A DNA stretch of 64,000 nucleotides, from NCBI RefSeq assembly GCF_014645015.1, contig NZ_BMLC01000002.1:62001-126000 (forward strand). The letters are read 5' to 3'. The first letter of the stretch is position 1. Each line of letters begins with the position of its first letter. Origin of the DNA: Salinibacterium xinjiangense (GTDB taxonomy: Bacteria; Actinomycetota; Actinomycetes; Actinomycetales; Microbacteriaceae). Of the stretch, positions 1 to 64,000 are shown piece by piece. Position numbers and translations under genes: made by a program. The notes under the pieces are model-generated. The model made no database searches. It was not told the origin of the DNA and saw nothing but the letters and a program-made list of their open reading frames with translations.

Positions 1-1034
1 ATGGTGGCCTGCGCCCGCAGACGATCATAGAGCTGGCGGATGCCGTCGGCATGGCCGTGCCGGTAGCCGACGCCGCGGGGCTCGCGACGTGGTTCGCCGA
101 CCAGGCCGATTCCGGATCGCTCGTGGAATACCTGAAGACGTTCGACATCACCACCGGCGTGATGCAGACAAAGGAGGGCCTCACCAGGGTCGCTCGCGAA
201 TTCGTGCAGGATCTCGGCGCGGATGGGGTCGTCTATGGCGAGATCCGGTGGGCTCCGGAGCAGCACCTCGCACGTGGGCTCAGTCTCGACGAGGTGGTGG
301 AGGCCGTGCAGGAGGGCCTCGACGCGGGAGCAGATGACGTCGCTGGCTCCGGCGGGAGCATCCGGGTCGGCCAGCTGATCAGCGCTATGCGCCACGCTGA
401 CCGCGGGCTCGAGATCGCCGAACTCGCCGTTCGCCACCGCGACAACGGTGTCGTCGGCTTCGACATCGCCGGCGCTGAGGCAGGCTTTCCAGCGGGAAAG
501 ATGCGCGAGGCCTTCGACTTCCTCGCCCGAAACTACCTCCCCGCCACGATCCACGCCGGCGAGGCCGATGGGCTGGAGTCGATTCGTGGCGCCCTGTTCG
601 ATGGTCGCGCGCTCAGGCTCGGCCACGGCGTGCGGCTTGCGGAGGACATCACCACCTCGAGCGAGGACGACGAGAACACTTACGTAACGCTCGGGCCGGT
701 CGCCCAGTGGGTCAAGGATCGCGAGATTGCGCTGGAACTCAGCCCCAGCTCGAACCTGCAAACCGGCGCCATCGAGCAATGGGGGGACGAGCTCGTCGAC
801 CACCCATTCGACCTGCTGTACCAGCTTGGATTCCGCGTCACGGTCAACGCCGACAACCGGCTGATGAGCGCCACGTCGCTCACGCGCGAACTCTTCCTCC
901 TGTCTGAGACGTTCGGCTACGACCTCTCGGACCTTGCGGTGTTCCAGTTGAATGCCGCAGCATCGTTGTTCCTGCCGTTAGAGGAGCGAGAGGAGCTCGC
1001 AGACATCATCACCGCGGGTTTCGACGCGGCCTGA
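1..1034 (+). CDS. add: Adenosine deaminase, 5' end outside window
   Basis: Deaminates adenosine and deoxyadenosine to inosine and deoxyinosine in the cytoplasm. The frame is open from base 3 and begins GGLRPQTIIELA, the part just after the family's N-terminal HxHxDG metal motif, so only about 20 residues lie upstream of the window. An ATG at 51 is internal and is not the start. Visible family motifs are the HAGE segment (about base 560), LGHGVRL, ELSPSSNLQTG and the NADNRLMS segment near the C-terminus that carries the metal-binding Asp. The stop codon overlaps the next gene's ATG by one base (TGATG), so it is co-translated with a PTS EIIA. Its product inosine is the substrate of the nearby purine nucleoside phosphorylase. 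Confidence 0.93.
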   Translation, partial: GGLRPQTIIELADAVGMAVPVADAAGLATWFADQADSGSLVEYLKTFDITTGVMQTKEGLTRVAREFVQDLGADGVVYGEIRWAPEQHLARGLSLDEVVEAVQEGLDAGADDVAGSGGSIRVGQLISAMRHADRGLEIAELAVRHRDNGVVGFDIAGAEAGFPAGKMREAFDFLARNYLPATIHAGEADGLESIRGALFDGRALRLGHGVRLAEDITTSSEDDENTYVTLGPVAQWVKDREIALELSPSSNLQTGAIEQWGDELVDHPFDLLYQLGFRVTVNADNRLMSATSLTRELFLLSETFGYDLSDLAVFQLNAAASLFLPLEEREELADIITAGFDAA

Positions 1035-1483
1035 TGACCCTTCCCCCGCTTCCTGAGAGTGCTATCGTCCTCGCGGCGGAGGCAGCGGACTGGCGTGCCG
1101 CTGTCACGCTGGCGGGGGAGGCGCTGACCCGTTCTGGCTCGGCCGAACCCGGATACTCACGCGAGATGATCCGGATGATCGAGCAGCACGGTCCCTATGT
1201 CGTCATCGCACCGGGGCTCGCCCTCGCGCACGCGAGGCCAGGGCCCGAGGTCATTGCCGATGGGCTGTCGATCGTGACGCTCGCGAGCCCAGTCAACTTC
1301 GGGCACCCGCACAATGATCCGGTCAGTGTGGTGCTCGGGTTGGCGATCGCCTCCGCCGACACCCATCTCGCGGCTGTCGCCGCCGTGGCGAACGTGTTCA
1401 ACGACTCGTCCGCCATCGCCGACCTGGCAGCAGCAGTTTCGGCACTCGAGGTGCAGAAGATCATGGGCGCGGTGGAGCTATGA
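1034..1483 (+). CDS. PTS EIIA component (mannitol/fructose/ascorbate-type)
   Basis: A 149-residue phosphocarrier of the PTS EIIA type 2 fold. It would take phosphate from HPr on a histidine and pass it to an EIIB. His66 in the LAHARPG segment is the expected phosphorylated residue, and length and layout match stand-alone UlaC/SgaA-like proteins. It starts one base inside the add stop codon and its TGA overlaps the ATG of a 22-codon ORF made by the tandem repeat at 1471-1613. No EIIC gene is visible; it probably lies upstream of the window. Substrate is unknown; the neighbours suggest nucleosides rather than ascorbate (inference). Confidence 0.85.
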   Translation: MTLPPLPESAIVLAAEAADWRAAVTLAGEALTRSGSAEPGYSREMIRMIEQHGPYVVIAPGLALAHARPGPEVIADGLSIVTLASPVNFGHPHNDPVSVVLGLAIASADTHLAAVAAVANVFNDSSAIADLAAAVSALEVQKIMGAVEL

Positions 1484-1548
1484 GAATCGCGCCAGCGATT
1501 CGGCGACCCCAGCGCCGACTGAGCCTGCGAGGGAGGGTGGAGCTATGA
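1480..1548 (+). CDS. 22-codon mini-ORF created by repeat unit 1
   Basis: Opens with an ATGA overlap on the EIIA stop and encodes a 22-residue basic peptide (starts MRIAPAIRRPQ, ends RGRVEL; seven Arg, one acidic residue). Its stop again overlaps an ATG, that of the next mini-ORF. The gagggaggg Shine-Dalgarno-like stretch is inside the ORF and serves the following start. No known family. More likely a translational bridge by re-initiation than a functional peptide, but expression is plausible because of the overlap architecture. Confidence 0.45.
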   Translation: MRIAPAIRRPQRRLSLRGRVEL

Positions 1549-1613
1549 GAATCGCGCCAGCGATTCGGCGACCCCAGCGCCGACTGAGCCTGCGAGGGAG
1601 GGTGGAGCTATGA
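1545..1613 (+). CDS. 22-codon mini-ORF created by repeat unit 2
   Basis: Identical in sequence to the mini-ORF starting at 1480. It is preceded by the purine-rich gagggaggg about seven bases before its ATG. Its TGA overlaps the ATG of the EIIB gene at 1610. Together the two mini-ORFs place two rounds of termination and re-initiation between EIIA and EIIB. Function unknown. Confidence 0.45.
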   Translation: MRIAPAIRRPQRRLSLRGRVEL

Positions 1614-1882
1614 AGATCGTGACCATCTGCGGCGCCGGGATCGGCAGCTCGGGCATCCTGAAGGTCAACGCCGAGCGCGTGCTGGCAAGACTCGACATCG
1701 AGGCCATCGTGATCGCCGCCGATGTCGCTTCGGTTCAGGATGTCGCGGCCGACGCCCAGGTCATCCTGACGTCTGCCGAGTTCGTGGAGGCGATCGGCGC
1801 GACGTTCGCCGACGTCATCGTCATCGAAAACTATTTCGACACCGCAGAGTTGAGCGCCAAGCTGGAGGCGGCGCTGGGCTGA
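1610..1882 (+). CDS. PTS EIIB component (ascorbate/lactose-type)
   Basis: A 90-residue small EIIB protein. It begins MKIVTICGAGIGSSG, with Cys7 followed by a glycine/serine-rich phosphate loop, the hallmark of UlaB/SgaB-like EIIB domains that carry phosphocysteine. It would take phosphate from the EIIA encoded at 1034 and deliver it to a membrane EIIC not present here. A strong gagggaggg site inside the tandem repeat precedes the ATG. It is the last gene of the add-EIIA-EIIB group, and the next gene is convergent 14 bases away. Confidence 0.85.
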   Translation: MKIVTICGAGIGSSGILKVNAERVLARLDIEAIVIAADVASVQDVAADAQVILTSAEFVEAIGATFADVIVIENYFDTAELSAKLEAALG

Positions 1883-1896
1883 GCGCTGGCTGTCGA

Positions 1897-3564
1897 TTAA
1901 CCGGCCAGCAGCGCCCGCATGCCGGCCTCGAGTTCGGCCACGACGGCGTTTGCCGCCGCCCGCCGCTCGCTCGCGTCACCGGCGGTGCTCGATGCGTCGA
2001 TGTAGACCTTGAGCTTGGGCTCGGTGCCGCTCGGGCGCACGATCACGCGACTTCCCCCCTCGAGGTGGATGCGCAGGATATCCCCGGGCGGGTACTGCTC
2101 GAAGCCGTCGATGAAGTCGTCGATGCTGTCGACCGGAATGCTCCCCACCAGGTTCGGCAGCCTCGACCGCAGGGTCGTCATGGTTCCGGAGATCTGGGAC
2201 AGATCCTCGAAGCGCAGCGAGACCTGGCTTGAGGCATATGCGCCGAAACGGTCGGCAAAGCTGTCGAAATGGTCGTCGATGGTGCGACCGGCCGCCTTCA
2301 GTTCCGACGCGAGGGCGAGGAAGTCGACTGCCGCCGAGATGCCGTCCTTATCGCGAACGATGTGCGGGTCGACGAGGTAGCCGAGGGCTTCTTCGAAACC
2401 ATAGATGAGGTCTGGGGCGCGCGAGATCCACTTGAAACCGGTGAGCGTGTCTTCGTAGCCGAGTCGGTATTCCGCGGCGATGGCGCGCAGGGCCGGGCTC
2501 GAGACGATGGATGCGGCCAGCGTTCCGCCATCTGTCGCACCCCCGGCTGTGGCCCGCTCCGCCGCCCGCCAGCCGAGCAGGCAGCCGACCTCGTTGCCGC
2601 TCAGCCTGCGCCACACCCCGTCCCGTCCAGGCACGGCAACGGCCAGCCGGTCGGCATCAGGATCATTGACGATCGCGAGATCAGCACCAACCTCGACAGC
2701 GCGAGCGAAGGTGAGGTCCATCGCGCCGGGCTCTTCGGGGTTCGGGAACGCGACAGTGGGGAACGTGGCATCCGGCTCGATCTGCTCGGTGACCACGGCG
2801 GGCGTGCCGAAGCCTGCCGCCTCGAAGACCAGCTGCGCCGTCTCCCAGCCCACCCCGTGCATGGCCGAGTAGACGAACTTCAATGGCACCACAGGACGAC
2901 CGACGGTCGCCGTCTGGCGCACATACTCGAACATGACCGTGTCGTCGGCGACGATGAAATCCGTCGAGCGGGGGAGCTCATCGATGGAGACGGTCGAGAT
3001 CTGGGCAATCGCAGCGGCAATCAGGCCGTCCTCGGGAGGCACGATCTGCGAACCCTGGTCGGCCCGGCCGAGGTAGACCTTATAGCCGTTGTCGTTGGCA
3101 GGATTGTGGCTCGCGGTGACCATCACTCCGGCACTCGCACCGAGGTGGCGTACGGCGAATGCCAGTACCGGGGTCGGCAGGTGGCGCGGCAGCAGGGTGG
3201 TTGTCACTCCGGCGCCGGCCATGATCGTCGCGGTGTCGCGTGCGAAGACCTCGGAGTTGCGTCGACCGTCGTACCCGATCACGATGCTCGGGCTCGGCTC
3301 GCGCTTGAGCAGGTAGGCGGCGAGGCCGGCGGCCGCCTGGGTCACCAGCACACGATTCATCCGGCGCGGTCCGGCCCCGAGCTCGCCGCGAAGACCGGCG
3401 GTGCCGAACTCCAGCCGGGCCGAGAAGCGGTCGGTGAGTGCGGCGATGGCGGCGGGGTCGTGGGCCTCGGCGGCGAGGATCAGCTCATCGAGCTCGGCCC
3501 TGGTGGTGGCATCCGGATCCTGCTCCCGCCAGCTCCTGGCGTCGGCGAGCAGCCCGGCGCTCAC
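1897..3564 (-). CDS. Phosphosugar mutase (phosphoglucomutase/phosphomannomutase family)
   Basis: A 555-residue alpha-D-phosphohexomutase with all four expected sites: the phosphoserine loop TASHNPANDNG (Ser152), the metal loop DPDADR (301-306), the sugar-binding region near GFEEALGY and the C-terminal phosphate clamp RPSGTEPKLKVY. The GTG start overlaps the stop of the upstream purine nucleoside phosphorylase (GTGA, 3561-3564), so the two are translationally coupled. That coupling suggests it converts the ribose 1-phosphate released by PNP to ribose 5-phosphate, as some members of this superfamily act as phosphopentomutases. Glucose or mannose phosphate remain possible substrates. Confidence 0.88.
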   Translation of the reverse strand: MSAGLLADARSWREQDPDATTRAELDELILAAEAHDPAAIAALTDRFSARLEFGTAGLRGELGAGPRRMNRVLVTQAAAGLAAYLLKREPSPSIVIGYDGRRNSEVFARDTATIMAGAGVTTTLLPRHLPTPVLAFAVRHLGASAGVMVTASHNPANDNGYKVYLGRADQGSQIVPPEDGLIAAAIAQISTVSIDELPRSTDFIVADDTVMFEYVRQTATVGRPVVPLKFVYSAMHGVGWETAQLVFEAAGFGTPAVVTEQIEPDATFPTVAFPNPEEPGAMDLTFARAVEVGADLAIVNDPDADRLAVAVPGRDGVWRRLSGNEVGCLLGWRAAERATAGGATDGGTLAASIVSSPALRAIAAEYRLGYEDTLTGFKWISRAPDLIYGFEEALGYLVDPHIVRDKDGISAAVDFLALASELKAAGRTIDDHFDSFADRFGAYASSQVSLRFEDLSQISGTMTTLRSRLPNLVGSIPVDSIDDFIDGFEQYPPGDILRIHLEGGSRVIVRPSGTEPKLKVYIDASSTAGDASERRAAANAVVAELEAGMRALLAG

Positions 3565-4397
3565 AGCGTGGCCACGATTCGGGCGAGCAGGCTGCTGATG
3601 CGCGTTTCGGCATCCTTTCCGGCCTGGATGACCTCCTCATGGCTGAGCGGTGTCTTCTGGATGCCCGCGGCCAGGTTGGTGATCAGCGACATGCCGAGGA
3701 TCTCCATTCCCGACTGCCGGGCCGCGATCGCCTCGAGCGCGGTGGACATGCCGACGATGTGCCCGCCGATGGTCTTCGCCATCTGCACCTCCGCGGGAGT
3801 CTCGTAGTGCGGTCCGCGGAACTGGCAGTACACCCCCTCGTCGAGACCGTTTTCGACCGAGCGGGCGAGATCGCGCAGTCGCACGCTGTACAGGTCTGTC
3901 AGGTCGACGAACGTCGCACCCTCGAGCGGAGAGTCCGCGGTGAGGTTGATGTGATCGCTGATGAGCACGGGGGTTCCGGGGCTCCAGGTCTCCCGGATGC
4001 CGCCAGCGCCATTGGTCAGGATCATCGTGCTGGCACCGGTGGCGGCGGCCGTCCGCACGGAGTGCACGACTCGACGCACGCCATGGCCCTCGTAGTAATG
4101 GGTGCGGGCGCCGATGATGAGAGCACGCTTGCCGCTCGGCAGCAGCACCGAACGCAGGGTGCCGACGTGGCCCGCGAGCGCGGGCTTGCTGAATCCCGTG
4201 ATCTCGAGCGCCGGGATCGTCGCGGTCGTCTCGCCGATCAGGTCGGCGGCCTTCGCCCAGCCACTGCCGAGGGTGAGGGCGATGTCGTGCTTCTCGACCC
4301 CGGTTCGCTCTGCGATTTCTGCTGCTGCAGTGGCGGCGATCTCGAAAGGATCCGCTGCCGGGTCATCGAGTGGGTGCGTGGAGTTCTGCTGCGACAT
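3561..4397 (-). CDS. punA: Purine nucleoside phosphorylase (trimeric type)
   Basis: Phosphorolyses inosine and guanosine to free base and (deoxy)ribose 1-phosphate. At 278 residues it has the size and layout of the trimeric PNP family: the phosphate-binding region ALTLGSGWAKAAD, the GHVGTL and RTHYYEG segments, NGAGGI, and MSTALEAIAARQ near the C-terminus. The ATG is preceded by TAGAGT ending exactly six bases upstream, so the mRNA is probably leaderless. It is the first gene of an operon with the phosphosugar mutase. It faces add/EIIA/EIIB tail to tail, forming one purine-salvage locus. Confidence 0.92.
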   Translation of the reverse strand: MSQQNSTHPLDDPAADPFEIAATAAAEIAERTGVEKHDIALTLGSGWAKAADLIGETTATIPALEITGFSKPALAGHVGTLRSVLLPSGKRALIIGARTHYYEGHGVRRVVHSVRTAAATGASTMILTNGAGGIRETWSPGTPVLISDHINLTADSPLEGATFVDLTDLYSVRLRDLARSVENGLDEGVYCQFRGPHYETPAEVQMAKTIGGHIVGMSTALEAIAARQSGMEILGMSLITNLAAGIQKTPLSHEEVIQAGKDAETRISSLLARIVATL

Positions 4398-4403
4398 CCC
4401 CCC

Positions 4404-4409
4404 ACTCTA
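4404..4409 (-). promoter_or_regulatory. -10 box of punA, leaderless start
   Basis: On the minus strand TAGAGT is followed by six G residues and then the ATG at 4397. This puts the transcription start on or next to the A of the ATG. It lies only six bases from the opposing -10 box of the flavoprotein gene. Confidence 0.6.
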
Positions 4410-4415
4410 TTCTGC

Positions 4416-4421
4416 GATAAT
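4416..4421 (+). promoter_or_regulatory. -10 box of lpdA-like gene, leaderless start
   Basis: GATAAT is followed by taggca and then the ATG at 4428, again exactly six bases. No Shine-Dalgarno sequence is present. The matching -35 region would fall on the first codons of punA, so the two divergent promoters overlap physically. Confidence 0.6.
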
Positions 4422-4427
4422 TAGGCA

Positions 4428-5864
4428 ATGGCATACGAATTCGAGCGCACGCAACGCATCGCCGTCCTGGGTGGTGGGCCTGGTGGATATGAGGCTGCGC
4501 TGGCCGGGGCGCAACTCGGTGCTGAGGTCACCCTGGTGGAGCGTGAGGGCGTGGGCGGATCGGCCGTGCTCACAGACGTAGTGCCGTCGAAGACCCTCAT
4601 CGCCACCGCTGAAGCCACCAACGGCATCGGCGAGGCCGCCGACCTCGGCGTGCAGTTCTTCACCCGCTCCGAATCGGGGCGAGCGGTGCGACCCGAGGTC
4701 ACGGTGAACCTCGCGGCAGTCAATGCGCGACTCATGCGACTCGCGCGGCAGCAGTCTGAAGACATGAAGTCACAGCTCATTAAGGCGGGAGTCCGCATCG
4801 TCCAGGGGGAGGGTCGCCTCGACGGGCCCCAGCGCCTGGTCGTCTCCACGGGCAGGGGCGCAGCCGGCACCGACTTCGACGAGATCGACGCAGACACGGT
4901 GGTGCTGTCCGTGGGCGCACGCCCGCGCATCCTGGACACCGCGGTTCCGGATGGCGAGCGCATCCTGACCTGGACGCAGCTGTACACACTGCAGCAGATT
5001 CCGGAGCATCTCATCGTCGTGGGTTCCGGGGTCACGGGGGCGGAGTTTGCCTCCGCGTACACGGCCCTCGGCTCGCAGGTCACCCTGATCTCATCGCGCG
5101 ACCAGGTGCTCCCCGGCGAGGATGCCGACGCGGCGAGGGTCATCGAAGACGTCTTCAAGCGCAATGGCATGGAGGTGCTCTCGAAATCTCGCGCAGCATC
5201 CGTGACCCGCACCGAGGACGGTGTCATCGCGACCCTGTCTGACGGCCGCACGGTAGAGGGCAGCCATTGCCTGCTCGCCGTCGGATCTATCCCCAACACC
5301 GCGGGCATCGGCCTGGAGGAGGCTGGCGTGCAATTGACCGACTCCGGCCACATCCGCGTCAACAGGGTAGCCCGCACATCCATGCCCTCCATCTACGCCG
5401 CGGGGGACTGCTCGGACTTCCTGCCGCTGGCGTCCGTCGCTTCGATGCAGGGCCGCACGGCGGTGTTCCATGCGATGGGCGACGGTGTCACCCCGATCGA
5501 GCTTCGGAACGTGACATCCAACATCTTCACCCAGCCCGAGATCGCGACCGTCGGCTGGACGCAGAAGCAGATCGAGGATGGCATCACCCAGGGCGAGGTC
5601 TACAAGTTGCCGCTGGCATCGAACCCGCGGGCCAAGATGATGGGGATCAAGGACGGTTTCGTGAAGCTGTTCGCCCGCACCGGATCTGGCACCGTCATCG
5701 GCGGGATCATCGTGGCTCCGCACGCCTCGGAGTTGATCATGTCGGTGGCGCTCGCCGTAGAGCACCGACTGACCGTCGACCAGCTTGCACGCGCATTCTC
5801 GGTGTACCCGTCGCTCACGGGCAGCATCACCGATGCCGCGCGCGCCATGCACATCGTCAACTAA
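4428..5864 (+). CDS. NAD(P)H-quinone dehydrogenase, LpdA-like flavoprotein
   Basis: A 478-residue FAD-dependent pyridine nucleotide-disulfide oxidoreductase fold: FAD-binding GGGPGG (15-20), NAD-binding VVGSGVTGAEFA, a second FAD motif IYAAGDCSD and a C-terminal dimerisation domain. The segment after the first FAD motif reads GVGGSAVLTDVVPSK. The redox-active CxxxxC pair of true dihydrolipoamide dehydrogenases is therefore missing. The same loss is known in the mycobacterial LpdA (Rv3303c) type, which reduces quinones. Start fixed by the leaderless -10 spacing. Divergent from punA; monocistronic as far as can be seen. Confidence 0.85.
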   Translation: MAYEFERTQRIAVLGGGPGGYEAALAGAQLGAEVTLVEREGVGGSAVLTDVVPSKTLIATAEATNGIGEAADLGVQFFTRSESGRAVRPEVTVNLAAVNARLMRLARQQSEDMKSQLIKAGVRIVQGEGRLDGPQRLVVSTGRGAAGTDFDEIDADTVVLSVGARPRILDTAVPDGERILTWTQLYTLQQIPEHLIVVGSGVTGAEFASAYTALGSQVTLISSRDQVLPGEDADAARVIEDVFKRNGMEVLSKSRAASVTRTEDGVIATLSDGRTVEGSHCLLAVGSIPNTAGIGLEEAGVQLTDSGHIRVNRVARTSMPSIYAAGDCSDFLPLASVASMQGRTAVFHAMGDGVTPIELRNVTSNIFTQPEIATVGWTQKQIEDGITQGEVYKLPLASNPRAKMMGIKDGFVKLFARTGSGTVIGGIIVAPHASELIMSVALAVEHRLTVDQLARAFSVYPSLTGSITDAARAMHIVN

Positions 5865-5879
5865 CGCCTCCTGCGCTCG

Positions 5880-5911
5880 GCAGGGTGCGTGTCCGGGCCG
5901 CTCGACCCTGC
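5880..5911 (+). terminator. Possible terminator stem-loop after lpdA-like gene
   Basis: gcagggt (5880-5886) pairs with accctgc (5905-5911) across an 18-base loop, 16 bases after the stop codon. There is no T run, so only a weak terminator call is justified. Confidence 0.3.
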
Positions 5912-6044
5912 TGTGCGTCGTCAACGAGGCGGAGGTTTGAGCCACCGCGTTGTTGCCAAACCGCACCGTTGTCGATGAGCGAAACTTCTCCACCGGTTCG
6001 ACGCGCACTGCCTCTGCAGCTGGAAGGCAGGCCACCATCGACGG

Positions 6045-7019
6045 ATGGTCCCCATCGATGTGCAGCAGTGGCGTCAGAATGTGATTCTCACCCGAGACCT
6101 CGACATCCACACCGACCGCGCCCAGTTCTTCGCGCGTGCCAGGAAAGGCGAATTCACGGCACTGTTCCGAGGGGTCTGGGTGCCCACGCCACTATGGATC
6201 AGCCTTAGCCGGGCCGAACGGTATGAGCTCCGTGTGAAGGCCGCTGCGGCGGTCGATTCGGAGGCAACCTTCTCACACGAGTCCGCTGCTGTGTTGTGGA
6301 GGCTGCCGATGGTCGGCGCCTGGTCGGTGCGGATCCAGACTCTTGCAGAAGAATCATGCGGTGGGCGAAGCAACGCGATGTTCCAGCGCCATGCAGCGGG
6401 TGTGCCATTCGAGTTCGAACACATTCAGGGCATCCGGGTGACATCCCTCGCACGCACAGTCGTCGATATCGCAAGAAGCCTCCCGTTCGGCGTGGCCGTG
6501 ACGATGACCGATGCCGCGCTGCGACGTTCTGTGCACCCCGCGAGTGGAGTGCCGCCGGTATCACTGTCGCAACAGACACTGCTCGAAGAGCTGCAACTCA
6601 TTCCGATGCGGCATGGCACGGCGAAGGCGCGGGCGGTCATCGAGTTCGCCAGTGGGCTGGCGGATCGGCCGGGCGAGTCGATGAGCAGGGTAAGCATGCG
6701 CCGAGCACGCATTCCTGCGCCTGAGCTTCAGGTTCGACTCCGTGGTGCGAGCGGGAAGACCTATTTCGTGGACTTCTTCTGGCGTGGAGTGGACATCATC
6801 GGCGAATTCGACGGGGCTGCGAAATACAGAGATCCGGAATTCCTCCGAGGGAGGACGCCCCACGCGGCCCTGCTGGATGAGAAGTGGCGTGAGGATGACC
6901 TGAGCCCGGCTGGTCACGGGATGAGCCGATGGGGCTGGGATATTGCCACGTCGCCCGATCGTCTCCGTGCACAACTGTTTGCGGCCGGAGTGTGCCGTAA
7001 CGCGGCGGAGGTTCGGTAA
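6045..7019 (+). CDS. AbiEi-like / DUF559-type orphan protein
   Basis: A 324-residue protein with the plan of actinobacterial AbiEi-family antitoxin-domain proteins. The N-terminus looks like a winged helix (RKGEFTALFRGVWVP), the middle has the conserved VTSLARTVVDIAR segment, and the C-terminus resembles a Vsr/DUF559 endonuclease-like fold (VDFFWRGVDIIGEFDG then a Lys/Arg-rich stretch). No AbiEii nucleotidyltransferase partner is adjacent, so it is an orphan. The exact start is uncertain. Similar short sequences (aacg[a/c]ggcggaggtt) lie before and at the end of the gene. Such genes are often scattered singly in these genomes; the biological role is unknown. Confidence 0.6.
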   Translation: MVPIDVQQWRQNVILTRDLDIHTDRAQFFARARKGEFTALFRGVWVPTPLWISLSRAERYELRVKAAAAVDSEATFSHESAAVLWRLPMVGAWSVRIQTLAEESCGGRSNAMFQRHAAGVPFEFEHIQGIRVTSLARTVVDIARSLPFGVAVTMTDAALRRSVHPASGVPPVSLSQQTLLEELQLIPMRHGTAKARAVIEFASGLADRPGESMSRVSMRRARIPAPELQVRLRGASGKTYFVDFFWRGVDIIGEFDGAAKYRDPEFLRGRTPHAALLDEKWREDDLSPAGHGMSRWGWDIATSPDRLRAQLFAAGVCRNAAEVR

Positions 7020-7049
7020 CGTCGCGGCGGTTGGAACACCCGCGACGTT
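7018..7049. terminator. Perfect 10-bp inverted repeat between convergent genes
   Basis: aacgtcgcgg (7018-7027) and ccgcgacgtt (7040-7049) form a perfect stem with a 12-base loop. It overlaps the last bases of the AbiEi-like stop codon and lies 46 bases from the end of the convergent carboxylase gene. It is likely a bidirectional terminator; no clear T tract is seen. Confidence 0.5.
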
Positions 7050-7095
7050 CACAAACCCCCGCGCAGTTGTTGCAGCGGCGTGGTGGGCGAGACGC

Positions 7096-8850
7096 TCAGT
7101 CGACGATGCTGAGCAGCAGGTGACCGGATGACACGGTGGCGCCGACTGCGGCATTGATACCGGTGATCGTGCCGTCCTTGTGTGCGACGAGTGGCTGTTC
7201 CATCTTCATCGCTTCGAGCACGAGGATCAGGTCGCCCTTCACCACCCTGTCGCCCTCGGCGACCGCGAGTTTGACGACGGTGGCCTGCATGGGTGCCTTG
7301 AGCGAATCACCCGTGACGGTATTCACCGAACTGGATGCCCGGCGCTTGGGGGAGGCGGTGAGCGCAGTTCCGCCACCCGCCGTCGGCACGAGTTTTGTCG
7401 GGAGGGAGATTTCGATGCGCTTACCGCCCACCTCGACGACGACGTTGTGGCGTGCCGCGGGGGGAGTGCCATCAGCCAGTGATCCGCTCCACGGTTCGAT
7501 ATCGTTGACGAATTCGGTCTCGATCCAGCGGGTGTAGACGCTGAAGGGCGACGACGTGAATGCCGGGTCTCGCACGATCTTGCGGTGAAACGGCAGCACT
7601 GTCGGAAGGCCCGCGACCTCGAACTCGTCGAGCGCTCGGCGGGAGCGCTCGAGGGCGTCCTCGCGCGTCGCACCCGTGACGATCAGCTTCGCGAGCAGCG
7701 AGTCGAACGCGCCACTGATCACATCACCGGTGGTGACACCGCTGTCGACACGGACGCCGGGGCCACCAGGCATCCTGAGCACACTGACCGGCCCGGGTGA
7801 CGGCATGAAGTTCAGCCCGGGGTCTTCGCCGTTGATGCGGAACTCGAAGGAGTGACCGACCGCAACCGGGTCACCGTAGTCGATGCTGCCACCGGAGGCG
7901 ATACGGAACTGCTCGCGCACGAGATCGATGCCGGTCACCTCTTCGGAAACGGGATGCTCGACCTGCAGTCGCGTGTTCACCTCGAGGAAGGAGATACTGC
8001 CGTCGCGTGCGACCAGGAACTCGCAGGTTCCCGCTCCGACGTAGCCGACCTCGCGCAGGATGGCTTTTGACGACGAGTAGAGCAGCTCGTTCTGCTCGTC
8101 TGTGAGAAACGGCGCCGGTGCCTCTTCGACCAGCTTCTGGTGTCGGCGCTGCAGCGAGCAGTCGCGCGTGGAGATGACGACGACGTTACCGAAGCTGTCG
8201 GCGAGGCACTGGGTCTCGACGTGGCGTGGCTGGTCGAGGTATTTCTCGACGAAACATTCGCCGCGACCGAATGCGGCTACGGCCTCGCGCGTGGCCGACT
8301 CGAACAACTCGGGTATCTCTTCGCGCGTGCGGGCGACCTTGAGCCCGCGGCCGCCACCACCGAAAGCGGCTTTGATGGCGACGGGGAGTCCGTGGATGTC
8401 GACGAAGTCGAGCACCTCTTCGGCACCCGAGACGGGGTTGAGGGTTCCAGGGGCGAGCGGCGCTCCGACCTTCTCGGCGATGTGCCGTGCCGACACCTTG
8501 TCGCCCAGCTGCTCGATCGCCGCGGGGGACGGGCCGATCCAGATCAGTCCGGCATCGATGACGGCCTGGGCGAATGTCGCGTTCTCTGCGAGGAAGCCGT
8601 AGCCGGGGTGCACGGCGTCGGCACCGGAGCGACGGGCGACGGAGAGCAGCTTCTCGATGACGAGGTAGGTCTCGGCGGACGTGGTGCCGTCGAGTGCATA
8701 TGCCTCGTCAGCGAGCCTGACGTGCCTGGCATCCCGGTCCTGGTCTGCGTAGACGGCGACGGTCGCGATGCCGCTGTCTTTGGCGGCACGGATGACCCGA
8801 ACGGCGATCTCCCCACGGTTGGCGATGAGGACCTTCGTGATGGGAGCCAT
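7096..8850 (-). CDS. accA3: Acyl-CoA carboxylase alpha subunit (biotin carboxylase + BCCP)
   Basis: A 584-residue fusion of biotin carboxylase (ATP-grasp, about 1-450) and biotin carboxyl carrier domain (about 510-584). Biotin is attached at Lys549 in EAMKM. The carboxylase part shows the [10 protein letters not shown] segment, the glycine-rich ATP loop [10 protein letters not shown] and the catalytic [12 protein letters not shown] region. It carboxylates biotin for transfer by beta subunits such as the one at 14652, giving malonyl-CoA or methylmalonyl-CoA. AGGAA precedes the ATG, and TAAGCT lies eight bases upstream. The symbol follows the mycobacterial homologue. Upstream maf is 78 bases away in the same direction. 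Confidence 0.92.
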
Positions 8851-8928
8851 AGTTTCCTAGCTTATGGGCGGCGGCGATGGGGCCTTTGGTGAGTGACAAC
8901 AGAAACGTCGAGTGGACGCTGTGGGTTT

Positions 8929-9552
8929 CTACAGCGGCTGACGGTTCCACAGGCTATGCCATGGAACGCCGAACTGGAGCAGCAACGTGCGCAACAGCGA
9001 CACCGACAGCCCGACGACGGCATGGGGGTCGCCGTCCACGCGGGAGATGAAAGGGGCGCCGAGGCTGTCGATAGTGAACGCGCCCGCGACCTGCAGTGGC
9101 TCCCCGGTCGCGACATAGGCATCGATCTCGTCATCGGTGATATCGCCGGCGAAGGTGACCGCTGCCGTCGACACTCCGCCGACCGCGTCTCCGAGAACTC
9201 CACCGCGGTGGTCGATCAGCCAGTGCCCTGAATGCAGCAACCCCGTGCGTCCGCGCTGCGCCAGCCAGCGCTCGCGAGCGACCTCCGGCAGGTGCGGCTT
9301 GCCGAACAGTTGCCCGTCGAGTTCGAAAGCAGAGTCCCCGCCGAGGATGAAACCGTCGATCTCGGATCGCCCGACGACGGCCTCGGCTTTCGCTCGGGCC
9401 AGTAGTTGCACGAGCTGGGGACCATCGAGCGGTTCCGCGGCGGCGGCCACGGCCTCCTCATCCACTCCCGACGACAACAGCACAGGCTCGACACCCACCG
9501 CGCGAAGGGTCGCAAGCCGGGCTGGTGAGGTTGAGGCGAGGTAAAGCCGCAC
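8929..9552 (-). CDS. maf: Maf family nucleoside triphosphate pyrophosphatase
   Basis: A 207-residue Maf/HAM1-fold protein that hydrolyses non-canonical or methylated (d)NTPs, or dTTP/UTP. The N-terminus has the STSPARLATLRA substrate loop (family consensus SxSPRR) and the acidic motif GGDSAFELDG follows. GTG start with a taggag ribosome-binding site four bases upstream. It is probably co-transcribed with accA3, an order I associate with related actinobacteria, and is divergent from the RNA methyltransferase gene by about 20 bases. Confidence 0.85.
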   Translation of the reverse strand: MRLYLASTSPARLATLRAVGVEPVLLSSGVDEEAVAAAAEPLDGPQLVQLLARAKAEAVVGRSEIDGFILGGDSAFELDGQLFGKPHLPEVARERWLAQRGRTGLLHSGHWLIDHRGGVLGDAVGGVSTAAVTFAGDITDDEIDAYVATGEPLQVAGAFTIDSLGAPFISRVDGDPHAVVGLSVSLLRTLLLQFGVPWHSLWNRQPL

Positions 9553-9560
9553 GGTGCTCC

Positions 9561-9566
9561 TATGCT
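9561..9566 (+). promoter_or_regulatory. -10 box of RNA methyltransferase gene, leaderless start
   Basis: TATGCT is followed by six bases and then the ATG at 9573. This decides between adjacent in-frame ATGs at 9570 and 9573 in favour of 9573. The gap to maf is so short that the -35 region lies in the maf coding sequence. Confidence 0.5.
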
Positions 9567-9572
9567 CGAATG

Positions 9573-10814
9573 ATGGGTGAATTTGCAGGCCGGTCGATCG
9601 AGGTCGACGTTACCAACATCGCGCACGGTGGAGTGGGGGTGGCTCGCCATGATGGGCGGGTGGTTTTCGTGGCCGACGCCATTCCCGGGGAGCGGGTGGT
9701 GGCGAGGGTCACCGGAGACTCCAAGAAGTCGTTCTGGCGCGCCGAGACGGTCTCCGTAGTGACGGCGAGCGAGTTCCGCCAGCCTCACGTCTGGACGGCG
9801 GCATCCATCGATCGAGACCCGGCAGACAGGGCCGGGGGTGCTGAATTCGGTCACATCCGACTGGACCACCAGCGCGAGTTGAAGCGACAGGTGCTCGCAG
9901 AATCGCTCCAGCGCATGGCGAAGGTCACAAGCGACGTGCAGGTTGAGCCCCTGCCCGGCGATGACGAACGGGGCGGCACAGGATGGCGCACCCGGGTCAG
10001 GCTCCATGTCGACGACTCCGGGCGTGCCGGACCATTCGCCGCCAGGTCACACCGGGTCATCCCCGTCACCGAACTCCCGCTGGCCACTGACGAACTGTCG
10101 GCTGCGGCGCCCCTCGACCAGGATTTCACCGGATCGGATCATGTCGATGTACTCGCGCCATCGACGGGGGGTGTGCGGCTCATCATCGGCGGCAAAAAAG
10201 CCCAGAAGCGCACGACCATCACCGAGATCGTGGGGGAACGGGAGTTTCGGCTAGCCGATGCCGGCTTCTGGCAGGTGCACCGCAGTGCGGCGCAGGCACT
10301 CACCAAGGCCGTGCAGGATGCCGTGGATCCCGCCAGGTTCGACCCAGCGGCCCACAACCTCGATCTTTACGGCGGAGTCGGACTGCTCGCCGCAGCTGTG
10401 GCCGATCGATTCGGCCCCGCGACGAAGATCACGACGGTCGAGAGTGATGCCATCGCCACCGATTACGCTGCAGACAACCTCGCGGAATGGATCGGCGCCC
10501 GCTCCGAGACCGCGCGGGTGGAACGCTGGGTGAGTGATCTTGCCGCATCCGCCAGCGCGTCGGAGAGGTCGCGACTCGCCAGGGCGACAATCGTGCTCGA
10601 CCCTCCGAGGTCGGGTGCTGGCCGGGATGTGGTCGCCTCGATCGCCGCCCTCGCGCCGGCGCAGGTGGTGTACGTGGCGTGCGATCCCGTCGCGTTCGCC
10701 CGGGACGTGGAGTTCTTCGCTGGCCATGGCTACACGCTCACGGCGCTTCGGGCGTTCGACCTGTTCCCGAACACGCACCACGTCGAGGCGGTGGGAACCC
10801 TCTCACGAGGCTGA
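9573..10814 (+). CDS. TRAM-domain class I SAM-dependent RNA methyltransferase (TrmA/RlmD family)
   Basis: A 413-residue enzyme with an N-terminal TRAM RNA-binding domain (about 1-60, with HGGVGVARHDGRVVFV) and a C-terminal Rossmann methyltransferase domain: SAM motif I DLYGGVGLLAAAV, catalytic DPPRSGAG and the nucleophile-bearing YVACDPVAFARD. It is expected to make 5-methyluridine in tRNA or rRNA. The iron-sulfur cysteine cluster found in some RlmD proteins is not evident at the N-terminus. The open frame extends upstream to 9525 but that would overlap maf; the leaderless -10 favours 9573. Confidence 0.85.
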   Translation: MGEFAGRSIEVDVTNIAHGGVGVARHDGRVVFVADAIPGERVVARVTGDSKKSFWRAETVSVVTASEFRQPHVWTAASIDRDPADRAGGAEFGHIRLDHQRELKRQVLAESLQRMAKVTSDVQVEPLPGDDERGGTGWRTRVRLHVDDSGRAGPFAARSHRVIPVTELPLATDELSAAAPLDQDFTGSDHVDVLAPSTGGVRLIIGGKKAQKRTTITEIVGEREFRLADAGFWQVHRSAAQALTKAVQDAVDPARFDPAAHNLDLYGGVGLLAAAVADRFGPATKITTVESDAIATDYAADNLAEWIGARSETARVERWVSDLAASASASERSRLARATIVLDPPRSGAGRDVVASIAALAPAQVVYVACDPVAFARDVEFFAGHGYTLTALRAFDLFPNTHHVEAVGTLSRG

Positions 10815-10846
10815 CCTGACGCATAGCGGCGCGTTTGCCTCGGCGC

Positions 10847-10870
10847 GAGGTTAAGCTAGGAGCTAACCTC
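10847..10870 (+). promoter_or_regulatory. Inverted repeat in promoter region of response regulator
   Basis: gaggttaagct and agctaacctc are complementary apart from one bulged base, spaced by three bases. A TAACCT hexamer (10864-10869) overlaps the right arm and could be the -10 box of the regulator gene, placing the start near 10876. The repeat could be an operator for autoregulation or the end of the methyltransferase transcript. Confidence 0.4.
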
Positions 10871-10888
10871 TGCGAGATCGGAACCGTT

Positions 10889-11587
10889 TTGACTGAGACC
10901 ACCGTCACCGATGCTCCGGCTGACCTCTCGCATATCAGGGTGGCCGTGGTCGACGATCACGAGTCCGTGCGCCTGGGTCTGAAGGCAGCTTTTATCGAAT
11001 ACGGGTACGACTTCGTGATCGAGGCCGCCACCGTCGACGAGTTCGTCGAAAGGCTTGCCGGTCGCGAGGTGGATGTCGTCGTTCTCGACCTTTCGCTCGG
11101 TGACGGCTCGACGGTGACGGAGAACGTCAAGCGGGTGCAGGCGACCGGATCTGCGGTGCTCGTGCACAGCATTGCCGACCGGGTGGCGAGCGTGCGGGAA
11201 GCGCTGGCCGCCGGAGCTGCCGGCGTCATCCCCAAGTCTTCCGCGACCAAGACCGTGCTTGCCGCTGCCACGACCGTCGCGAAGGGTGACGTGCTGAACA
11301 ATCTCGAATGGGCGACGGCGATCGACGCCGACCGTGACTTCGCGAAAGCGCAACTCGGTCGCCGCGAGCGCGAGATCCTGCATCTCTATGCTTCGGGTTT
11401 GCCCCTGAAGCTGGCGGCGCAGCAGCTCGGCATCGGTTACTCGACTGCTCGCGAGTACCTCGACCGCATTCGTGTGAAGTACGTGGAGGTCGGTCGCCCG
11501 GCTCCCACAAAGGTCGACCTGCTGCGCCGAGCCGTGGAAGACGGCATTCTTCCCGGGCTCGACTCGGATGGCGGAGATGCCCGATAA
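10889..11587 (+). CDS. NarL-type response regulator
   Basis: A two-domain regulator: receiver domain (about 16-135) with acidic pair DD at 22-23, phospho-acceptor Asp67 in VVLDLSLGDG and the conserved Lys in VIPKS; then a LuxR-type helix-turn-helix (LGRREREILHLYASG onward). I favour the TTG at 10889 because the frame upstream crosses the inverted repeat and putative -10 box; an earlier TTG at 10835 is possible. The 3' end overlaps the histidine kinase gene by 20 bases, so the two form a two-component pair. Target genes are unknown. Confidence 0.85.
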   Translation: MTETTVTDAPADLSHIRVAVVDDHESVRLGLKAAFIEYGYDFVIEAATVDEFVERLAGREVDVVVLDLSLGDGSTVTENVKRVQATGSAVLVHSIADRVASVREALAAGAAGVIPKSSATKTVLAAATTVAKGDVLNNLEWATAIDADRDFAKAQLGRREREILHLYASGLPLKLAAQQLGIGYSTAREYLDRIRVKYVEVGRPAPTKVDLLRRAVEDGILPGLDSDGGDAR

Positions 11588-12860
11588 CGGGGCCGTAATC
11601 ACGTCTGTTCCACAGGTCAAACAGCCCAGAAATCCGATCAGCCGCAAGCAGGTCGAAAAAGTCGTCTCCCGCAGTGTCGCGGGCTTCGGCATAGTGTTCG
11701 GGGCGCAGACCATCCCGTGGCTGTTGGGCCAGATCGATGAGTCATATCCGTTGTGGCTCTGGCTCGTGGTGCCCGCCCTGGCCGGTTCGCTCGCCCTGGT
11801 GCTGGTGATGTCGATCATGCAGGTCTGGGTCCGGCGCGCCCATGCGTTGTTCGCCATTCTCTACCTGGGTGCTCTCATCAGCTGGCCTTTTGCGGTGATA
11901 CCGGGGGTGCCTGTCTTTCCCGGAATCCATTGGCTCGACTACATCCTCACCGTCGCCACGGCCATGGCTGCCATCGGGTTCACCGCCCGCTGGGGCACCA
12001 TCTACCTGCTTGTGGCTCCGATCATCTACTCGGTGGTGCGGATGACCCCACAGGGCGGTGCCGCAACGTGGCAACTGGCCATCGTGGAGGGCGTGTATGC
12101 GATCATCCTCGGCGCCGCGATCATCATCATCATCACGATGCTGAGGCAGGCAGCCACGAACGTCGACAACGCCCAGGCGACGGCACTCGATCGCTACGGC
12201 CATGCGGTTCGCCAGCACGCGACGGAGGTGGAGCGGGTGCAGGTCGATTCGATCGTGCATGACAGCGTGCTGACGACCTTCATCTCGGCTGCGCGGGCGT
12301 ATACACCAGAGGCCGAGGCGCTGGCGGCGACAATGGCGGGCAATGCGATCGGACATCTGCGGGATGCGGCCGCGGCAAGCCCAGACGACGGCTCCACGAT
12401 GCGAGTGACCGCCCTTGCGTCGAGGATCGTCGACAGTGCGTCTGACCTGTCCATGCCGTTCCGGGTCAAAGTGCGGCATCCTGGAAGCGGATCGTTACCG
12501 ATCCAGGCAGCCGAAGCCGTCCATTCCGCTGTCATCCAGGCGATGATGAACAGCATGCAGCACGCTGGCGAGTCGTCCGTTTCGCGATGGGTGAGCGTGC
12601 ATGGGATCGCCCCGAACGGCATTGAGGTGGTCGTCGGAGACGATGGGGTCGGCTTCGTGCCATCCGAGGTCCCGGGTGAACGGCTGGGAGTGCGCATTTC
12701 GATCATCGAGCGCACCGGAAATGCTGGTGGCCGGGCGGCCATCGTCACCGCCCCCAACGAGGGCACCGTCGTGACCATCACGTGGCCGGACACAACCGAG
12801 CCAGCGAACGAGAGATCGATGGATGATTCGCTGAGCGGCGACCAAGCGGTGGGGCGATGA
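11568..12860 (+). CDS. Membrane sensor histidine kinase (NarL-partner type)
   Basis: 430 residues. Several hydrophobic segments lie between about 35 and 195 and form a membrane sensor without an obvious extracellular domain. Next come a coiled linker and a phospho-acceptor helix with His231 in VHDSVLTTF. A GHKL ATPase domain follows, with N-box MMNSMQHA and G-box VGDDGVGF. It is translated from an ATG inside the response regulator gene (an ATG at 11577 is an alternative) and its stop overlaps the next gene (ATGA). Stimulus unknown. Confidence 0.85.
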   Translation: MAEMPDNGAVITSVPQVKQPRNPISRKQVEKVVSRSVAGFGIVFGAQTIPWLLGQIDESYPLWLWLVVPALAGSLALVLVMSIMQVWVRRAHALFAILYLGALISWPFAVIPGVPVFPGIHWLDYILTVATAMAAIGFTARWGTIYLLVAPIIYSVVRMTPQGGAATWQLAIVEGVYAIILGAAIIIIITMLRQAATNVDNAQATALDRYGHAVRQHATEVERVQVDSIVHDSVLTTFISAARAYTPEAEALAATMAGNAIGHLRDAAAASPDDGSTMRVTALASRIVDSASDLSMPFRVKVRHPGSGSLPIQAAEAVHSAVIQAMMNSMQHAGESSVSRWVSVHGIAPNGIEVVVGDDGVGFVPSEVPGERLGVRISIIERTGNAGGRAAIVTAPNEGTVVTITWPDTTEPANERSMDDSLSGDQAVGR

Positions 12861-13906
12861 ACATCTCAGTTCCGCGGTACATGTTCGTCGGGATCGCTGC
12901 GCTGTTCTCGGCGTATCACATTCTTCTCGCCGCATTCACGATCGACCAGCCACAATATCCCGGCCCGGTGATCGTGGCGATGGTGGTCTACGGGGTGGCG
13001 ACGATCATCAGCCTGCTGTCCTTCGGGCCGACTCGAATGCCCGTCGCGATGGCGGCGTTCAATTTCGCGGTCGTGATCGCGATCACATTGCTCGTGGCGA
13101 ATGGGCTGGATTTCTCCCGCCCAGGCGGCGCCGGCTATGCGAGCTGGTACGTCGCAGCCAGCGGCACACTGCTCACCATCACCTCGACCCGCGGCCGCCA
13201 TACCTTTGCATGGCTGGGAATCGGATTTCTCGTGGTGCACACCATCGCGATCGTCGGCGACGTCGGCCCGGCCGGTATCTTCAGCCTGGGAATCGTGGGA
13301 AGCGCCTCGTGGGTCGGCGTCTCGCATGTGCTGAGTGTCGCGATGTCCAAAGCATCCAAAGACGCCCAGCGCTTTGCCATGGCGGAGCGGGAGGCGACGG
13401 AGTGGCAGGCCGCCCAGGACGCACACGTGTACGAGAGGCAGTTCCGTCTCGGGCAGACCAGCGCCATGGCGCTGGACATGCTTCGCCAGATCGAACTGAA
13501 CGGCGGACACCTCTCCGATGCCCAGCGTCAGGAATGCCTCTACCTCGAGGGCGCCATTCGTGATGAGATCCGGGGCAGGAAGCTGCTGAACGATGCCGTG
13601 CGTATCGAGGTGATGTCTGCCCGCCGACGCGGAGCCACTGTGACGTTGCTCGACGAGGGTGGCATCGACGACCTCTCAGAGGATGAGCTCGACAGGGTTC
13701 TCAACCGGCTCGCGCTCGCCATTAGGCAGACCGATGCCGACAAGGTGATCGCTCGCACTGTGCCCGAGGGATCTGACGTCGCCGTGACGGTCGTCGGTCT
13801 GAGGAGTTTCGCCGATGGGGAATCTGTTGCCCTGGGCCAGGATTCAGCCATGGAGGACGAGGTCGACCTCTGGCTCGAGATACCTCGGGTACCCGCGACC
13901 CGGTAG
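12857..13906 (+). CDS. Membrane protein resembling a kinase without ATPase domain
   Basis: 349 residues. The N-terminal half has about six membrane segments similar in plan to the preceding kinase. After it come a charged coiled-coil helix (about 170-200) and a soluble domain with a helix pair that recalls a DHp domain (about 195-250). No phospho-acceptor HD/HE motif, N-box or G-box is visible, so it cannot be a standard kinase. It starts by ATGA overlap with the kinase stop, so all three proteins are made together. It may be an accessory or antagonist subunit of the sensor; this is inferred from operon structure only. Confidence 0.6.
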   Translation: MNISVPRYMFVGIAALFSAYHILLAAFTIDQPQYPGPVIVAMVVYGVATIISLLSFGPTRMPVAMAAFNFAVVIAITLLVANGLDFSRPGGAGYASWYVAASGTLLTITSTRGRHTFAWLGIGFLVVHTIAIVGDVGPAGIFSLGIVGSASWVGVSHVLSVAMSKASKDAQRFAMAEREATEWQAAQDAHVYERQFRLGQTSAMALDMLRQIELNGGHLSDAQRQECLYLEGAIRDEIRGRKLLNDAVRIEVMSARRRGATVTLLDEGGIDDLSEDELDRVLNRLALAIRQTDADKVIARTVPEGSDVAVTVVGLRSFADGESVALGQDSAMEDEVDLWLEIPRVPATR

Positions 13907-13995
13907 CGAAGGACGGCCGTAGCAGGGACCGCCGCCAGCAGAGGCCGGCTACAGCAGTAACCAACTGTGACGGGGCCGGTTATAGCTGAGGGGCC

Positions 13996-14017
13996 GAAGT
14001 GGCTCAGTGAGCACTTC
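13996..14017. terminator. Stem-loop, possible terminator of sensor operon
   Basis: gaagtggctca (13996-14006) pairs with tgagcacttc (14008-14017) with one bulge and a very small loop. It begins 90 bases after the stop of the kinase-like gene. No strong T run follows (ttcttcg spans its end). Confidence 0.4.
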
Positions 14018-14038
14018 TTCGACCCCCCGCTAAATTCC

Positions 14039-14073
14039 GAGTCGGGGCGATAACCCGAATATCGCCCTGACTC
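14039..14073. repeat. 13-bp inverted repeat with one mismatch
   Basis: gagtcggggcgat (14039-14051) and atcgccctgactc (14061-14073) match at 12 of 13 positions with a 9-base loop. Second of three successive stems in this gap. Confidence 0.6.
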
Positions 14074-14077
14074 GCCC

Positions 14078-14117
14078 CCATTCATCGGCGCGCTTACCCT
14101 AGTCCGCCGATGAATGG
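14078..14117. repeat. Perfect 13-bp inverted repeat
   Basis: ccattcatcggcg (14078-14090) and cgccgatgaatgg (14105-14117) are exact reverse complements, with a 14-base loop. It is the strongest stem in the gap. It starts only four bases after the preceding stem. Confidence 0.75.
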
Positions 14118-14125
14118 CGATGTTA

Positions 14126-14138
14126 CTCACAGTGTGAG
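14126..14138. promoter_or_regulatory. Operator-like palindrome ctcacagtgtgag
   Basis: Six-base half sites around a single central base, perfectly symmetric, just downstream of the large stem. It resembles a protein-binding site for a GntR- or TetR-like dimer more than a terminator; no such regulator is encoded nearby. Confidence 0.35.
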
Positions 14139-14421
14139 ACACCTAGCAGGTACAACTATGCAGTGCCGTGACGATAGTAAATAGTCGTCTCTTTGGGGGA
14201 CTCTCGGGGGACAATTCGGTTTCCGAGGCGCGGCTTTGCGTTGAACCTGCGCGGATTCACTGATTAAGCTGATGAATGGTCGGGGTACATTTACGCCTTT
14301 TGCGCTGCTTTTTGGCCCAATCGGCAGCAGTTGGACCAATTCGGGGCGGTTTAGCTGCGGATTTCGTCGTTTAGGCTGAGCTGTTATGCAGCATCCGCAA
14401 TTCTGACCCCCATTCGGGGCT

Positions 14422-14655
14422 CTATCCGGAGAAATTCCGCCAATTACCTGCTCCGGAAACGAGCGTCGAGCGAACGGAACGCTGGCTGCGCTGCCAGGCC
14501 GAGGCCGGAGCCGCGGCATCTGTGGCCATGGTGCTGGCGAGCTCATCGAGGGAGGCCGTGATGACAGCGGTCACCGCAGCGATCTCCTCGACGCTCACGC
14601 CTTTCGAGATGATGCGAAGCTCGAGAGCGCTGGTGTCCGGTTCGGCCGGGATCAC
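14422..14655 (-). CDS. Acyl-CoA carboxylase epsilon subunit
   Basis: A 77-residue AccE/PccE-like protein. The N-terminal part ([19 protein letters not shown]) and C-terminal tail ([11 protein letters not shown] followed by [10 protein letters not shown]) match these small subunits, which stabilise the alpha-beta carboxylase complex in actinobacteria. GTG start overlaps the beta-subunit stop (GTGA, 14652-14655), so it is translationally coupled and made in step with it. Confidence 0.85.
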
Positions 14656-16256
14656 AGTGGGATGTTTCCGTGCTTCTTGGCGGGCATGGAGGCCCGCTTG
14701 GTGCGCAGGGCACGCAACGCCTTCACGATAGCCACCCGGGTCGCCGCGGGCTCGATGACGCCATCCAGTTCCCCTCGTTCAGCGGCGAGGAACGGGGACG
14801 CAACGTTGTAGGTGTACTCGTTAGCGAGCCGGGTGCGAACCGCCGCAACATCCTCGCCAGCAGCCTCTGCGGCCTTGATCTCGCCGCGATAGAGGATGTT
14901 GACAGCGCCCTGGCCGCCCATGACAGCGATCTCTGCCGTAGGCCAGGCGTAGTTGAGGTCGGCGCCCATCTGCTTGGAACCCATAACGATGTAGGCCCCG
15001 CCGTAGGCCTTGCGGGTAATGACCGTGACCAGTGGAACTGTCGCCTCGGCGTACGCGTACAGCAGTTTCGCGCCGCGGCGGATGACGCCGGTCCACTCCT
15101 GATCGGTGCCGGGAAGGTAACCGGGAACATCGACGAGGGTGAGGATCGGAATGCTGAAAGCGTCGCAGAAGCGGAGGAACCTGGCGGCCTTCTCACCGGC
15201 CTCGATGTTGAGCGTGCCGGCCATCGCCTGGGGCTGGTTGGCGATCACGCCGACCGTGCGGCCTTCGACGCGGCCGAATCCGACCACAATGTTGGGTGCG
15301 TATAGCGGCTGGGTCTCGAGGAAGTCACCGTTGTCGACGATGTGCTCGATGATCGTCATCACGTCGTACGGCTGGTTGGGGCTGTCGGGGATGATGGAGT
15401 TGAGTTTGCGATCCTCGTCGGTGATCTCGAGTTCGATCTCACTGTCGTAGACGGGAGGGTCCGAGAGGTTGTTGTCTGGCAGGAACCCGATGAGGGTGCG
15501 CGCATAGTCGAGTGCGTCGTCCTCGTCGCTGGCCAGGTAATGCGATACGCCGGAGATCTTGTTGTGGGTGAGCGCGCCACCGAGCTCTTCCATGCCCACG
15601 TCTTCACCGGTGACGGTCTTGATCACATCCGGCCCGGTAACGAACATCTGGCTGGTCTTGTCGACCATGATGACGAAGTCGGTCAGGGCCGGGGAGTACA
15701 CGGCGCCACCGGCCGCTGGCCCCATGACGATCGAGATCTGGGGGATGACCCCGGATGCCTGGGTGTTGCGCCGGAAGATCTCGCCATACTTGCCGAGTGC
15801 GACCACACCCTCCTGGATGCGCGCACCACCGGAGTCGAGCATGCCGATGATGGGCACGCCGGTCTTGATGGCGTGATCCATCACCTTGATGATCTTCTCG
15901 CCGGCCACCTCGCCGAGTGAGCCGCCGAAGATGGTGAAGTCCTGTGAGTAGACGGCGACCTGGCGCCCATGGATGGTTCCGAGCCCCGTGACGACGGCGT
16001 CACCGTATGGCCGCTTCTTCTCCATGCCGAAGGCATGGGTGCGGTGTCGTACGAATTCGTCGAGCTCGACGAAAGACCCGTGATCGAGCAACTGCTCGAT
16101 GCGCTCGCGGGCAGTCTTCTTGCCTTTCGAGTGCTGCTTCTCAATAGCGGCCTCGCCGCTGGCGGTGACCGCCTCGTGGTACCTCACCTTGAGGTCGGCG
16201 ATGCGGCCAGCTGTCGTCGTAAGGTCAGGGATGTGTGGTGCGGCGTCGGAAGTCAC
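14652..16256 (-). CDS. accD5: Acyl-CoA carboxylase beta subunit (carboxyltransferase)
   Basis: A 534-residue crotonase-fold carboxyltransferase, the size of PccB/AccD5. It transfers CO2 from carboxybiotin to propionyl- or acetyl-CoA. Motifs seen: [12 protein letters not shown] and [14 protein letters not shown] in the N-terminal half, and [11 protein letters not shown] then [13 protein letters not shown] in the C-terminal half. GTG start with TAAAGT six bases upstream, so probably leaderless. The epsilon subunit follows directly, and biotin ligase is encoded divergently 76 bases away. Substrate preference cannot be read from the sequence; the symbol is by similarity to the AccD5/PccB group. 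Confidence 0.9.
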
Positions 16257-16262
16257 GATGTC

Positions 16263-16268
16263 ACTTTA
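16263..16268 (-). promoter_or_regulatory. -10 box of accD, leaderless start
   Basis: Minus-strand TAAAGT, then gacatc, then the GTG start at 16256: six-base spacing and no ribosome-binding site. Confidence 0.55.
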
Positions 16269-16320
16269 CCCACCAGCGACTTGGGCATGTCGTTGGCGGA
16301 ACCTTACAGAAACGGGGGCC

Positions 16321-16326
16321 TAACCT
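16321..16326 (+). promoter_or_regulatory. -10 box of birA, leaderless start
   Basis: TAACCT, then gtgggg, then the ATG at 16333: six-base spacing. This favours the ATG at 16333 over the in-frame GTG at 16327. Confidence 0.55.
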
Positions 16327-16332
16327 GTGGGG

Positions 16333-17130
16333 ATGCACCTTCCACTGTCGAGCGCCATCGTCGCGCGGCTCGATGTGCTGCCGCGGGCAGGCTCCACCAA
16401 CGACGAACTCGTGGCCCGGGCATCCGGTGGCGATCTCCCGCACCTCTCCGTGCTGGCGACGACGAACCAGACCGCCGGACGAGGTCGGTTGGGGCGCGAC
16501 TGGGTCGCTCGGGAGGGGAAGGCTCTCGCTGTCTCGGTGTTCCTCGGAACCGGTGCCGTGTCACCTGACCGGCTCGGCTGGCTGCCACTTTTGACGGGGC
16601 TCGCGATGACGCGGGCTGTTGGGCTGCTCGTCGAAGGCCACGAGGTGACCCTTAAGTGGCCGAATGACGTACACGTGAACGGCCTGAAGATCTCCGGAAT
16701 CCTCGCCGAGCTGGTTCCCGGTATCGGCGTCGTGATCGGCGCTGGCCTCAACCTCACGATGACCGCGGCAGAGCTGCCGACACCGACCTCCACGTCCCTC
16801 GCCCTCAACGGTTGGGGCGACGGCCGTGAGGCCGTGGACGATGCGATGCTGGATGCCGCACTCAGCACCTATCTCAACGAGCTCGACTCGCTCTACTCGG
16901 CCTTTGCTGCCGCCGGTTTCGACGCGGGTGCCAGCGGACTGCGCACCGAGGTCTGCGCCGCGTGCAACACGATCGGTCGCAGCGTCAGGGTGGATCTTCC
17001 CGACGGGGACCAGCTGTTCGGTGCCGCGACCGGCATCGACGATTCGGGACGGCTCGTGGTGGCGGGCACGAGCTTCGACGGTGTGCGCGCGATCGCGGCC
17101 GGGGACGTGACGCACCTGAGGTACGCGTGA
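16333..17130 (+). CDS. birA: Biotin--[acetyl-CoA-carboxylase] ligase
   Basis: About 265 residues. Catalyses ATP-dependent attachment of biotin to the carrier lysine of the carboxylase alpha subunit. Motifs: AGSTNDEL near the N-terminus, biotin/ATP loop TAGRGRLGRDW, LKWPNDVHVNGLKISGILAE and a C-terminal SH3-like domain. There is no N-terminal winged helix, so it is a group I ligase and not a biotin operon repressor. It is divergent from accD5, its functional partner. Its stop overlaps the GTG of the following PH-domain gene. Confidence 0.9.
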   Translation: MHLPLSSAIVARLDVLPRAGSTNDELVARASGGDLPHLSVLATTNQTAGRGRLGRDWVAREGKALAVSVFLGTGAVSPDRLGWLPLLTGLAMTRAVGLLVEGHEVTLKWPNDVHVNGLKISGILAELVPGIGVVIGAGLNLTMTAAELPTPTSTSLALNGWGDGREAVDDAMLDAALSTYLNELDSLYSAFAAAGFDAGASGLRTEVCAACNTIGRSVRVDLPDGDQLFGAATGIDDSGRLVVAGTSFDGVRAIAAGDVTHLRYA

Positions 17131-17615
17131 ATGCGAGGCCGGAGCGCGACACCGTCATCGTGAAGCTCCGGCCGCATTCACGGGCACTGTTCTGGCCGAC
17201 CGTGGTGCTGGTAGTGGTCGCTGGGGGTGTCGGATACGTGGCGGGCCTTGTCACCGAGCAGTGGCAGTTTCTGGTTGTGCTCGTGATCGCAGCGCTGCTC
17301 GTGTTCACTGGCTGGTTAATGCCCCTGTGCCGCTGGTTGTCACGCCGCACCACGATCACGACCAGGCGCATCGTGGTGCGCAGCGGGATCTTCATGCGTA
17401 CCAGGCAGGAGCTACTGCACAGCCGCGCTCACGATGTCACTGTGCGACGGAATGCGCTCCAGGCTGTCTTTCGCAGCGGAGATGTCGTTCTGAACTCCGG
17501 CCAGGACAACCCGGTAGTGCTCAGGGACGTGCCGTCAGCAGACCTCGTGCAAGAGGCGCTTCACGAGCTCATCGAGGCCGCGCAGCGGGAACAGCCTTCG
17601 AATCAGCAGCAGTGA
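17127..17615 (+). CDS. PH-domain (bPH2/YdbT-like) membrane protein
   Basis: 162 residues. A short basic N-terminus precedes two adjacent transmembrane helices (about 20-62). A bacterial PH domain follows, with the typical TTRRIVVRSGIF strand pair and a DV.L.SG strand. The GTG start overlaps the birA TGA (GTGA). The open frame extends upstream within birA, but overlap coupling and domain limits support 17127. Location at the cytoplasmic membrane; function unknown. I see no reason to link it to biotin metabolism beyond co-transcription. Confidence 0.75.
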   Translation: MNARPERDTVIVKLRPHSRALFWPTVVLVVVAGGVGYVAGLVTEQWQFLVVLVIAALLVFTGWLMPLCRWLSRRTTITTRRIVVRSGIFMRTRQELLHSRAHDVTVRRNALQAVFRSGDVVLNSGQDNPVVLRDVPSADLVQEALHELIEAAQREQPSNQQQ

Positions 17616-17665
17616 CTCTAAGCAGCGTCGATGTGGCAGCGGAACTCTGCGTGGCGCCGCTCTCC

Positions 17666-17671
17666 TATAAT
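17666..17671 (+). promoter_or_regulatory. Consensus -10 TATAAT, leaderless start
   Basis: A perfect TATAAT followed by cagagc and an ATG at 17678. This shows that the gene begins here rather than at the much earlier in-frame codons within the PH-domain gene. It marks the first promoter of the glycan region. Confidence 0.65.
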
Positions 17672-17677
17672 CAGAGC

Positions 17678-18382
17678 ATGATCGAGGCTGATGCAAGTGC
17701 GGCTGTCCTTCGCATTGGCGGCGTCGAGGGTGTCGTCTATGTTCCGCCCGGCGCAACGGGGATCCCGGGTGATGTAGTCCGCAGAATGGAATCCATCGGG
17801 CGTGTGTTTTGGCAGCGTGTTGCCTGGCTGCACCCTTGGGATGTCATCGTCGAGCTGGGCAGTGGATTCGGTGAGCTGATCGCCACGGTGCCGCTCCCGC
17901 CGGGATCTCGTTTGGTCTCCGCCGAGAACGGTGGCGCCGAGTTTCCTTTCCTGCAACGAACTCTTTCCGAAGCTGGCCGGGCGGTCGAGCTCATCGAATC
18001 AGAGGTGTCGCTGATGCCCCCACTGCTCGTTGGACTGGCCGTCACTGCCACGCTGGCTAGCAATCCTGGACAATCTCAGAACGCGTGTTTCCGTATCGGA
18101 TGGCACCTCGACTCTTACTGCGCGATCGCGGAACTCACGCCACTTCTGACGAGGTTCGTTCGCTGGGCAGTCATTATTCCGTTGGCTGGCCTGTCGGCTG
18201 GGAGGATAACCGAGCTTGCCCGTGGGCGATTTCTCTTTCTCATCGATCGGCGTACCCACAATTTGATACGGGTCGGTTCTGGCAGGTCCGAGGCCGCAGT
18301 CTCGCGAATGCTCGAATCGGGATGGATCTATCCGGACGAAGCGGTGCTCTTGAGTTCGGCTGAATTGGCAGGCACGTGGTGA
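17678..18382 (+). CDS. FkbM-like SAM-dependent methyltransferase (probable)
   Basis: 234 residues. DVIVELGSGFGELIATV (about 54-70) fits methyltransferase motif I, an acidic residue follows in VSAENGGAEF, and the C-terminus (ESGWIYPDEAVLLSS) resembles FkbM-family ends. The catalytic core is short and somewhat divergent. It is coupled by GTGA to a glycosyltransferase-like gene, which suggests O-methylation of a surface glycan sugar. Start set by TATAAT six bases upstream. Alternative: an inactive relative with a scaffold role. Confidence 0.5.
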   Translation: MIEADASAAVLRIGGVEGVVYVPPGATGIPGDVVRRMESIGRVFWQRVAWLHPWDVIVELGSGFGELIATVPLPPGSRLVSAENGGAEFPFLQRTLSEAGRAVELIESEVSLMPPLLVGLAVTATLASNPGQSQNACFRIGWHLDSYCAIAELTPLLTRFVRWAVIIPLAGLSAGRITELARGRFLFLIDRRTHNLIRVGSGRSEAAVSRMLESGWIYPDEAVLLSSAELAGTW

Positions 18383-19434
18383 ACCAACCAACTCGCGCTG
18401 TGTACTGTGCCCTGATTGGTGGATACGAGCAGTTGCTCGAGCAGCCGGCGGCACTCGAAAGCTCGATTCCCTTCATCTGCCTGACCGATGACCCCACGCT
18501 CACGAGCGAAACCTGGGACGTCCGCCTCATCCAGCCAGAATTTCCACTTGACAGGGTTCGCAGTGCTCGCGTGCTCAAAATTCGTGGGCACGAGTTGCTC
18601 GATGAGTTTCAGGAAACGCTCTGGCTCGACAACACAGTCGCTTTCATAGGAGATCCCGGCGAGCTCCTGGATGAGTGGTTGGTCAGCGCGGACCTGGCCG
18701 TACCCAGGCACAGTTTCCGGGAGAACGTTTCAGCCGAATTTGCTGAAGTTGTGACGTTGAAACTTGACGATCCTGCCCGCATATTCGAGCAATGGGGGCA
18801 CTATATGGTTGTGGCTCCCCTCGTGCTCGCATCTGAGGTGCTCTGGACAGGTATGCTTGCCCGCAGATCGACTGTCGCAGTGCGCGAAACCATGGCGGTA
18901 TGGCTCGATCACGTCTTGCGATACTCGCGCCGGGACCAGCTCTCCGTGGGAATCGCACTCGCGACTGCTCGACACGAAATCAACATTGTGGCGATCGAGA
19001 ACAGCGCGTCACGATGGCACGAATGGCCGCGATCGCGAGGCCGGAACATCCTGGCTGGGGAGCGCGTGGCCCAGAATCCACTCGAAGTGCTGACACTAGA
19101 GCTGGAGCAGGCCTATCGCGACCTGGACGCGGCTTCTATCGAGTTGGTCGACATCGTGAAGAAGCGCGAATCTCGCATTCTGGAATGTGAGCTGTCGATT
19201 CTGGATCGTGAATCGTCAATCAGGGAACTTGAAGCATCAACGAGGGAATCGGTAGCTGCACTGAACGCCACACTGGCGAGCGGCAGTTGGCGCATAACGG
19301 CGCCTTATCGCTGGAGCGTCGGAAGAATCCGCCGGATGCTTTCTGCCCGGGAAGGATCCTCTGGCTCATCCGATTCGGTCGGTAGCTCTTCGGACGACTC
19401 CAGTTCTCGAGACCGAAAGACCCAAAGCCGATAA
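18379..19434 (+). CDS. DUF616-like glycosyltransferase with coiled-coil tail
   Basis: About 351 residues. The first 200 match the plan of DUF616 (TOD1/MUCI70-like) proteins: YCALIGGYEQL, then PFICLTDDP, then KIRGHELL and LWLDNTVAF (a DxD-like position). A charged coiled coil with repeating RES segments follows (about 245-300), then SWRITAPYR and a serine-rich end. The second GTG (18379) overlaps the upstream stop as GTGA and is preferred over 18376. The last 130 bases overlap gtrA on the other strand. The tail motif recurs in the GT4 encoded at 37104. Confidence 0.6.
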   Translation: MNQPTRAVYCALIGGYEQLLEQPAALESSIPFICLTDDPTLTSETWDVRLIQPEFPLDRVRSARVLKIRGHELLDEFQETLWLDNTVAFIGDPGELLDEWLVSADLAVPRHSFRENVSAEFAEVVTLKLDDPARIFEQWGHYMVVAPLVLASEVLWTGMLARRSTVAVRETMAVWLDHVLRYSRRDQLSVGIALATARHEINIVAIENSASRWHEWPRSRGRNILAGERVAQNPLEVLTLELEQAYRDLDAASIELVDIVKKRESRILECELSILDRESSIRELEASTRESVAALNATLASGSWRITAPYRWSVGRIRRMLSAREGSSGSSDSVGSSSDDSSSRDRKTQSR

Positions 19435-19826
19435 AATGTGAAACGGAAAGCTGTGCCTAATGCCAGGCCCACGCCGTTCGACGCGATATTGTCGGCCAAA
19501 AGCGAAGTGAAGCCTAATCCGTAGTGACTCACCCAGAGGCATCCGAGCCCGATCAGCATTCCTCCCGCACTGACGATGGCGAACTCGATTCCCTCCCGTA
19601 GCGGATGCGCTCTGCGCTGTGAATTAAAAGTCCAGTAGCGGTTGCCGGCCCAATTGGCCACGATCGCGATCGAAGTTGAGATGATTTTCGCAATCACCGG
19701 ACCCTCGTGGAGAGCATCAGGTGACAACACGGTGATCCTCAACAGGTTGAACACCGAGACGTCAATGATCAATCCACCGAAGCCGACGATCCCGAAACGT
19801 GCGAACTGCTTGAGGAACTTGCGCAC
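19305..19826 (-). CDS. GtrA family membrane protein
   Basis: 173 residues with four membrane helices in the first 130 residues and the GtrA signature FGIVGFGGLIIDVSVFNLL at the N-terminus. The helix-loop NWAGNRYWTFNSQR and the final YRLWVFRSRE are also typical. GtrA proteins take part in moving lipid-linked sugars across the membrane or in cell-surface glycosylation. The last 40 residues are acidic and polar, and their DNA is antisense to the 3' end of the DUF616-like gene (130-base tail-to-tail overlap). GTG start with ctggag upstream. Confidence 0.85.
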   Translation of the reverse strand: MRKFLKQFARFGIVGFGGLIIDVSVFNLLRITVLSPDALHEGPVIAKIISTSIAIVANWAGNRYWTFNSQRRAHPLREGIEFAIVSAGGMLIGLGCLWVSHYGLGFTSLLADNIASNGVGLALGTAFRFTFYRLWVFRSRELESSEELPTESDEPEDPSRAESIRRILPTLQR

Positions 19827-19924
19827 TGGGCTCCAGGAGTAGGCGAGAATGGGAAAGGCTAAGGAGTCTATCCGCCCAGAACGCCAGGTTCCCGGATGCT
19901 TACTGTGAGGATAGAGGAGAACCG

Positions 19925-21040
19925 ATGGGCTTTAGCGTAGGAGTGGTCGGCGCCGGACAACTTGCTCGAATGATGATCGGCCCGGCAACTGAGCTCGGCA
20001 TCGACATCTCAGTTTTTGCCGAGGCGGACGGCATGTCCGCGGCGATGGCCGCGTCAATGGTGGGGGATCTCGGAGATGCCAGCGCGCTGCGCCGGTTTGC
20101 CAACGGGGTTGATGTTGTCACATTCGATCACGAGCACGTCCCTCTGGAGGTTCTGCATGAGCTTGCAAACAGCGGCATAAAATTGCACCCAGCGCCTGAG
20201 GCTCTTCTCTTCGCGCAGGACAAGCTCGCAATGCGCGCGAGACTGGGCGAGCTTGCCCTGCCGATGCCGAGCTGGGCCCGTGTCGATTCGGCCGCGGAGC
20301 TGACTGCGTTCATCGAAGATCACGGTGGTCAGGCGGTCGCGAAAACCCCGAGGGGCGGTTACGACGGCAAGGGTGTGCGCGTGGTTTCTCGAGGTGAGGA
20401 TGTCGCCTCGTGGTTCGACCACGGGCCCGTCCTCGCAGAGGAGCTCGTCAGATACACCCGAGAGCTGTCACAGGTCCTGGCGAGGCGTCCATCGGGCGAG
20501 ATCGCGCTCTGGCCCGTCGTTGAATCTATCCAGCAGGGCGGTGTTTGCGCAGAAGTGATCGCGCCTGCGCCTCGTGCTAGCCGGCGGCTCCAGGTCGAGG
20601 CTGAGTCGATAGCAACGGCCATTGCCGAAAATCTCGGGGTCACCGGTGTGCTTGCGGTCGAGCTATTCGAGACGGCCGATGACAGGTTGCTGGTCAACGA
20701 GCTGGCAATGCGCCCACATAACAGCGGCCACTGGACCATAGACGGATCGTTGACGTCCCAGTTCGAGCAACATCTGCGCGCCGTGCTGGACCTACCACTC
20801 GGCTCTACGGCTCCTCGGGATCGCTGGAGCGTTATGGTCAACGTGCTTGGAGGCCCGGCATCCGGAACGGTTCCCGATCGGTATCCAGTAGCGATGGCCG
20901 GGTATCCTGACGTGAAGTTTCATGAGTACGGCAAAGCGTCGCGACCTGGCAGAAAGGTCGGTCACGTCACGGTAGGTGGAGAAGATCTTGACGACGTCGT
21001 GGCTCGCGCTCGAGCCGCCTCTATGGCACTGACTGACTGA
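19925..21040 (+). CDS. purK: N5-carboxyaminoimidazole ribonucleotide synthase
   Basis: A 371-residue ATP-grasp enzyme of de novo purine synthesis. It makes N5-CAIR from AIR, bicarbonate and ATP, and PurE then rearranges the product. Motifs: GVVGAGQLARMM at the N-terminus, the TFDHEHVP segment, AKTPRGGYDGKGV and NELAMRPHNSGHW. A good gaggagaa ribosome-binding site lies five bases before the ATG. In many genomes purE follows directly; here a CWB2 gene and a convergent glycosyltransferase stand between (21121-23824). Confidence 0.95.
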   Translation: MGFSVGVVGAGQLARMMIGPATELGIDISVFAEADGMSAAMAASMVGDLGDASALRRFANGVDVVTFDHEHVPLEVLHELANSGIKLHPAPEALLFAQDKLAMRARLGELALPMPSWARVDSAAELTAFIEDHGGQAVAKTPRGGYDGKGVRVVSRGEDVASWFDHGPVLAEELVRYTRELSQVLARRPSGEIALWPVVESIQQGGVCAEVIAPAPRASRRLQVEAESIATAIAENLGVTGVLAVELFETADDRLLVNELAMRPHNSGHWTIDGSLTSQFEQHLRAVLDLPLGSTAPRDRWSVMVNVLGGPASGTVPDRYPVAMAGYPDVKFHEYGKASRPGRKVGHVTVGGEDLDDVVARARAASMALTD

Positions 21041-21068
21041 AACGTCAGACTCTCCTTCGGGAAAAGGC

Positions 21069-21096
21069 TTGTGTTTGTAGCGATCCGGGCTACGCT
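21069..21096 (+). promoter_or_regulatory. Possible promoter of CWB2 protein gene
   Basis: TTGTGT (21069-21074) and TACGCT (21091-21096) are spaced by 16 bases. A ggggg-rich ribosome-binding site precedes the GTG at 21121, giving a leader of about 20 bases. Confidence 0.35.
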
Positions 21097-21120
21097 TCAC
21101 TGACGAACCGGGGGCGGATA

Positions 21121-22911
21121 GTGGCACAGATATCAGGGGAACATCATCATCGCGCGCATTACTTGAGGCGCCTTGCGGTTGCTGCGGGAGCGTGCTTCGC
21201 TCTCGTGGTTGGCATCTCGGTCGCGGCAGTACCTGCGCCCGCGGGTGCCATCACCGGGGCTGACTTCGACCCGGGCTACATCATCAGCGACGCGCAGTTC
21301 TACGCGAGCACCTCGCTGGCGGAGGCCGACATTCAATCCTTCCTCGATGCGAAGGGGCCAGTCAGTTGCAATACCCCTCAGCATCCCGGGTATACGTGTT
21401 TGTACGACCTCAGCTTTCCCACCTTTGACAAGCCCGCCAATCCGATGTGTCGTCCGTATCAGGGCGCCTCGGATGAGAGCGTTGCGCGCATCGTGTCGAA
21501 GGTGGGTATAGCGTGCGGCATCAGCCCCAAGGTACTGCTTGTGATGCTTCAGAAGGAGCAGGGCCTCATCACCGACACCTGGCCTACAACAGGTCAGCTC
21601 GCGACGGCGATGGGTGCGGGTTGCCCGGACACGGCAGCATGCGATCCGGCACAGAAGGGTTTCTTCCAACAGGTCTATCTGGCTGCGTATTACATGGTCA
21701 GATACGGGATGCCTGCGGGTACGGGTCCAGGAACTGAGTACACCAGCAACTACCGTTCGAATTACCGCATTGGAGAGATAAGCCAGATCCTTTACAAGGA
21801 TAACAATCCGGACTGCGGCACGCGATCTGTGGTCGTCAGGAACCAACCGACCGCGAGCCTGTACTGGTACACGCCCTACACGCCAAATGCAGCTGCGCTC
21901 ACGAATCTCTATGGCCTTGGAGATGGCTGCTCCACTTACGGCAACAGAAACTTCTGGACGTTCTACTCCAATTGGTTTGGGAATCCGGCGGGGATCACTC
22001 TCGCGGGGGTCGTTCCCACGAGAATCGATGGTATCGACAGGTTCGATACGGCGCTCAAGATCTCTGCAAGGCGAAGTGTCGCGGCTGATGTCATCTACAT
22101 CGCCAACGGCTACAACTATCCGGACGCGTTGAGCGCAGCACCGGCGGCAGTCATGGGTAACGGCCCGCTGCTGCTAGTACCCGGCGACACCGTGCCTGCG
22201 GCCGTGGCGGCGGAAATCCGGCGGTTGACGCCCAAGTTGATCGTCGTGGTGGGTGGAGAAGCCGCTGTCTCGCGCGCTGCCTACGACGCCCTGACGGCAC
22301 TCGCTCCAACTATCCGGCGGGATGGAGCTGATGACAGGTTCTCGACCTCCAGACTCATTGCAGCCAACGGGTTCCCGACTGGCGCCACACTGGCCTACAT
22401 CGCTACGGGAAATGGTTTCGCTGACGCGCTGTCTGCGAGTGCAGCTGCGGGATATCGTAAGGCTCCCGTAATTCTTGTTGACGGATCTGCCAGCACCCTC
22501 GATGGTGCAACGGCACAAACCCTTGCGACGCTGGGAGTCACCTCGGTCATCATCGCCGGCGGCCCGGTGGCCGTGAGCGCTGGGGTTGAAGCCGGGCTTC
22601 GGGCTATCCCGGGTATCACGGTGAACCGCCTCGGAGGGGCCGACCGGTTCGCGGTCGCTGCCGCTCTGAACCGGGATGCCTTCCCGGTCCGGTCTCCAGT
22701 TTACGTAGCGTCGGCATACAACTTTCCCGATGCCCTGGCCGGGGCTGTTCTCGCTGGGTCCCAGGGGGCCGCACTTTACTTGTCACCGACTCCCTGCATA
22801 TACCGCAGCGTCGTTCAGGATTTCATCACCATCCAGGCCCCAGCAGTCACACTTCTCGGCGGGCCAGCAGCGCTCAGCCAAGGCGTGCAGTCATACCTCA
22901 ACTGCGACTGA
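21121..22911 (+). CDS. Secreted protein with lysozyme-like domain and three CWB2 repeats
   Basis: 596 residues. Signal peptide 1-43 (RR, hydrophobic core, AGA cleavage site). Residues about 44-290 form a secreted domain with several Cys; GISPKVLLVMLQKEQGLIT (133-151) resembles the helix that carries the catalytic Glu in lysozyme/transglycosylase folds, with Glu146 as candidate. Residues about 298-596 are three cell-wall-binding repeats 2, each with a DRFDTA-like start, a FPDALS-like segment and a VVGG-like strand. CWB2 modules bind anionic wall polymers non-covalently. It sits between purK and purE. Enzyme activity is a hypothesis. Confidence 0.8.
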   Translation: MAQISGEHHHRAHYLRRLAVAAGACFALVVGISVAAVPAPAGAITGADFDPGYIISDAQFYASTSLAEADIQSFLDAKGPVSCNTPQHPGYTCLYDLSFPTFDKPANPMCRPYQGASDESVARIVSKVGIACGISPKVLLVMLQKEQGLITDTWPTTGQLATAMGAGCPDTAACDPAQKGFFQQVYLAAYYMVRYGMPAGTGPGTEYTSNYRSNYRIGEISQILYKDNNPDCGTRSVVVRNQPTASLYWYTPYTPNAAALTNLYGLGDGCSTYGNRNFWTFYSNWFGNPAGITLAGVVPTRIDGIDRFDTALKISARRSVAADVIYIANGYNYPDALSAAPAAVMGNGPLLLVPGDTVPAAVAAEIRRLTPKLIVVVGGEAAVSRAAYDALTALAPTIRRDGADDRFSTSRLIAANGFPTGATLAYIATGNGFADALSASAAAGYRKAPVILVDGSASTLDGATAQTLATLGVTSVIIAGGPVAVSAGVEAGLRAIPGITVNRLGGADRFAVAAALNRDAFPVRSPVYVASAYNFPDALAGAVLAGSQGAALYLSPTPCIYRSVVQDFITIQAPAVTLLGGPAALSQGVQSYLNCD

Positions 22912-23824
22912 CCAACCACTCGTAGAACTTCGTTTTCTGGCGGTGGAGATCGTGTCCCTGATCGAGGTCAGCCAACACGAAACTCACTGGGGTGTCGACC
23001 ATACGTAGGTTCCAGTCGCGCTGTGCCGCGAATCGGCTCATCCAGATGTCCTCCATGAACATGAAGCGCGATGGAAGGTCATCCAGAAGCCGTCGATCGT
23101 CGATGAGGGAGGAGTCCCAGACACAGCCACCGGTGCCCACGTAGTCGGCGCTTCCCCCTTGGATGACCACCTGGGTTCGATCCCAGTAGCCGGAGTGAAT
23201 CCGCCATGCCCACACCCCCGAAATAGTTCGGGGAGACCCGGTTGCTGCCAGGTCCCGGACGAACGAGTGCGACACATCCTGGTCATCATCCAGCATGATC
23301 ATGAGGCCGCGGGTGCTGTGCTTTCGAACCTCCCTGGCTGCCAGGAAGCGACCGATTCCTCCAACATTGACTGCCGACTCATACAGCTCGATGCTCTCGA
23401 GCGAGCCCACCGCAGAAAACCCGGAGATATCTGATCTGATCTTCGCGGAATTCAGGGAATTGTTGTTCCACAGGACAAGTCGGATCGGCGGGCAGTCTGA
23501 TTGGTCATCGAGCATCCTGAGAATGGTCTTCATCCGTTCAGGCCGTCGCCACATACACATGATGACCGGGATGGCCAACCCGCTTGTCGCACCGAGAAGC
23601 GGTTCCAGTCGAATGCCGCAGGCGACGAGCTTCCGATACGCGCGAGCTGCCCGTCTCCGTGACGGGTAGGAGATGATCAGCTTTCGAGCTGCTGACAAGG
23701 CGTCACTGAGTTGCTGCGCGCCGGTCCCAGATCCGGTGACCATGCGTCGCCCAGCAGCCGATGCCGTGCGAGCGGCACCGTCGAGGTGGAGCGTGGTGAG
23801 TACAGCGATGATCACAGACCGCAA
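22898..23824 (-). CDS. GT2-like glycosyltransferase
   Basis: 308 residues. A GT-A fold is suggested by PVIMCMWRRPERMKTIL (start of the nucleotide-binding domain), the metal motif MLDDDQD and the later FMFMEDIWMSRF (acidic ED pair). The first 80 residues are extra and basic. The start is uncertain: TTG at 23824 has no clear ribosome-binding site, and GTG at 23815 is possible. It overlaps the CWB2 gene end by 14 bases, tail to tail. Donor and acceptor are unknown. Confidence 0.65.
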   Translation of the reverse strand: MRSVIIAVLTTLHLDGAARTASAAGRRMVTGSGTGAQQLSDALSAARKLIISYPSRRRAARAYRKLVACGIRLEPLLGATSGLAIPVIMCMWRRPERMKTILRMLDDQSDCPPIRLVLWNNNSLNSAKIRSDISGFSAVGSLESIELYESAVNVGGIGRFLAAREVRKHSTRGLMIMLDDDQDVSHSFVRDLAATGSPRTISGVWAWRIHSGYWDRTQVVIQGGSADYVGTGGCVWDSSLIDDRRLLDDLPSRFMFMEDIWMSRFAAQRDWNLRMVDTPVSFVLADLDQGHDLHRQKTKFYEWLVSRS

Positions 23825-23958
23825 TCGAGTATCGACCTTCCGGAGCCCGACGTATTTAGTGAAATACAGCTACCGAGTCTCACAGGGCCGTCGACGACAG
23901 GGCAATCCATACGATCATAGGTCTACCGTGTCGCTGGCCATCCCACAGGAATGACACC

Positions 23959-23964
23959 TACCAT
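23959..23964 (+). promoter_or_regulatory. -10 box of purE, leaderless start
   Basis: TACCAT, then tggcga, then GTG at 23971. The six-base spacing supports the GTG start over the ATG at 24001, and shows that purE has its own promoter despite its separation from purK. Confidence 0.5.
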
Positions 23965-23970
23965 TGGCGA

Positions 23971-24495
23971 GTGCCTGAATCGAAAGACCGTGAACCCGAG
24001 ATGACGGCTGCCCTCGTCGCGGTCGTGATGGGCTCCGATTCCGATTGGAGCGTCATGGCCGAGAGTGCTCTTGTGCTGAAGGAGTTCGGTATCCCTCATG
24101 AGGTGCAGGTCGTGTCTGCGCACCGCACCCCGGAGAAGATGATCGCATTCGGCAAGGCCGCTGCTGCCAGGGGCATCCGGGTCATCATCGCCGGAGCCGG
24201 GGGAGCCGCCCACCTTCCAGGGATGCTCGCCTCGGTCACCACACTGCCCGTGATCGGCGTTCCGGTGCCGCTCGCAAAGCTCGACGGTCTTGATTCCCTG
24301 CTCTCTATCGTGCAGATGCCCGCAGGCATCCCCGTGGCGACGGTCTCCATCGGTGGCGCACGGAACGCCGGAATTCTCGCGGCGCGCATCATCGGGTCGG
24401 GTGACGCGGCATTGACGGAAAAACTCGCCGTGTACGCGCGTAGCCTCGAAGCCATGGTGGAAGAGAAGAACTCCGCACTGAACAGGTCACTGTGA
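23971..24495 (+). CDS. purE: 5-(carboxyamino)imidazole ribonucleotide mutase
   Basis: A 174-residue class I PurE that converts N5-CAIR to [16 protein letters not shown] and SAHRTPEKM carry the conserved Ser, Asp and His, and [11 protein letters not shown] forms the loop over the substrate. It works with PurK encoded 3 kb upstream. The stop overlaps the GTG of the LCP gene (GTGA), a purE-LCP arrangement I recall from other actinobacteria. Confidence 0.95.
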
Positions 24496-25871
24496 GCCAG
24501 GCATCGCTGGCATCGAGCCAGCCGGTCCGCTACCCCGATTCCGGTTCGCAACCGGTGATGACAAGGCGCGCCTGGGTGCTGGTGGTCCTCAACATCCTGA
24601 TCCCCGGATCAGCCCAGCTCCTCGCAGGCAACAGGCGGCTCGGACGGTTCGGAGTCGGCGCCACCTTCGTACTGTGGGCGCTGATCATCGCGGCCGGCCT
24701 CACGTTCCTGCTGTCACGATCGACCATCCTGACGATTGCCAGCATGAGCATCAGCCTGATCGCGATCGCGCTCGTCCTGGCTTTTTACGCGGTTCTCTGG
24801 CTGATTCTCACGCTCGACACCCTACGCCTGGTGAGACTCATCAAGGCTGCACCGTCTGCTCGAGGATGGGTCGCGGGCCTCGCGACGATCCTGCTGGTGG
24901 CGACCTCCGGCACGGCTGCCTACGGTGCATTCGTTGCGACTACGGCGAGCAACTTCGTCTCCAACGTCTTTATCACCGCACCTCCGAAGCCGGCCATCGA
25001 CGGTCGGTACAACATCATGCTGCTCGGCGGCGACTCCGGCCCCGACCGGGATGGGCTTCGCCCAGACAGCATCACGGTGGTCAGCATCGACGCGGCCACG
25101 GGTGCTGCCACGATGATCGGCCTGCCCCGGAACATGGAATACGTGCCCTTCTCCGAGGGCTCTCCCCTGGCGGCCGCGTACCCCAATGGATACGGTGCCG
25201 ATCTGGGTTGTGAGGTGAGCGTCTGCCTCCTGAATTCCGTCTACACCGAGGTGGAGCTCATGAGCCCCGAGATGTACCCGGATGCGGTTGCCCAGGGCAG
25301 TGAGCCCGGGATCGAGGGCATGAGGGATGCCGTCCAGGGCATCACCGGTCTCTCCATCCAGTACTACGCGCTGATCGACATGCAGGGCTTTCTCGACCTG
25401 GTTGATTCGCTTGGCGGGATCACCGTCGATGTAGCAACGGCAGTTCCGATCCACTCCGACGAGACGTTCACCACGGTCGCAGAATGGATCGGTCCGGGGG
25501 TTGTTCATCTCGACGGCTATCACGCGCTCTGGTATGCGCGGTCGCGACACGACACATCGGACTATGACCGAATGGCGCGCCAACGCCAGCTCGAAGAAGC
25601 GCTGCTCGAGCAGTTCACTCCCGCGAACGTCCTGAGCCAGTTGCAGGGGGTTGCCGCTGCAGGAACCCGGGTGGTCAAGACCGACATTCCGCAGGCATCG
25701 CTGGGCTACTTTGTCGACCTGGCATCGAAAACGAAGAACCTGCCCCTGCAGAACGTGGAATTGGTTCCGGATAACGGCGTCGATCCCGAAGATCCCGACT
25801 ATGACCACATCAGGCAGTTGGTGGCTGCCGGTGTTGCGCCGATCCCGAGTTCAGACACCACCGGCGGATAG
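24492..25871 (+). CDS. LytR-CpsA-Psr (LCP) family glycopolymer transferase
   Basis: 459 residues. A polytopic N-terminus (about four helices to residue 155) precedes an LCP catalytic domain with [21 protein letters not shown], the arginine-bearing [11 protein letters not shown] and the [13 protein letters not shown] segment. LCP enzymes move glycan from a lipid carrier to peptidoglycan (or arabinogalactan). With the surrounding rhamnose and exporter genes, this is the likely attachment step for the polymers made here. GTG start overlaps the purE stop. Several membrane segments instead of one is somewhat unusual for the family. Confidence 0.88.
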
Positions 25872-25874
25872 CGG

Positions 25875-27005
25875 CTACAGGTCGGCGTGGAGCTGCCAGA
25901 CCTTCTCGGCTGAACTGCGCCAGCTGAAGGCATGTGCACGGTCCGAACCCGAGTAGCCGAGCCTGATTGCGAGCTGGCGGTCATCCAGTATGGACTGGAT
26001 GGCGTCGGCCAGTCTCTCCGGATAGAGGTCGCTGTCGCCCCGCTGCACGACGATTCCGCCACCCGCGGCGAGCTCGACAAGCGCGGGAGCGTCGGAGTGC
26101 ACGACCGGAGTGCCGAGCGAGAAAGCGTCGAGCATGGGCATGCCGAATCCCTCTTCGATATTGGGGTAGGCGAAGACCGTCGCGTTCTTCATGACGACCG
26201 CCAGGTCGGCATCCTCCAGGAATCCGAGACCCTGGACGCGCGCCTGTTCGAGGCCGGCGTCAGCGACAGCTGTGGCGAGGGCACCATCATCGGCGGCAGG
26301 ACCGACGATCAACAGTGGTTCGTCACTTCTGAGTTGTGACATCGCCCGGATCAGTTGATCGATGCCCTTTCGCGGATCGAGGCCGCCGATGGCCAGGATG
26401 TAGCGTGCCGGGAGGGCGAGCCTGGAGGCCCGTTCGTCGGCGTCGACGGGCGGGATGATGAGCGAACTGGCGGCGCCGCTGATGACCCGCACCCGGTCAC
26501 CGAGATCGGCGATCCCGCCCAGCTGGTCGGCAACTGTGTGGCTGGGCGCGACGATTCCGTCGGCAAAGCGCGTCGCGCGCTTGAGCATCGCCTTGTGCCA
26601 GGCGACGACGCGGGGAGGGAGCAACTCAGGATGCGACCACGCGACAGTGTCGTGCACAGTGACCACGATCTGGTCTGCACTGTTCAGTCGATCATGGCGG
26701 GACAGTGGGGCCAGCAGGCTCGGCGCGTGCACCATCCCATGGCCGGGGAGCCTCGTGAAGCCGTGCTGCCAGGCCGCCTTTACCTCCCGGCCGGCGAGGG
26801 CGCTTTTGTGGAGCCGGGAGAGACCGGGGAGTCTCTGGTTGATCAAATCGTATTCCGGCTCGGTCGATGCTGAGACGAACGCCTCCACGTAGCAGTCGCG
26901 CGGTGCCGTTGCGATAAGGGCTCGCGTGAGTTCCTCGGTGTACCTGCCCACGCTCCCGGGGGTGTGGGCGAGCATCTCATCGATGATGACTCGGAGGGTG
27001 GTCAT
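25875..27005 (-). CDS. GT4 family glycosyltransferase
   Basis: 376 residues of GT-B fold. N-terminal acceptor domain with GSVGRYTEELTRAL, donor domain with YILAIGGLDPRKGIDQLI and the GT4 nucleotide-sugar signature FAYPNIEEGFGMPMLDAF followed by GTPVVHSD. It begins with ATGA overlap on the rmlD stop (27002-27005), so it is co-translated with the rhamnose pathway and may use dTDP-rhamnose or GDP-mannose. It is convergent with the LCP gene, three bases apart. Confidence 0.85.
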   Translation of the reverse strand: MTTLRVIIDEMLAHTPGSVGRYTEELTRALIATAPRDCYVEAFVSASTEPEYDLINQRLPGLSRLHKSALAGREVKAAWQHGFTRLPGHGMVHAPSLLAPLSRHDRLNSADQIVVTVHDTVAWSHPELLPPRVVAWHKAMLKRATRFADGIVAPSHTVADQLGGIADLGDRVRVISGAASSLIIPPVDADERASRLALPARYILAIGGLDPRKGIDQLIRAMSQLRSDEPLLIVGPAADDGALATAVADAGLEQARVQGLGFLEDADLAVVMKNATVFAYPNIEEGFGMPMLDAFSLGTPVVHSDAPALVELAAGGGIVVQRGDSDLYPERLADAIQSILDDRQLAIRLGYSGSDRAHAFSWRSSAEKVWQLHADL

Positions 27006-27871
27006 GAGGCCCCCAGGGCCCCTGAGGCGAAAGCAGAACCGAGGGCCGCCTTCCAGTCACGCATGGGCTCGAGGCCCGCGGCCGTCCATGCACCGTGGCC
27101 GAGCACAGAATACGACGGGCGCGGTGCCGGGCGCACGAACGATGAACTGTCGGTGGGCTTCACACGCTCAGGATCGAAACCACCGAGCTCGAAGATCGCC
27201 TGCGCGAAATCAAACCACGTCGCCTGGCCCGAATTGGTGCCGTGGTAGATCCCGGCGGGTACACCCGCGTCGAGCATCCCAACGATCCGTGCGGCGAGAT
27301 CCATCGTCCAGGTGGGCTGGCCGAGCTGGTCGCTCACCACATCGACCGTGTCGCGCTCCCTGGCAAGCCGCAGCATCGTCGCGGCGAAGTTGCCGCCGTG
27401 CTGGCCATATAGCCATGCTGTCCGGATGATGCGGGTGCCCTCAGGGTGGATCGCCAGCGCCAGCTGCTCACCCCGCGCCTTCGTGCGCCCGTAGGCAGAG
27501 ACAGGATGGCACGGTGCATCCTCGGCGTAGGGCGTCGTCGCAGTGCCATCGAAAACATAATCGGTAGAGACTTGCACCAGTGCCGCGCCGAACCTGGCGG
27601 CAGCGGCAGCGAGATTCGCAGCACCCGCCGCGTTGATCGCGAACGCAACATCTTCGTGGGTCTCGGCGTCGTCGACCTTCGTGTAGGCGGAGGCATTGAT
27701 GACGACGTCATGCCCCTCGACGGCCGAGAGCACGGCGTTCGCATCGGTTACATCGAGGTGAGCGCGGGTGAGCGCTGTGACATCCCGCTCTGACAGCACG
27801 CGCTGGAGGTCGGTGCCGAGCATGCCACCGGCGCCGGCGATGAGGTACCTGCGAGACGGGGTCGAACTCAC
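27002..27871 (-). CDS. rmlD: dTDP-4-dehydrorhamnose reductase
   Basis: About 289 residues, short-chain dehydrogenase fold, last step of dTDP-L-rhamnose synthesis. N-terminal YLIAGAGGMLGTDL, STDYVFDG, the YxxxK pair in YGRTKARGE and RTAWLYG are typical. The GTG at 27871 overlaps the rmlB stop (GTGA) and is preferred over more upstream in-frame codons that would lie within rmlB. Confidence 0.92.
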   Translation of the reverse strand: MSSTPSRRYLIAGAGGMLGTDLQRVLSERDVTALTRAHLDVTDANAVLSAVEGHDVVINASAYTKVDDAETHEDVAFAINAAGAANLAAAAARFGAALVQVSTDYVFDGTATTPYAEDAPCHPVSAYGRTKARGEQLALAIHPEGTRIIRTAWLYGQHGGNFAATMLRLARERDTVDVVSDQLGQPTWTMDLAARIVGMLDAGVPAGIYHGTNSGQATWFDFAQAIFELGGFDPERVKPTDSSSFVRPAPRPSYSVLGHGAWTAAGLEPMRDWKAALGSAFASGALGAS

Positions 27872-28851
27872 AGTGCGGCGCGCTCTTTCAACGGTTCCCA
27901 CCACTGGCGGTTGTCGCGGTACCACTGCACGACGTCGGCGAGGCCCTGCTCGAACGGCACGAGGGGCTCGTAACCGAGCTCTGCGCGGATCTTGGAGATA
28001 TCGACGCTGTAACGCAGGTCATGTCCCAGGCGATCCTGGACCCGGTCGACGTACGACCAGTCTTTGCCCGTCGCATCCAGCAGCAACTGTGTGAGCTCCT
28101 TATTCGTGAGCTCCGTTCCGCCCCCGATGTTGTAGATCTCGCCGGCGCGGCCACCGACGAGAACCATCGCGATACCGCGGGTGTGGTCGTCGACATGCAG
28201 CCAGTCGCGGATATTGTTGCCCTCCCCATAGAGAGGCACGTGCCTGTCGTCGATGAGGTTGGTGACGAACAGCGGGATGACCTTTTCCGGGAAGTGGTAC
28301 GGCCCGTAGTTGTTCGAGCAGCGCGTGATCGAAAGATTGAGCCCGTGCGTGCGGAAGTAACTGCGGGCGAGCAGGTCGCTTCCGGCCTTCGATGCGGAGT
28401 ACGGCGAGTTCGGTTCGAGCGGCCGCTGTTCATCCCACGAGCCTTCGGCGATCGAGCCGTAGACCTCGTCGGTGGAGACGTGTACGAAGCGGCCGAGATT
28501 GTGGCGAAGCGCGGCATCCAGCAGCCTCTGCGTGCCGAGCACGTTGGTCTCCACGAAGATGCCCGAGTCGCGCACCGAGCGGTCGACGTGCGATTCTGCG
28601 GCGAAGTGCACGATGGAATCCACGCCGGGAAGCAGTTTGTCGAGCAGGTCGGAATCGCGGATGTCGCCCTCGATGAACGAATACCGCGGGGAATCTGCGA
28701 CCGGCGCCAGGTTCTCGAGGTTGCCGGAGTATGTCATGGCGTCGAGAACGACGACCTCGGCCCCCTCAAGCCCGGGGTACGCATCTTCCAGGGTGCGTCG
28801 AACGAAGTTCGAGCCAATGAAGCCGGCACCGCCGGTGACGAGGATTCTCAT
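27868..28851 (-). CDS. rmlB: dTDP-glucose 4,6-dehydratase
   Basis: About 327 residues, extended SDR. MRILVTGGAGFIGSNFV binds NAD. HFAAESHVDRS, STDEVYGS (Thr-Asp-Glu of the active site), YSASKAGSD and TRCSNNYGPYHFPEK are diagnostic. A TTG at 28863 would add four residues, but ATG at 28851 gives the canonical start and leaves the gaaagaaag stretch as ribosome-binding site. First of an rmlB-rmlD-GT4 set joined by overlaps. A glycosyltransferase gene lies upstream in the same direction, about 25 bases away. Confidence 0.93.
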   Translation of the reverse strand: MRILVTGGAGFIGSNFVRRTLEDAYPGLEGAEVVVLDAMTYSGNLENLAPVADSPRYSFIEGDIRDSDLLDKLLPGVDSIVHFAAESHVDRSVRDSGIFVETNVLGTQRLLDAALRHNLGRFVHVSTDEVYGSIAEGSWDEQRPLEPNSPYSASKAGSDLLARSYFRTHGLNLSITRCSNNYGPYHFPEKVIPLFVTNLIDDRHVPLYGEGNNIRDWLHVDDHTRGIAMVLVGGRAGEIYNIGGGTELTNKELTQLLLDATGKDWSYVDRVQDRLGHDLRYSVDISKIRAELGYEPLVPFEQGLADVVQWYRDNRQWWEPLKERAAL

Positions 28852-28875
28852 GATCTTGTGCAACTTTCTTTCGCT

Positions 28876-29817
28876 TCACCACACGCCGATGGCTACCAAT
28901 AGGGCAATTATCCTTTGATCCCGCGGTCTTCTCCGCATTTGGCCACTCATGCTGGCCAACGCCAACCGGGATCGGAGTCCGGTGGCGGTGAGCAAATGCA
29001 GGATCTGCTCGAGCGCAGCGCGGTCGCCTGATGGTGCCGACTGGATCGATACTCGCGTCAGCAGAACGGCGTGATTGCGTAGCCAGTGGCTGCGGATCAG
29101 TCTCAATCGAGTGATCGCGGCGCCGATACCGGTGTTCGATCCGATGACGTTGTCATCGTGTTGGCGGTAATCGACGGTGGACTCGCCGTCGATGTGCCAC
29201 GACCAGCCGTGCGACCGTGCGATCGCGTAGATGAGCGAATCGTGGAAGTCGACCCGAGGGGCGACGGCATCGGGTCGGGTGAGCAGATCCCTGGTGAGCT
29301 GCGCCAGCCGCGGAGTCAGGAGGAAAGTGCTGCCCGGCCCGGGGCTCTCCAGTAGGTAGTCCCGCCCGCGCTGCGGGTAGTCCTTGCGCACCAGGGTGCG
29401 CTTTCCCGCGCCCGTGAAGGCCGTGACACTGGATGACACCCCGTCGAATCCGCGCGCGAGCAGCGTTGCGTGGCGCTTCAGCTTTCCGGGCATCCAGATG
29501 TCGTCCTGGTCGGCGAATGCCACGAGGGCATCGGCAGTATCGACCGAGGTAAGCAGCCGATAGAAGTTCGCCGACGAGCTGCCCGTCGGCGCCGGATCTT
29601 CGAGAACGGTCAGCCTGGGCTCGCGCGACGCCAGTTCGGCGAGCCATTCGCCGGTGCCGTCTGTCGAGCCGTCATCCGCGGCGACAATCCTGACCGCAAC
29701 ACCGGACTGGTCGAGGATGCTGGCGATCTGCTGGGGCAACCATCGCACTCCGTTGAACGTCGCGAGTAGCACGACGATGTCGGGCTCGGCGCCATTGTGA
29801 TCGCCGGTGTTGAACAT
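28876..29817 (-). CDS. GT2 glycosyltransferase, rhamnosyltransferase-like
   Basis: 313 residues, GT-A fold: VLLATFNGVRWLPQQIASIL at the N-terminus, ADDGSTDGT, the metal motif FADQDDIW and, near 210-220, DYRQHDDNVIG, a pattern frequent in rhamnosyltransferases. It is close relative in plan to the protein encoded at 41020. TACTGT lies eight bases before the ATG, so the leader is very short or absent. It heads the rmlB-rmlD-GT4 transcription unit and probably uses dTDP-rhamnose. Confidence 0.8.
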   Translation of the reverse strand: MFNTGDHNGAEPDIVVLLATFNGVRWLPQQIASILDQSGVAVRIVAADDGSTDGTGEWLAELASREPRLTVLEDPAPTGSSSANFYRLLTSVDTADALVAFADQDDIWMPGKLKRHATLLARGFDGVSSSVTAFTGAGKRTLVRKDYPQRGRDYLLESPGPGSTFLLTPRLAQLTRDLLTRPDAVAPRVDFHDSLIYAIARSHGWSWHIDGESTVDYRQHDDNVIGSNTGIGAAITRLRLIRSHWLRNHAVLLTRVSIQSAPSGDRAALEQILHLLTATGLRSRLALASMSGQMRRRPRDQRIIALLVAIGVW

Positions 29818-29941
29818 GGATGTCCACAGTACCGGAGCGTCGAGTCTGTAAGGCCCGGATGGGGGCCAGCCAGGCCATTGCCTCGTGAACTATGCAGCCC
29901 TAGCATCATCACCATGGGTGGCTTTTCAGCACCCTAATTTC

Positions 29942-29968
29942 TTGCGTGGACAATCGGGTTCCACGCAA
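29942..29968 (+). promoter_or_regulatory. 9-bp inverted repeat between -10 box and protease start
   Basis: ttgcgtgga (29942-29950) and tccacgcaa (29960-29968) are exact complements with a 9-base loop. A TAATTT hexamer (29935-29940) lies directly upstream, so transcription should start within the repeat. It may be an operator, or a 5' hairpin that controls translation of the protease mRNA. An aagggga ribosome-binding site follows at 29974-29980. Confidence 0.5.
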
Positions 29969-29985
29969 TGGACAAGGGGATTCCC

Positions 29986-32343
29986 ATGCTGGCCACTCGC
30001 TTTTCCAAGCGCCGCTCACGAATCGTCGCCGCAGCGACGACCTTCGCCATGTGCGGCGCGCTGGCCATTAGCCCGGTCATGGCCGCGACAGCGGACGAAC
30101 CCATCGATACGAGCGGGATCGAAGTGATGGGGTCATACCCCGCCGCCGACTTCGTCGCAGAGGCCCAGGCCCTCCCGCCCGAGCTCGTGACCAGCCTCGA
30201 CGTCGACCTCGGTATCACCGGTGAAGAGTTCATGGCACAGTCTGAAGCGGCAGCCCAGGCTGTCGAGGTCGTCGACTCGCTTGAGGATGCCGGCATCGTT
30301 GTGCTTGGCTCACGCATCGACGGCACCACGCTGACCGTGAACGTGTCGACGGAAGCGGAAGTAGCGGTTGTCGAAGCAGCCGGTGCGGTCGGAGTTGTGG
30401 GTGAACCGGCTCCGTTCGTCGCTCCGGAGGCCCCTCTGGTGTTCGCCGCCGACCCGTCGTCCGACTTCTACGGAGGCCAGGGTTACTACTTCGAATCCGG
30501 CGTGTCTGCCTTCCGTTGCACCAGTGGATTCAACGGCTTTTCGTCGACCGGCGGGCGACAGTTCCTCAGCGCTGGCCACTGTGTGAAGAATGCACAGAGC
30601 CCTGTAACTGCGCTCAACATGTCCAGCCCGAACCAGGAAGCGACCCTAGCCCAGCTTGGCCCCATCCTCGGGGAGGCAGTTCTCTCAAGCGCGAAGCTCG
30701 GCGACGGTAACGACGCTGGCCTGGTGAACGTCTCGAACCCGAATGTTCGATCGCAGTCTTCGGTGCTGACGTGGGGAGGCAGTGCAGGGGTTCCTGGTGC
30801 AGGGGCTCCTCTCGCTTCGACACCGCTCACCATCACAGGCACGTCGCGAACTGTCGATGGAGCTGCGGTGTGCAAGTCGGGGAGCAGCACGGGTTGGAAA
30901 TGTGGAACCGTTCTGGCTGTCGACATTACCGCCGACGTGGATGGCAGCCTTGTCAATTCCGTCGTCACCGATGCCTGTACCGTGCAGGGGGATAGCGGGG
31001 GGCCGCTGGTGTCGGGAAGTCTCGCCATCGGCGTGACATCCTGGGCGACAATCGGCACGTGCGATGATCCAAATTTTGCTTCGGGTGCATTTCCGATGGC
31101 AGGGGGGGCGGGCAAATCGAGCGTCGCTGCTCTCTACGGCGCCAATTGGGAAATCGCCGTGGCGGTGGCCGCACCGGCGGTAACGACTGCTTCCGGGGCT
31201 CACCTCTCCGGGATCGGTTCGATCACTGGAACTGTTTCCTCGCCAACGCCGTCCTCGAAGGTGCTCGCATACCTGGACGGGGCGACAAGCCCGTTCGCCA
31301 CCGTACCTGCAACGTCAGGTAGCTGGAGCATTTCCCTCAATGGTGTTGCAGCGGGGTCTCACTCGGTGAGTCTGGCCGCGGGATCAGGGTGGTCCAGGTC
31401 TGCCCCGGTCGTACTGAGCGTCGTAGTAGACAACATCTCCCAGCGCATCAGCGGAACGGATCGCTTCGACACAGCGATCAAGGTTTCGACCTCGTCATAT
31501 CCCGCAGGCTCGCCAACATCGATCAACGTGGTGTACGTGACGACGGGGCGAAACTTCCCCGATGCATTGTCTGCTGCTCCGGCTGCCGCAAGGCAGGGCG
31601 GTGTCCTTCTTCTCACTGAGCCAAATTCGCTTCCTGCGAATGTGAGGGACGAGATCATTCGTCTGGATCCGGCGAAGATAGTCGTGGTGGGGGGTCCGAA
31701 TTCCGTGTCGGATTCCGTGTTCGCCAGCCTCGAAAGTGTGCAACCGAACATCATTCGAATCGGCGGCGGGGACCGCTACGAGACCTCCCGTAACATCGTC
31801 AAGTACGCGTTCCCTTCTGCCGCCAGCGCGTATGTCGCCACGGGTGCGAACTTTCCTGATGCGCTCAGTGCCAGCGGCGCGGGAGGCGCACTTGACACGC
31901 CGGTCATCCTTGTACCCGGCCACCTCTCGTCAGTGGATAGCGCGACGCAGGCTCTCCTGACAGCACTCGGTGTCTCGAATATCGCAGTGATAGGTGGGCC
32001 TGCTTCGATGACCGAGGGAATGAAAGCTTCTTTGGGACGGATAGCTCCTACGACACGAATAGGCGGGGAAGACAGGTTCGAGACATCCAAAAACATTGCG
32101 GTTGCAGCCTTTGGGTCGTCGAACCCGACTGAGGTGTTCCTGGCGACGGGCTATAACTTCCCTGATGCGCTTGCTGGCGCGGTGCTGGCAGGAACCCGAT
32201 CCGCTCCGCTGATCGTCATACCCACAAGCTGCATACCGGCTTCCGTCATTGCTGCTCTGCAGCAATTCGGCACCACCAAGGTGACGCTCTTGGGTGGTGC
32301 TGCTGTTCTTACTGAGGACGTTGCCAGGCTTAAACAGTGCTGA
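29986..32343 (+). CDS. Secreted S1-family (streptogrisin/alpha-lytic-like) protease with CWB2 repeats
   Basis: 785 residues from the ATG at 29986, chosen because aagggga lies five bases before it; ATG 29968 falls in an inverted repeat. Signal peptide about 1-34, pro-region to about 155, then a chymotrypsin-fold domain with triad His198 (SAGHC), Asp243 (GNDAGLV) and Ser337 (GDSGGP). A short beta-rich linker follows (about 400-480), then three CWB2 repeats (about 484-785). The CWB2 part would hold the protease at the wall. Flanked by rml genes on both sides. Substrate unknown. Confidence 0.87.
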   Translation: MLATRFSKRRSRIVAAATTFAMCGALAISPVMAATADEPIDTSGIEVMGSYPAADFVAEAQALPPELVTSLDVDLGITGEEFMAQSEAAAQAVEVVDSLEDAGIVVLGSRIDGTTLTVNVSTEAEVAVVEAAGAVGVVGEPAPFVAPEAPLVFAADPSSDFYGGQGYYFESGVSAFRCTSGFNGFSSTGGRQFLSAGHCVKNAQSPVTALNMSSPNQEATLAQLGPILGEAVLSSAKLGDGNDAGLVNVSNPNVRSQSSVLTWGGSAGVPGAGAPLASTPLTITGTSRTVDGAAVCKSGSSTGWKCGTVLAVDITADVDGSLVNSVVTDACTVQGDSGGPLVSGSLAIGVTSWATIGTCDDPNFASGAFPMAGGAGKSSVAALYGANWEIAVAVAAPAVTTASGAHLSGIGSITGTVSSPTPSSKVLAYLDGATSPFATVPATSGSWSISLNGVAAGSHSVSLAAGSGWSRSAPVVLSVVVDNISQRISGTDRFDTAIKVSTSSYPAGSPTSINVVYVTTGRNFPDALSAAPAAARQGGVLLLTEPNSLPANVRDEIIRLDPAKIVVVGGPNSVSDSVFASLESVQPNIIRIGGGDRYETSRNIVKYAFPSAASAYVATGANFPDALSASGAGGALDTPVILVPGHLSSVDSATQALLTALGVSNIAVIGGPASMTEGMKASLGRIAPTTRIGGEDRFETSKNIAVAAFGSSNPTEVFLATGYNFPDALAGAVLAGTRSAPLIVIPTSCIPASVIAALQQFGTTKVTLLGGAAVLTEDVARLKQC

Positions 32344-32357
32344 TGCGACGGTTTCGG

Positions 32358-32363
32358 TAGACT
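32358..32363 (+). promoter_or_regulatory. -10 box of rmlC, leaderless start
   Basis: TAGACT, then ctccga, then the GTG at 32370: six-base spacing. It gives rmlCA its own promoter downstream of the protease gene. Confidence 0.55.
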
Positions 32364-32369
32364 CTCCGA

Positions 32370-32984
32370 GTGCAAATCCGTGAGCTTACGATTCCTGACG
32401 TCTACGAGATCACCCCCGTCCAGCGGGCGGACGATCGTGGAAGGTTTCTCGAGTGGTACCGGTTCGACAAGCTCGCTGAGGTGACGGGTCACCCCATCAC
32501 CCTGAGGCAGGCGAACACCTCCGTGTCGAAGAAGGGAGTCGTGCGCGGGATCCACTTCGCGGATGTTCCCGTCGGGCAGGCAAAGTACGTCACCGCCATG
32601 CATGGGGCAGTGCTCGACTTTGCGATCGACATTCGTCTCGGCTCGCCGACGTTCGGCCAATGGGACACTGTGTTGCTCGACGACGTGGACTGCAAGGCGA
32701 TCTACCTCTCTGAAGGGCTCGGGCACGCCTTCGTCGCCCTCACCGACGACGCGGTGGTGAGCTACCTCGTCAGTGACACATACAACCCGACCGCAGAGCA
32801 TGGCATCAACCCGCTGGATGAGCAGATCGGCCTGGTATTTCCGCCCGAAGCCGGCGAGGCGTTGCTGTCGCCGAAAGACGTCGAGGCGCCGTCGCTTGCT
32901 GAGGCCGAAGCCCTGGGGCTGCTGCCTCGGTGGGATGATGTCAGGGCGTTTTACAACGAGTTGAACGAAGCAAACGGAGCCTGA
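32370..32984 (+). CDS. rmlC: dTDP-4-dehydrorhamnose 3,5-epimerase
   Basis: A 204-residue cupin. [38 protein letters not shown] (catalytic His in RGIHF), [18 protein letters not shown] and the [12 protein letters not shown] segment are diagnostic. Third step of dTDP-rhamnose synthesis. Leaderless GTG start. It is followed directly by rmlA, while rmlB and rmlD lie on the other side of the protease gene on the opposite strand. Confidence 0.93.
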
Positions 32985-32985
32985 C

Positions 32986-33855
32986 ATGCGCGGAATAATC
33001 CTGGCCGGCGGATCCGGTACGCGCCTCTGGCCGATTACCAAAGGCATCTCCAAGCAGTTGATGCCGATCTACGACAAGCCGATGATCTACTACCCCCTGT
33101 CGACGCTGATGATGGCTGACATCAGGGAGATCCTGATCATCACAACACCCGCGTACTACGACCAGTTCAGAGCGTTGCTGGGCGATGGCTCAGAGCTGGG
33201 CATCCGACTCGAATACGCGGTGCAGCCGAGCCCGGACGGTCTTGCGCAGGCATTCATCATCGGCGAGGAGTTCATCGGTGACGAGAGCGTCGCCCTTGTG
33301 CTCGGCGACAACATCTTCCACGGCGCTGGGCTCGGCTCATCCCTGCGGGGCAACGGTGGGATCGAAGGCGGTCTGATCTTCGCGTACCACGTCTCGAACC
33401 CGACCTCCTATGGAGTCGTCGAGTTCGACGATGACATGAAGGCGATCTCCATCGAGGAGAAGCCGACCAAACCGAAGAGCAACTATGCGGTTCCCGGGCT
33501 GTACTTCTATGACAACTCTGTTGTCGGCATCGCGAAGACCATTGTTCCGAGCGCGAGGGGTGAGCTCGAGATCTCTACGGTAAACGAGCGGTACCTCGAT
33601 GCTGGAAAGCTGCAGGTGCAGGTGCTCGACCGGGGGACAGCGTGGCTTGATACCGGAACATTCGAGTCGATGATGCAGGCATCCGAGTATGTGCGTGTCA
33701 TCGAGGATCGCCAGGGGTTCAAGATTGGCTGCATCGAAGAAATTGCGTGGCGTGCGGGCTGGATCGACGACGCGCAGCTTGCGGCGCTCGCGGCCCCCTT
33801 GCAGAAAAGCGGCTACGGTACCTATCTCCAGGGGCTCATCGCCGCCGCAGGATGA
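32986..33855 (+). CDS. rmlA: Glucose-1-phosphate thymidylyltransferase
   Basis: A 289-residue nucleotidyltransferase making dTDP-glucose. N-terminal [18 protein letters not shown], then [30 protein letters not shown] and [18 protein letters not shown] are all as in RmlA. cggagc precedes the ATG by about seven bases. One base after the rmlC stop, so co-transcribed; first enzyme of the pathway completed by rmlB, rmlC and rmlD in this window. Confidence 0.95.
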
Positions 33856-33942
33856 CCGGCTCGGTGGCGCCGCGATGACGGTTGTTCAGAGTTCTAGGCT
33901 AAGTTGGTCCTCGGTCTATGGCCCCGTCCGCAGTGAGGTTGC

Positions 33943-34779
33943 ATGAGATATCTAAAAGAGGTCTTCGCAGCTCGCGAACTGTTGGTGAACCTCACCATGC
34001 GAGAGGTGCGAGGCAAGTACAGCCGCACCCTGTTCGGTCAACTCTGGTCGCTGGCCAATCCGTTGGCCCTGATGGTCATCTACACCTTTGTCTTCGGGTT
34101 TATTTTCAAAACCGAGCCGGACGTCGGTGACCCCAGCGGCCTCGATGCGTTCGCGCTGTGGCTGTTGTGTGGGTTGCTGCCCTGGACCTTCTTTGCAACG
34201 GTCCTCAATGTCGGAATCGGTTCGCTCGTCGCCAATACCGGGCTAATCCAGAAGGTTTACTTCACGCGCATCGTGCTCCCTCTGTCGAATGTCGCATCGA
34301 GCGCATACAACTGGCTTTTTGAGATGGCAGTGCTGGTGATCGTGCTCTCGATTGCCGGCGCATTCGTGCTGCCATGGGTGCCGCTGATGATCCTGATCAT
34401 GCTGTTGCTCGCGATGTTCGCCGCGGGACTTGCTCTCATGCTGTCCATCGCCAACGTGTACTTCCGGGATACGCAGTACTTCCTGACGATCATCCTTCAA
34501 ATTTGGATGTATCTGTCGCCGATCATCTACCCGGTTTCGCTGGTCGAGCAGGCGTCAAAAGACGTCGGCGGCCTTCTGGGTACATCGGTCTCGCTCATTG
34601 ACATTTATCGACTCAACCCAATGGATCACTTCATCACGGTGTTTCGAAACCTCCTATACGACAACCGCTGGCCCGACCCGGTGGAGTGGCTGGTGTGCTT
34701 CGCGTGGGCCTCCATCACCCTGATCCTCGGCGTGCTGGTATTCCAACGCAATGACAAGAGACTGGCGGAAGCGCTGTGA
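33943..34779 (+). CDS. wzm: ABC-2 type polysaccharide exporter permease (Wzm/TagG family)
   Basis: 278 residues with six membrane helices. The N-terminus LLVNLTMREVRGKYSRTLFG is the typical cytoplasmic lead of polysaccharide ABC permeases, and a YxNPMD-like segment (YRLNPMDHFI) occurs before the last helix. Moves undecaprenyl-linked glycan to the outside. gaggttgc ribosome-binding site. The stop overlaps the ATPase gene (GTGA). Located just after rmlCA, so the exported polymer is likely to contain rhamnose. Confidence 0.9.
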   Translation: MRYLKEVFAARELLVNLTMREVRGKYSRTLFGQLWSLANPLALMVIYTFVFGFIFKTEPDVGDPSGLDAFALWLLCGLLPWTFFATVLNVGIGSLVANTGLIQKVYFTRIVLPLSNVASSAYNWLFEMAVLVIVLSIAGAFVLPWVPLMILIMLLLAMFAAGLALMLSIANVYFRDTQYFLTIILQIWMYLSPIIYPVSLVEQASKDVGGLLGTSVSLIDIYRLNPMDHFITVFRNLLYDNRWPDPVEWLVCFAWASITLILGVLVFQRNDKRLAEAL

Positions 34780-35516
34780 GCGACATCGCAGTTCGCGTGA
34801 ACAATGTGAGCAAGAAGTTCAGGATGTACCACGAGCGCAACCAGACGCTCAAGTCGACCATCATGCGCGGTCGGCGTTCAGTGCACGAAGACTTCTGGGC
34901 GCTCAAAGACGTCACATTCGACGTGCCGCAGGGGTCGACTTTCGGGCTGATCGGCAGCAACGGCTCGGGTAAGTCAACACTGTTGAAGTGTCTGGCGAGC
35001 ATCTACTTTCCGAATGAGGGAACCATCGCTCATAAGGGCAAACTGGCCGCGATGCTCGAGGTGGGCTCGGGATTCCACGCCGAGCTCTCCGGTCGAGACA
35101 ATATTTTCCTGAACGGCTCGATCCTGGGAATGTCAAAGAAGGACATCACGAGCAAATTCGACGAGATCGTGGATTTCTCGGGCGTCGAGCAATTCATCGA
35201 CCAGCCAGTGAAGAACTACTCGTCGGGAATGTTCGTGCGACTGGGCTTTGCGATTGCCATCAACGTCAATCCAGACATTCTCGTGGTTGACGAGGTGCTC
35301 GCCGTTGGCGACCAGGAGTTCCAGGACAAGTGCTACCAGAAATTCCAGGATCTACGCGAAGCCGGCCGCACCGTTATTCTCGTGAGCCACTCGATGGGCA
35401 CGGTGGAGAAGATGTGCGACAAAGCTGCGTGGATCAGCCACGGAACCCTCCGTGCTGTGGGCGATGCCGCGCCCACCATCCAGGCTTACAAGGATTCGCT
35501 ATCGAGCAATTCCTGA
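34776..35516 (+). CDS. wzt: ABC polysaccharide exporter ATPase (Wzt/TagH family)
   Basis: A 246-residue ATPase with Walker A GSNGSGKST, a Q-loop region followed by the typical MLEVGSGFHAELSGRDNI, signature YSSGMFVRLGFAIA and Walker B ILVVDEVLAVGD. The early region HERNQTLKSTI is characteristic of the family. It stops soon after the ATPase domain, so there is no C-terminal carbohydrate-binding domain of the kind that reads the O-antigen end cap in some Wzt proteins. Coupled to wzm by GTGA. Confidence 0.92.
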   Translation: MSDIAVRVNNVSKKFRMYHERNQTLKSTIMRGRRSVHEDFWALKDVTFDVPQGSTFGLIGSNGSGKSTLLKCLASIYFPNEGTIAHKGKLAAMLEVGSGFHAELSGRDNIFLNGSILGMSKKDITSKFDEIVDFSGVEQFIDQPVKNYSSGMFVRLGFAIAINVNPDILVVDEVLAVGDQEFQDKCYQKFQDLREAGRTVILVSHSMGTVEKMCDKAAWISHGTLRAVGDAAPTIQAYKDSLSSNS

Positions 35517-35558
35517 GCAGGTCAACGGCCTTCACCGCTGTCGTTTCGCTTGTGGCAG

Positions 35559-36899
35559 CTATCGAATGAGGCCCAGGAATGCAGCGCCGCTCAGCGCTAC
35601 TCCGTAGACGAGGATTATCCACACGGAAACGGAGTTTCGGACCACCGCTGCTACGGCGACGAGGAGCATTGGAGCAAGCACAAGCGCGTAACGTGGCGAA
35701 ATCGGCGCGATGGTGTGAAGGGCGAGCTGCATTCCCACCAGCATTAGAGGGGCGGCCACCACCGTGATGACCGCAGTCGCGATGCTCCACAAGCGAAAAA
35801 TACCTGAACCCCGTGCAGTCAGGAACCAGCCCAGGACACCGGTGATGACGAGTAGGTAGTACGGCGCGGTGACGATCTCCGCCATCGAACTCGTATTATT
35901 AATCCCGTCGCGCGCCACCAGAAACACGAATGCGGCACTGAGCACCCCGATGATGGACAGGGTAGATGCGAGTCCCTGGTCTGGGCTGGGGCCAACGCTA
36001 CTGATGCTGCGGAAAGTGAGCCAAATGAGCTCTGCGAGAGCCGAGCTCCCGAGCGCAACGAGCGGTATTGACATCAAAATGGCAGGGGACGGTGCGGGCC
36101 CACCCCGAAATGACGCGCCTGCTTTCAATTTGATGAGGGCATGCAACACCAGTGCTATCGCAACCAGCGCAACGATGAGCAGGAAAGCGACCTTGAGCAG
36201 CGTCACCATGACGGCCGTTGCAATGAGCCAGCCCCCGAATCGACCCGTTCGGGCAAATTTATAGCCCAGTACGGCTACAGCGGCTCCACTGGCCAGTGCT
36301 GGCGCGTCTGTGGTGATGTAGGTGAAAGCGTAGTGACTGGTCCCGAGGCCTATGGTCGCCAGCCCCAGCCCCAATTGCAACAGTGCTGGCACTTTGAATT
36401 CTCGAAAGAGCAATACCAACAGGATCAGCCCAGCGCCGAGCCAAAGAACTCCTGTGGCTCGCGCAGCATCCAGGAGGTTGAGTCCACTGAAGAGCATGAC
36501 AACCTGAGCTCCGGCCCAGGTGATGCCGAAATACAACGGAGAGTAGATATCTGCCGATGTCAGGCCCTGTTGCGGATACAGTTCCGGCTCATCGTAAATT
36601 CCGTCTTCGCCCGTGCACGGTTCTCCGCGAGGACCATACAGGTCTCCGGTGCAGGCCATCGCTTGAAGTGCCGGTTCCCCGATTTCCTCCCCTTGGTGCA
36701 CGAATCCCTGAGTCGGAAATTTCACTACATAATCGTAGTAAACCCACTCGTCGAATGCCGAGAAAACTTCGTCGTGCTGAGACAAATTGGAAATAGAAAC
36801 AGCAGCGCCGACGACCACAAGCACGATCGCGACGGCCCATTTCGAAATCCATTGGCGAGGGCCCGCTACCGCACGTCTTGTTGTGGGGATTTTGATCAT
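35559..36899 (-). CDS. Polytopic membrane protein, GT-C glycosyltransferase-like
   Basis: 446 residues with about ten membrane helices. The first external loop carries acidic residues soon after helix 1 (SAFDEWVYYDYVVKF), as in GT-C enzymes that use lipid-phosphate sugars, and has a Cys pair (ACTGDLYGPRGEPC). I do not recognise a specific family. aaaagg lies five bases before the ATG. By eye it uses more A/T than the neighbouring housekeeping genes. Convergent with wzt. Probably adds a sugar outside the membrane. Confidence 0.55.
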   Translation of the reverse strand: MIKIPTTRRAVAGPRQWISKWAVAIVLVVVGAAVSISNLSQHDEVFSAFDEWVYYDYVVKFPTQGFVHQGEEIGEPALQAMACTGDLYGPRGEPCTGEDGIYDEPELYPQQGLTSADIYSPLYFGITWAGAQVVMLFSGLNLLDAARATGVLWLGAGLILLVLLFREFKVPALLQLGLGLATIGLGTSHYAFTYITTDAPALASGAAVAVLGYKFARTGRFGGWLIATAVMVTLLKVAFLLIVALVAIALVLHALIKLKAGASFRGGPAPSPAILMSIPLVALGSSALAELIWLTFRSISSVGPSPDQGLASTLSIIGVLSAAFVFLVARDGINNTSSMAEIVTAPYYLLVITGVLGWFLTARGSGIFRLWSIATAVITVVAAPLMLVGMQLALHTIAPISPRYALVLAPMLLVAVAAVVRNSVSVWIILVYGVALSGAAFLGLIR

Positions 36900-37030
36900 T
36901 GCAACCTTTTACATCTCACTGTGGCTGCCGTGGAACCGCTTCGGACGATACCCGGCAAAATACTGGGTCCAGCTTAGGCGCAACCGCTCGCCAGCCCTGT
37001 TCCACCGCCTGCCTCCTGAATTGGCTCACC

Positions 37031-37036
37031 TATAGT
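37031..37036 (+). promoter_or_regulatory. -10 box TATAGT upstream of GT4 gene
   Basis: Located about 70 bases before the ATG at 37104; the leader would be about 60 bases and contains a small gctac/gtagc stem (37056-37069). No clear -35 box. Confidence 0.3.
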
Positions 37037-37103
37037 TGTGTTAAAGGCCGTGGTGCTACGCCGGTAGCGCTGGTTCGGTGACACCAAAGGACACGACATA
37101 CGT

Positions 37104-38474
37104 ATGACGCATGACCGCAACGTTCTCGTAGTCACCTCGGACTCCCTGTCGGAGAAGATGGCGGGGCCAGCCATCCGCGCGTTCGAGATAGCGAAGGCGG
37201 TCGCGTCAGTCGCCAACGTGAAGCTGGCCTCGACGGTGCACTCCACACTGTCCCATGATGGCCTTGAGATCGTGGACGTGTCCAAGGTCGGACTCGAAAG
37301 CCTGGTCGAATGGGCCGACGTCCTGGTTTTCCAGGGCCATCTCCTCAGCTCCCATCCGTGGATCAAGGCCACCGACAAGATCATCGTCGTCGACATCTAC
37401 GACCCGATGCACCTCGAAGTGCTCGAACAGTCGCGCGGGCGCTCGTTCGATGATCGGGTCTACATCAGCTCCGCCACGGTCGGCGTTCTCAACGATCAGA
37501 TTCTTCGCGCTGACTACATGGTGTGCGCGTCTGAAAAGCAGCGGGACTTCTGGCTGGGCCAGATGGCGGGCCTGGGGCGGATCAACCCGGCGACATACGA
37601 CGCTGACACGAGCCTGCGAGGGCTGATCGATGTCGTGCCGTTCGGTTTGCCTGACGCTGCTCCGGTTCAGAACAAGCACGCAATCAAGGGTGCTGTCGCG
37701 GGTATCGCCGCAACGGACAAGGTGATCCTGTGGGGCGGTGGGATCTATAACTGGTTCGACCCGATCACCCTGATCAAAGCTGTAGAGAAACTCGCCGAGC
37801 GCCGACCGGAAGTGCGTCTGTATTTTCTGGGCGTCAAGCACCCCAATCCGCACGTGCCGACCATGCAGATGGCGTTCGATGCAAAGAAGCTGGCGGAAGA
37901 GCGAGGGCTGCTCGACCGGATCGTCTTCTTCAACGAAGGATGGGTGCCGTACGACGAACGCGCGGACTACCTGCTGGATGCCGACGTCGGTGTCAGCACC
38001 CACCTGGATCACCTCGAGACTGCGTTCAGCTTTCGAACGCGAATCCTGGACTACCTCTGGACGTCACTGCCCGTCGTGTCTACCGATGGTGACACGTTTG
38101 CCGAGTTGATCCAGAAGAACTCCCTGGGCGCCGTGGTTCCTGCGGGTGATGTCGAGGCGCTCGAGGCTGCGCTGGAACTTACGCTGTTCGACGACGAAGA
38201 GCATGGGCGGATCACCGCGCGCGTGGCGGAGTTTGCTGAGCTGTACAAATGGGATCGTGTGTTGCAGCCGTTGCTCGACTTCTGCGCGAACGGGACTCGT
38301 GCCGCTGACCTCAATGCGAACGTGCAGATTGCCGCTGTTGCTGAGATCGCTAGCCTGAAAGCGAGGGTCGCCGACCTGGAGACGCAGACGGGTGGGCTGC
38401 ACGCCAGCGCCTCCTGGCGGATCACCGCGCCACTGAGGGCGGTCACGGGTGCTGCGAGGCGCATCCTGAAGTAG
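37104..38474 (+). CDS. GT4-like glycosyltransferase with SWRITAPLR tail
   Basis: 456 residues of GT-B type. Distinct blocks: KMAGPAIRAFEIAKAV near the N-terminus, DIYDPMHLEVLEQ, the ILWGGGIYNWFDP donor-domain start and DVGVSTHLDHLETAFSFRTR. It ends in a short coiled coil, SWRITAPLR and a basic tail. It is a clear paralogue of the C-terminal half of the next gene's product. Donor sugar unknown; rhamnose or mannose-derived sugars are available from nearby genes. Confidence 0.75.
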   Translation: MTHDRNVLVVTSDSLSEKMAGPAIRAFEIAKAVASVANVKLASTVHSTLSHDGLEIVDVSKVGLESLVEWADVLVFQGHLLSSHPWIKATDKIIVVDIYDPMHLEVLEQSRGRSFDDRVYISSATVGVLNDQILRADYMVCASEKQRDFWLGQMAGLGRINPATYDADTSLRGLIDVVPFGLPDAAPVQNKHAIKGAVAGIAATDKVILWGGGIYNWFDPITLIKAVEKLAERRPEVRLYFLGVKHPNPHVPTMQMAFDAKKLAEERGLLDRIVFFNEGWVPYDERADYLLDADVGVSTHLDHLETAFSFRTRILDYLWTSLPVVSTDGDTFAELIQKNSLGAVVPAGDVEALEAALELTLFDDEEHGRITARVAEFAELYKWDRVLQPLLDFCANGTRAADLNANVQIAAVAEIASLKARVADLETQTGGLHASASWRITAPLRAVTGAARRILK

Positions 38475-38541
38475 CGAGAACAGGGAAGTCCGGCGAATTG
38501 GTAGACTTCCCGCGCTCGACGTCAGACTCTGAGAGGTTCGA

Positions 38542-41016
38542 ATGCCCACGTTGAAATCCGGGGTCGTCTCCGTCGTGCTCGTCAATTTTCGCGGAACGGA
38601 CGACACCCTCGAAGCCATCCGGAACCTGCGCCTGCTTGAGTGGCCGGCCGAACTGCTCGAGATCGTGGTCGTCGAAAACGGATCCGGCGATGACAGCGCT
38701 GCGCGACTCCGGGTCGAGGCGCCAGGCATCACGCTCGTCGTATCTGCCACGAACGACGGCTTTGCCGGCGGGTGCAACAGGGGCGTCGCGGCATCCAGCG
38801 GAGAATTCATAGCCCTGCTCAACAACGATGCGAAACCCGATCCGGGGTGGGTGAAGGCCGCAGTATCGAAGTTCGGCGAATCACCTCGAATCGGCGCGGT
38901 GGCCAGCAGGGTGCTCGACTGGGATGGCAAACTCGTCGACTACATCGGCTCAGCCATGACCTGGTACGGCATGGGCTACAAGCCTTTTACTGCGGAAGCT
39001 GTGCCGCCGAAAGTCGACACTGCTCGAGACGTGCTGTTCGGTACCGGCTCGGCGATGTTCGTGCGTCGCACCGCTTACGACGAACTCGGTGGTTTCGACG
39101 AACGGTATTTCATGTTCTTCGAAGACGTGGATCTCGGCTGGCGACTCAACCTCGCGGGCTGGCGCTTCGTATACGAGCCTGCTTCTCTCGCATTCCACAA
39201 GCATCACGCTTCGATGAGCGCGTTCGGTCCCTACAAGGAGACCTACCTGCTCGAACGTAACGCGCTCTTCACCCTCTATAAGAACATCGGGGACGAAAGT
39301 GTCGGCTCCGCGCTGCCGGCGGCGATCGGGCTCTCCGTCCGTCGGGGCATCGCCCGTGGAAAACTCGATTCGACCTCATTCGACCTGCGCAAACCCGGGG
39401 GCGACGCTGAGCAGACGATGGAAGTGTCGAAGCAGACAATGGCCGCGACCTTCGCGATCGACCAGTTCGTCGAGGAGCTTCCGGGGCTCCGAGCAACTCG
39501 CGACAGGATTCAGGCGGGTCGCCAAATCTCTGATGAGCGAATCTGGAAGCTGTTCGGGCTGGCTGACGCTCCGGTGTTCCAGGAGGAGGGCTACCTCAGG
39601 GGATACGAAAACCTCGTAACGGCGTTCGATGTCACGGAACCGCCGTCGGCAACGAACGTGGTCGTCATTACCGGGGATCCGATCGGCGCGAAGATCGCCG
39701 GTCCGGCCATCCGTGCCTGGAACATGGCTGAGCTGCTGTCACGACACTGCACGGTGACCCTCGTCAGCCTTTCGAGGGTCGAAAAAGTAGATGCGCCCTT
39801 CGATCTCGTTCATGTGTCGATGGGCGACGACCGCTCGTTCTCCAAACTCGAAGCCGCGGCGGATGTGATCGTCTTCCAGGGCAACGCCATGTCGGTGTTC
39901 GACTCACTGCGAGATTCGAAGAAGATCCTGGTCGTTGACCTCTACGACCCGATGCATCTCGAGCAGCTCGAGCAGGGCCGGGAACTGCCGGCGGCACAGT
40001 GGGACAAGCAGGTGAGCGACGCCACGGACGTGCTGAACCAGCAGATGGAGCGTGGAGACTTCTTCCTCTGTGCATCCGATCGCCAGAGACTGTTCTGGCT
40101 CGGACAGTTGGCTTCTCTCGGGCGCATTAATCCGGATACCTATCGGGGTGACCCAGACCTTGACGGGCTTCTGAGCGTCGTGCCGTTCGGGCTGTCTTCC
40201 ACGCCACCCGAACACCGCAGGGACGTGCTCAAAGGTGTACTACCGGGAATCACCGAACACGACAAGGTGCTGCTCTGGAGCGGAGGGCTGTACAACTGGT
40301 TCGACCCGAAGACCCTGATCAGGGCGGTCGGTCGAGTCTCTGAGAAGCACGACAACGTGCGTTTGTTCTTCCAGGGCACCAAGCACCCGCACCCCGGCGT
40401 ACCCGAGATGGAGATCGTCGGCGAGTCGAGGGCGCTCGCACAGCAGCTGGGGCTGCTCGGCTCAACGGTGTTCTTCAATGACTCGTGGGTCGACTACAGC
40501 GATCGCGAAAACTACCTTCTCGAAGCAGATGTGGGAGTCAGCACTCACTTCTCCCACATCGAAACGACATTCTCTTTCCGAACCCGGATCCTGGACTACC
40601 TCTGGGCAGAGCTTCCGATGGTGGTCACGGCTGGTGACCACTTCGCCGAACTCATCGAAGCCGAGAACCTCGGGATCGTGGTTCCGGCCGAGGATGTGGA
40701 TGCGCTAGCCGCGGCCCTCGAACGCGCGATATTCGACACCGAGTTCATCGCAACGGTGCGCGCGAACATCCAGAATGTGCGCGAACGTTACTTCTGGGAG
40801 GTGGCTTTGGCGCCGCTCGTCGAGTTCGTGGCAGCGCCGCACCATGCAGGCGACATGCGGATCGCACAGGGTAGCCGCGCAACCGCCGCTCCGAACCGGC
40901 AGCGCAGGAGACGATCGGGGCTCCGCCACGATCTCGGGCTCGTGAAGCACTACCTGCAGAACGGTGGTCCGGTCGTCGTCTTCGACAAGGTGAGGCGTCG
41001 CCTCCGGCGCGGCTGA
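38542..41016 (+). CDS. Two-domain glycosyltransferase: GT2 fused to GT4-like
   Basis: 824 residues. Residues 1-about 300 are a GT2 domain of the WbbL-like rhamnosyltransferase type: VSVVLVNFRGTDDTLEAI, ENGSGDDSA, LLNNDAKPDPGW, GTGSAMFVRRTAYDELGGFD and MFFEDVDLGWR. Residues about 370-790 are a GT4-like domain that closely matches the previous gene's product (KIAGPAIRAWNMAELL, DLYDPMHLEQLEQ, LYNWFDPKTLIRAV, VGVSTHFSHIETTFSFRTR). The tail is basic. gagagg seven bases before the ATG; TAGACT about 40 bases upstream. Likely adds two successive sugars. Confidence 0.85.
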   Translation: MPTLKSGVVSVVLVNFRGTDDTLEAIRNLRLLEWPAELLEIVVVENGSGDDSAARLRVEAPGITLVVSATNDGFAGGCNRGVAASSGEFIALLNNDAKPDPGWVKAAVSKFGESPRIGAVASRVLDWDGKLVDYIGSAMTWYGMGYKPFTAEAVPPKVDTARDVLFGTGSAMFVRRTAYDELGGFDERYFMFFEDVDLGWRLNLAGWRFVYEPASLAFHKHHASMSAFGPYKETYLLERNALFTLYKNIGDESVGSALPAAIGLSVRRGIARGKLDSTSFDLRKPGGDAEQTMEVSKQTMAATFAIDQFVEELPGLRATRDRIQAGRQISDERIWKLFGLADAPVFQEEGYLRGYENLVTAFDVTEPPSATNVVVITGDPIGAKIAGPAIRAWNMAELLSRHCTVTLVSLSRVEKVDAPFDLVHVSMGDDRSFSKLEAAADVIVFQGNAMSVFDSLRDSKKILVVDLYDPMHLEQLEQGRELPAAQWDKQVSDATDVLNQQMERGDFFLCASDRQRLFWLGQLASLGRINPDTYRGDPDLDGLLSVVPFGLSSTPPEHRRDVLKGVLPGITEHDKVLLWSGGLYNWFDPKTLIRAVGRVSEKHDNVRLFFQGTKHPHPGVPEMEIVGESRALAQQLGLLGSTVFFNDSWVDYSDRENYLLEADVGVSTHFSHIETTFSFRTRILDYLWAELPMVVTAGDHFAELIEAENLGIVVPAEDVDALAAALERAIFDTEFIATVRANIQNVRERYFWEVALAPLVEFVAAPHHAGDMRIAQGSRATAAPNRQRRRRSGLRHDLGLVKHYLQNGGPVVVFDKVRRRLRRG

Positions 41017-41019
41017 TTC

Positions 41020-42024
41020 ATGCTGCGTATCTCTGTCGCGCTGTGCACCTACAACGGGGCCAATTTCATCGAGGAGCAGCTGCGCTCGATCCTCGAGCAG
41101 CGCATGATGCCCCAACAGCTGGTTATCTCTGACGACGGCTCTCGTGATGACACGCTGGACCGTATCGCAAGGGTGCTAGCGTCGCTGCCTCACCAACACC
41201 CTGGTCGGTCGGTATCGATCAATATCCTGAAGAACGCTATCCCGCTGGGCGTCGTCAAGAACTTCGAGCAGGCACTTCTCGCGTGCGACGGCGAGTTGGT
41301 TGCGCTTTGCGACCAGGATGACGTGTGGCATCCGGATCGAATCGAGGCAGCGGTCGCGCACTTCCGGAGAGATGACGAGGTCATGCTCGTTCACTCGGAC
41401 GCGCGGCTGGTCGACGAGTCGGGCAGCCCGATCGGGCATTCATTGTTCTACGCCTTGAGGATCACGGATGCCGAGCTGGCCGAGGTGAGACAGGGCGACG
41501 AGCTGGCGGTATTACTGAGGCGGAATCTGGTGACCGGGGCGACCGCGATGTTCCGCAGGGCTGTGGTGGCGCTCGCCGCGCCATTCCCGGAGCCGTGGGT
41601 TCACGACGAGTGGCTGGCCGTGATTGCAGCATCAATCGGCAGGGGAGAGATCGTCATGGACGAGCTGGTGGATTATCGCCAGCACTCTGCAAACCAGATC
41701 GGTGTCTCGAGACTCGGGCTGTTGGGCAGGGTCGGCAGAGTGCTCGAGCCCCGAAACGGTCGCAACCGCCATCTTGCCGAGAGGGCTCAGGTGCTGGTGT
41801 CCAGGCTCGACTCTCTCGGCGATGCTGTCAGGCCTGATGCTCGCGATCGCGCGCGGGAGAAGCTTGTTCACCTCCGCGTTCGTGCCCGCTTCTCCCGTGT
41901 GCAACTGCTGCGACTGCTGCCCGTGCTGAAAGAAGTCTCCACGGGGCGCTATGCGCGATACAGCAGGGGCGCTGGCGACATCCTGAGAGACCTGCTCCAA
42001 CCCGCGGGAAACGAACGGCGCTAG
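41020..42024 (+). CDS. GT2 glycosyltransferase, rhamnosyltransferase-like
   Basis: 334 residues with ALCTYNGANFIEEQLRSIL, SDDGSRDDT, metal motif LCDQDDVWHPDR and VDYRQHSANQIG, the same plan as the protein encoded at 28876. It follows the fused glycosyltransferase by three bases and is probably co-transcribed. Its last bases overlap the end of the convergent DUF2142 gene by four. Confidence 0.85.
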   Translation: MLRISVALCTYNGANFIEEQLRSILEQRMMPQQLVISDDGSRDDTLDRIARVLASLPHQHPGRSVSINILKNAIPLGVVKNFEQALLACDGELVALCDQDDVWHPDRIEAAVAHFRRDDEVMLVHSDARLVDESGSPIGHSLFYALRITDAELAEVRQGDELAVLLRRNLVTGATAMFRRAVVALAAPFPEPWVHDEWLAVIAASIGRGEIVMDELVDYRQHSANQIGVSRLGLLGRVGRVLEPRNGRNRHLAERAQVLVSRLDSLGDAVRPDARDRAREKLVHLRVRARFSRVQLLRLLPVLKEVSTGRYARYSRGAGDILRDLLQPAGNERR

Positions 42025-43583
42025 CTCCGCAGATCCGGCACGGGGCGTGTGAGGCGGTATCCCAGCACGCCGATCACGCCCACAACGACGGCGAACGCGA
42101 CAATGAGAGCCGCAGCGCTACCCGGCGGCGCCCAATCCGGCGCGACAACCATACGCAACCACGAGCCCTCACTGCCGGTGGCGTAGCGATTGATGGTCGA
42201 GACGAACGTGAGCAACTGGGTGAAGGCCCAGGCTGCGCACACAAAACCCGCGATGCGCGCCCGTGCGAACCCGGGCAGCTCCTCGAACGGCCGCGCCAGG
42301 AGCGATCCGGCAGCCATCAACACGAGAACGAGTAAGGGCAGCGCATACCGGCCCTGCCAAATCCACCCTCCGGTCATAATGAACGCAGCCTGCACCAGCG
42401 CGGGGAGAAGAATGAGCGCCGCCACCAGCACAGCCATCAGCGCCAGGCGCCGCCCGCGCAACAGCGCGAAGGAGCCGAGCAGCAGGCCGCCCATCAGCAG
42501 CGCCCACAAGGCGTAGGTCTGAATCGGTGCCTCGGTATCCAGCCAACCGAAGACACCGACCATCTCCTGCAGGTGGGGTACAAAGCGCACCATCATCTTC
42601 GCAAAACCCACGATCGGAGACGCGCCGATGTCGACCACGCCCGGCCGATCATCGGGAAGCTCGACCGCTGGGGCGAAATTATTCGAGGCGCGGAGCCAGA
42701 TCAGCGCGAAGCTGACGGCAGCCGCGATCGAGACGATCGCCACCCTGACGGCAGGAGTTCTCAGAAGCTCGCGCATATGCTCCCTCGACGCGAGCATGAA
42801 CGGCGCGAAAAGTGCCACTGCGAGCCACAGGGGAGAGAGGCCGCGCATATTGGCGGCGATAGCGGCAGAGACGATCAGGATGACTGCTCGCTGCGTGAGA
42901 AGGCTTCGGTCGGGATAGCGGACGATGCTGAGCATCGCCACGAAAGCCGCCAGGGTCGCCGTGACCTCGACTGAGTTCGGATTGACTGATCCGTTCAGGA
43001 ACAGAACCATCGGGGTGATGCAGGTAGCCAGTGCCACCATCGGGAGGCGCCTATTACGCCAGGCCGCGACCATCATCACGGCGATGGCGAGGAATGCGCT
43101 GGAGATTATTCCGCTGACGATCCGGATCGCGAACACGCCCGTCGAGTCCTGGAAGATGAGTGAGGGCCAGCCCACCATCAGGTAGTAAGCGGGATTGTAG
43201 AGTCCGGCGGTTGTGGCGGAGCCGACGATCTCAGCGGGATCTCCCGGCACCGGTGGGATGCAGTTCGCGGGCACCTCGTCGTTGTTTGCCGGGCATGTCT
43301 GGCCGTGGGTGAAGGCGATGTACTGCGGGACGGAGACCTTGCTCCCTTCCGGGCCCGGGTCGCCAACGAACTGTCCGCGCGCTACAGACGCGGCTTTGAT
43401 CGTGTGGGCGGGCTCGTCGGGCGCCGCGGCAAGGGGAGTCGCTATCGACCACAGGATTGAAAGAGAAGAGAGCAGAACCCAGCTGGCGAGGAACACGAGC
43501 CATGGCCTATGGCGGCGCAGCACTGCGGATCCTCGGCCTGCCATGCCGCTCGTTGAGGCTGGTTTGCGTGAGCTGCTGGGCAT
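42021..43583 (-). CDS. DUF2142 family membrane protein (GT-C-like)
   Basis: 520 residues with about eleven membrane helices. The first external loop has AAPDEPAHTIKAASVARGQ, the DEPAH segment that marks DUF2142 proteins, and several Cys. FLNGSVNPNSVE in the middle also fits. Members lie in surface polysaccharide clusters and are thought to be membrane glycosyltransferases. Start fixed by TAGTAT six bases upstream on the minus strand (43590-43595), so leaderless. Confidence 0.75.
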   Translation of the reverse strand: MPSSSRKPASTSGMAGRGSAVLRRHRPWLVFLASWVLLSSLSILWSIATPLAAAPDEPAHTIKAASVARGQFVGDPGPEGSKVSVPQYIAFTHGQTCPANNDEVPANCIPPVPGDPAEIVGSATTAGLYNPAYYLMVGWPSLIFQDSTGVFAIRIVSGIISSAFLAIAVMMVAAWRNRRLPMVALATCITPMVLFLNGSVNPNSVEVTATLAAFVAMLSIVRYPDRSLLTQRAVILIVSAAIAANMRGLSPLWLAVALFAPFMLASREHMRELLRTPAVRVAIVSIAAAVSFALIWLRASNNFAPAVELPDDRPGVVDIGASPIVGFAKMMVRFVPHLQEMVGVFGWLDTEAPIQTYALWALLMGGLLLGSFALLRGRRLALMAVLVAALILLPALVQAAFIMTGGWIWQGRYALPLLVLVLMAAGSLLARPFEELPGFARARIAGFVCAAWAFTQLLTFVSTINRYATGSEGSWLRMVVAPDWAPPGSAAALIVAFAVVVGVIGVLGYRLTRPVPDLRS

Positions 43584-43589
43584 GCCCCG

Positions 43590-43595
43590 ATACTA
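43590..43595 (-). promoter_or_regulatory. -10 box of DUF2142 gene, leaderless start
   Basis: Minus-strand TAGTAT, then cggggc, then the ATG at 43583. Confidence 0.55.
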
Positions 43596-43691
43596 GCCGC
43601 GCGTGCGCCGCGCACCCTGCCTGCCCGCCCCCAGTCACGCCCTGTGATAAATTGACGACCGAATCTTTTTGGCGACAGGGGCCGTTTCGCG

Positions 43692-45539
43692 ATGGAACAT
43701 GAAGGCCGTTCTTCCTCGCGTGGTGCACTCGTCGTGCTCGCCGTCGCGGTGGCTGTCGGCTTTGCCTTCGCGGCCATAACGCCCTGGATCCTCGTCGCGG
43801 TGACCCTGGCGGTCGTGGCGCTGGCGCTGGCGCAACGCATGGGATGGACGCTTGCTGCCGCGGGATCAGTCGTGGTCATGTTCGTTACAGCCGTTCTTCT
43901 GGCCAGGGTGCTGCAGCCCATCGCGGTCGAGCTTGATGTAAAGGTGAGGATCGCACTGCTCGCCATCGCCGTGGGTTCCCTGATCGCGATGTGGCTCGTG
44001 CGGAATGACCTGCGTGTTCCGAGCTGGGCCGTCGCGAGGCCTGTTCTCGCGTTCGTGGCGCCGCTTGCGGCAGCAGCGGTCGTTCTGATGGTGCTGGTGA
44101 CAGTGTCTGCTCCCACCGGCAGCAGGATCTCGTGGGCGATGATCAACGACGCGGTCTGGAACACCGTTTCAGCGCGGTTCGTCGCGGACGACGGTGGGCT
44201 CAGTGTTGCGCGCCCCAATTCCTCGCCGCTCACCGCCCTGCTTTTGGCTGTCGCGGTATCCACCGGTCGAGGGAGTGTAGCTGCCGGCGACGCTCTGCTT
44301 CACGACGTAACTCGAGAGGCGCAACTCTGGCTGTTGCTCATCCTCGTGTCGAGCGTATTGGCGGGGCTGATTGCTCGGGCCGGGCTGCATATGCTTCGTC
44401 CGCTTGCCCGTGGGGTGGCGAGTTTCGCCGTCGCCTGTATCCCGCTTTCCAGCTTCGTCATCGGGTACGCGTTCCAGTTCGGCTTCTATAACGTGACAAT
44501 CTCCCTGATTGTGCTTCTCTGTTCATGGATCGCGTGGACCCACGCTCGCCGCTCGCCGCTCGCCGCGACCATCGCACTGTCTTTGAGCACCCTCGCGCTG
44601 CTATCGGCGTGGGCGCCACTGGCGATAGTGCCGCTGGCGCTCGCTCTGGGTGTTGTCGTGCGGGCCGGCCCCCGGTGGGTGCTGGGGCTGAGGGGATCGA
44701 GGTTGCTAGCAGTTCTCGCGGCGATTCTCGCTGTGCCCGCGTACGCAGTGGCTGTGACCATTCCAGACCTACTCAGGGAGGGTGATGCACTCTCTGCTGA
44801 CGGGGGAATCTTCCTTTTCGCTCCCGCGAACTACATACTCGTGATGACCGTCACCCTCATCGTGCTGCTTTTGACGGCGTGGAGGGGACGCATGTGGTCC
44901 AACGCGGTGGGCCTGGGAATAGTCGTTCTTGCGGGGGGCGTCGGGCTTTCTTATCTCGTCGCACAACGGCTGGGTCTGGACCAGGTCTGGGGCTACTACC
45001 CCATCAAGTACTCCTGGATCCTCGCGATGCTCATGATCATCGTGCTCGCGGTCACGATGCTGTCATGGATGTCCGGGTCGGCGAAGAGAGCCGGGGCATG
45101 GGGAGCGCTCAGAAAGCCGGGGGTAGCGGCTGCCACAGCCCTCGTCATCCTTGGTTTACTCCATTGGCCCGAACTGACTGAAGAGAGCAGGGATTTGCCG
45201 CTGTCTTTGATCAGCGGGTCATCCAACATCAGCAGCGATGTGGTGGCCACGCTGTTCGCCCGCTCAAACCCGGAAAACGTGACGGTCCTTGCCCGTTATT
45301 CAGACGACCGATCGGATGACCAGTTCGTGAACAGCTGGCTCATCCAGCAGCACGCCACTGACAGCAAGGATCCCATCAGGCCCTATGCGTATTACCTCGA
45401 CGGATCCGATGCATACCAGCTCTGCGACCTGGCGAGGCTGTTGCCGACCAGGTTGATGGTGCTGACGAAGTCCCCGCCGCTTCGCGCCGAAGTCGACGCG
45501 GCGTGCCCTGGGCTGGGGGTGAATGTTGTCGTCCACTGA
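43692..45539 (+). CDS. Large polytopic membrane protein of unknown function
   Basis: 615 residues, at least twelve hydrophobic helices, with a soluble C-terminal part of about 110 residues (from about 505) rich in Asp and Arg and containing two late Cys. No specific family recognised. Layout and place suggest a GT-C glycosyltransferase or polymerase of the glycan pathway. aggggc precedes the ATG at some distance; another ATG at 43701 is possible. The 3' end overlaps the flippase-like gene by 17 bases. Confidence 0.55.
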   Translation: MEHEGRSSSRGALVVLAVAVAVGFAFAAITPWILVAVTLAVVALALAQRMGWTLAAAGSVVVMFVTAVLLARVLQPIAVELDVKVRIALLAIAVGSLIAMWLVRNDLRVPSWAVARPVLAFVAPLAAAAVVLMVLVTVSAPTGSRISWAMINDAVWNTVSARFVADDGGLSVARPNSSPLTALLLAVAVSTGRGSVAAGDALLHDVTREAQLWLLLILVSSVLAGLIARAGLHMLRPLARGVASFAVACIPLSSFVIGYAFQFGFYNVTISLIVLLCSWIAWTHARRSPLAATIALSLSTLALLSAWAPLAIVPLALALGVVVRAGPRWVLGLRGSRLLAVLAAILAVPAYAVAVTIPDLLREGDALSADGGIFLFAPANYILVMTVTLIVLLLTAWRGRMWSNAVGLGIVVLAGGVGLSYLVAQRLGLDQVWGYYPIKYSWILAMLMIIVLAVTMLSWMSGSAKRAGAWGALRKPGVAAATALVILGLLHWPELTEESRDLPLSLISGSSNISSDVVATLFARSNPENVTVLARYSDDRSDDQFVNSWLIQQHATDSKDPIRPYAYYLDGSDAYQLCDLARLLPTRLMVLTKSPPLRAEVDAACPGLGVNVVVH

Positions 45540-46773
45540 GCCGGAGAATTCTGGCCCGGGCGGATTCAGACTTATCGCCGGCGCCACGGCGACAGCAGGA
45601 ATCTGCGCATACGCCATCCAGGCCATCGCCGCGCGGGGGCTTGCTGACTCGTATGCGGTCTTCGCCGTATTCTGGTCGGCCCTCTTCCTGGTCATCGGAG
45701 CCCTCGCCGGAGTGCAGCAGGAGGTCACACGGGCCACGATGCCGAGAAGGGCGACGAGCGCTCCGGGCCGCGCAAACATCGTGATCTTCGCCGCAGGGGT
45801 GTCGGTGGCCGTAGTGGTACTGCTTCTGCTGACGGGAGTCGCGTGGGGGAACGCCGTATTCGGTGAGCTTGGATACGTGCTCGTCGTGCCCCTCGCGGTC
45901 GGAGCCGGACTTTCGGTGCTCCTGGCAAGCGTCACCGGTACCATGTACGGGCTGCGCTCCTGGCGACCGCTGGCGCTGGCTATCGTGCTCGATGTAGCAC
46001 TCAGGTTGTTGTTCGTGGCCATCGGGCTCGCCCTCGGGCTGCGCGTGACGGGTATCGCCTGGCTCACGGTGATCCCGATCGGCCTCGTAGTCGTGGTCGT
46101 ACTCGGCATCACCAAAGGATCGGTGCTCACCGGCGGCGAGCTTGATGTCGGGTACGGCGCGGCCATCGCCAACGTGCTGAGGACGGTCGTGGCGTCCGGA
46201 GCGACAGCAATTCTGGTCAGCGGGTTCCCGTTGCTGCTCGGGGTGACGAGTCCGACAGTTCAGGGCAGGATGCTAAGCGCGGTTGTATTCGCACTGACGC
46301 TGACTCGAGCGCCCCTCGTCGTTTCGACGATCGCGTTTCAGAGCTACCTGATCGTGCACTTCCGTGACGCGAAGCGCCACATCGCTCGATCGCTGCTGCT
46401 GATCATGGGTGGCGTCGCCGGCGTCGGCATAGTCGGATCGCTGATCGCCTGGTGGGTCGGCGCCGATCTCATCGTGTGGATAGCTGGTGACCTGTTCAGG
46501 GTCGATCCAGGATTCGTCGGACTGATGGTGGCATCGTCCATACCCACGGCCTGGCTGGCGCTGAGCGGCACGGCTGTGCTCGCTCGAGGCGGCCATAACT
46601 TCTATTCGGCAGGCTGGCTCGTAGCCGCGTGCGTAGCAGTGGCATTGCTACTGCTGCCAGCTGATATCGAGACCCGGGCGCTCATATCACTGAGCGTTGC
46701 TCCGCTGGTGGGGCTAGCGGTCCACTGTGTGGCTTTGGTTCGAGCTGGTCGAGGCGCAGAGACAGGAGAGTGA
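45523..46773 (+). CDS. Wzx-like polysaccharide flippase
   Basis: 416 residues, about twelve helices in the pattern of MOP-superfamily flippases, including a first-helix IAGATATAGICAYAIQAIAARGL and a conserved Gln-Glu pair in AGVQQEVTRATMP. It would flip undecaprenyl-linked repeat units. ATG lies inside the previous gene, so the two are translated together. The last 92 bases overlap the DUF2304 gene on the other strand. The assignment rests on topology and context. Confidence 0.6.
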   Translation: MLSSTEPENSGPGGFRLIAGATATAGICAYAIQAIAARGLADSYAVFAVFWSALFLVIGALAGVQQEVTRATMPRRATSAPGRANIVIFAAGVSVAVVVLLLLTGVAWGNAVFGELGYVLVVPLAVGAGLSVLLASVTGTMYGLRSWRPLALAIVLDVALRLLFVAIGLALGLRVTGIAWLTVIPIGLVVVVVLGITKGSVLTGGELDVGYGAAIANVLRTVVASGATAILVSGFPLLLGVTSPTVQGRMLSAVVFALTLTRAPLVVSTIAFQSYLIVHFRDAKRHIARSLLLIMGGVAGVGIVGSLIAWWVGADLIVWIAGDLFRVDPGFVGLMVASSIPTAWLALSGTAVLARGGHNFYSAGWLVAACVAVALLLLPADIETRALISLSVAPLVGLAVHCVALVRAGRGAETGE

Positions 46774-47080
46774 CCTCCTCCGCCAAAGTCCTGGTCTTGT
46801 TCTCGAGCTTCGTGAGCTCCGCGCTGTTCTGGATGCACACCAGGAAGAGCACGGCGATACTGACGAAGAAGACGAGGTTGGTGGGCAGGGTGATTCCCAG
46901 CAGCCCGGCAGCCCAGTCGAGCACCGTGGGGAACACTCCGATGACGAGGGCGAGTACCCCGGCAACGATCCACCAGATGGCGTGACGTTCGCGCAACCGT
47001 CCGCGGCGCAGCATCTCCACGACGACGAGAAGGATGCCCAGCGCTGCGGCGATACCGAATATGTAGGTGATGGGACTCAC
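46682..47080 (-). CDS. DUF2304 membrane protein
   Basis: 132 residues, three membrane helices followed by a coiled coil (ELTKLENKTRTLAEEVTLLSL). RRGRLRERHAIWWIVAGVL is the family's marker. DUF2304 genes typically follow a dolichol-phosphate-mannose-synthase-like gene, as here. GTG start overlaps that gene's stop (GTGA, 47077-47080). Possibly a membrane partner that anchors or assists the glycosyltransferase. Confidence 0.8.
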   Translation of the reverse strand: MSPITYIFGIAAALGILLVVVEMLRRGRLRERHAIWWIVAGVLALVIGVFPTVLDWAAGLLGITLPTNLVFFVSIAVLFLVCIQNSAELTKLENKTRTLAEEVTLLSLRLDQLEPKPHSGPLAPPAEQRSVI

Positions 47081-47808
47081 GGGTGACCACCTTCCTCAAC
47101 CGTCGTCGGCCTCACGAGCGCGAAGCCCAGGGCAAGGATCGCGCGACCGAGGTAGAGGGCCGCCTTGAATGGATTGTGCGAGGGAGTGCCGCCCGCCCGG
47201 GGTCGCATCGACGCCGGGAGTTGACGGATGACGAGCCCGGCCCTTGCTCCGATGACCAGAGCCTCGATCGTGTCGCCCAGATACTCTGCCGGATAGGTGA
47301 CCGAGAACAACCTGACCGCGCGAGGCCCGCTTGCCTTGAGGCCGGAGGTCGTGTCGGTCAGTTTCGTGCCGGTCGTGCGACTGAGGATGACGGCAAGCAC
47401 CCTCATGGCCCATCGTCGAGGGCCGCGCACCTCATAGTCGCCCTGTCCGGCGAACCGAGCCCCGATCACGAGGTCTGCCGAGGCGAGACCCTCCAGCAGC
47501 GCTGGGACATTACCGGGGTCGTGCTGGCCATCCGAATCGATCTGGACGACATTGTCGAAACCGTGATCCATGGCGTAGCGGAAGCCGAGCCGCATCGCTC
47601 CACCTACTCCCAGGTTGAACGGGAGCCTGGCCACGATCGCTCCAGCGGCGGTGGCCTCAGCCACGGTCGCGTCTGTCGAACCATCATCGACGACGAGGCA
47701 CCCGACGCCGGGCAGGGCGGCGAACACTTCGGTAACCACATCGGCGACTGACGCCTCTTCGTTGAACGCCGGCATCACGATCAGCGTGCGCTCAAATGTG
47801 ACAACCAT
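47077..47808 (-). CDS. GT2, polyprenyl-phosphate sugar synthase-like
   Basis: 243 residues similar in plan to dolichol-phosphate mannose/glucose synthases: LIVMPAFNEEASVADVV, DDGSTDATV, NLGVGGAMRLGF, VQIDSDGQHDPGN and GARFAGQGDYEV. It would load a sugar onto polyprenyl phosphate for use by the GT-C type membrane enzymes of the region. TAGAAT six bases before the ATG shows a leaderless mRNA. Coupled to DUF2304. Confidence 0.85.
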   Translation of the reverse strand: MVVTFERTLIVMPAFNEEASVADVVTEVFAALPGVGCLVVDDGSTDATVAEATAAGAIVARLPFNLGVGGAMRLGFRYAMDHGFDNVVQIDSDGQHDPGNVPALLEGLASADLVIGARFAGQGDYEVRGPRRWAMRVLAVILSRTTGTKLTDTTSGLKASGPRAVRLFSVTYPAEYLGDTIEALVIGARAGLVIRQLPASMRPRAGGTPSHNPFKAALYLGRAILALGFALVRPTTVEEGGHP

Positions 47809-47814
47809 GACGGA

Positions 47815-47820
47815 ATTCTA
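47815..47820 (-). promoter_or_regulatory. -10 box of polyprenyl-phosphate sugar synthase gene
   Basis: Minus-strand TAGAAT, then tccgtc, then the ATG at 47808; leaderless spacing of six bases. Confidence 0.6.
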
Positions 47821-47853
47821 ACCTGCGCTCAGCAAGCGGAAAAGAGAAGTCTC

Positions 47854-48738
47854 TCAGCCACGCGAAAAGGCGTGGCTGGAGAGGGACTTCACCGCTTCTG
47901 ACTCGCGCCCGACTATAGCTCCGGGAAGTTGGGTGAGGGCATTGAGCCGCGAGGTGAGGTGCACGCGGGCAGCGCGCGACGCCTTGTTCCATCCTTTCGA
48001 CCGCATCGTCTCCGCGGTTTGGCGGAACAACTCCTTCTCCTCCTTGAATCGTCCACTTCCGCTTCCGGCCCACGATGACGCGCTCGCGGAATGGCGTCGG
48101 TATTCGAACACGACAGTGTCGTCGAGAACGAGAACTCCACCGTCCTCGATGATCGACAGCTGGAGAGCGAGGTCGAGGACGATGCGGAACTCTTCACGGA
48201 ACCCGTGGGCGGCCAACACGTCTGTGCGCCAACAGAGTGAGGGGAAGTATGTCCAGTTTCCCTGAAGCAGGCTCGCGGCCAGCTTTTCGCCGGACAACCG
48301 CGCGGGATGCTTTCCTTTTGGTCGAAACAGGGACTTGACCCTGTCCCCCAACGGAGAGGACCTGATGCCGTTATCGTCAATGGTCGCAACGCCGGGCTGG
48401 AAGTATGCGGCATCGGGAAACTGTGAGATCAGCGCCGTCATGCGAATCACGTAGCCGGAAAGCATGATGTCGTCGCACCCCATGATGACCGTGAATTCGG
48501 CCTCGGCCAATTCGATGCTTCGCTGGAAGTTGCCCGAGATTCCAAGATTTCGTTCGTTCACGACGTACACGATTCGCGGGTCGGCCAGCGCTTCGACGTA
48601 GCGGCGCGGTTCCGCGTCAGGGTAGACGTCGTCGAGGATGACGAGACGCCACTCGCCGCGCTGGCTTCGCACGCTGTCGACGGCGAGGATGAACTGCGCC
48701 ACATCGCCGTAAAAGGGCATCATAATGTCAATCGCCAC
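47854..48738 (-). CDS. GT2 glycosyltransferase
   Basis: 294 residues with IMMPFYGDVAQFILAVDSV, ILDDVYPDAEPRRYV, NERNLGISGNFQRSIE and the metal motif VIMGCDDIML. YRRHSASASSW near 220 recalls the Y-R-x-H pattern of other GT2 enzymes here. GTG start set by TATGCT six bases upstream. The gene stands alone between a leaderless operon and the divergent gmd. Confidence 0.8.
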   Translation of the reverse strand: MAIDIMMPFYGDVAQFILAVDSVRSQRGEWRLVILDDVYPDAEPRRYVEALADPRIVYVVNERNLGISGNFQRSIELAEAEFTVIMGCDDIMLSGYVIRMTALISQFPDAAYFQPGVATIDDNGIRSSPLGDRVKSLFRPKGKHPARLSGEKLAASLLQGNWTYFPSLCWRTDVLAAHGFREEFRIVLDLALQLSIIEDGGVLVLDDTVVFEYRRHSASASSWAGSGSGRFKEEKELFRQTAETMRSKGWNKASRAARVHLTSRLNALTQLPGAIVGRESEAVKSLSSHAFSRG

Positions 48739-48744
48739 CGCTGG

Positions 48745-48750
48745 AGCATA
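48745..48750 (-). promoter_or_regulatory. -10 box of GT2 gene, leaderless start
   Basis: Minus-strand TATGCT, then ccagcg, then the GTG at 48738. Confidence 0.6.
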
Positions 48751-48827
48751 CCCGCAAGCGAACCCGACGAGCCAACGGATAGAGTTCTTGGCAGCACCGA
48801 CCGAAAGCGAAAGAGGCGATTTCCTGT

Positions 48828-49808
48828 ATGAAAAGGGCTCTCATAACCGGAATCACCGGCCAGGATGGAATGTACCTCGGCGAGTTGCTTCTCTCTAAGG
48901 GATACGAGGTTTTCGGGTTGGTTCGCGGCCAGAACAACCCGAAGCTCGAGATGGTGCGATCCGTGCTTCCCGGTGCCAAATTGCTGTTCGGCGACCTCAC
49001 CGATCTCTCCAGCCTGCTGAGAGCGCTGGATGTCGCGCAACCCGACGAAATCTACAATCTGGGCGCCATCTCCTTTGTCGCGTATTCGTGGGAGAACGCC
49101 GCTCTGACGACCGACGTCACAGGCAAGGGGGCGCTCAACATCCTCGAAGCAACGCGGTTGCACTCTGGCGATGACCTGGCGCGAATTCGCTTCTATCAGG
49201 CTTCGAGCTCTGAGATGTTCGGCAAGGTGCAGGCAGTGCCTCAGCGAGAAGACACTCTTCTCTGGCCGCGCTCGCCCTACGGGGTGGCGAAGGTTTTCGC
49301 CCACTACATGACCATCAACTACCGCGAGTCCTACGGCATGCACGCGTCGTCGGGGTTGCTCTTCAATCACGAATCACCGCGCCGAGGGCCTGAATTCGTG
49401 ACTCGGAAGGTCTCCCAGGCGGTTGCGAAAATTGCCGCAGGCGTGCAGGACAAGATCGTGATGGGAAATCTCGATGCAAGCCGGGACTGGGGTTTCGCGG
49501 GTGACTACGTTGAAGCGATGTGGCTCATGCTCCAGCAGGACACAGCTGACGACTATGTGATCTCCACCGGAGAGACGCACACGATCCGTGAACTTCTCAC
49601 TGTCGCCTTTGCGCACGTCGGCATCGATGACTGGGAATCATATGTGGTGCAGGATCCCCAATTCATGAGGCCAGCCGAGGTAGACCTGCTCGTGGGTGAT
49701 CCATCCAAAGCCCGCGAGGTGCTGGGATGGAAACCCACAGTGGGCTTTGAGGAACTCGTGACGATGATGGTCGACTCCGATCTCGCCGAGCTGAAGAAAC
49801 ACGGCTAA
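48828..49808 (+). CDS. gmd: GDP-mannose 4,6-dehydratase
   Basis: A 326-residue extended SDR converting GDP-mannose to GDP-4-keto-6-deoxymannose. [19 protein letters not shown] (NADP loop with the GQDG of Gmd), [37 protein letters not shown] (catalytic Tyr and Lys) and [17 protein letters not shown] are diagnostic. A second gene of the same family begins three bases after the stop. ManA at 54803 could help supply GDP-mannose. Confidence 0.88.
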
Positions 49809-49811
49809 TCG

Positions 49812-50783
49812 ATGCCAGTTGCGTTGATCACGGGGGTTACGGGACAGGATGGGACCTACCTCGCACGGGATCTGCTTGAACAGGGTTTCGAGGTCCACGG
49901 GCTAGTCAAACCGGGCGATGCCACCCTGGGCGATCGCTCACCCGGGGTCGTGGGCCACGAGGGCGATGTGACGGACTCAGCGCTGCTTGCTCAGCTAATC
50001 GCGAAGGTGAAGCCCGATGAGGTCTACAACCTCGCTGGGCAGACGTCAGTGGCAGCGTCCTGGGCAGACCCCGTGGGAACGGCCGCCTCTACGGGCACCG
50101 CCGTGGCCATCATGGCGCAGGGCTGCTGGGAGTTGCAGGAACGCACAGGCAGGCCGGTGCGCTTCGTCCAGGCTTCGAGCGCTGAGATCTTCGGTGCAGC
50201 CGCCCAGGTTCCCCAGAACGAATCCACAACCATCTCTCCGGTGTCGCCGTACGGGGCGGCCAAGTCGTTCGGGCATTTCATCGTGGGCGCGTTTCGAAGC
50301 CGCGGACTGCACGCCTCGTCGTGCATCCTGTACAACCATGAGTCGCCGTTGAGGCCGCCCACCTTCGTCACACGGAAGATCACACTGGCCGCTGCCAGGA
50401 TCTCACTGGGACTGCAGGACTCTCTTTCTCTGGGGACGCTCGACGTCTCGAGAGACTGGGGATGGGCGCCGGATTATGTGCGGGCCATGCAACTGGCTGC
50501 CCGCCACTCAGTGGCCGGAGACTTCGTCATCGGATCGGGTGTCGAACACACTGTCGCGGACTTCGTGGCCTCGGCATTCACCGCAGCCGGAATAGATGCA
50601 TGGCAGGACTACGTGGTTCTCGACCCGACGTTCGCGCGCCCGGCGGATCCCCCACGACAACTTGCGGACAGCTCGCGCGCGAGGTCCGTTCTTGGCTGGG
50701 TGCCGCAAGTGGGGTTCGATGACCTAGTCCGTCGGATGGTCATGGCCGATCTCGGGCTTCTTGGGGCAGATAGCACGAACTGA
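49812..50783 (+). CDS. Second GDP-mannose 4,6-dehydratase-like protein
   Basis: 323 residues, paralogous to the preceding Gmd: ALITGVTGQDGTYLARDLL, NLAGQTSVAASWADPV, QASSAEIFGAA, SPYGAAKSFGHF and LYNHESPLRPPTFVTRK. The active-site Ser/Glu/Tyr/Lys residues are kept. Shorter loops and a weaker match suggest a different step, for example a 4-reductase or epimerase acting on the Gmd product, or a partner subunit. No clear Fcl or Rmd reductase is seen elsewhere in the window. Three-base gap from gmd. Confidence 0.7.
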   Translation: MPVALITGVTGQDGTYLARDLLEQGFEVHGLVKPGDATLGDRSPGVVGHEGDVTDSALLAQLIAKVKPDEVYNLAGQTSVAASWADPVGTAASTGTAVAIMAQGCWELQERTGRPVRFVQASSAEIFGAAAQVPQNESTTISPVSPYGAAKSFGHFIVGAFRSRGLHASSCILYNHESPLRPPTFVTRKITLAAARISLGLQDSLSLGTLDVSRDWGWAPDYVRAMQLAARHSVAGDFVIGSGVEHTVADFVASAFTAAGIDAWQDYVVLDPTFARPADPPRQLADSSRARSVLGWVPQVGFDDLVRRMVMADLGLLGADSTN

Positions 50784-50794
50784 AGTCGTCGAGC

Positions 50795-52135
50795 TCATTT
50801 TTGGTCTTCCGGCTTGGTCAGGCCGGCGTCCCGCAGGCCCTTCAGTGCCTTCCGCCAACTGAGATGATGCGCGGCCTTGACAGTGCACGTCACGAACGTG
50901 AGCCAGCCGAATTCGAACAGCATCGAGCTCTCTGCAAGCGCCGTGGCCACCAGTACGACCAGGATGAGCGCCGGCCAGGTGAAGACGACGCTCCGTTGGC
51001 TCGATGCGAGTAGCCATGACCGGACGAAAGCCAGCCCCACGAGGCCGACGAAGATCATGAGCCCTGCGAGGCCCAGTTGGAGCCAGACGTCCACGAAGGC
51101 GTTCGACGCGGTTGTCGGAGTGCGTGAGTTGAGACCGTTGAAGAAGAGGAAGGGAGACAGGTTGCTTCGCCAGGGTCCGATCCATCCCCAACCCTCGATG
51201 GGGTTGAGTGCGATGAGATCCCAGGCGCGGCGCCAGATGGCAAGCCTGTACGACAGTTCCCCGGTCGCATTGAAGACCTGCACGATGGGGCTGCGAGCTG
51301 CCCACACCGCCGAAGAGATCACGACCGCGGTGAGGAGGAGCCCCAGCTGGAGGAATCGCCGCCGCTCCGGCTCAGCCCGCCTCAATCCGTACAGAGCGGC
51401 GGCAGCCACGATGACGATCACGAGTGACCCGGTGGCCAGGGGCGATCTCGTGAGCAGGAGCACCAGAGCGGCGAGCACGGCTGAGCCGATAGCGACTCCA
51501 CGGGTGACCGACTTCGTCCTGAATTCGATGGCGAAGGTCACGAGCGCGAGCACCGCGAGGATCCCGAGTTGGTTGCGCGCACCAGAGAAGCCCTGGATCG
51601 GACCGAACTCGTTGAGCTTGCCCAAGATTTCGAGAAACGGGATGGGACTGTCGATGAGCACTCCGGCGAAGATCTCGATCGACACTGATCCCGCGAGTAC
51701 AAGCCTGAACACATCCCCGAACGCCCGGACGACCTGGATCGTATCCCGAAGCAGCGCCGTGTAGATGCCGAACACCGTGAAGCACAGCAGGTAGGCCAGA
51801 CCTGCAAGGGTGGCCCATTTGAAGCTGCTCCAGAAGATCGACAGGCTGGCCCAGGTGATGAACACGATGAGCGAGACAGGGAGGATGCCGTGCCATTCAA
51901 TCGAGCCACGACGCACCACCATCGAACCGCCCGCCAGGACCACCTGAAGCGAGAGGATCGCGAGAAGTCCGGGCCATCCGATGAGGCTGCGCAGCATGAA
52001 GCACAGCACGGAGACGCCCACGATCGACGTCGTGAGGGCTGTGATGAATCTGGGCGAACTCAACACTTCCGTTGCCACGTCGAGGGCAACGAACCGGGGG
52101 TTCGGCTCTGTCACCGCGGCTCCCGGTCCGGCCAC
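50795..52135 (-). CDS. O-antigen ligase/polymerase-like membrane protein
   Basis: 446 residues, about ten helices. The large external loop has NPIEGWGWIGPWRSN and later SNAFVDVWLQLGLAGLMIFV, the pattern of the O-antigen ligase (Wzy_C/WaaL) family. It would polymerise repeats or attach glycan. GTG start lies inside the end of a paralogous gene (25-base overlap), so it is translated with it. Convergent with the gmd pair, 11 bases apart. Confidence 0.8.
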   Translation of the reverse strand: MAGPGAAVTEPNPRFVALDVATEVLSSPRFITALTTSIVGVSVLCFMLRSLIGWPGLLAILSLQVVLAGGSMVVRRGSIEWHGILPVSLIVFITWASLSIFWSSFKWATLAGLAYLLCFTVFGIYTALLRDTIQVVRAFGDVFRLVLAGSVSIEIFAGVLIDSPIPFLEILGKLNEFGPIQGFSGARNQLGILAVLALVTFAIEFRTKSVTRGVAIGSAVLAALVLLLTRSPLATGSLVIVIVAAAALYGLRRAEPERRRFLQLGLLLTAVVISSAVWAARSPIVQVFNATGELSYRLAIWRRAWDLIALNPIEGWGWIGPWRSNLSPFLFFNGLNSRTPTTASNAFVDVWLQLGLAGLMIFVGLVGLAFVRSWLLASSQRSVVFTWPALILVVLVATALAESSMLFEFGWLTFVTCTVKAAHHLSWRKALKGLRDAGLTKPEDQK

Positions 52136-53436
52136 TTGGTCTTCACGGCGAGCAGCGCCAGCGCAAAGAGACCGAACTCGACGAGGAGGCGGCTTTCAGC
52201 AAAGCTTTGCACGATGAGGGCGACGAGTATGAGCAGCGGCAACAGGCTGGCTGGCGTGTAGGGCCCGAAGGTGTTCCGGGAGAGTCGAGGCCTGTCGACG
52301 GCATGAAGCCACGTGCGGGACAGCGTCGAGACGACGAGCGAAACAAAGATGACCAGCCCGATGATCCCGAGTTGAAACCAGACATCGATCCATGCATTGT
52401 GGGCGTGTAGTTGCCTGATGCCGTTATTTTCGGCGAGGGTGTCGAACGGCTTCGCCCACGGTGCCCAGTAGCTGACCCAGCCCCAGCCCACAGCAGGACG
52501 TTGCTGTGCGAGCTCGCTCACATCGTGCCAGATCTCGGTGCGGTTGGTGAGGTCAGAACTCTTACCCAGCAGAGCGAGCAGCGGAGCGCGAAAGATGAGG
52601 GCGCCGACGATGCCCGCCGCTGCTACGGCGACGAGTCCGGCGTAGGTAGCGATGACCGCCCGCGGGGTTGTCGCCCGCCGAACCATCAGCACGGCGAGAA
52701 CCACGGCGGTAACCGCGACCAGCCCGAGGACGTTCGTGGCAGACCGGCTGAAGGCGAGGTTGACGACGGCGACCGCGAGCCACGACAGGCCCCAACTCTT
52801 TCGCACGAGACCGCCCGCGAGCTGGATGCTGAAAACGATGATCCCGACCAGCGCCACAAACGAGAGCAGCGTCGAGTTTCCGACGATGCCCTGGATCTTT
52901 CCGTCGTCGAACACCTGGAACAGCTCGTTGCGCGACCAGTACAGCATCAGTGGTATTGGATCTGGCAGGTTCGCGTAGTCGATGCCGGGCTGCGGCACGG
53001 GAGGAAGCACCGGACGACGGATGAAGGCTGCGACAACGAACTCGAACACGATCGACAGCCCGAGCACGATCCTCAGCGCAAGACTGAATCCGCGCAGGAT
53101 CTCTGCCCAGCTGAACGTCACGGCGACCGCGATGCCACCGATCACCGTGCACCAGGTCGCGGCGATTCCGAGCGCAGTGGCGCCCGGGTAGAACGACCAC
53201 ACAAGCGACAGCACGGTCAGCAGGAGGAACGCGATGAGCGGATACGGGAGCAGGCTGATCTTCCATTCATCGCGCAGGGCGACGAGCATCAGGATGGAGA
53301 TGACCGCGAGCAGACCCGCGAGGATCGAGAAGCCCGTCCAACCGATGACGTATCGCCAGGCATCTCCCGCCATCAGCGTGGCGACGGTGAGCACCAGAAA
53401 CGCGGTGCGCGCCGGCTGGAGCTCGATCATTCGCAT
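52111..53436 (-). CDS. O-antigen ligase/polymerase-like membrane protein, paralogue
   Basis: 441 residues, same topology as the protein downstream, with AVGWGWVSYWAPWA and HAHNAWIDVWFQLGIIGLVIFV in the corresponding loop. Start decided by TACCCT six bases before the ATG (minus strand 53443-53448), leaderless. The two proteins clearly arose by tandem duplication and have diverged. Together with the flippase-like gene they suggest a Wzx/Wzy route beside the ABC exporter. Confidence 0.8.
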   Translation of the reverse strand: MRMIELQPARTAFLVLTVATLMAGDAWRYVIGWTGFSILAGLLAVISILMLVALRDEWKISLLPYPLIAFLLLTVLSLVWSFYPGATALGIAATWCTVIGGIAVAVTFSWAEILRGFSLALRIVLGLSIVFEFVVAAFIRRPVLPPVPQPGIDYANLPDPIPLMLYWSRNELFQVFDDGKIQGIVGNSTLLSFVALVGIIVFSIQLAGGLVRKSWGLSWLAVAVVNLAFSRSATNVLGLVAVTAVVLAVLMVRRATTPRAVIATYAGLVAVAAAGIVGALIFRAPLLALLGKSSDLTNRTEIWHDVSELAQQRPAVGWGWVSYWAPWAKPFDTLAENNGIRQLHAHNAWIDVWFQLGIIGLVIFVSLVVSTLSRTWLHAVDRPRLSRNTFGPYTPASLLPLLILVALIVQSFAESRLLVEFGLFALALLAVKTKWPDREPR

Positions 53437-53442
53437 TCCGCA

Positions 53443-53448
53443 AGGGTA
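53443..53448 (-). promoter_or_regulatory. -10 box of O-antigen ligase-like operon
   Basis: Minus-strand TACCCT, then tgcgga, then the ATG at 53436; leaderless spacing. Confidence 0.5.
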
Positions 53449-53508
53449 AACGACGAAGGTGCTGTGCCGCCGCCGCCCCAGGATACGGCAGGCGACGGCA
53501 GTCGATAT

Positions 53509-54693
53509 TTAGACGAATGCGGCCTTACCCGTGATGGCCCTGCCGACGATGAGCGTGTTCATCTCGCGCGTGCCCTCGTATGAATAGATAGCCTCGGCAT
53601 CGGCGAAGAAGCGCATCACGCCGTAGTCGAGCACAATGCCATTGCCGCCCATGAGTTCGCGGCACCAGGCGACGGTCTCGCGCATGCGACTGGTCGTGAA
53701 TTCCTTCGCGAGTGCTGAGTGCTCGTCTTTCTGCACGCCCTCGTCGAGCATCTCCGACACGCGAGTGACGAGTCCGATGGATGCGGTGATGTTACCGAGG
53801 CTCTTCGCGAGCAACTCCTGAACCAGCTGGTGGCTGCCGATCGGCTTGCCGAACTGGATGCGCTCGCCGGCATACTTCACCGCTGCCTCGTATGCGCCGA
53901 TCGAGTTGCCCACCGCGGCCCAGGCCACCTCGGCCCGCGTCAGTCGCAGTACAGCTGCCGTCTCCCGGAATGACTGCGACTTCTGCAGCCGGTTCGCCTC
54001 CGGCACTACGACGTTCTCAAGAACGATGTCGGCATTCTGCACGATGCGCAGCGCCTGCTTGTTCTCGATGCGCGTCGCCGAGTATCCGGGGGTCGAGGTC
54101 GGCACGATGAAACCCTTGACCTGGTTGTCGTCGGCGTCGCGAGCCCAGATGATGGTCACGTCACTGATCGAGCCGTTGCCGATCCAGCGCTTGGCGCCGT
54201 TGATCACCCAGTTGTCGCCGTCGCGCTTCGCGACCGTCTGCAGGCCCTGCGCGGTGTCCGATCCAGACAGCGGCTCAGTGAGACCGAACGCGCCGAGTAG
54301 CTCGCCGCTCGCGAACTTCGGCAGCCATTGCGCGCGCTGCTCCGGGGAACCAGCCTCGGCGATGGAACCCATGACGAGTCCGTTCTGCATGCCGACGAGC
54401 GTCGCGACGCTGGCGTCGACGCGAGCGAGTTCGAGAGCCACCCAGCCACGGAAGACGGCGCTGTTGGGAAACTGCTGTGTTTCCTCCCACGGCTGGCCGA
54501 AGAGGCCGAGATCGGCGAGGCCTCGGACGACGACGTCGCGGTCGAAGAACTCGGCCCGAGCCCAGAGGTCATTGGCGAAAGGCCGTACGTTCTCATCGAG
54601 GAACGCCCGCAGCCTGACGATCAGGTCTTTCTCCTGGTCGGTAAGTTTGTTCTCGAAGCCATAGAAATCTGCGCCGATTGTCTCGAATGACAT
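53509..54693 (-). CDS. Acyl-CoA dehydrogenase (glutaryl-CoA dehydrogenase-like)
   Basis: 394 residues. FAD-dependent oxidation of an acyl-CoA. Motifs: FGLTEPLSGSDTAQGLQT (substrate/FAD loop), KRWIGNG, RIQFGKPIGSHQLVQELLA, MGGNGIVLDYGVMRFF and YSYEGTREMNTLIVGRAITG, with Glu in the YEGT segment as likely catalytic base. This arrangement is closest to glutaryl-CoA dehydrogenases. The frame runs on to 54822, but ggagtgg before the ATG at 54693 and the domain limits support the shorter start. Not linked to the glycan genes. Confidence 0.85.
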   Translation of the reverse strand: MSFETIGADFYGFENKLTDQEKDLIVRLRAFLDENVRPFANDLWARAEFFDRDVVVRGLADLGLFGQPWEETQQFPNSAVFRGWVALELARVDASVATLVGMQNGLVMGSIAEAGSPEQRAQWLPKFASGELLGAFGLTEPLSGSDTAQGLQTVAKRDGDNWVINGAKRWIGNGSISDVTIIWARDADDNQVKGFIVPTSTPGYSATRIENKQALRIVQNADIVLENVVVPEANRLQKSQSFRETAAVLRLTRAEVAWAAVGNSIGAYEAAVKYAGERIQFGKPIGSHQLVQELLAKSLGNITASIGLVTRVSEMLDEGVQKDEHSALAKEFTTSRMRETVAWCRELMGGNGIVLDYGVMRFFADAEAIYSYEGTREMNTLIVGRAITGKAAFV

Positions 54694-54802
54694 AAATCCA
54701 CTCCATTGCTTAGTCGAAATCCTCAGAAAGACTACGGCCGCATGGTGAAGGTTCCCTCGTCCGTTGGCTATTTGGTCCAACACGTACACAGGAGTCGACC
54801 CC

Positions 54803-55894
54803 ATGTTTGTAGGCATCACCAATACCCCACGTGACTACGCGTGGGGCTCAGACGGAGCCATCTCAAGACTGCTGGGAACCGAGGCATCCGGCGCTCCCGA
54901 GGCAGAGTTGTGGCTGGGTGCGCACGCGGGCTCGCCGAGCCGGGTTGTGGGTTCGACTGACACGCTGCTGGATGTCGTCGACGGGCGGCTGCCGTTCCTG
55001 TTGAAGGTGCTCGCTGCAGGCTCGCCCCTGTCGCTGCAGGCCCACCCGACCATGGCTCAGGCCGCTGAGGGATTCGCTCGGGAGAACGCGCTGGGCATCC
55101 CTCTCGATGCACCGCACCGCAACTATAAAGACGCGTTTCACAAGCCCGAGCTCATCTACGCCCTCAGTGACAAATTCGACGCGCTCTGCGGCTTCAGGTC
55201 GGCGAGTGATATCCGCGCGATCATCGAGTCGGGGCTGCCTGAGGCAGCGCCCCTGCTCGACCACCTCCACGGCGATGATTCGCTGCGCTCGGTGTTCGAG
55301 TGGCTCCTCACCCGAGGTGAGGGCGTCGACGCGCTGGTGGCCGCGGTGAGTGCGGCGGAGGATCGTTCGACCCCTGAGCTCGCAACGGTGAAGCTGCTGG
55401 CCGAGAATTATCCGGGCGATCCGGGCATTGTGATCTCGCTCATGCTCAACCGGGTGACCCTTGCCCGAGGTGAGGCGTTGTTCCTTCCAGCCGGTAACAT
55501 CCATGCCTACCTCTCCGGTGTGGGCATCGAGCTCATGGCGGCGTCTGACAATGTGTTGCGCGGTGGATTGACCCCGAAATACATCGATGTGCCCGAACTG
55601 CTCAGGGTGCTGGAATTCACCCCGCTGGCGGTGCCGTACATCCAGCCGCACCATCCAGCAACCGGGGTTGAGGTTTTCAGGCCCGTCGGCGCCGAGTTCG
55701 CGTTGCATGTGGTCGTGACGGACTCTGTCACCGAGCTCGACGGATCCGCCATCGCGCTGTGCCTCGACGGTGAATTCACGCTCACCGGAGCGGAATCTAC
55801 GTTCACCCTGAATCGCGGCGGAGCCGTGTATGTCTCGGATGAGGCATCCCTCGACATTCGGGGGACCGGCGCACTCTTTATCGCAACCTCATGA
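54803..55894 (+). CDS. manA: Mannose-6-phosphate isomerase, class I
   Basis: 363 residues. Zinc-dependent interconversion of fructose 6-phosphate and mannose 6-phosphate. DYAWGSDGAI, AELWLGAHAGSPS, LSLQAHPTMAQA and DAFHKPELIYAL hold the metal-binding residues; FLPAGNIHAYLSGVGIELMAASDNVLRGGLT marks the active site. An aggag box lies about nine bases before the ATG at 54803; the frame opens further upstream without support. It feeds GDP-mannose synthesis for the Gmd branch. Confidence 0.93.
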   Translation: MFVGITNTPRDYAWGSDGAISRLLGTEASGAPEAELWLGAHAGSPSRVVGSTDTLLDVVDGRLPFLLKVLAAGSPLSLQAHPTMAQAAEGFARENALGIPLDAPHRNYKDAFHKPELIYALSDKFDALCGFRSASDIRAIIESGLPEAAPLLDHLHGDDSLRSVFEWLLTRGEGVDALVAAVSAAEDRSTPELATVKLLAENYPGDPGIVISLMLNRVTLARGEALFLPAGNIHAYLSGVGIELMAASDNVLRGGLTPKYIDVPELLRVLEFTPLAVPYIQPHHPATGVEVFRPVGAEFALHVVVTDSVTELDGSAIALCLDGEFTLTGAESTFTLNRGGAVYVSDEASLDIRGTGALFIATS

Positions 55895-56820
55895 CCGCAA
55901 CAGGAAACATGCCGTCGCTTATATGCGTGTGCGTGATCGACGAAATCCGACGTCTCGTGGCAGGACCGGTGCTGGTCCACCGCACCCTCTTCGTCGAGCC
56001 AAGGACCCGCGGAGGGTTAGCTCGGGGCGAGTGCGCAGGTCTTCACTCCTGAACGCATCATCCTGCACAGCCCCCGGCAGATCATCCGCACCCGCGGCGA
56101 AGCTGTCTTCCTCTTCTTCATTCTGTGGCGGATCGTGCTCGCTCGATCGGCTTTGTTGAGCACCTTCGACGGGGTGTGTGCATTCCCAGGAGGCCCTGGC
56201 GATCGGGTGTACAGGCGTTCGGGGCGGTGCTACTCGGCGCGCCCGATTAACTGCTCGTACCGCGCACGTGCACCCCGGCATGAGCGACTAGATCACCCTC
56301 CATCCGGCCGGATACCCCTGCGACCGGTGTTGAGAGGGTCTGGCCTGGCAGCCGAATGGCCCGGAACGACACCTCCGTCGTGGTCGTCGATGGGCAGGTG
56401 CTGTTCTCCCAATTGCTGGCGGCCTACCTGTTCGTCGTGCTGTAGGCGCCGTTCATAAAGCAGGTCATTGTCGCCATCCGGCTGAGCATCATCAGATGCG
56501 GAGCGAGCATTGCTGCGCTGCAGTACCCTCCGATGTTCGCCATCGGCACCGCTATGGAGTGCACGGGAAGATGCTGTGGATGCGGGTGTTCTCTTTGCCT
56601 GGCACGATTACATTCGCCTCTGCCTGGTGCGCGAGCCGATCATCACGGCTTTCGCCCTTGTGTTTCACGGCTCATTGTTCTCGTTTGTCCTGCTCGCGGT
56701 TCTGAGCTTCATCGTCACGCAGCTTTTCTGAATGACGGTCGACCGGCCACCCGCTGGCCATCGACCGGTTCGCCCAGTGCATCAAGCGCTCCTCGACCCC
56801 GGAGAACCGGCGCTGGACCA
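55895..56820. other. 926-bp gene-poor stretch, possibly decayed gene(s)
   Basis: No open frame here looks like a conserved protein. Plus-strand fragments give hydrophobic pieces, for example EAVFLFFILWRIVLA near 56100 and AFALVFHGSLFSFVLLAVL near 56680, in different frames and broken by stops. They could be remnants of a membrane protein. A hairpin ggtcga/tcgacc with ggcca/tggcc (56737-56766) stands before the end of the convergent-facing methyltransferase gene. Otherwise I see no repeats or RNA genes. Confidence 0.4.
56737..56766. terminator. GC-rich hairpin downstream of methyltransferase gene
   Basis: ggtcgaccggcca and tggccatcgacc pair with a small internal mismatch around a five-base loop, about 55 bases beyond the methyltransferase stop on the minus strand. 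No T run. Confidence 0.35.
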
Positions 56821-57438
56821 TCAGACCTTGAAGACCTGCACGAATTCGTTGTAGGTGAAGAACTTTCCGGTGAAACGTGGGAAGGGGAACGAGTAGTGCT
56901 TCTCGGGCTTGAGCCCCAACGAGGCCCCCAACCGCTCGAGGGCGGCGTGGTCACTGAAAGCGACGTGGGTGCTGTCTGAAGCGAAGCCACGCTCCTGCGG
57001 GGTGATGAACACGACCGTGCCGCCAGGGCGAACGTACGGCAGGTATGACGCGAAGATCTCCGCGGCATCCTGTGGTTCGAGGTGCTCAACGACATGAGCG
57101 GAGAGCACGGAATCGAAGGATGCGGGAGCCGCCACTCCAGAGCCGAAGAACTCGTCGCTGGTGTACGCGGTGAGCCCGGCATCTCGAGCGGTTTGCACGG
57201 AGAACGGGTTGTGATCCACTCCCACCGAGTTTTCGTCGAGGTACTGCAGGTTGCGGCCGGTGCCGCACCCCACGTCGAGAGTGCGACCGAGGCGCAGATG
57301 CCGGATGTGCGCCCTGAACGGTGCCTGAACGTGGAGAACCTGCTTCCAGCGCGCGCCCGAAAGCCGACTGAGCCGCTCTGCGTAGCTTTTTTCCGCAGTG
57401 GGGGGAACGAGAGAATCGCCATCGTCTGGTGCACTCAT
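56821..57438 (-). CDS. Class I SAM-dependent methyltransferase
   Basis: 205 residues. TLDVGCGTGRNLQYLD is motif I, a following GVDHNPFS supplies the acidic residue that holds the SAM ribose, and SFDSVLSAHVVEHLEPQDA is the later motif of small-molecule methyltransferases (UbiE/Methyltransf_11 type). The C-terminus has HYSFPFPRFTGKFFTYNEFV. Substrate unknown; it lies 35 bases downstream of the GlxA-type regulator gene in the same direction, but I see no functional link. Confidence 0.8.
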   Translation of the reverse strand: MSAPDDGDSLVPPTAEKSYAERLSRLSGARWKQVLHVQAPFRAHIRHLRLGRTLDVGCGTGRNLQYLDENSVGVDHNPFSVQTARDAGLTAYTSDEFFGSGVAAPASFDSVLSAHVVEHLEPQDAAEIFASYLPYVRPGGTVVFITPQERGFASDSTHVAFSDHAALERLGASLGLKPEKHYSFPFPRFTGKFFTYNEFVQVFKV

Positions 57439-57472
57439 GTGCTCATACTGTCAGTACGGACGCGGCGGCGCG

Positions 57473-58426
57473 CTACGACGCGAGGCCCAGCCCGAACGCG
57501 CGTCGGTAGGCCAGGGGTGACACCTGCAGCACCTTCACGAAGTGGTGGCGCATCACGGAGGCCGTGCCGAAACCCGTCGCCTGGGCGATCAGTTCGAGGC
57601 TGTCGTCGGTCTGCTCCAGCTGTTGCTGGGCCCGGATGAGTCGCTGCCGGTTGAGCCAGGCCGCCGGCGTCGTTCCCATGTCTGCCCGGAAGCGCCGGGC
57701 GAACGTCCTGCTCGACATGAGCGCCTGTCTCGCGAGCTGGTCGACAGTCAGGCTTGCTGACAGGTTTTCGAGCATCCATTCTGCAACTGCGGCGAAAGAG
57801 TCTGCACATTCGGCCTTCACGGGTGACTCGATGTATTGCGACTGGCCACCATCGCGTTGCGGCGGCACGACCATGCGCCGGGCGATGACATTGGCGGCAG
57901 CCGCACCGAGCTCGCGGCGCACGATATGCAGCGCGGCGTCGATCCCGGCTGCCGTTCCAGCGCTGGTTACCACGCGACGATCCTCCACGAAGAGCACGTC
58001 GGGGTCGACGTCGACGAGCGGGAACCGGGTTGCCAGGGCCGCGGCGTGCATCCAGTGGGTCGTCGCCCTGCGTCCGTCCAGGATGCCCGCATGGGCCAGC
58101 GCGAACGCGCCGCTGGCCACACTGAGCACCCACGCCCCCCTGGCCTCCGCCGCGCGGATCACCTCCAGGTAGCGCTCGTCGACGTGGTCGATGGCATGCA
58201 CGGGGACGGCAATGAGGTCGGCATCGGACGCGGCATCCAGCCCAGCATCAATGATCATGTCGTAGCCGAGGCTCGTGCGGACGGGACCCGGATCGGCCGT
58301 CGCGATCGTGAAGTCGAACCTGGGGCCGCCGGAATCGCTGCGGTCGACACCGAACACTTCGCAGATGACGCCGAACTCGAAGGGTGCGACGCCGGGGAGG
58401 GCGAGCAGGACGATCTTGCGCAGCAT
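57473..58426 (-). CDS. GlxA-type transcriptional regulator (DJ-1/PfpI + AraC HTH)
   Basis: 317 residues. N-terminal DJ-1/PfpI-like domain (about 1-180, with IVLLALPGVAPFEFGVI and SVASGAFALAHAGILDGRRATTHW; the nucleophile Cys is replaced by Ala/Ser, so it is a sensor rather than an enzyme). C-terminal AraC double helix-turn-helix (about 215-310, with SSRTFARRFRADMGTTPAAW and ATGFGTASVMRHHF). The frame runs on to 58630, but an agggag site before the ATG at 58426 and the domain start favour the shorter form. Divergent from an aldo/keto reductase, its probable target. Confidence 0.87.
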   Translation of the reverse strand: MLRKIVLLALPGVAPFEFGVICEVFGVDRSDSGGPRFDFTIATADPGPVRTSLGYDMIIDAGLDAASDADLIAVPVHAIDHVDERYLEVIRAAEARGAWVLSVASGAFALAHAGILDGRRATTHWMHAAALATRFPLVDVDPDVLFVEDRRVVTSAGTAAGIDAALHIVRRELGAAAANVIARRMVVPPQRDGGQSQYIESPVKAECADSFAAVAEWMLENLSASLTVDQLARQALMSSRTFARRFRADMGTTPAAWLNRQRLIRAQQQLEQTDDSLELIAQATGFGTASVMRHHFVKVLQVSPLAYRRAFGLGLAS

Positions 58427-58590
58427 GACGCTCCCTGGCGGAAATTCAATGGACGTCGCAACTCTGCCATCATCGACAGGATCCGGCAACCCGTCGACTT
58501 CCTGCCAGCCTCGCACTTCGTGGTGGGATCGGACGGTAGTTTCGAAGGAGAAGTCGTCGGCATCGGCGACCATGATGACGAGGAGTGAGC

Positions 58591-59526
58591 ATGAAGACGA
58601 TAGAACTGGCCGGGACCGGAATTTCGGCACCCAATGTCGTACTGGGGCTCATGCGTATCGCCGACAAGAGCGACGACGAGGTTCGCGACCTCGTGAAAAC
58701 GGCGCGAGACGCCGGCATCGACTTCATCGACCACGCTGACGTCTACGGCAACGAAATGCACGGTTGCGAGCGGCGGTTCGCGGAAGCCATGCAGCTGACG
58801 TCGTCGCAACGTGCCGAATTGACCATTCAGACCAAGTGCGGGATCGTGCCGGAAGGTCCGTACTTCGACTTCTCCTACGAACGCATCATCGAGTCGGTGA
58901 ACGGTTCTCTCGACGCGCTCGAGACGGACTTCATCGACATCCTGCTGCTGCACCGGCCCGACGCGCTCGTCGAGCCCGAGGAGGTCGCCCGGGCGTTCGA
59001 CGAGCTGGAATCCGCGGGCAAGGTGCGCGCGTTCGGTGTCTCGAACCACACACCGCGGCAGATCGACCTTCTGAAGAAATATGTGAAGCAGCCCATCGTG
59101 GCCAACCAGTTGCAGCTCTCCATTACACACTCGCCGATCGTCGCCCAGGGCGTGGCCGCAAACATGAGCGGGCAGGACCAATCGCTCACGCTCGACGGGG
59201 GAGGCATCGTCGACTACTGCCGGTTGAACGACATCACGATCCAGGCCTGGTCGCCCTTCCAGGCCGGCTTCTTCAACGGGGTGTTCCTAGGATCGCCTGA
59301 TCACGTAGAACTCAACCAGGTGATCGACAGGCTTGCCGGGGCGTACGACGTTCCGGCTATCGCCATCGCTACCGCGTGGATCACCCGCCATCCGGCAAAC
59401 ATGCAGGTCGTCCTCGGAACCACGACGCCGGAACGGGTTAGCGGTGCTGCACAGGGCTCCGACCTCCCGCTCACGCGATCCGAATGGTACGAGCTGTTCC
59501 GTGCCAGTGGGCACCTCGTGCCGTAG
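58591..59526 (+). CDS. Aldo/keto reductase
   Basis: 311 residues, TIM-barrel NADPH-dependent reductase of the YdhF-like group. Catalytic Asp and Tyr in FIDHADVYGN, Lys in IQTKCGIV, and LLLHRPDALVEPEEVA, FGVSNHTPRQIDLL and LGTTTPERVSGA are typical. gaggag about eight bases before the ATG supports 58591 over the GTG at 58585. It is separated by 164 bases from the divergent GlxA-type regulator gene. Substrate unknown. Confidence 0.88.
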   Translation: MKTIELAGTGISAPNVVLGLMRIADKSDDEVRDLVKTARDAGIDFIDHADVYGNEMHGCERRFAEAMQLTSSQRAELTIQTKCGIVPEGPYFDFSYERIIESVNGSLDALETDFIDILLLHRPDALVEPEEVARAFDELESAGKVRAFGVSNHTPRQIDLLKKYVKQPIVANQLQLSITHSPIVAQGVAANMSGQDQSLTLDGGGIVDYCRLNDITIQAWSPFQAGFFNGVFLGSPDHVELNQVIDRLAGAYDVPAIAIATAWITRHPANMQVVLGTTTPERVSGAAQGSDLPLTRSEWYELFRASGHLVP

Positions 59527-59574
59527 CCCATCGGTCGGCATTCCCGCGCAACTGCCACCGCTATCGTTGTCGCT

Positions 59575-60555
59575 ATGACATGGCTTGTGACGGGTGGGGC
59601 TGGATATATCGGATCGCACGTCGCGCGAGCACTCGCGCAGGCGGGCCTGCCCATGGTCGTGATCGACGACCTCTCGACGGGCTTCGAGTCGTTTGTTCCG
59701 GATGGTGTGCCTTTCGTACGGGCAACGATTCTCGACGGTGAGAACCTCCAGCGTGTCATGCAGTTTCATAAGGTCACCGGGGTAATCCATGTCGCCGGGT
59801 ACAAATATGCGGGCGTGTCGGTCACGCGGCCGCTGCACACCTACCAGCAGAACGTCACGGCGACCGCGACCCTGCTCGCCGCCATGGAGTCGTGCGGGGT
59901 AGATCGCATGGTCTTCTCGTCGAGCGCCGCGGTCTACGGGACGCCGCCCGCCGAACTCGTGACGGAAGAGACGCCGAAGTCGCCGCAGTCGCCCTATGGC
60001 GAATCGAAGCTGATCGGTGAGTGGTTACTGGCCGACCAGGGCGTCGCCCGGGGGCTCAGGCACACCTCGCTGCGGTATTTCAACGTCGTCGGCTCTGCCT
60101 CTGAAGACCTCTACGACGCGAGCCCGCACAACCTCCTCCCGCTCGTGTTCGCGGCCCTGGTCGAGGGCAGGACGCCGCGTATCAACGGCAATGACTACCC
60201 GACGCCAGACGGTACGAATGTGCGCGACTACATCCACGTCGCCGACCTCGCAGCGTCACACGTCGCGGCCGCCCAGCGACTCGACGCGGGAGTCACCATC
60301 GAGCCCGCGTATAACCTCGGCAGCGGCTCCGGCAGCTCGGTGGGTGACATCATGCGCACTGTCGCGGAGGTCACCGGCATCGCGTTCACCCCGGAGATCG
60401 GCGCACGTCGCCCGGGAGACCCGGCGCGGATCGTCGCCGCCGGCGATCTTGCCGCGCGCGATCTCGACTGGAAGATGCGTCACAGCCTGCGTGAAATGGT
60501 GGAGAGTCAGTGGATCGCAACACGCCGGGCCGCACAACCCTCAGAAGCTGGTTGA
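59575..60555 (+). CDS. galE: UDP-glucose 4-epimerase
   Basis: 326 residues, extended SDR. WLVTGGAGYIGSHVARAL binds NAD. VIDDLSTGFESFVPDG, HVAGYKYAGVSVTRPLHTY, SSSAAVYGTP, SPYGESKLIGEW and YFNVVGSA are typical GalE blocks; the KYAG-VSV stretch differs slightly from the usual H.AA.K.VGES. TATCGT lies seven bases before the ATG and no ribosome-binding site is seen, so the mRNA may be leaderless. It supplies UDP-galactose for wall glycans. Confidence 0.85.
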   Translation: MTWLVTGGAGYIGSHVARALAQAGLPMVVIDDLSTGFESFVPDGVPFVRATILDGENLQRVMQFHKVTGVIHVAGYKYAGVSVTRPLHTYQQNVTATATLLAAMESCGVDRMVFSSSAAVYGTPPAELVTEETPKSPQSPYGESKLIGEWLLADQGVARGLRHTSLRYFNVVGSASEDLYDASPHNLLPLVFAALVEGRTPRINGNDYPTPDGTNVRDYIHVADLAASHVAAAQRLDAGVTIEPAYNLGSGSGSSVGDIMRTVAEVTGIAFTPEIGARRPGDPARIVAAGDLAARDLDWKMRHSLREMVESQWIATRRAAQPSEAG

Positions 60556-60574
60556 AGGATTTATCATCCCCGAC

Positions 60575-60604
60575 TTGACGTGGGCCTAACTACGACGGTG
60601 TAAT
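60575..60604 (+). promoter_or_regulatory. Promoter of whiB
   Basis: TTGACG (60575-60580) and TGTAAT (60599-60604) with an 18-base spacer form the best two-box promoter in the window. The leader of roughly 45 bases carries a ggagggg ribosome-binding site. Confidence 0.55.
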
Positions 60605-60655
60605 TATGCCTAACGCAATCGGTGGACCGGGCCGTTGCGGAGGGGAGATCAGAGT

Positions 60656-60979
60656 ATGACGGAGAACGGATACCGCGCAGGAGTCCCTGACGACTGGTTC
60701 GTAGACCCCGTCAGGCTCGGAGTCCCAGGGGTTCGCAAGACCGTCGTCATCGAAGACGAGAACCAGCTCGCCTGGCAGACCGACTCGCTGTGTGCCCAGA
60801 CCGATCCTGAAGCATTCTTCCCCGAAAAGGGGGGATCGACCCGCGACGCGAAGAAGATCTGCACCTCGTGCGAGGTGCGCAACCAGTGCCTCGAATACGC
60901 ACTCGAGAATGACGAACGTTTCGGCATCTGGGGCGGACTCTCCGAGCGCGAACGGCGAAAGCTGCGCAAGCGCGCCTAG
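60656..60979 (+). CDS. WhiB family iron-sulfur transcriptional regulator
   Basis: 107 residues. Four cysteines (46, 69, 72, 78; spacing C-x22-C-x2-C-x5-C) bind a [4Fe-4S] cluster; the GIWGGL turn (90-95) and the basic end RERRKLRKR bind sigma factor region 4 and DNA. Length and sequence suggest the WhiB2/WhmD group tied to septation and development, but the assignment to a subgroup is tentative. Start supported by ggagggg eight bases before the ATG at 60656. Confidence 0.92.
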   Translation: MTENGYRAGVPDDWFVDPVRLGVPGVRKTVVIEDENQLAWQTDSLCAQTDPEAFFPEKGGSTRDAKKICTSCEVRNQCLEYALENDERFGIWGGLSERERRKLRKRA

Positions 60980-61069
60980 CCCGGATCGTCGATAGCCGCC
61001 GCACGGACTCTCGACTTTGCAGCGAGTCAGGCGAACGCAGGCGTTCCTCGCGCCTAGTCTCTACACGTT

Positions 61070-63907
61070 ATGCAACCGAGAGTCATTGCGGTGCTGGTGG
61101 CCCTCAACGGGGCCAGGTACCTTCCGAGAACGCTTGCCGCGCTCGCGGCGCAGACCCGGCGACCCGACTCGACAGTCTTCGTCGACGCGGGCTCGACCGA
61201 CGCCTCACCGTCGTTGCTGGCCGCGGCTGGCTCCACCCGACTCGTCACCACCCCGGCCCGGCGGTCATTCGGCGGCGCCGTCACTCACGCCATGCAGGTC
61301 TCGCCGCCCGCGGAATCTGAGAATGAGTGGATGTGGCTGCTCGGCCACGACAACGCCCCTGACCCCACGGCGCTTGCTGCACTGCTCGGAGCGGTGGAGG
61401 TGGCGCCGTCGGTGGCGATTGCCGGCCCGAAGCTCATGCGGCTCGACGAACCGGATGTGATCGCGAGTTTCGGCGAGAGCCTCACGGCGTACGGTCGCTC
61501 GGTTTCACTGGTCGACGGGGAACTCGACCAGGCGCAGCACGACATCCATTCGGACCACCTGGGAGTGGCTGCCGGTGGCATGCTCGTGCGTCGCACGGTC
61601 TTCGCCGCCCTCGGTGGATTCGACCCTGCACTTCCGAGCGCTGATGCCGCGCTCGACTTCGCCGTGCGAGCCAGGCTTGCCGGTCATCGAGTCATCGGTG
61701 TTCCCGCTGCGAGGGTCACCAGCGCCGGCCCTCCGGAGCTGTTCGGCAGGAAGTCGGTCTCGGTGGGGGCGCAGAACCGCATCCGCCGCTTCGCCCAGCT
61801 TCATCGCAGGCTCGCCTGGTCACCCACAGTCGCCCTGCCGCTGCATTGGCTCACGCTCGTGCCCCTCGCCGTGCTGCGATCGCTGGGGCACCTCGTGGCC
61901 AAGCGCCCCGGCGCAGTGGGCGGCGAACTCGGTGCGGCATTCCGTGCCGCCTTCGACGGGAGCATCCCGGCCGCCCGGTCGAACATCAGGCGCAATCGCA
62001 CGATGAGCTGGGCCGCCGTCGACGCGCTCCGGCTGTCCTGGGCCGACATGCGGGAGCGGCGTTCGAGCGAACATTCGGCTGCTGCCTCTGGCTACATGAC
62101 TGTCCGTGATCGCCCTGGCTTCTTCGTGGGCGGAGGCGCGTGGGTAGTGCTGCTCGCCGCGATCGCCGGTGTCGTGGCCTTCGGCCGATTCGTGGATGCC
62201 CCAGCACTGGCCGGGGGAGGGCTGCTGCCGCTCAGCACGACCGTCAGCAAACTCTGGTCACACGTCGGCTACGGGTGGCACGACATCGCATCCGGATTCA
62301 CGGGAGCCGCCGATCCGTTCGCTATCGTGCTCGCTGTGCTGGGATCCCTCACCTTCTGGTCACCGTCGCTGAGCATCGTGCTGCTGTACCTTGCTGCCCT
62401 TCCGCTCGCTGCGCTCAGCGCATGGTTCTGCGCCGCGAGGCTGACGCAGCGCGCTTGGCCGCCCGCCGTCGCGGCCATAGCCTGGGCCGTCGCGCCTCCT
62501 TTCCTCGCCTCCCTTACGGGCGGTCATCTCGGTGCGGTTATCGCCCACATCCTGCTGCCTACCCTTGTGCTCGCGGTCGTGAACGCGGCACGCAACTGGT
62601 CGATGTCTGCGCTCGCTGCCCTGCTGTTCGCGGCCATAGTGGCGTCTGCGCCCATCCTGGCCCCCGCACTCGTGATGGGCCTGGTGGCCTGGACCGTCGT
62701 GAACCCGCGCGGATTGCTGCGCATCCTCGGAATTCCGATTCCGGCGGCTGCCCTGTTCGCTCCCCTGGTCATTGAGCAGGTCTCCCGCGGAAACTGGCTC
62801 GCGATCTTCGCCGAACCCGGGCTGCCGGTGGGCGATGTCGTTCCCACCCCGCTACACCTGCTGCTCGGCGTGCCTTCTCACGGACTGGCGGGATGGGACC
62901 TGTTCCTCGCCCAGTTCGGACTGCCGCCCGGAATCGCCCCGATCGTGGTCGCGGCTCTTCTTGCTCCCCTGGCGATCCTGGCTCTGGTCTCGCTCTTCGT
63001 TCCCGGGTTCCGGCGGTCGGTTCCTGCGTTGGTCATGGCGCTGATGGGTTTCAGTACCGCCGTTGCCGTCTCACAGCTCATGGTGACCACCATCGGATCG
63101 ACAGCGACACCCATCTGGGCTGGCCCCGCGCTCAGCCTGTACTGGTTCGGCCTCACCGGGGCGATGGTCGTGACCCTCGACGTGGTCAGGAGGGCGGAAG
63201 TCGCCCCCGCGCTGGTTGCCGCCGTCACGCTGGTGGCCCTCGCGGCTCCGATGGTCACCGTCGCGGCTACCGGAACAATAGCTGTCGCCGCAAGCAACGG
63301 ACGGCTACTGCCGGCATTCGCCTCGGCCGAAGCAGCGAACAGGCCGGAGCTCGGCACGCTTCAGATCACCGCCCAGCCGAACGGCGGAATAGCGACCACC
63401 GTGCATCGCGGGCTGGGAACGACGCTCGATGAGCAGAGCACACTGGCTGCCACGGACGACAGCCTCGGTCCCAGGGATGCTCGGATCGCCACCCTGGCGG
63501 GAAACCTCGCCTCCCGCAGCGGCTTCGATATCGCTGGCGAGCTCGACGCGCTGCAGATCGCCTTCGTGCTCCTGCCCAACGTCACAGACGACGGTGCAGC
63601 GGGGACCAGGCAACGAGTAGCCGATGCTCTCGACGGCAACCGCAGTCTCACACCGATCGGAGCGACGGCGAACGGCTTCCTCTGGAACTACGGGAACATC
63701 GCCGATGGCCCGGCGCCCGTGGGCCCGGGCCCCCTCGACACCACTCTTGGTGTCTGGGTCATCATCGGCCAGGCCGTGGTCATCGGTCTGACGCTGCTGC
63801 TGGCGATCCCCACCACCAAACGCAGGCGAGTCAGGGCCGCGCGAGTGGATTTCAGGATCGATGGCACGACTGCTGACCCGGTCAGCACCGATGGGGTGAC
63901 AGCGTGA
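61070..63907 (+). CDS. GT2 glycosyltransferase fused to polytopic membrane domain
   Basis: 945 residues. Residues 1-about 250 are a GT2 domain: VIAVLVALNGARYLPRTL, DAGSTDASP, WLLGHDNAPDPTAL and GGMLVRRTVFAALGGFD. From about 345 on, around twelve membrane helices follow, with an external segment of about 130 residues (around 770-900) before the last helix and a basic cytoplasmic end. Proteins of this type stand next to whiB in many actinobacteria and are thought to act in wall glycan assembly. TAGTCT nine bases before the ATG suggests a very short leader. Confidence 0.82.
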   Translation: MQPRVIAVLVALNGARYLPRTLAALAAQTRRPDSTVFVDAGSTDASPSLLAAAGSTRLVTTPARRSFGGAVTHAMQVSPPAESENEWMWLLGHDNAPDPTALAALLGAVEVAPSVAIAGPKLMRLDEPDVIASFGESLTAYGRSVSLVDGELDQAQHDIHSDHLGVAAGGMLVRRTVFAALGGFDPALPSADAALDFAVRARLAGHRVIGVPAARVTSAGPPELFGRKSVSVGAQNRIRRFAQLHRRLAWSPTVALPLHWLTLVPLAVLRSLGHLVAKRPGAVGGELGAAFRAAFDGSIPAARSNIRRNRTMSWAAVDALRLSWADMRERRSSEHSAAASGYMTVRDRPGFFVGGGAWVVLLAAIAGVVAFGRFVDAPALAGGGLLPLSTTVSKLWSHVGYGWHDIASGFTGAADPFAIVLAVLGSLTFWSPSLSIVLLYLAALPLAALSAWFCAARLTQRAWPPAVAAIAWAVAPPFLASLTGGHLGAVIAHILLPTLVLAVVNAARNWSMSALAALLFAAIVASAPILAPALVMGLVAWTVVNPRGLLRILGIPIPAAALFAPLVIEQVSRGNWLAIFAEPGLPVGDVVPTPLHLLLGVPSHGLAGWDLFLAQFGLPPGIAPIVVAALLAPLAILALVSLFVPGFRRSVPALVMALMGFSTAVAVSQLMVTTIGSTATPIWAGPALSLYWFGLTGAMVVTLDVVRRAEVAPALVAAVTLVALAAPMVTVAATGTIAVAASNGRLLPAFASAEAANRPELGTLQITAQPNGGIATTVHRGLGTTLDEQSTLAATDDSLGPRDARIATLAGNLASRSGFDIAGELDALQIAFVLLPNVTDDGAAGTRQRVADALDGNRSLTPIGATANGFLWNYGNIADGPAPVGPGPLDTTLGVWVIIGQAVVIGLTLLLAIPTTKRRRVRAARVDFRIDGTTADPVSTDGVTA

Positions 63908-64000
63908 GCGACGAGCCGGGCATGGCCGAGGAACCCAGTGGCGAAGAATTCGTCAAAAACGAGGTCTTCCCCGAGCAGGAAGAGCTGCAGAGCTCGACGC
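63904..64000 (+). CDS. Start of a hypothetical protein, cut by window end
   Basis: GTG at 63904 overlaps the preceding stop (GTGA). The visible 32 residues (MSDEPGMAEEPSGEEF and on) are acidic with no signal peptide yet. From context I expect a DUF5719-type secreted protein, often downstream of the GT2/membrane fusion, but the sequence seen cannot confirm it. Confidence 0.45.
   Translation, partial: MSDEPGMAEEPSGEEFVKNEVFPEQEELQSST

Follow-up and report, generated by a model that had tools for sequence, protein, structure and literature searches.

In the window, meaning the whole 64-kb stretch of DNA that was analysed, the genes for a PTS EIIA and a PTS EIIB are joined by a tandem array that carries a chain of small open reading frames (Table 1). 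The two 65-bp units of this array are 100% identical, exactly as the first-pass annotation had described them, and a 13-nt partial copy follows directly; TRF placed the array at the top of the tandem arrays in the window with a score of 286, and three other rows scored 51–54. The earlier description of each unit as a complete 22-codon ORF, opened and closed by ATGA, was also confirmed, with the order EIIA (stop at 1483), mini-ORF 1, mini-ORF 2 and EIIB (start at 1610) passing through three junctions that are each a 4-nt ATGA overlap. A unit must be 3n+2 long to chain to itself in this manner, so 65 fits, and it is the combination of this length with a spacer that reads ATGA which makes each unit a closed ORF.

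The same annotation held that every unit brings a small hairpin, which is present, and a strong ribosome-binding site. The latter agrees with the calculated Shine-Dalgarno duplexes, which reach -12.9 kcal/mol at the EIIB and mini-ORF 2 starts of the window, as against a median of -7.4 (range -13.4 to -2.4) at the EIIB starts of 24 relatives, 23 of which are weaker than the EIIB start of the window. Its choice of 1471 as the unit start needs a correction: the 5′ boundary shared by the wider repeat family (see below) lies 4 nt further upstream, at the GCGC of 1467. An adenosine deaminase gene lies immediately upstream of EIIA, and farther upstream are ORFs that we take, from their sequence, to be nucleoside-hydrolase-like and thymidine-phosphorylase-like; these neighbours suggest that the cluster probably functions in nucleoside use. 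No terminator or promoter was found at positions 1300–1950.

Table 1. Features of the EIIA/EIIB array and its surroundings (window coordinates)
Feature	Position	Strand	Remarks
PTS EIIA (PTS_EIIA_2)	1034..1483	+	last codons GTG GAG CTA TGA fall in the 5′ end of the repeat
Repeat copy 1	1467..1535	+	family boundary GCGC at 1467; tandem unit 1471–1535
Mini-ORF 1	1480..1548	+	22 codons; ATGA overlap at each end
Hairpin B of copy 1	1484..1501	+	GAATCGC-GCCA-GCGATTC; stem B covaries family-wide
Conserved 3′ core of copy 1, GCGACCCCAGCGCC	1503..1516	+	
Stem C region of copy 1	1515..1537	+	3′ arm gives GGGAGGG 1531–1537, Shine-Dalgarno for mini-ORF 2
Repeat copy 2, perfect duplicate	1536..1600	+	
Mini-ORF 2	1545..1613	+	22 codons; ATGA overlap at each end; in the ORF list, tail of a longer frame 1314–1613
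GGGAGGG, Shine-Dalgarno for EIIB	1596..1602	+	duplex -12.9 kcal/mol
Partial third copy with EIIB start	1601..1613	+	13 nt
PTS EIIB (PTS_IIB)	1610..1882	+	

The EIIA/EIIB junction in related genomes

Among 27 genomes of the genus, 23 are free of the element at this junction, which is occupied in two, the genome of the window (two units) and G007 (one unit); two further genomes, G002 (L016) and G009 (L009), keep EIIA, and EIIB was not seen in the stretch fetched. In every element-free relative that retains both genes (23/23), EIIA and EIIB overlap directly by -4 nt at an RTGA, which upholds the proposal that the two genes were ancestrally joined by a stop/start overlap and, along with the dispersed copies found elsewhere, the proposal that a repeat was inserted here and later duplicated. 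In G007, the EIIA frame continues through the single element, which gives EIIA the tail RGGAMEDRASDPATPAPSEPASEDLV, and its stop overlaps the EIIB start at a GTGA; the two genomes thus appear to preserve the coupling of EIIB by a 4-nt overlap through different frames.

A tree of the two genes, with low support at 12 of its 22 inner forks, groups the window with the element-free G023 (100/98) and G007 with the element-free G025 (93/84). Since each occupied junction is sister to an empty one, either two insertions or several losses are implied. The 13 bases shared by the unit starts and EIIB had been read as the old EIIA/EIIB joint, which is not certain: ggtggagct belongs to the repeat itself as its conserved 5′ end, but the element-free EIIA end of G016 already has gcgcggtgga, which makes the exact left junction of the insertion uncertain.

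A dispersed repeat family of the Microbacteriaceae

The unit of the array belongs to a dispersed repeat of ~70–80 bp in the Microbacteriaceae, a family that is apparently undescribed so far, no description having been found in the literature searched, with subscription papers mostly outside its scope. When the EIIA-EIIB region was used as a query, many matches to the unit alone, with a common architecture, were obtained at scattered, unrelated positions in further genomes of the genus. The copies have a core in common, GCGCG[G/C]TGGAGCT...GCGAC[C/G]CCAGCGCC, around two hairpins, and the left boundary is sharp at GCGCG in 140 copies. They were collected with a pattern that requires TGGAGCT and GCGAC[C/G]CCAGCGCC, so the invariance of these parts is by construction, and copies found by BLAST carry rare changes in them. 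The pattern gave 147 matches after exclusion of those less than 30 bases from the start or less than 130 from the end of a locus; seven of the 147 lack CG[GC] before TGGAGCT, namely six apparent chance matches in coding sequence and the second unit of the window. The set was brought to 135 copies by removing L097, L108 and L112, which resemble coding sequence, and by merging near-duplicates.

The two conserved strands, GCGCG[G/C]TGGAGCT and GCGAC[C/G]CCAGCGCC, form stem A, whose two variable bases, left free by the pattern, are linked (C/G 71, G/C 66 and G/G 3 among 140 copies); the folds suggest two alternative pairing registers of one stem. Stems B and C are free in sequence and show Watson-Crick covariation, which was 0.384 compared with 0.125 after shuffling in an alignment not fitted to structure (0 of 500 shuffles as high), and 0.531 compared with 0.135 on the 114 distinct rows of a fitted alignment. 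Stem B alone occurs as 125 distinct segments in the 135 copies, and no fewer than 118 form hairpins of 7–11 pairs with at most one mismatch; the fixed columns of this stem in the fitted alignment are Watson-Crick in 759 of 788 cells, with 6 G.T and 1 A.C. This scarcity of wobble pairs suggests that the paired form matters as DNA, or that one arm has been copied from the other. The copy in the window folds no more stably than its shuffles, with z at -0.82 when one unit is folded as DNA and at +0.23 when the pair is folded as RNA, and two other copies fold unusually well as DNA (z -5.5 and -3.6).

A mini-ORF was considered as a trait of the whole family and rejected. After GGAGCT the spacer reads ATGA in only 10 of the 135 copies and ATG in 32, a count that related copies inflate and that compares with 14.2 expected from column frequencies; between co-directional genes, ATG follows in 5 of 21.

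A covariance model built from 40 copies, with matches accepted at E up to 0.01, found the repeat in 26 of the 27 genomes of the genus at 1–20 matches each; 24 genomes have a match of at least 50 bits, and G011 and G014 have a single weak one each (about 40 bits). The four matches in the genome of the window are the two array units and two decayed copies. The notion that the core of the unit should recur was therefore borne out in part, there being no other near-identical copy in this genome, whereas the family is widespread in others. Under filters stricter than those used in the genus, 93 of the 299 genomes of the family have the repeat, and these represent 37 of 78 genera; per-genome copy counts from this search are lower bounds, and 12 genomes picked for high counts have 16–36 matches each. 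A pattern scan of a genome collection yielded at least 118 stretches, and most of the 80 titled among the matches listed are from Microbacteriaceae, the genera there including Agrococcus, Leifsonia, Salinibacterium, Pseudolysinimonas, Glaciihabitans, Curtobacterium and others. In a class-wide sample of 393 genomes, the four positives were three Microbacteriaceae and one weak match outside the family that is without the core. Two full-looking copies also lie in metagenome bins, L102 in one assigned to Acidobacteria and L103 in one assigned to Parvibaculum, which may reflect wrong binning or transfer outside the family. With one 73-base copy as the query and E 1e-5 as the threshold, no match to a plasmid or phage was obtained.

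Insertion contexts and flanking repeats

The repeat sits between genes in every orientation, with balanced classes and no orientation rule: in 126 contexts, the upstream and downstream genes stand as -E+ in 29, +E- in 23, +E+ in 21 and -E- in 19, and 34 copies lie inside ORFs, these counts coming from a crude gene caller, with tandem neighbours counted apart and three coding-like chance matches in the inside class. Among 44 upstream genes in the sense direction, 17 resemble EIIA in that they terminate no deeper than 17 bases into the element, at offsets -1 and -15 to -17. At a second gene pair, aligned for 15 genomes, the element is present in G007 (L221) and G025 (L222) and absent from 12. 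The 3′ part alone is left of the repeat at this pair in G022 (L228), a view of its decay, and the insertion at this boundary goes with an apparently relocated start codon (L221, L222, L228).

Within a gene for an Lhr-type helicase, the element lies antisense and in frame, as two 69-bp units of 23 codons each in G016 and as one in G023. The tandem period suits its context in both cases, being 69 (3n) inside the protein and 65 (3n+2) in the ATGA chain. Across 15 genomes, the linker of this helicase holds the repeat in four and GGTTGAGTAGC-type repeats instead in three. This linker (L034, L036, L248–L273) is an insertion hot spot, occupied, depending on the species, by this repeat, by GGTTGAGTAGC-type palindromes or, in the genome of the window, by a GTCGTC-rich tract.

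Dropping tandem and short-flank copies left 107 solitary copies, of which L083, L170 and L130, with an element or remnant upstream, were removed by eye to leave 104. Exact direct repeats of at least 12 bp between the flanks occur at 13 of the 107, compared with 0.43 by shuffling, and a mismatch-tolerant test, anchored no more than 3 nt from the 5′ end, picked out 14 of the same 107, where shuffling gives 0.05. After removal of the three, 11 of 104 solitary copies have flanking repeats, whereas 1,282 sites drawn at random from these loci gave 7 (Fisher p 5e-9), the remnant filter having been used on the solitary copies and not on the random sites. These 11 copies combine the features of target-primed insertion: a putative target duplication that is long and variable (19–43 bp), one flush end (0–3 nt from the 5′ end of the element) and a variable 3′ tail (2–32 nt); three of them (L135, L091 and L102) lie in locally repetitive DNA. 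When the best repeat was searched for freely, its left copy lay 0–4 nt from the element in 11 of 12 cases, the other being L195 (34 points), which at 11 nt away was scored as a miss; L288, outside the count, has a perfect 37-bp flanking repeat with no gap and a 10-nt tail. The window array and the G007 copy have no long flanking repeats (scores 7 and 5).

Duplications of this kind, long, variable and flush at one end, do not match DDE transposons or REP transposition; they look more like the products of target-primed insertion or template switching. A short target duplication of fixed length was considered and rejected, as no common length emerged among 46 copies with a perfect stem C (an abutting 3-bp match in 2 and a 4-bp match in 2, with 0.59 and 0.28 expected by shuffling). 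The REP transposase domain (Y1_Tnp) was found in none of the 27 genomes of the genus, the control being positive in 5 of 14, and an origin through REP/RAYT was rejected on this count. Reverse transcriptase (RVT_1) is encoded in 6 of the 27 genomes and not in that of the window, whereas the repeat is in 26, a distribution that does not support mobility by this enzyme, though the enzyme may still play a part. These two enzyme searches covered the genus, and most flanking-repeat cases come from other genera; G010, which has the most copies in the genus (20) and is the source of the flanking-repeat case L050, has a reverse transcriptase.

Origin and possible function of the array

The array is probably a doubled, non-autonomous, structured interspersed repeat of the Microbacteriaceae that was inserted at the EIIA 3′ end in a coupling layout like that of the mycobacterial MIRU. 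Comparison of the junctions supports an order of events in which the repeat would have entered where relatives show the direct RTGA overlap and would then have been duplicated. Ribosomes that leave EIIA may stop and start again at each following frame in turn, first the two mini-ORFs and then EIIB, the strong Shine-Dalgarno of stem C may also recruit ribosomes at mini-ORF 2 and EIIB, and EIIB would stay coupled despite an insertion of ~130 bp. We infer such a MIRU-like translational relay from the arrangement of the frames. The chain of ORFs could also be luck, because a 3n+2 unit with an open frame is not rare, 23 of 30 frames being open across five copies. The repeat itself probably spreads as a DNA structure, in a process that would leave direct repeats, long and variable, which reach its 5′ end or stop just short of it.

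Several other origins were weighed against this insertion and doubling of a mobile repeat. Functional RNAs are typically recognized by a conserved core and covarying stems, and many loops read TTTCG or ATTTCT, so the family might be a structured RNA (a cis-regulator or small RNA) that is under selection and disperses only secondarily. However, such an RNA is unlikely given the lack of an orientation rule towards genes (126 contexts, 34 of them inside ORFs), the occurrence of copies in frame inside a protein gene, the rarity of G.T in stem B (6 of 788 cells, hardly commoner than mismatches) and the lack of an Rfam match for the window stretch and seven other loci. Plain local tandem duplication of the EIIA/EIIB junction DNA, with no mobile repeat, would explain why the EIIB start (ATGAAGATCG) resembles the unit start (ATGAGAATCG) and draws on the gcgcggtgga of the empty G016 junction, but it is already contradicted by the recurrence of the same ~70-bp sequence at numerous unrelated positions across genomes of the genus and the family, and is highly improbable.

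The first-pass annotation also proposed that slippage changes the number of units and thereby sets the EIIA:EIIB ratio. Perfect units favour slippage, and the unit number differs among species, from 1 to 4 at another locus shared by nine species and as 0, 1 and 2 at EIIA/EIIB; yet this variation is seen between species only and the single copy of G007 works by a different frame, which makes a device of this kind quite unlikely.

Comparison with known systems places the doubled repeat near several classes of small elements. A review describes MIRU as short, apparently mobile repeats that insert at start codons, carry an internal ORF coupled at -4 nt and probably do little harm to expression (PMC12548453). 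The window array is like them in that an ORF within the unit is coupled to its neighbours by -4 nt stop/start overlaps, a likeness of layout and not one of compared sequences; however, the mini-ORF is present in a minority of the Microbacteriaceae copies, the family occurs in all orientations and inside genes and not generally at start codons, and a pair of covarying hairpins accompanies its conserved core. Because it is not confined to such sites, the repeat is not classed as a MIRU.

REPs are reported usually to exceed 100 copies (PMC2817692). The repeat is, like REPs and BIMEs with their RAYT (TnpA-REP), short, dispersed, palindromic and sometimes tandem, but it reaches up to 36 copies in the genomes counted and no Y1 transposase accompanies it in the 27 genomes of the genus; the earlier suggestion of a REP-like insertion is therefore apt for a dispersed palindromic repeat, but not for a REP in the RAYT sense. 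Rickettsia palindromic elements are described as palindromic repeats inserted in frame in protein genes (PMC10969869), to which the copies in the Lhr-type helicases of G016 and G023 and in the G007 EIIA correspond by description; those of the Microbacteriaceae are about half the size, occupy many other contexts and are found in different bacteria. MITEs of DDE transposons are likewise small and non-autonomous, but the repeat has no fixed-length short target duplication and its paired arms are internal hairpins, not terminal inverted repeats.

It is possible, though on balance doubtful, that the family represents a previously unrecognized class among the short interspersed elements of bacteria: a folding DNA of ~75 bases with a conserved core. 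Such an element would spread without a REP transposase, duplicate 19–43 bp of its target directly at the 5′ end or beside it, leave a 3′ tail that varies, and persist in tightly packed genomes because it does no harm in coding sequence, where most frames are open, or at ATGA overlaps. The array suggests that the MIRU-like solution, in which a closed mini-ORF in a stop/start overlap allows downstream translation to survive, also arises outside mycobacteria, and here in a family of repeats that mostly lack a mini-ORF. With dozens of copies, a clear structure and several members with long flanking repeats, the family is a tractable one for testing how short repeats move without REP transposases.

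Some copies lie in larger repeated surroundings. In G010 (L201, L202 and L203), identical copies are nested in GGTTGAGTA-type repeats as inverted pairs 1.7–2.3 kb apart, one of which brackets a gene for a sodium/proton antiporter bearing a thioredoxin-like domain; a role of the repeat as transposon ends was considered for these pairs and rejected, as the copies lie within the GGTTGAGTA-type repeats. Three copies in G149 (L208–L210) share an identical context of at least 2.1 kb on two contigs, perhaps aboard a larger mobile element, and four identical copies in G310 (L204–L207) lie no more than 18 bases from the end of a contig; the assembly thus seems to be broken by larger, recent duplications that include the repeat. 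The GGTGGAGCT of the repeat resembles what we take to be the complement of a tRNA-Ala 3′ end, and at L137 (140–289) a copy meets the 5′ end of a tRNA-Ala gene with a 2-base overlap.
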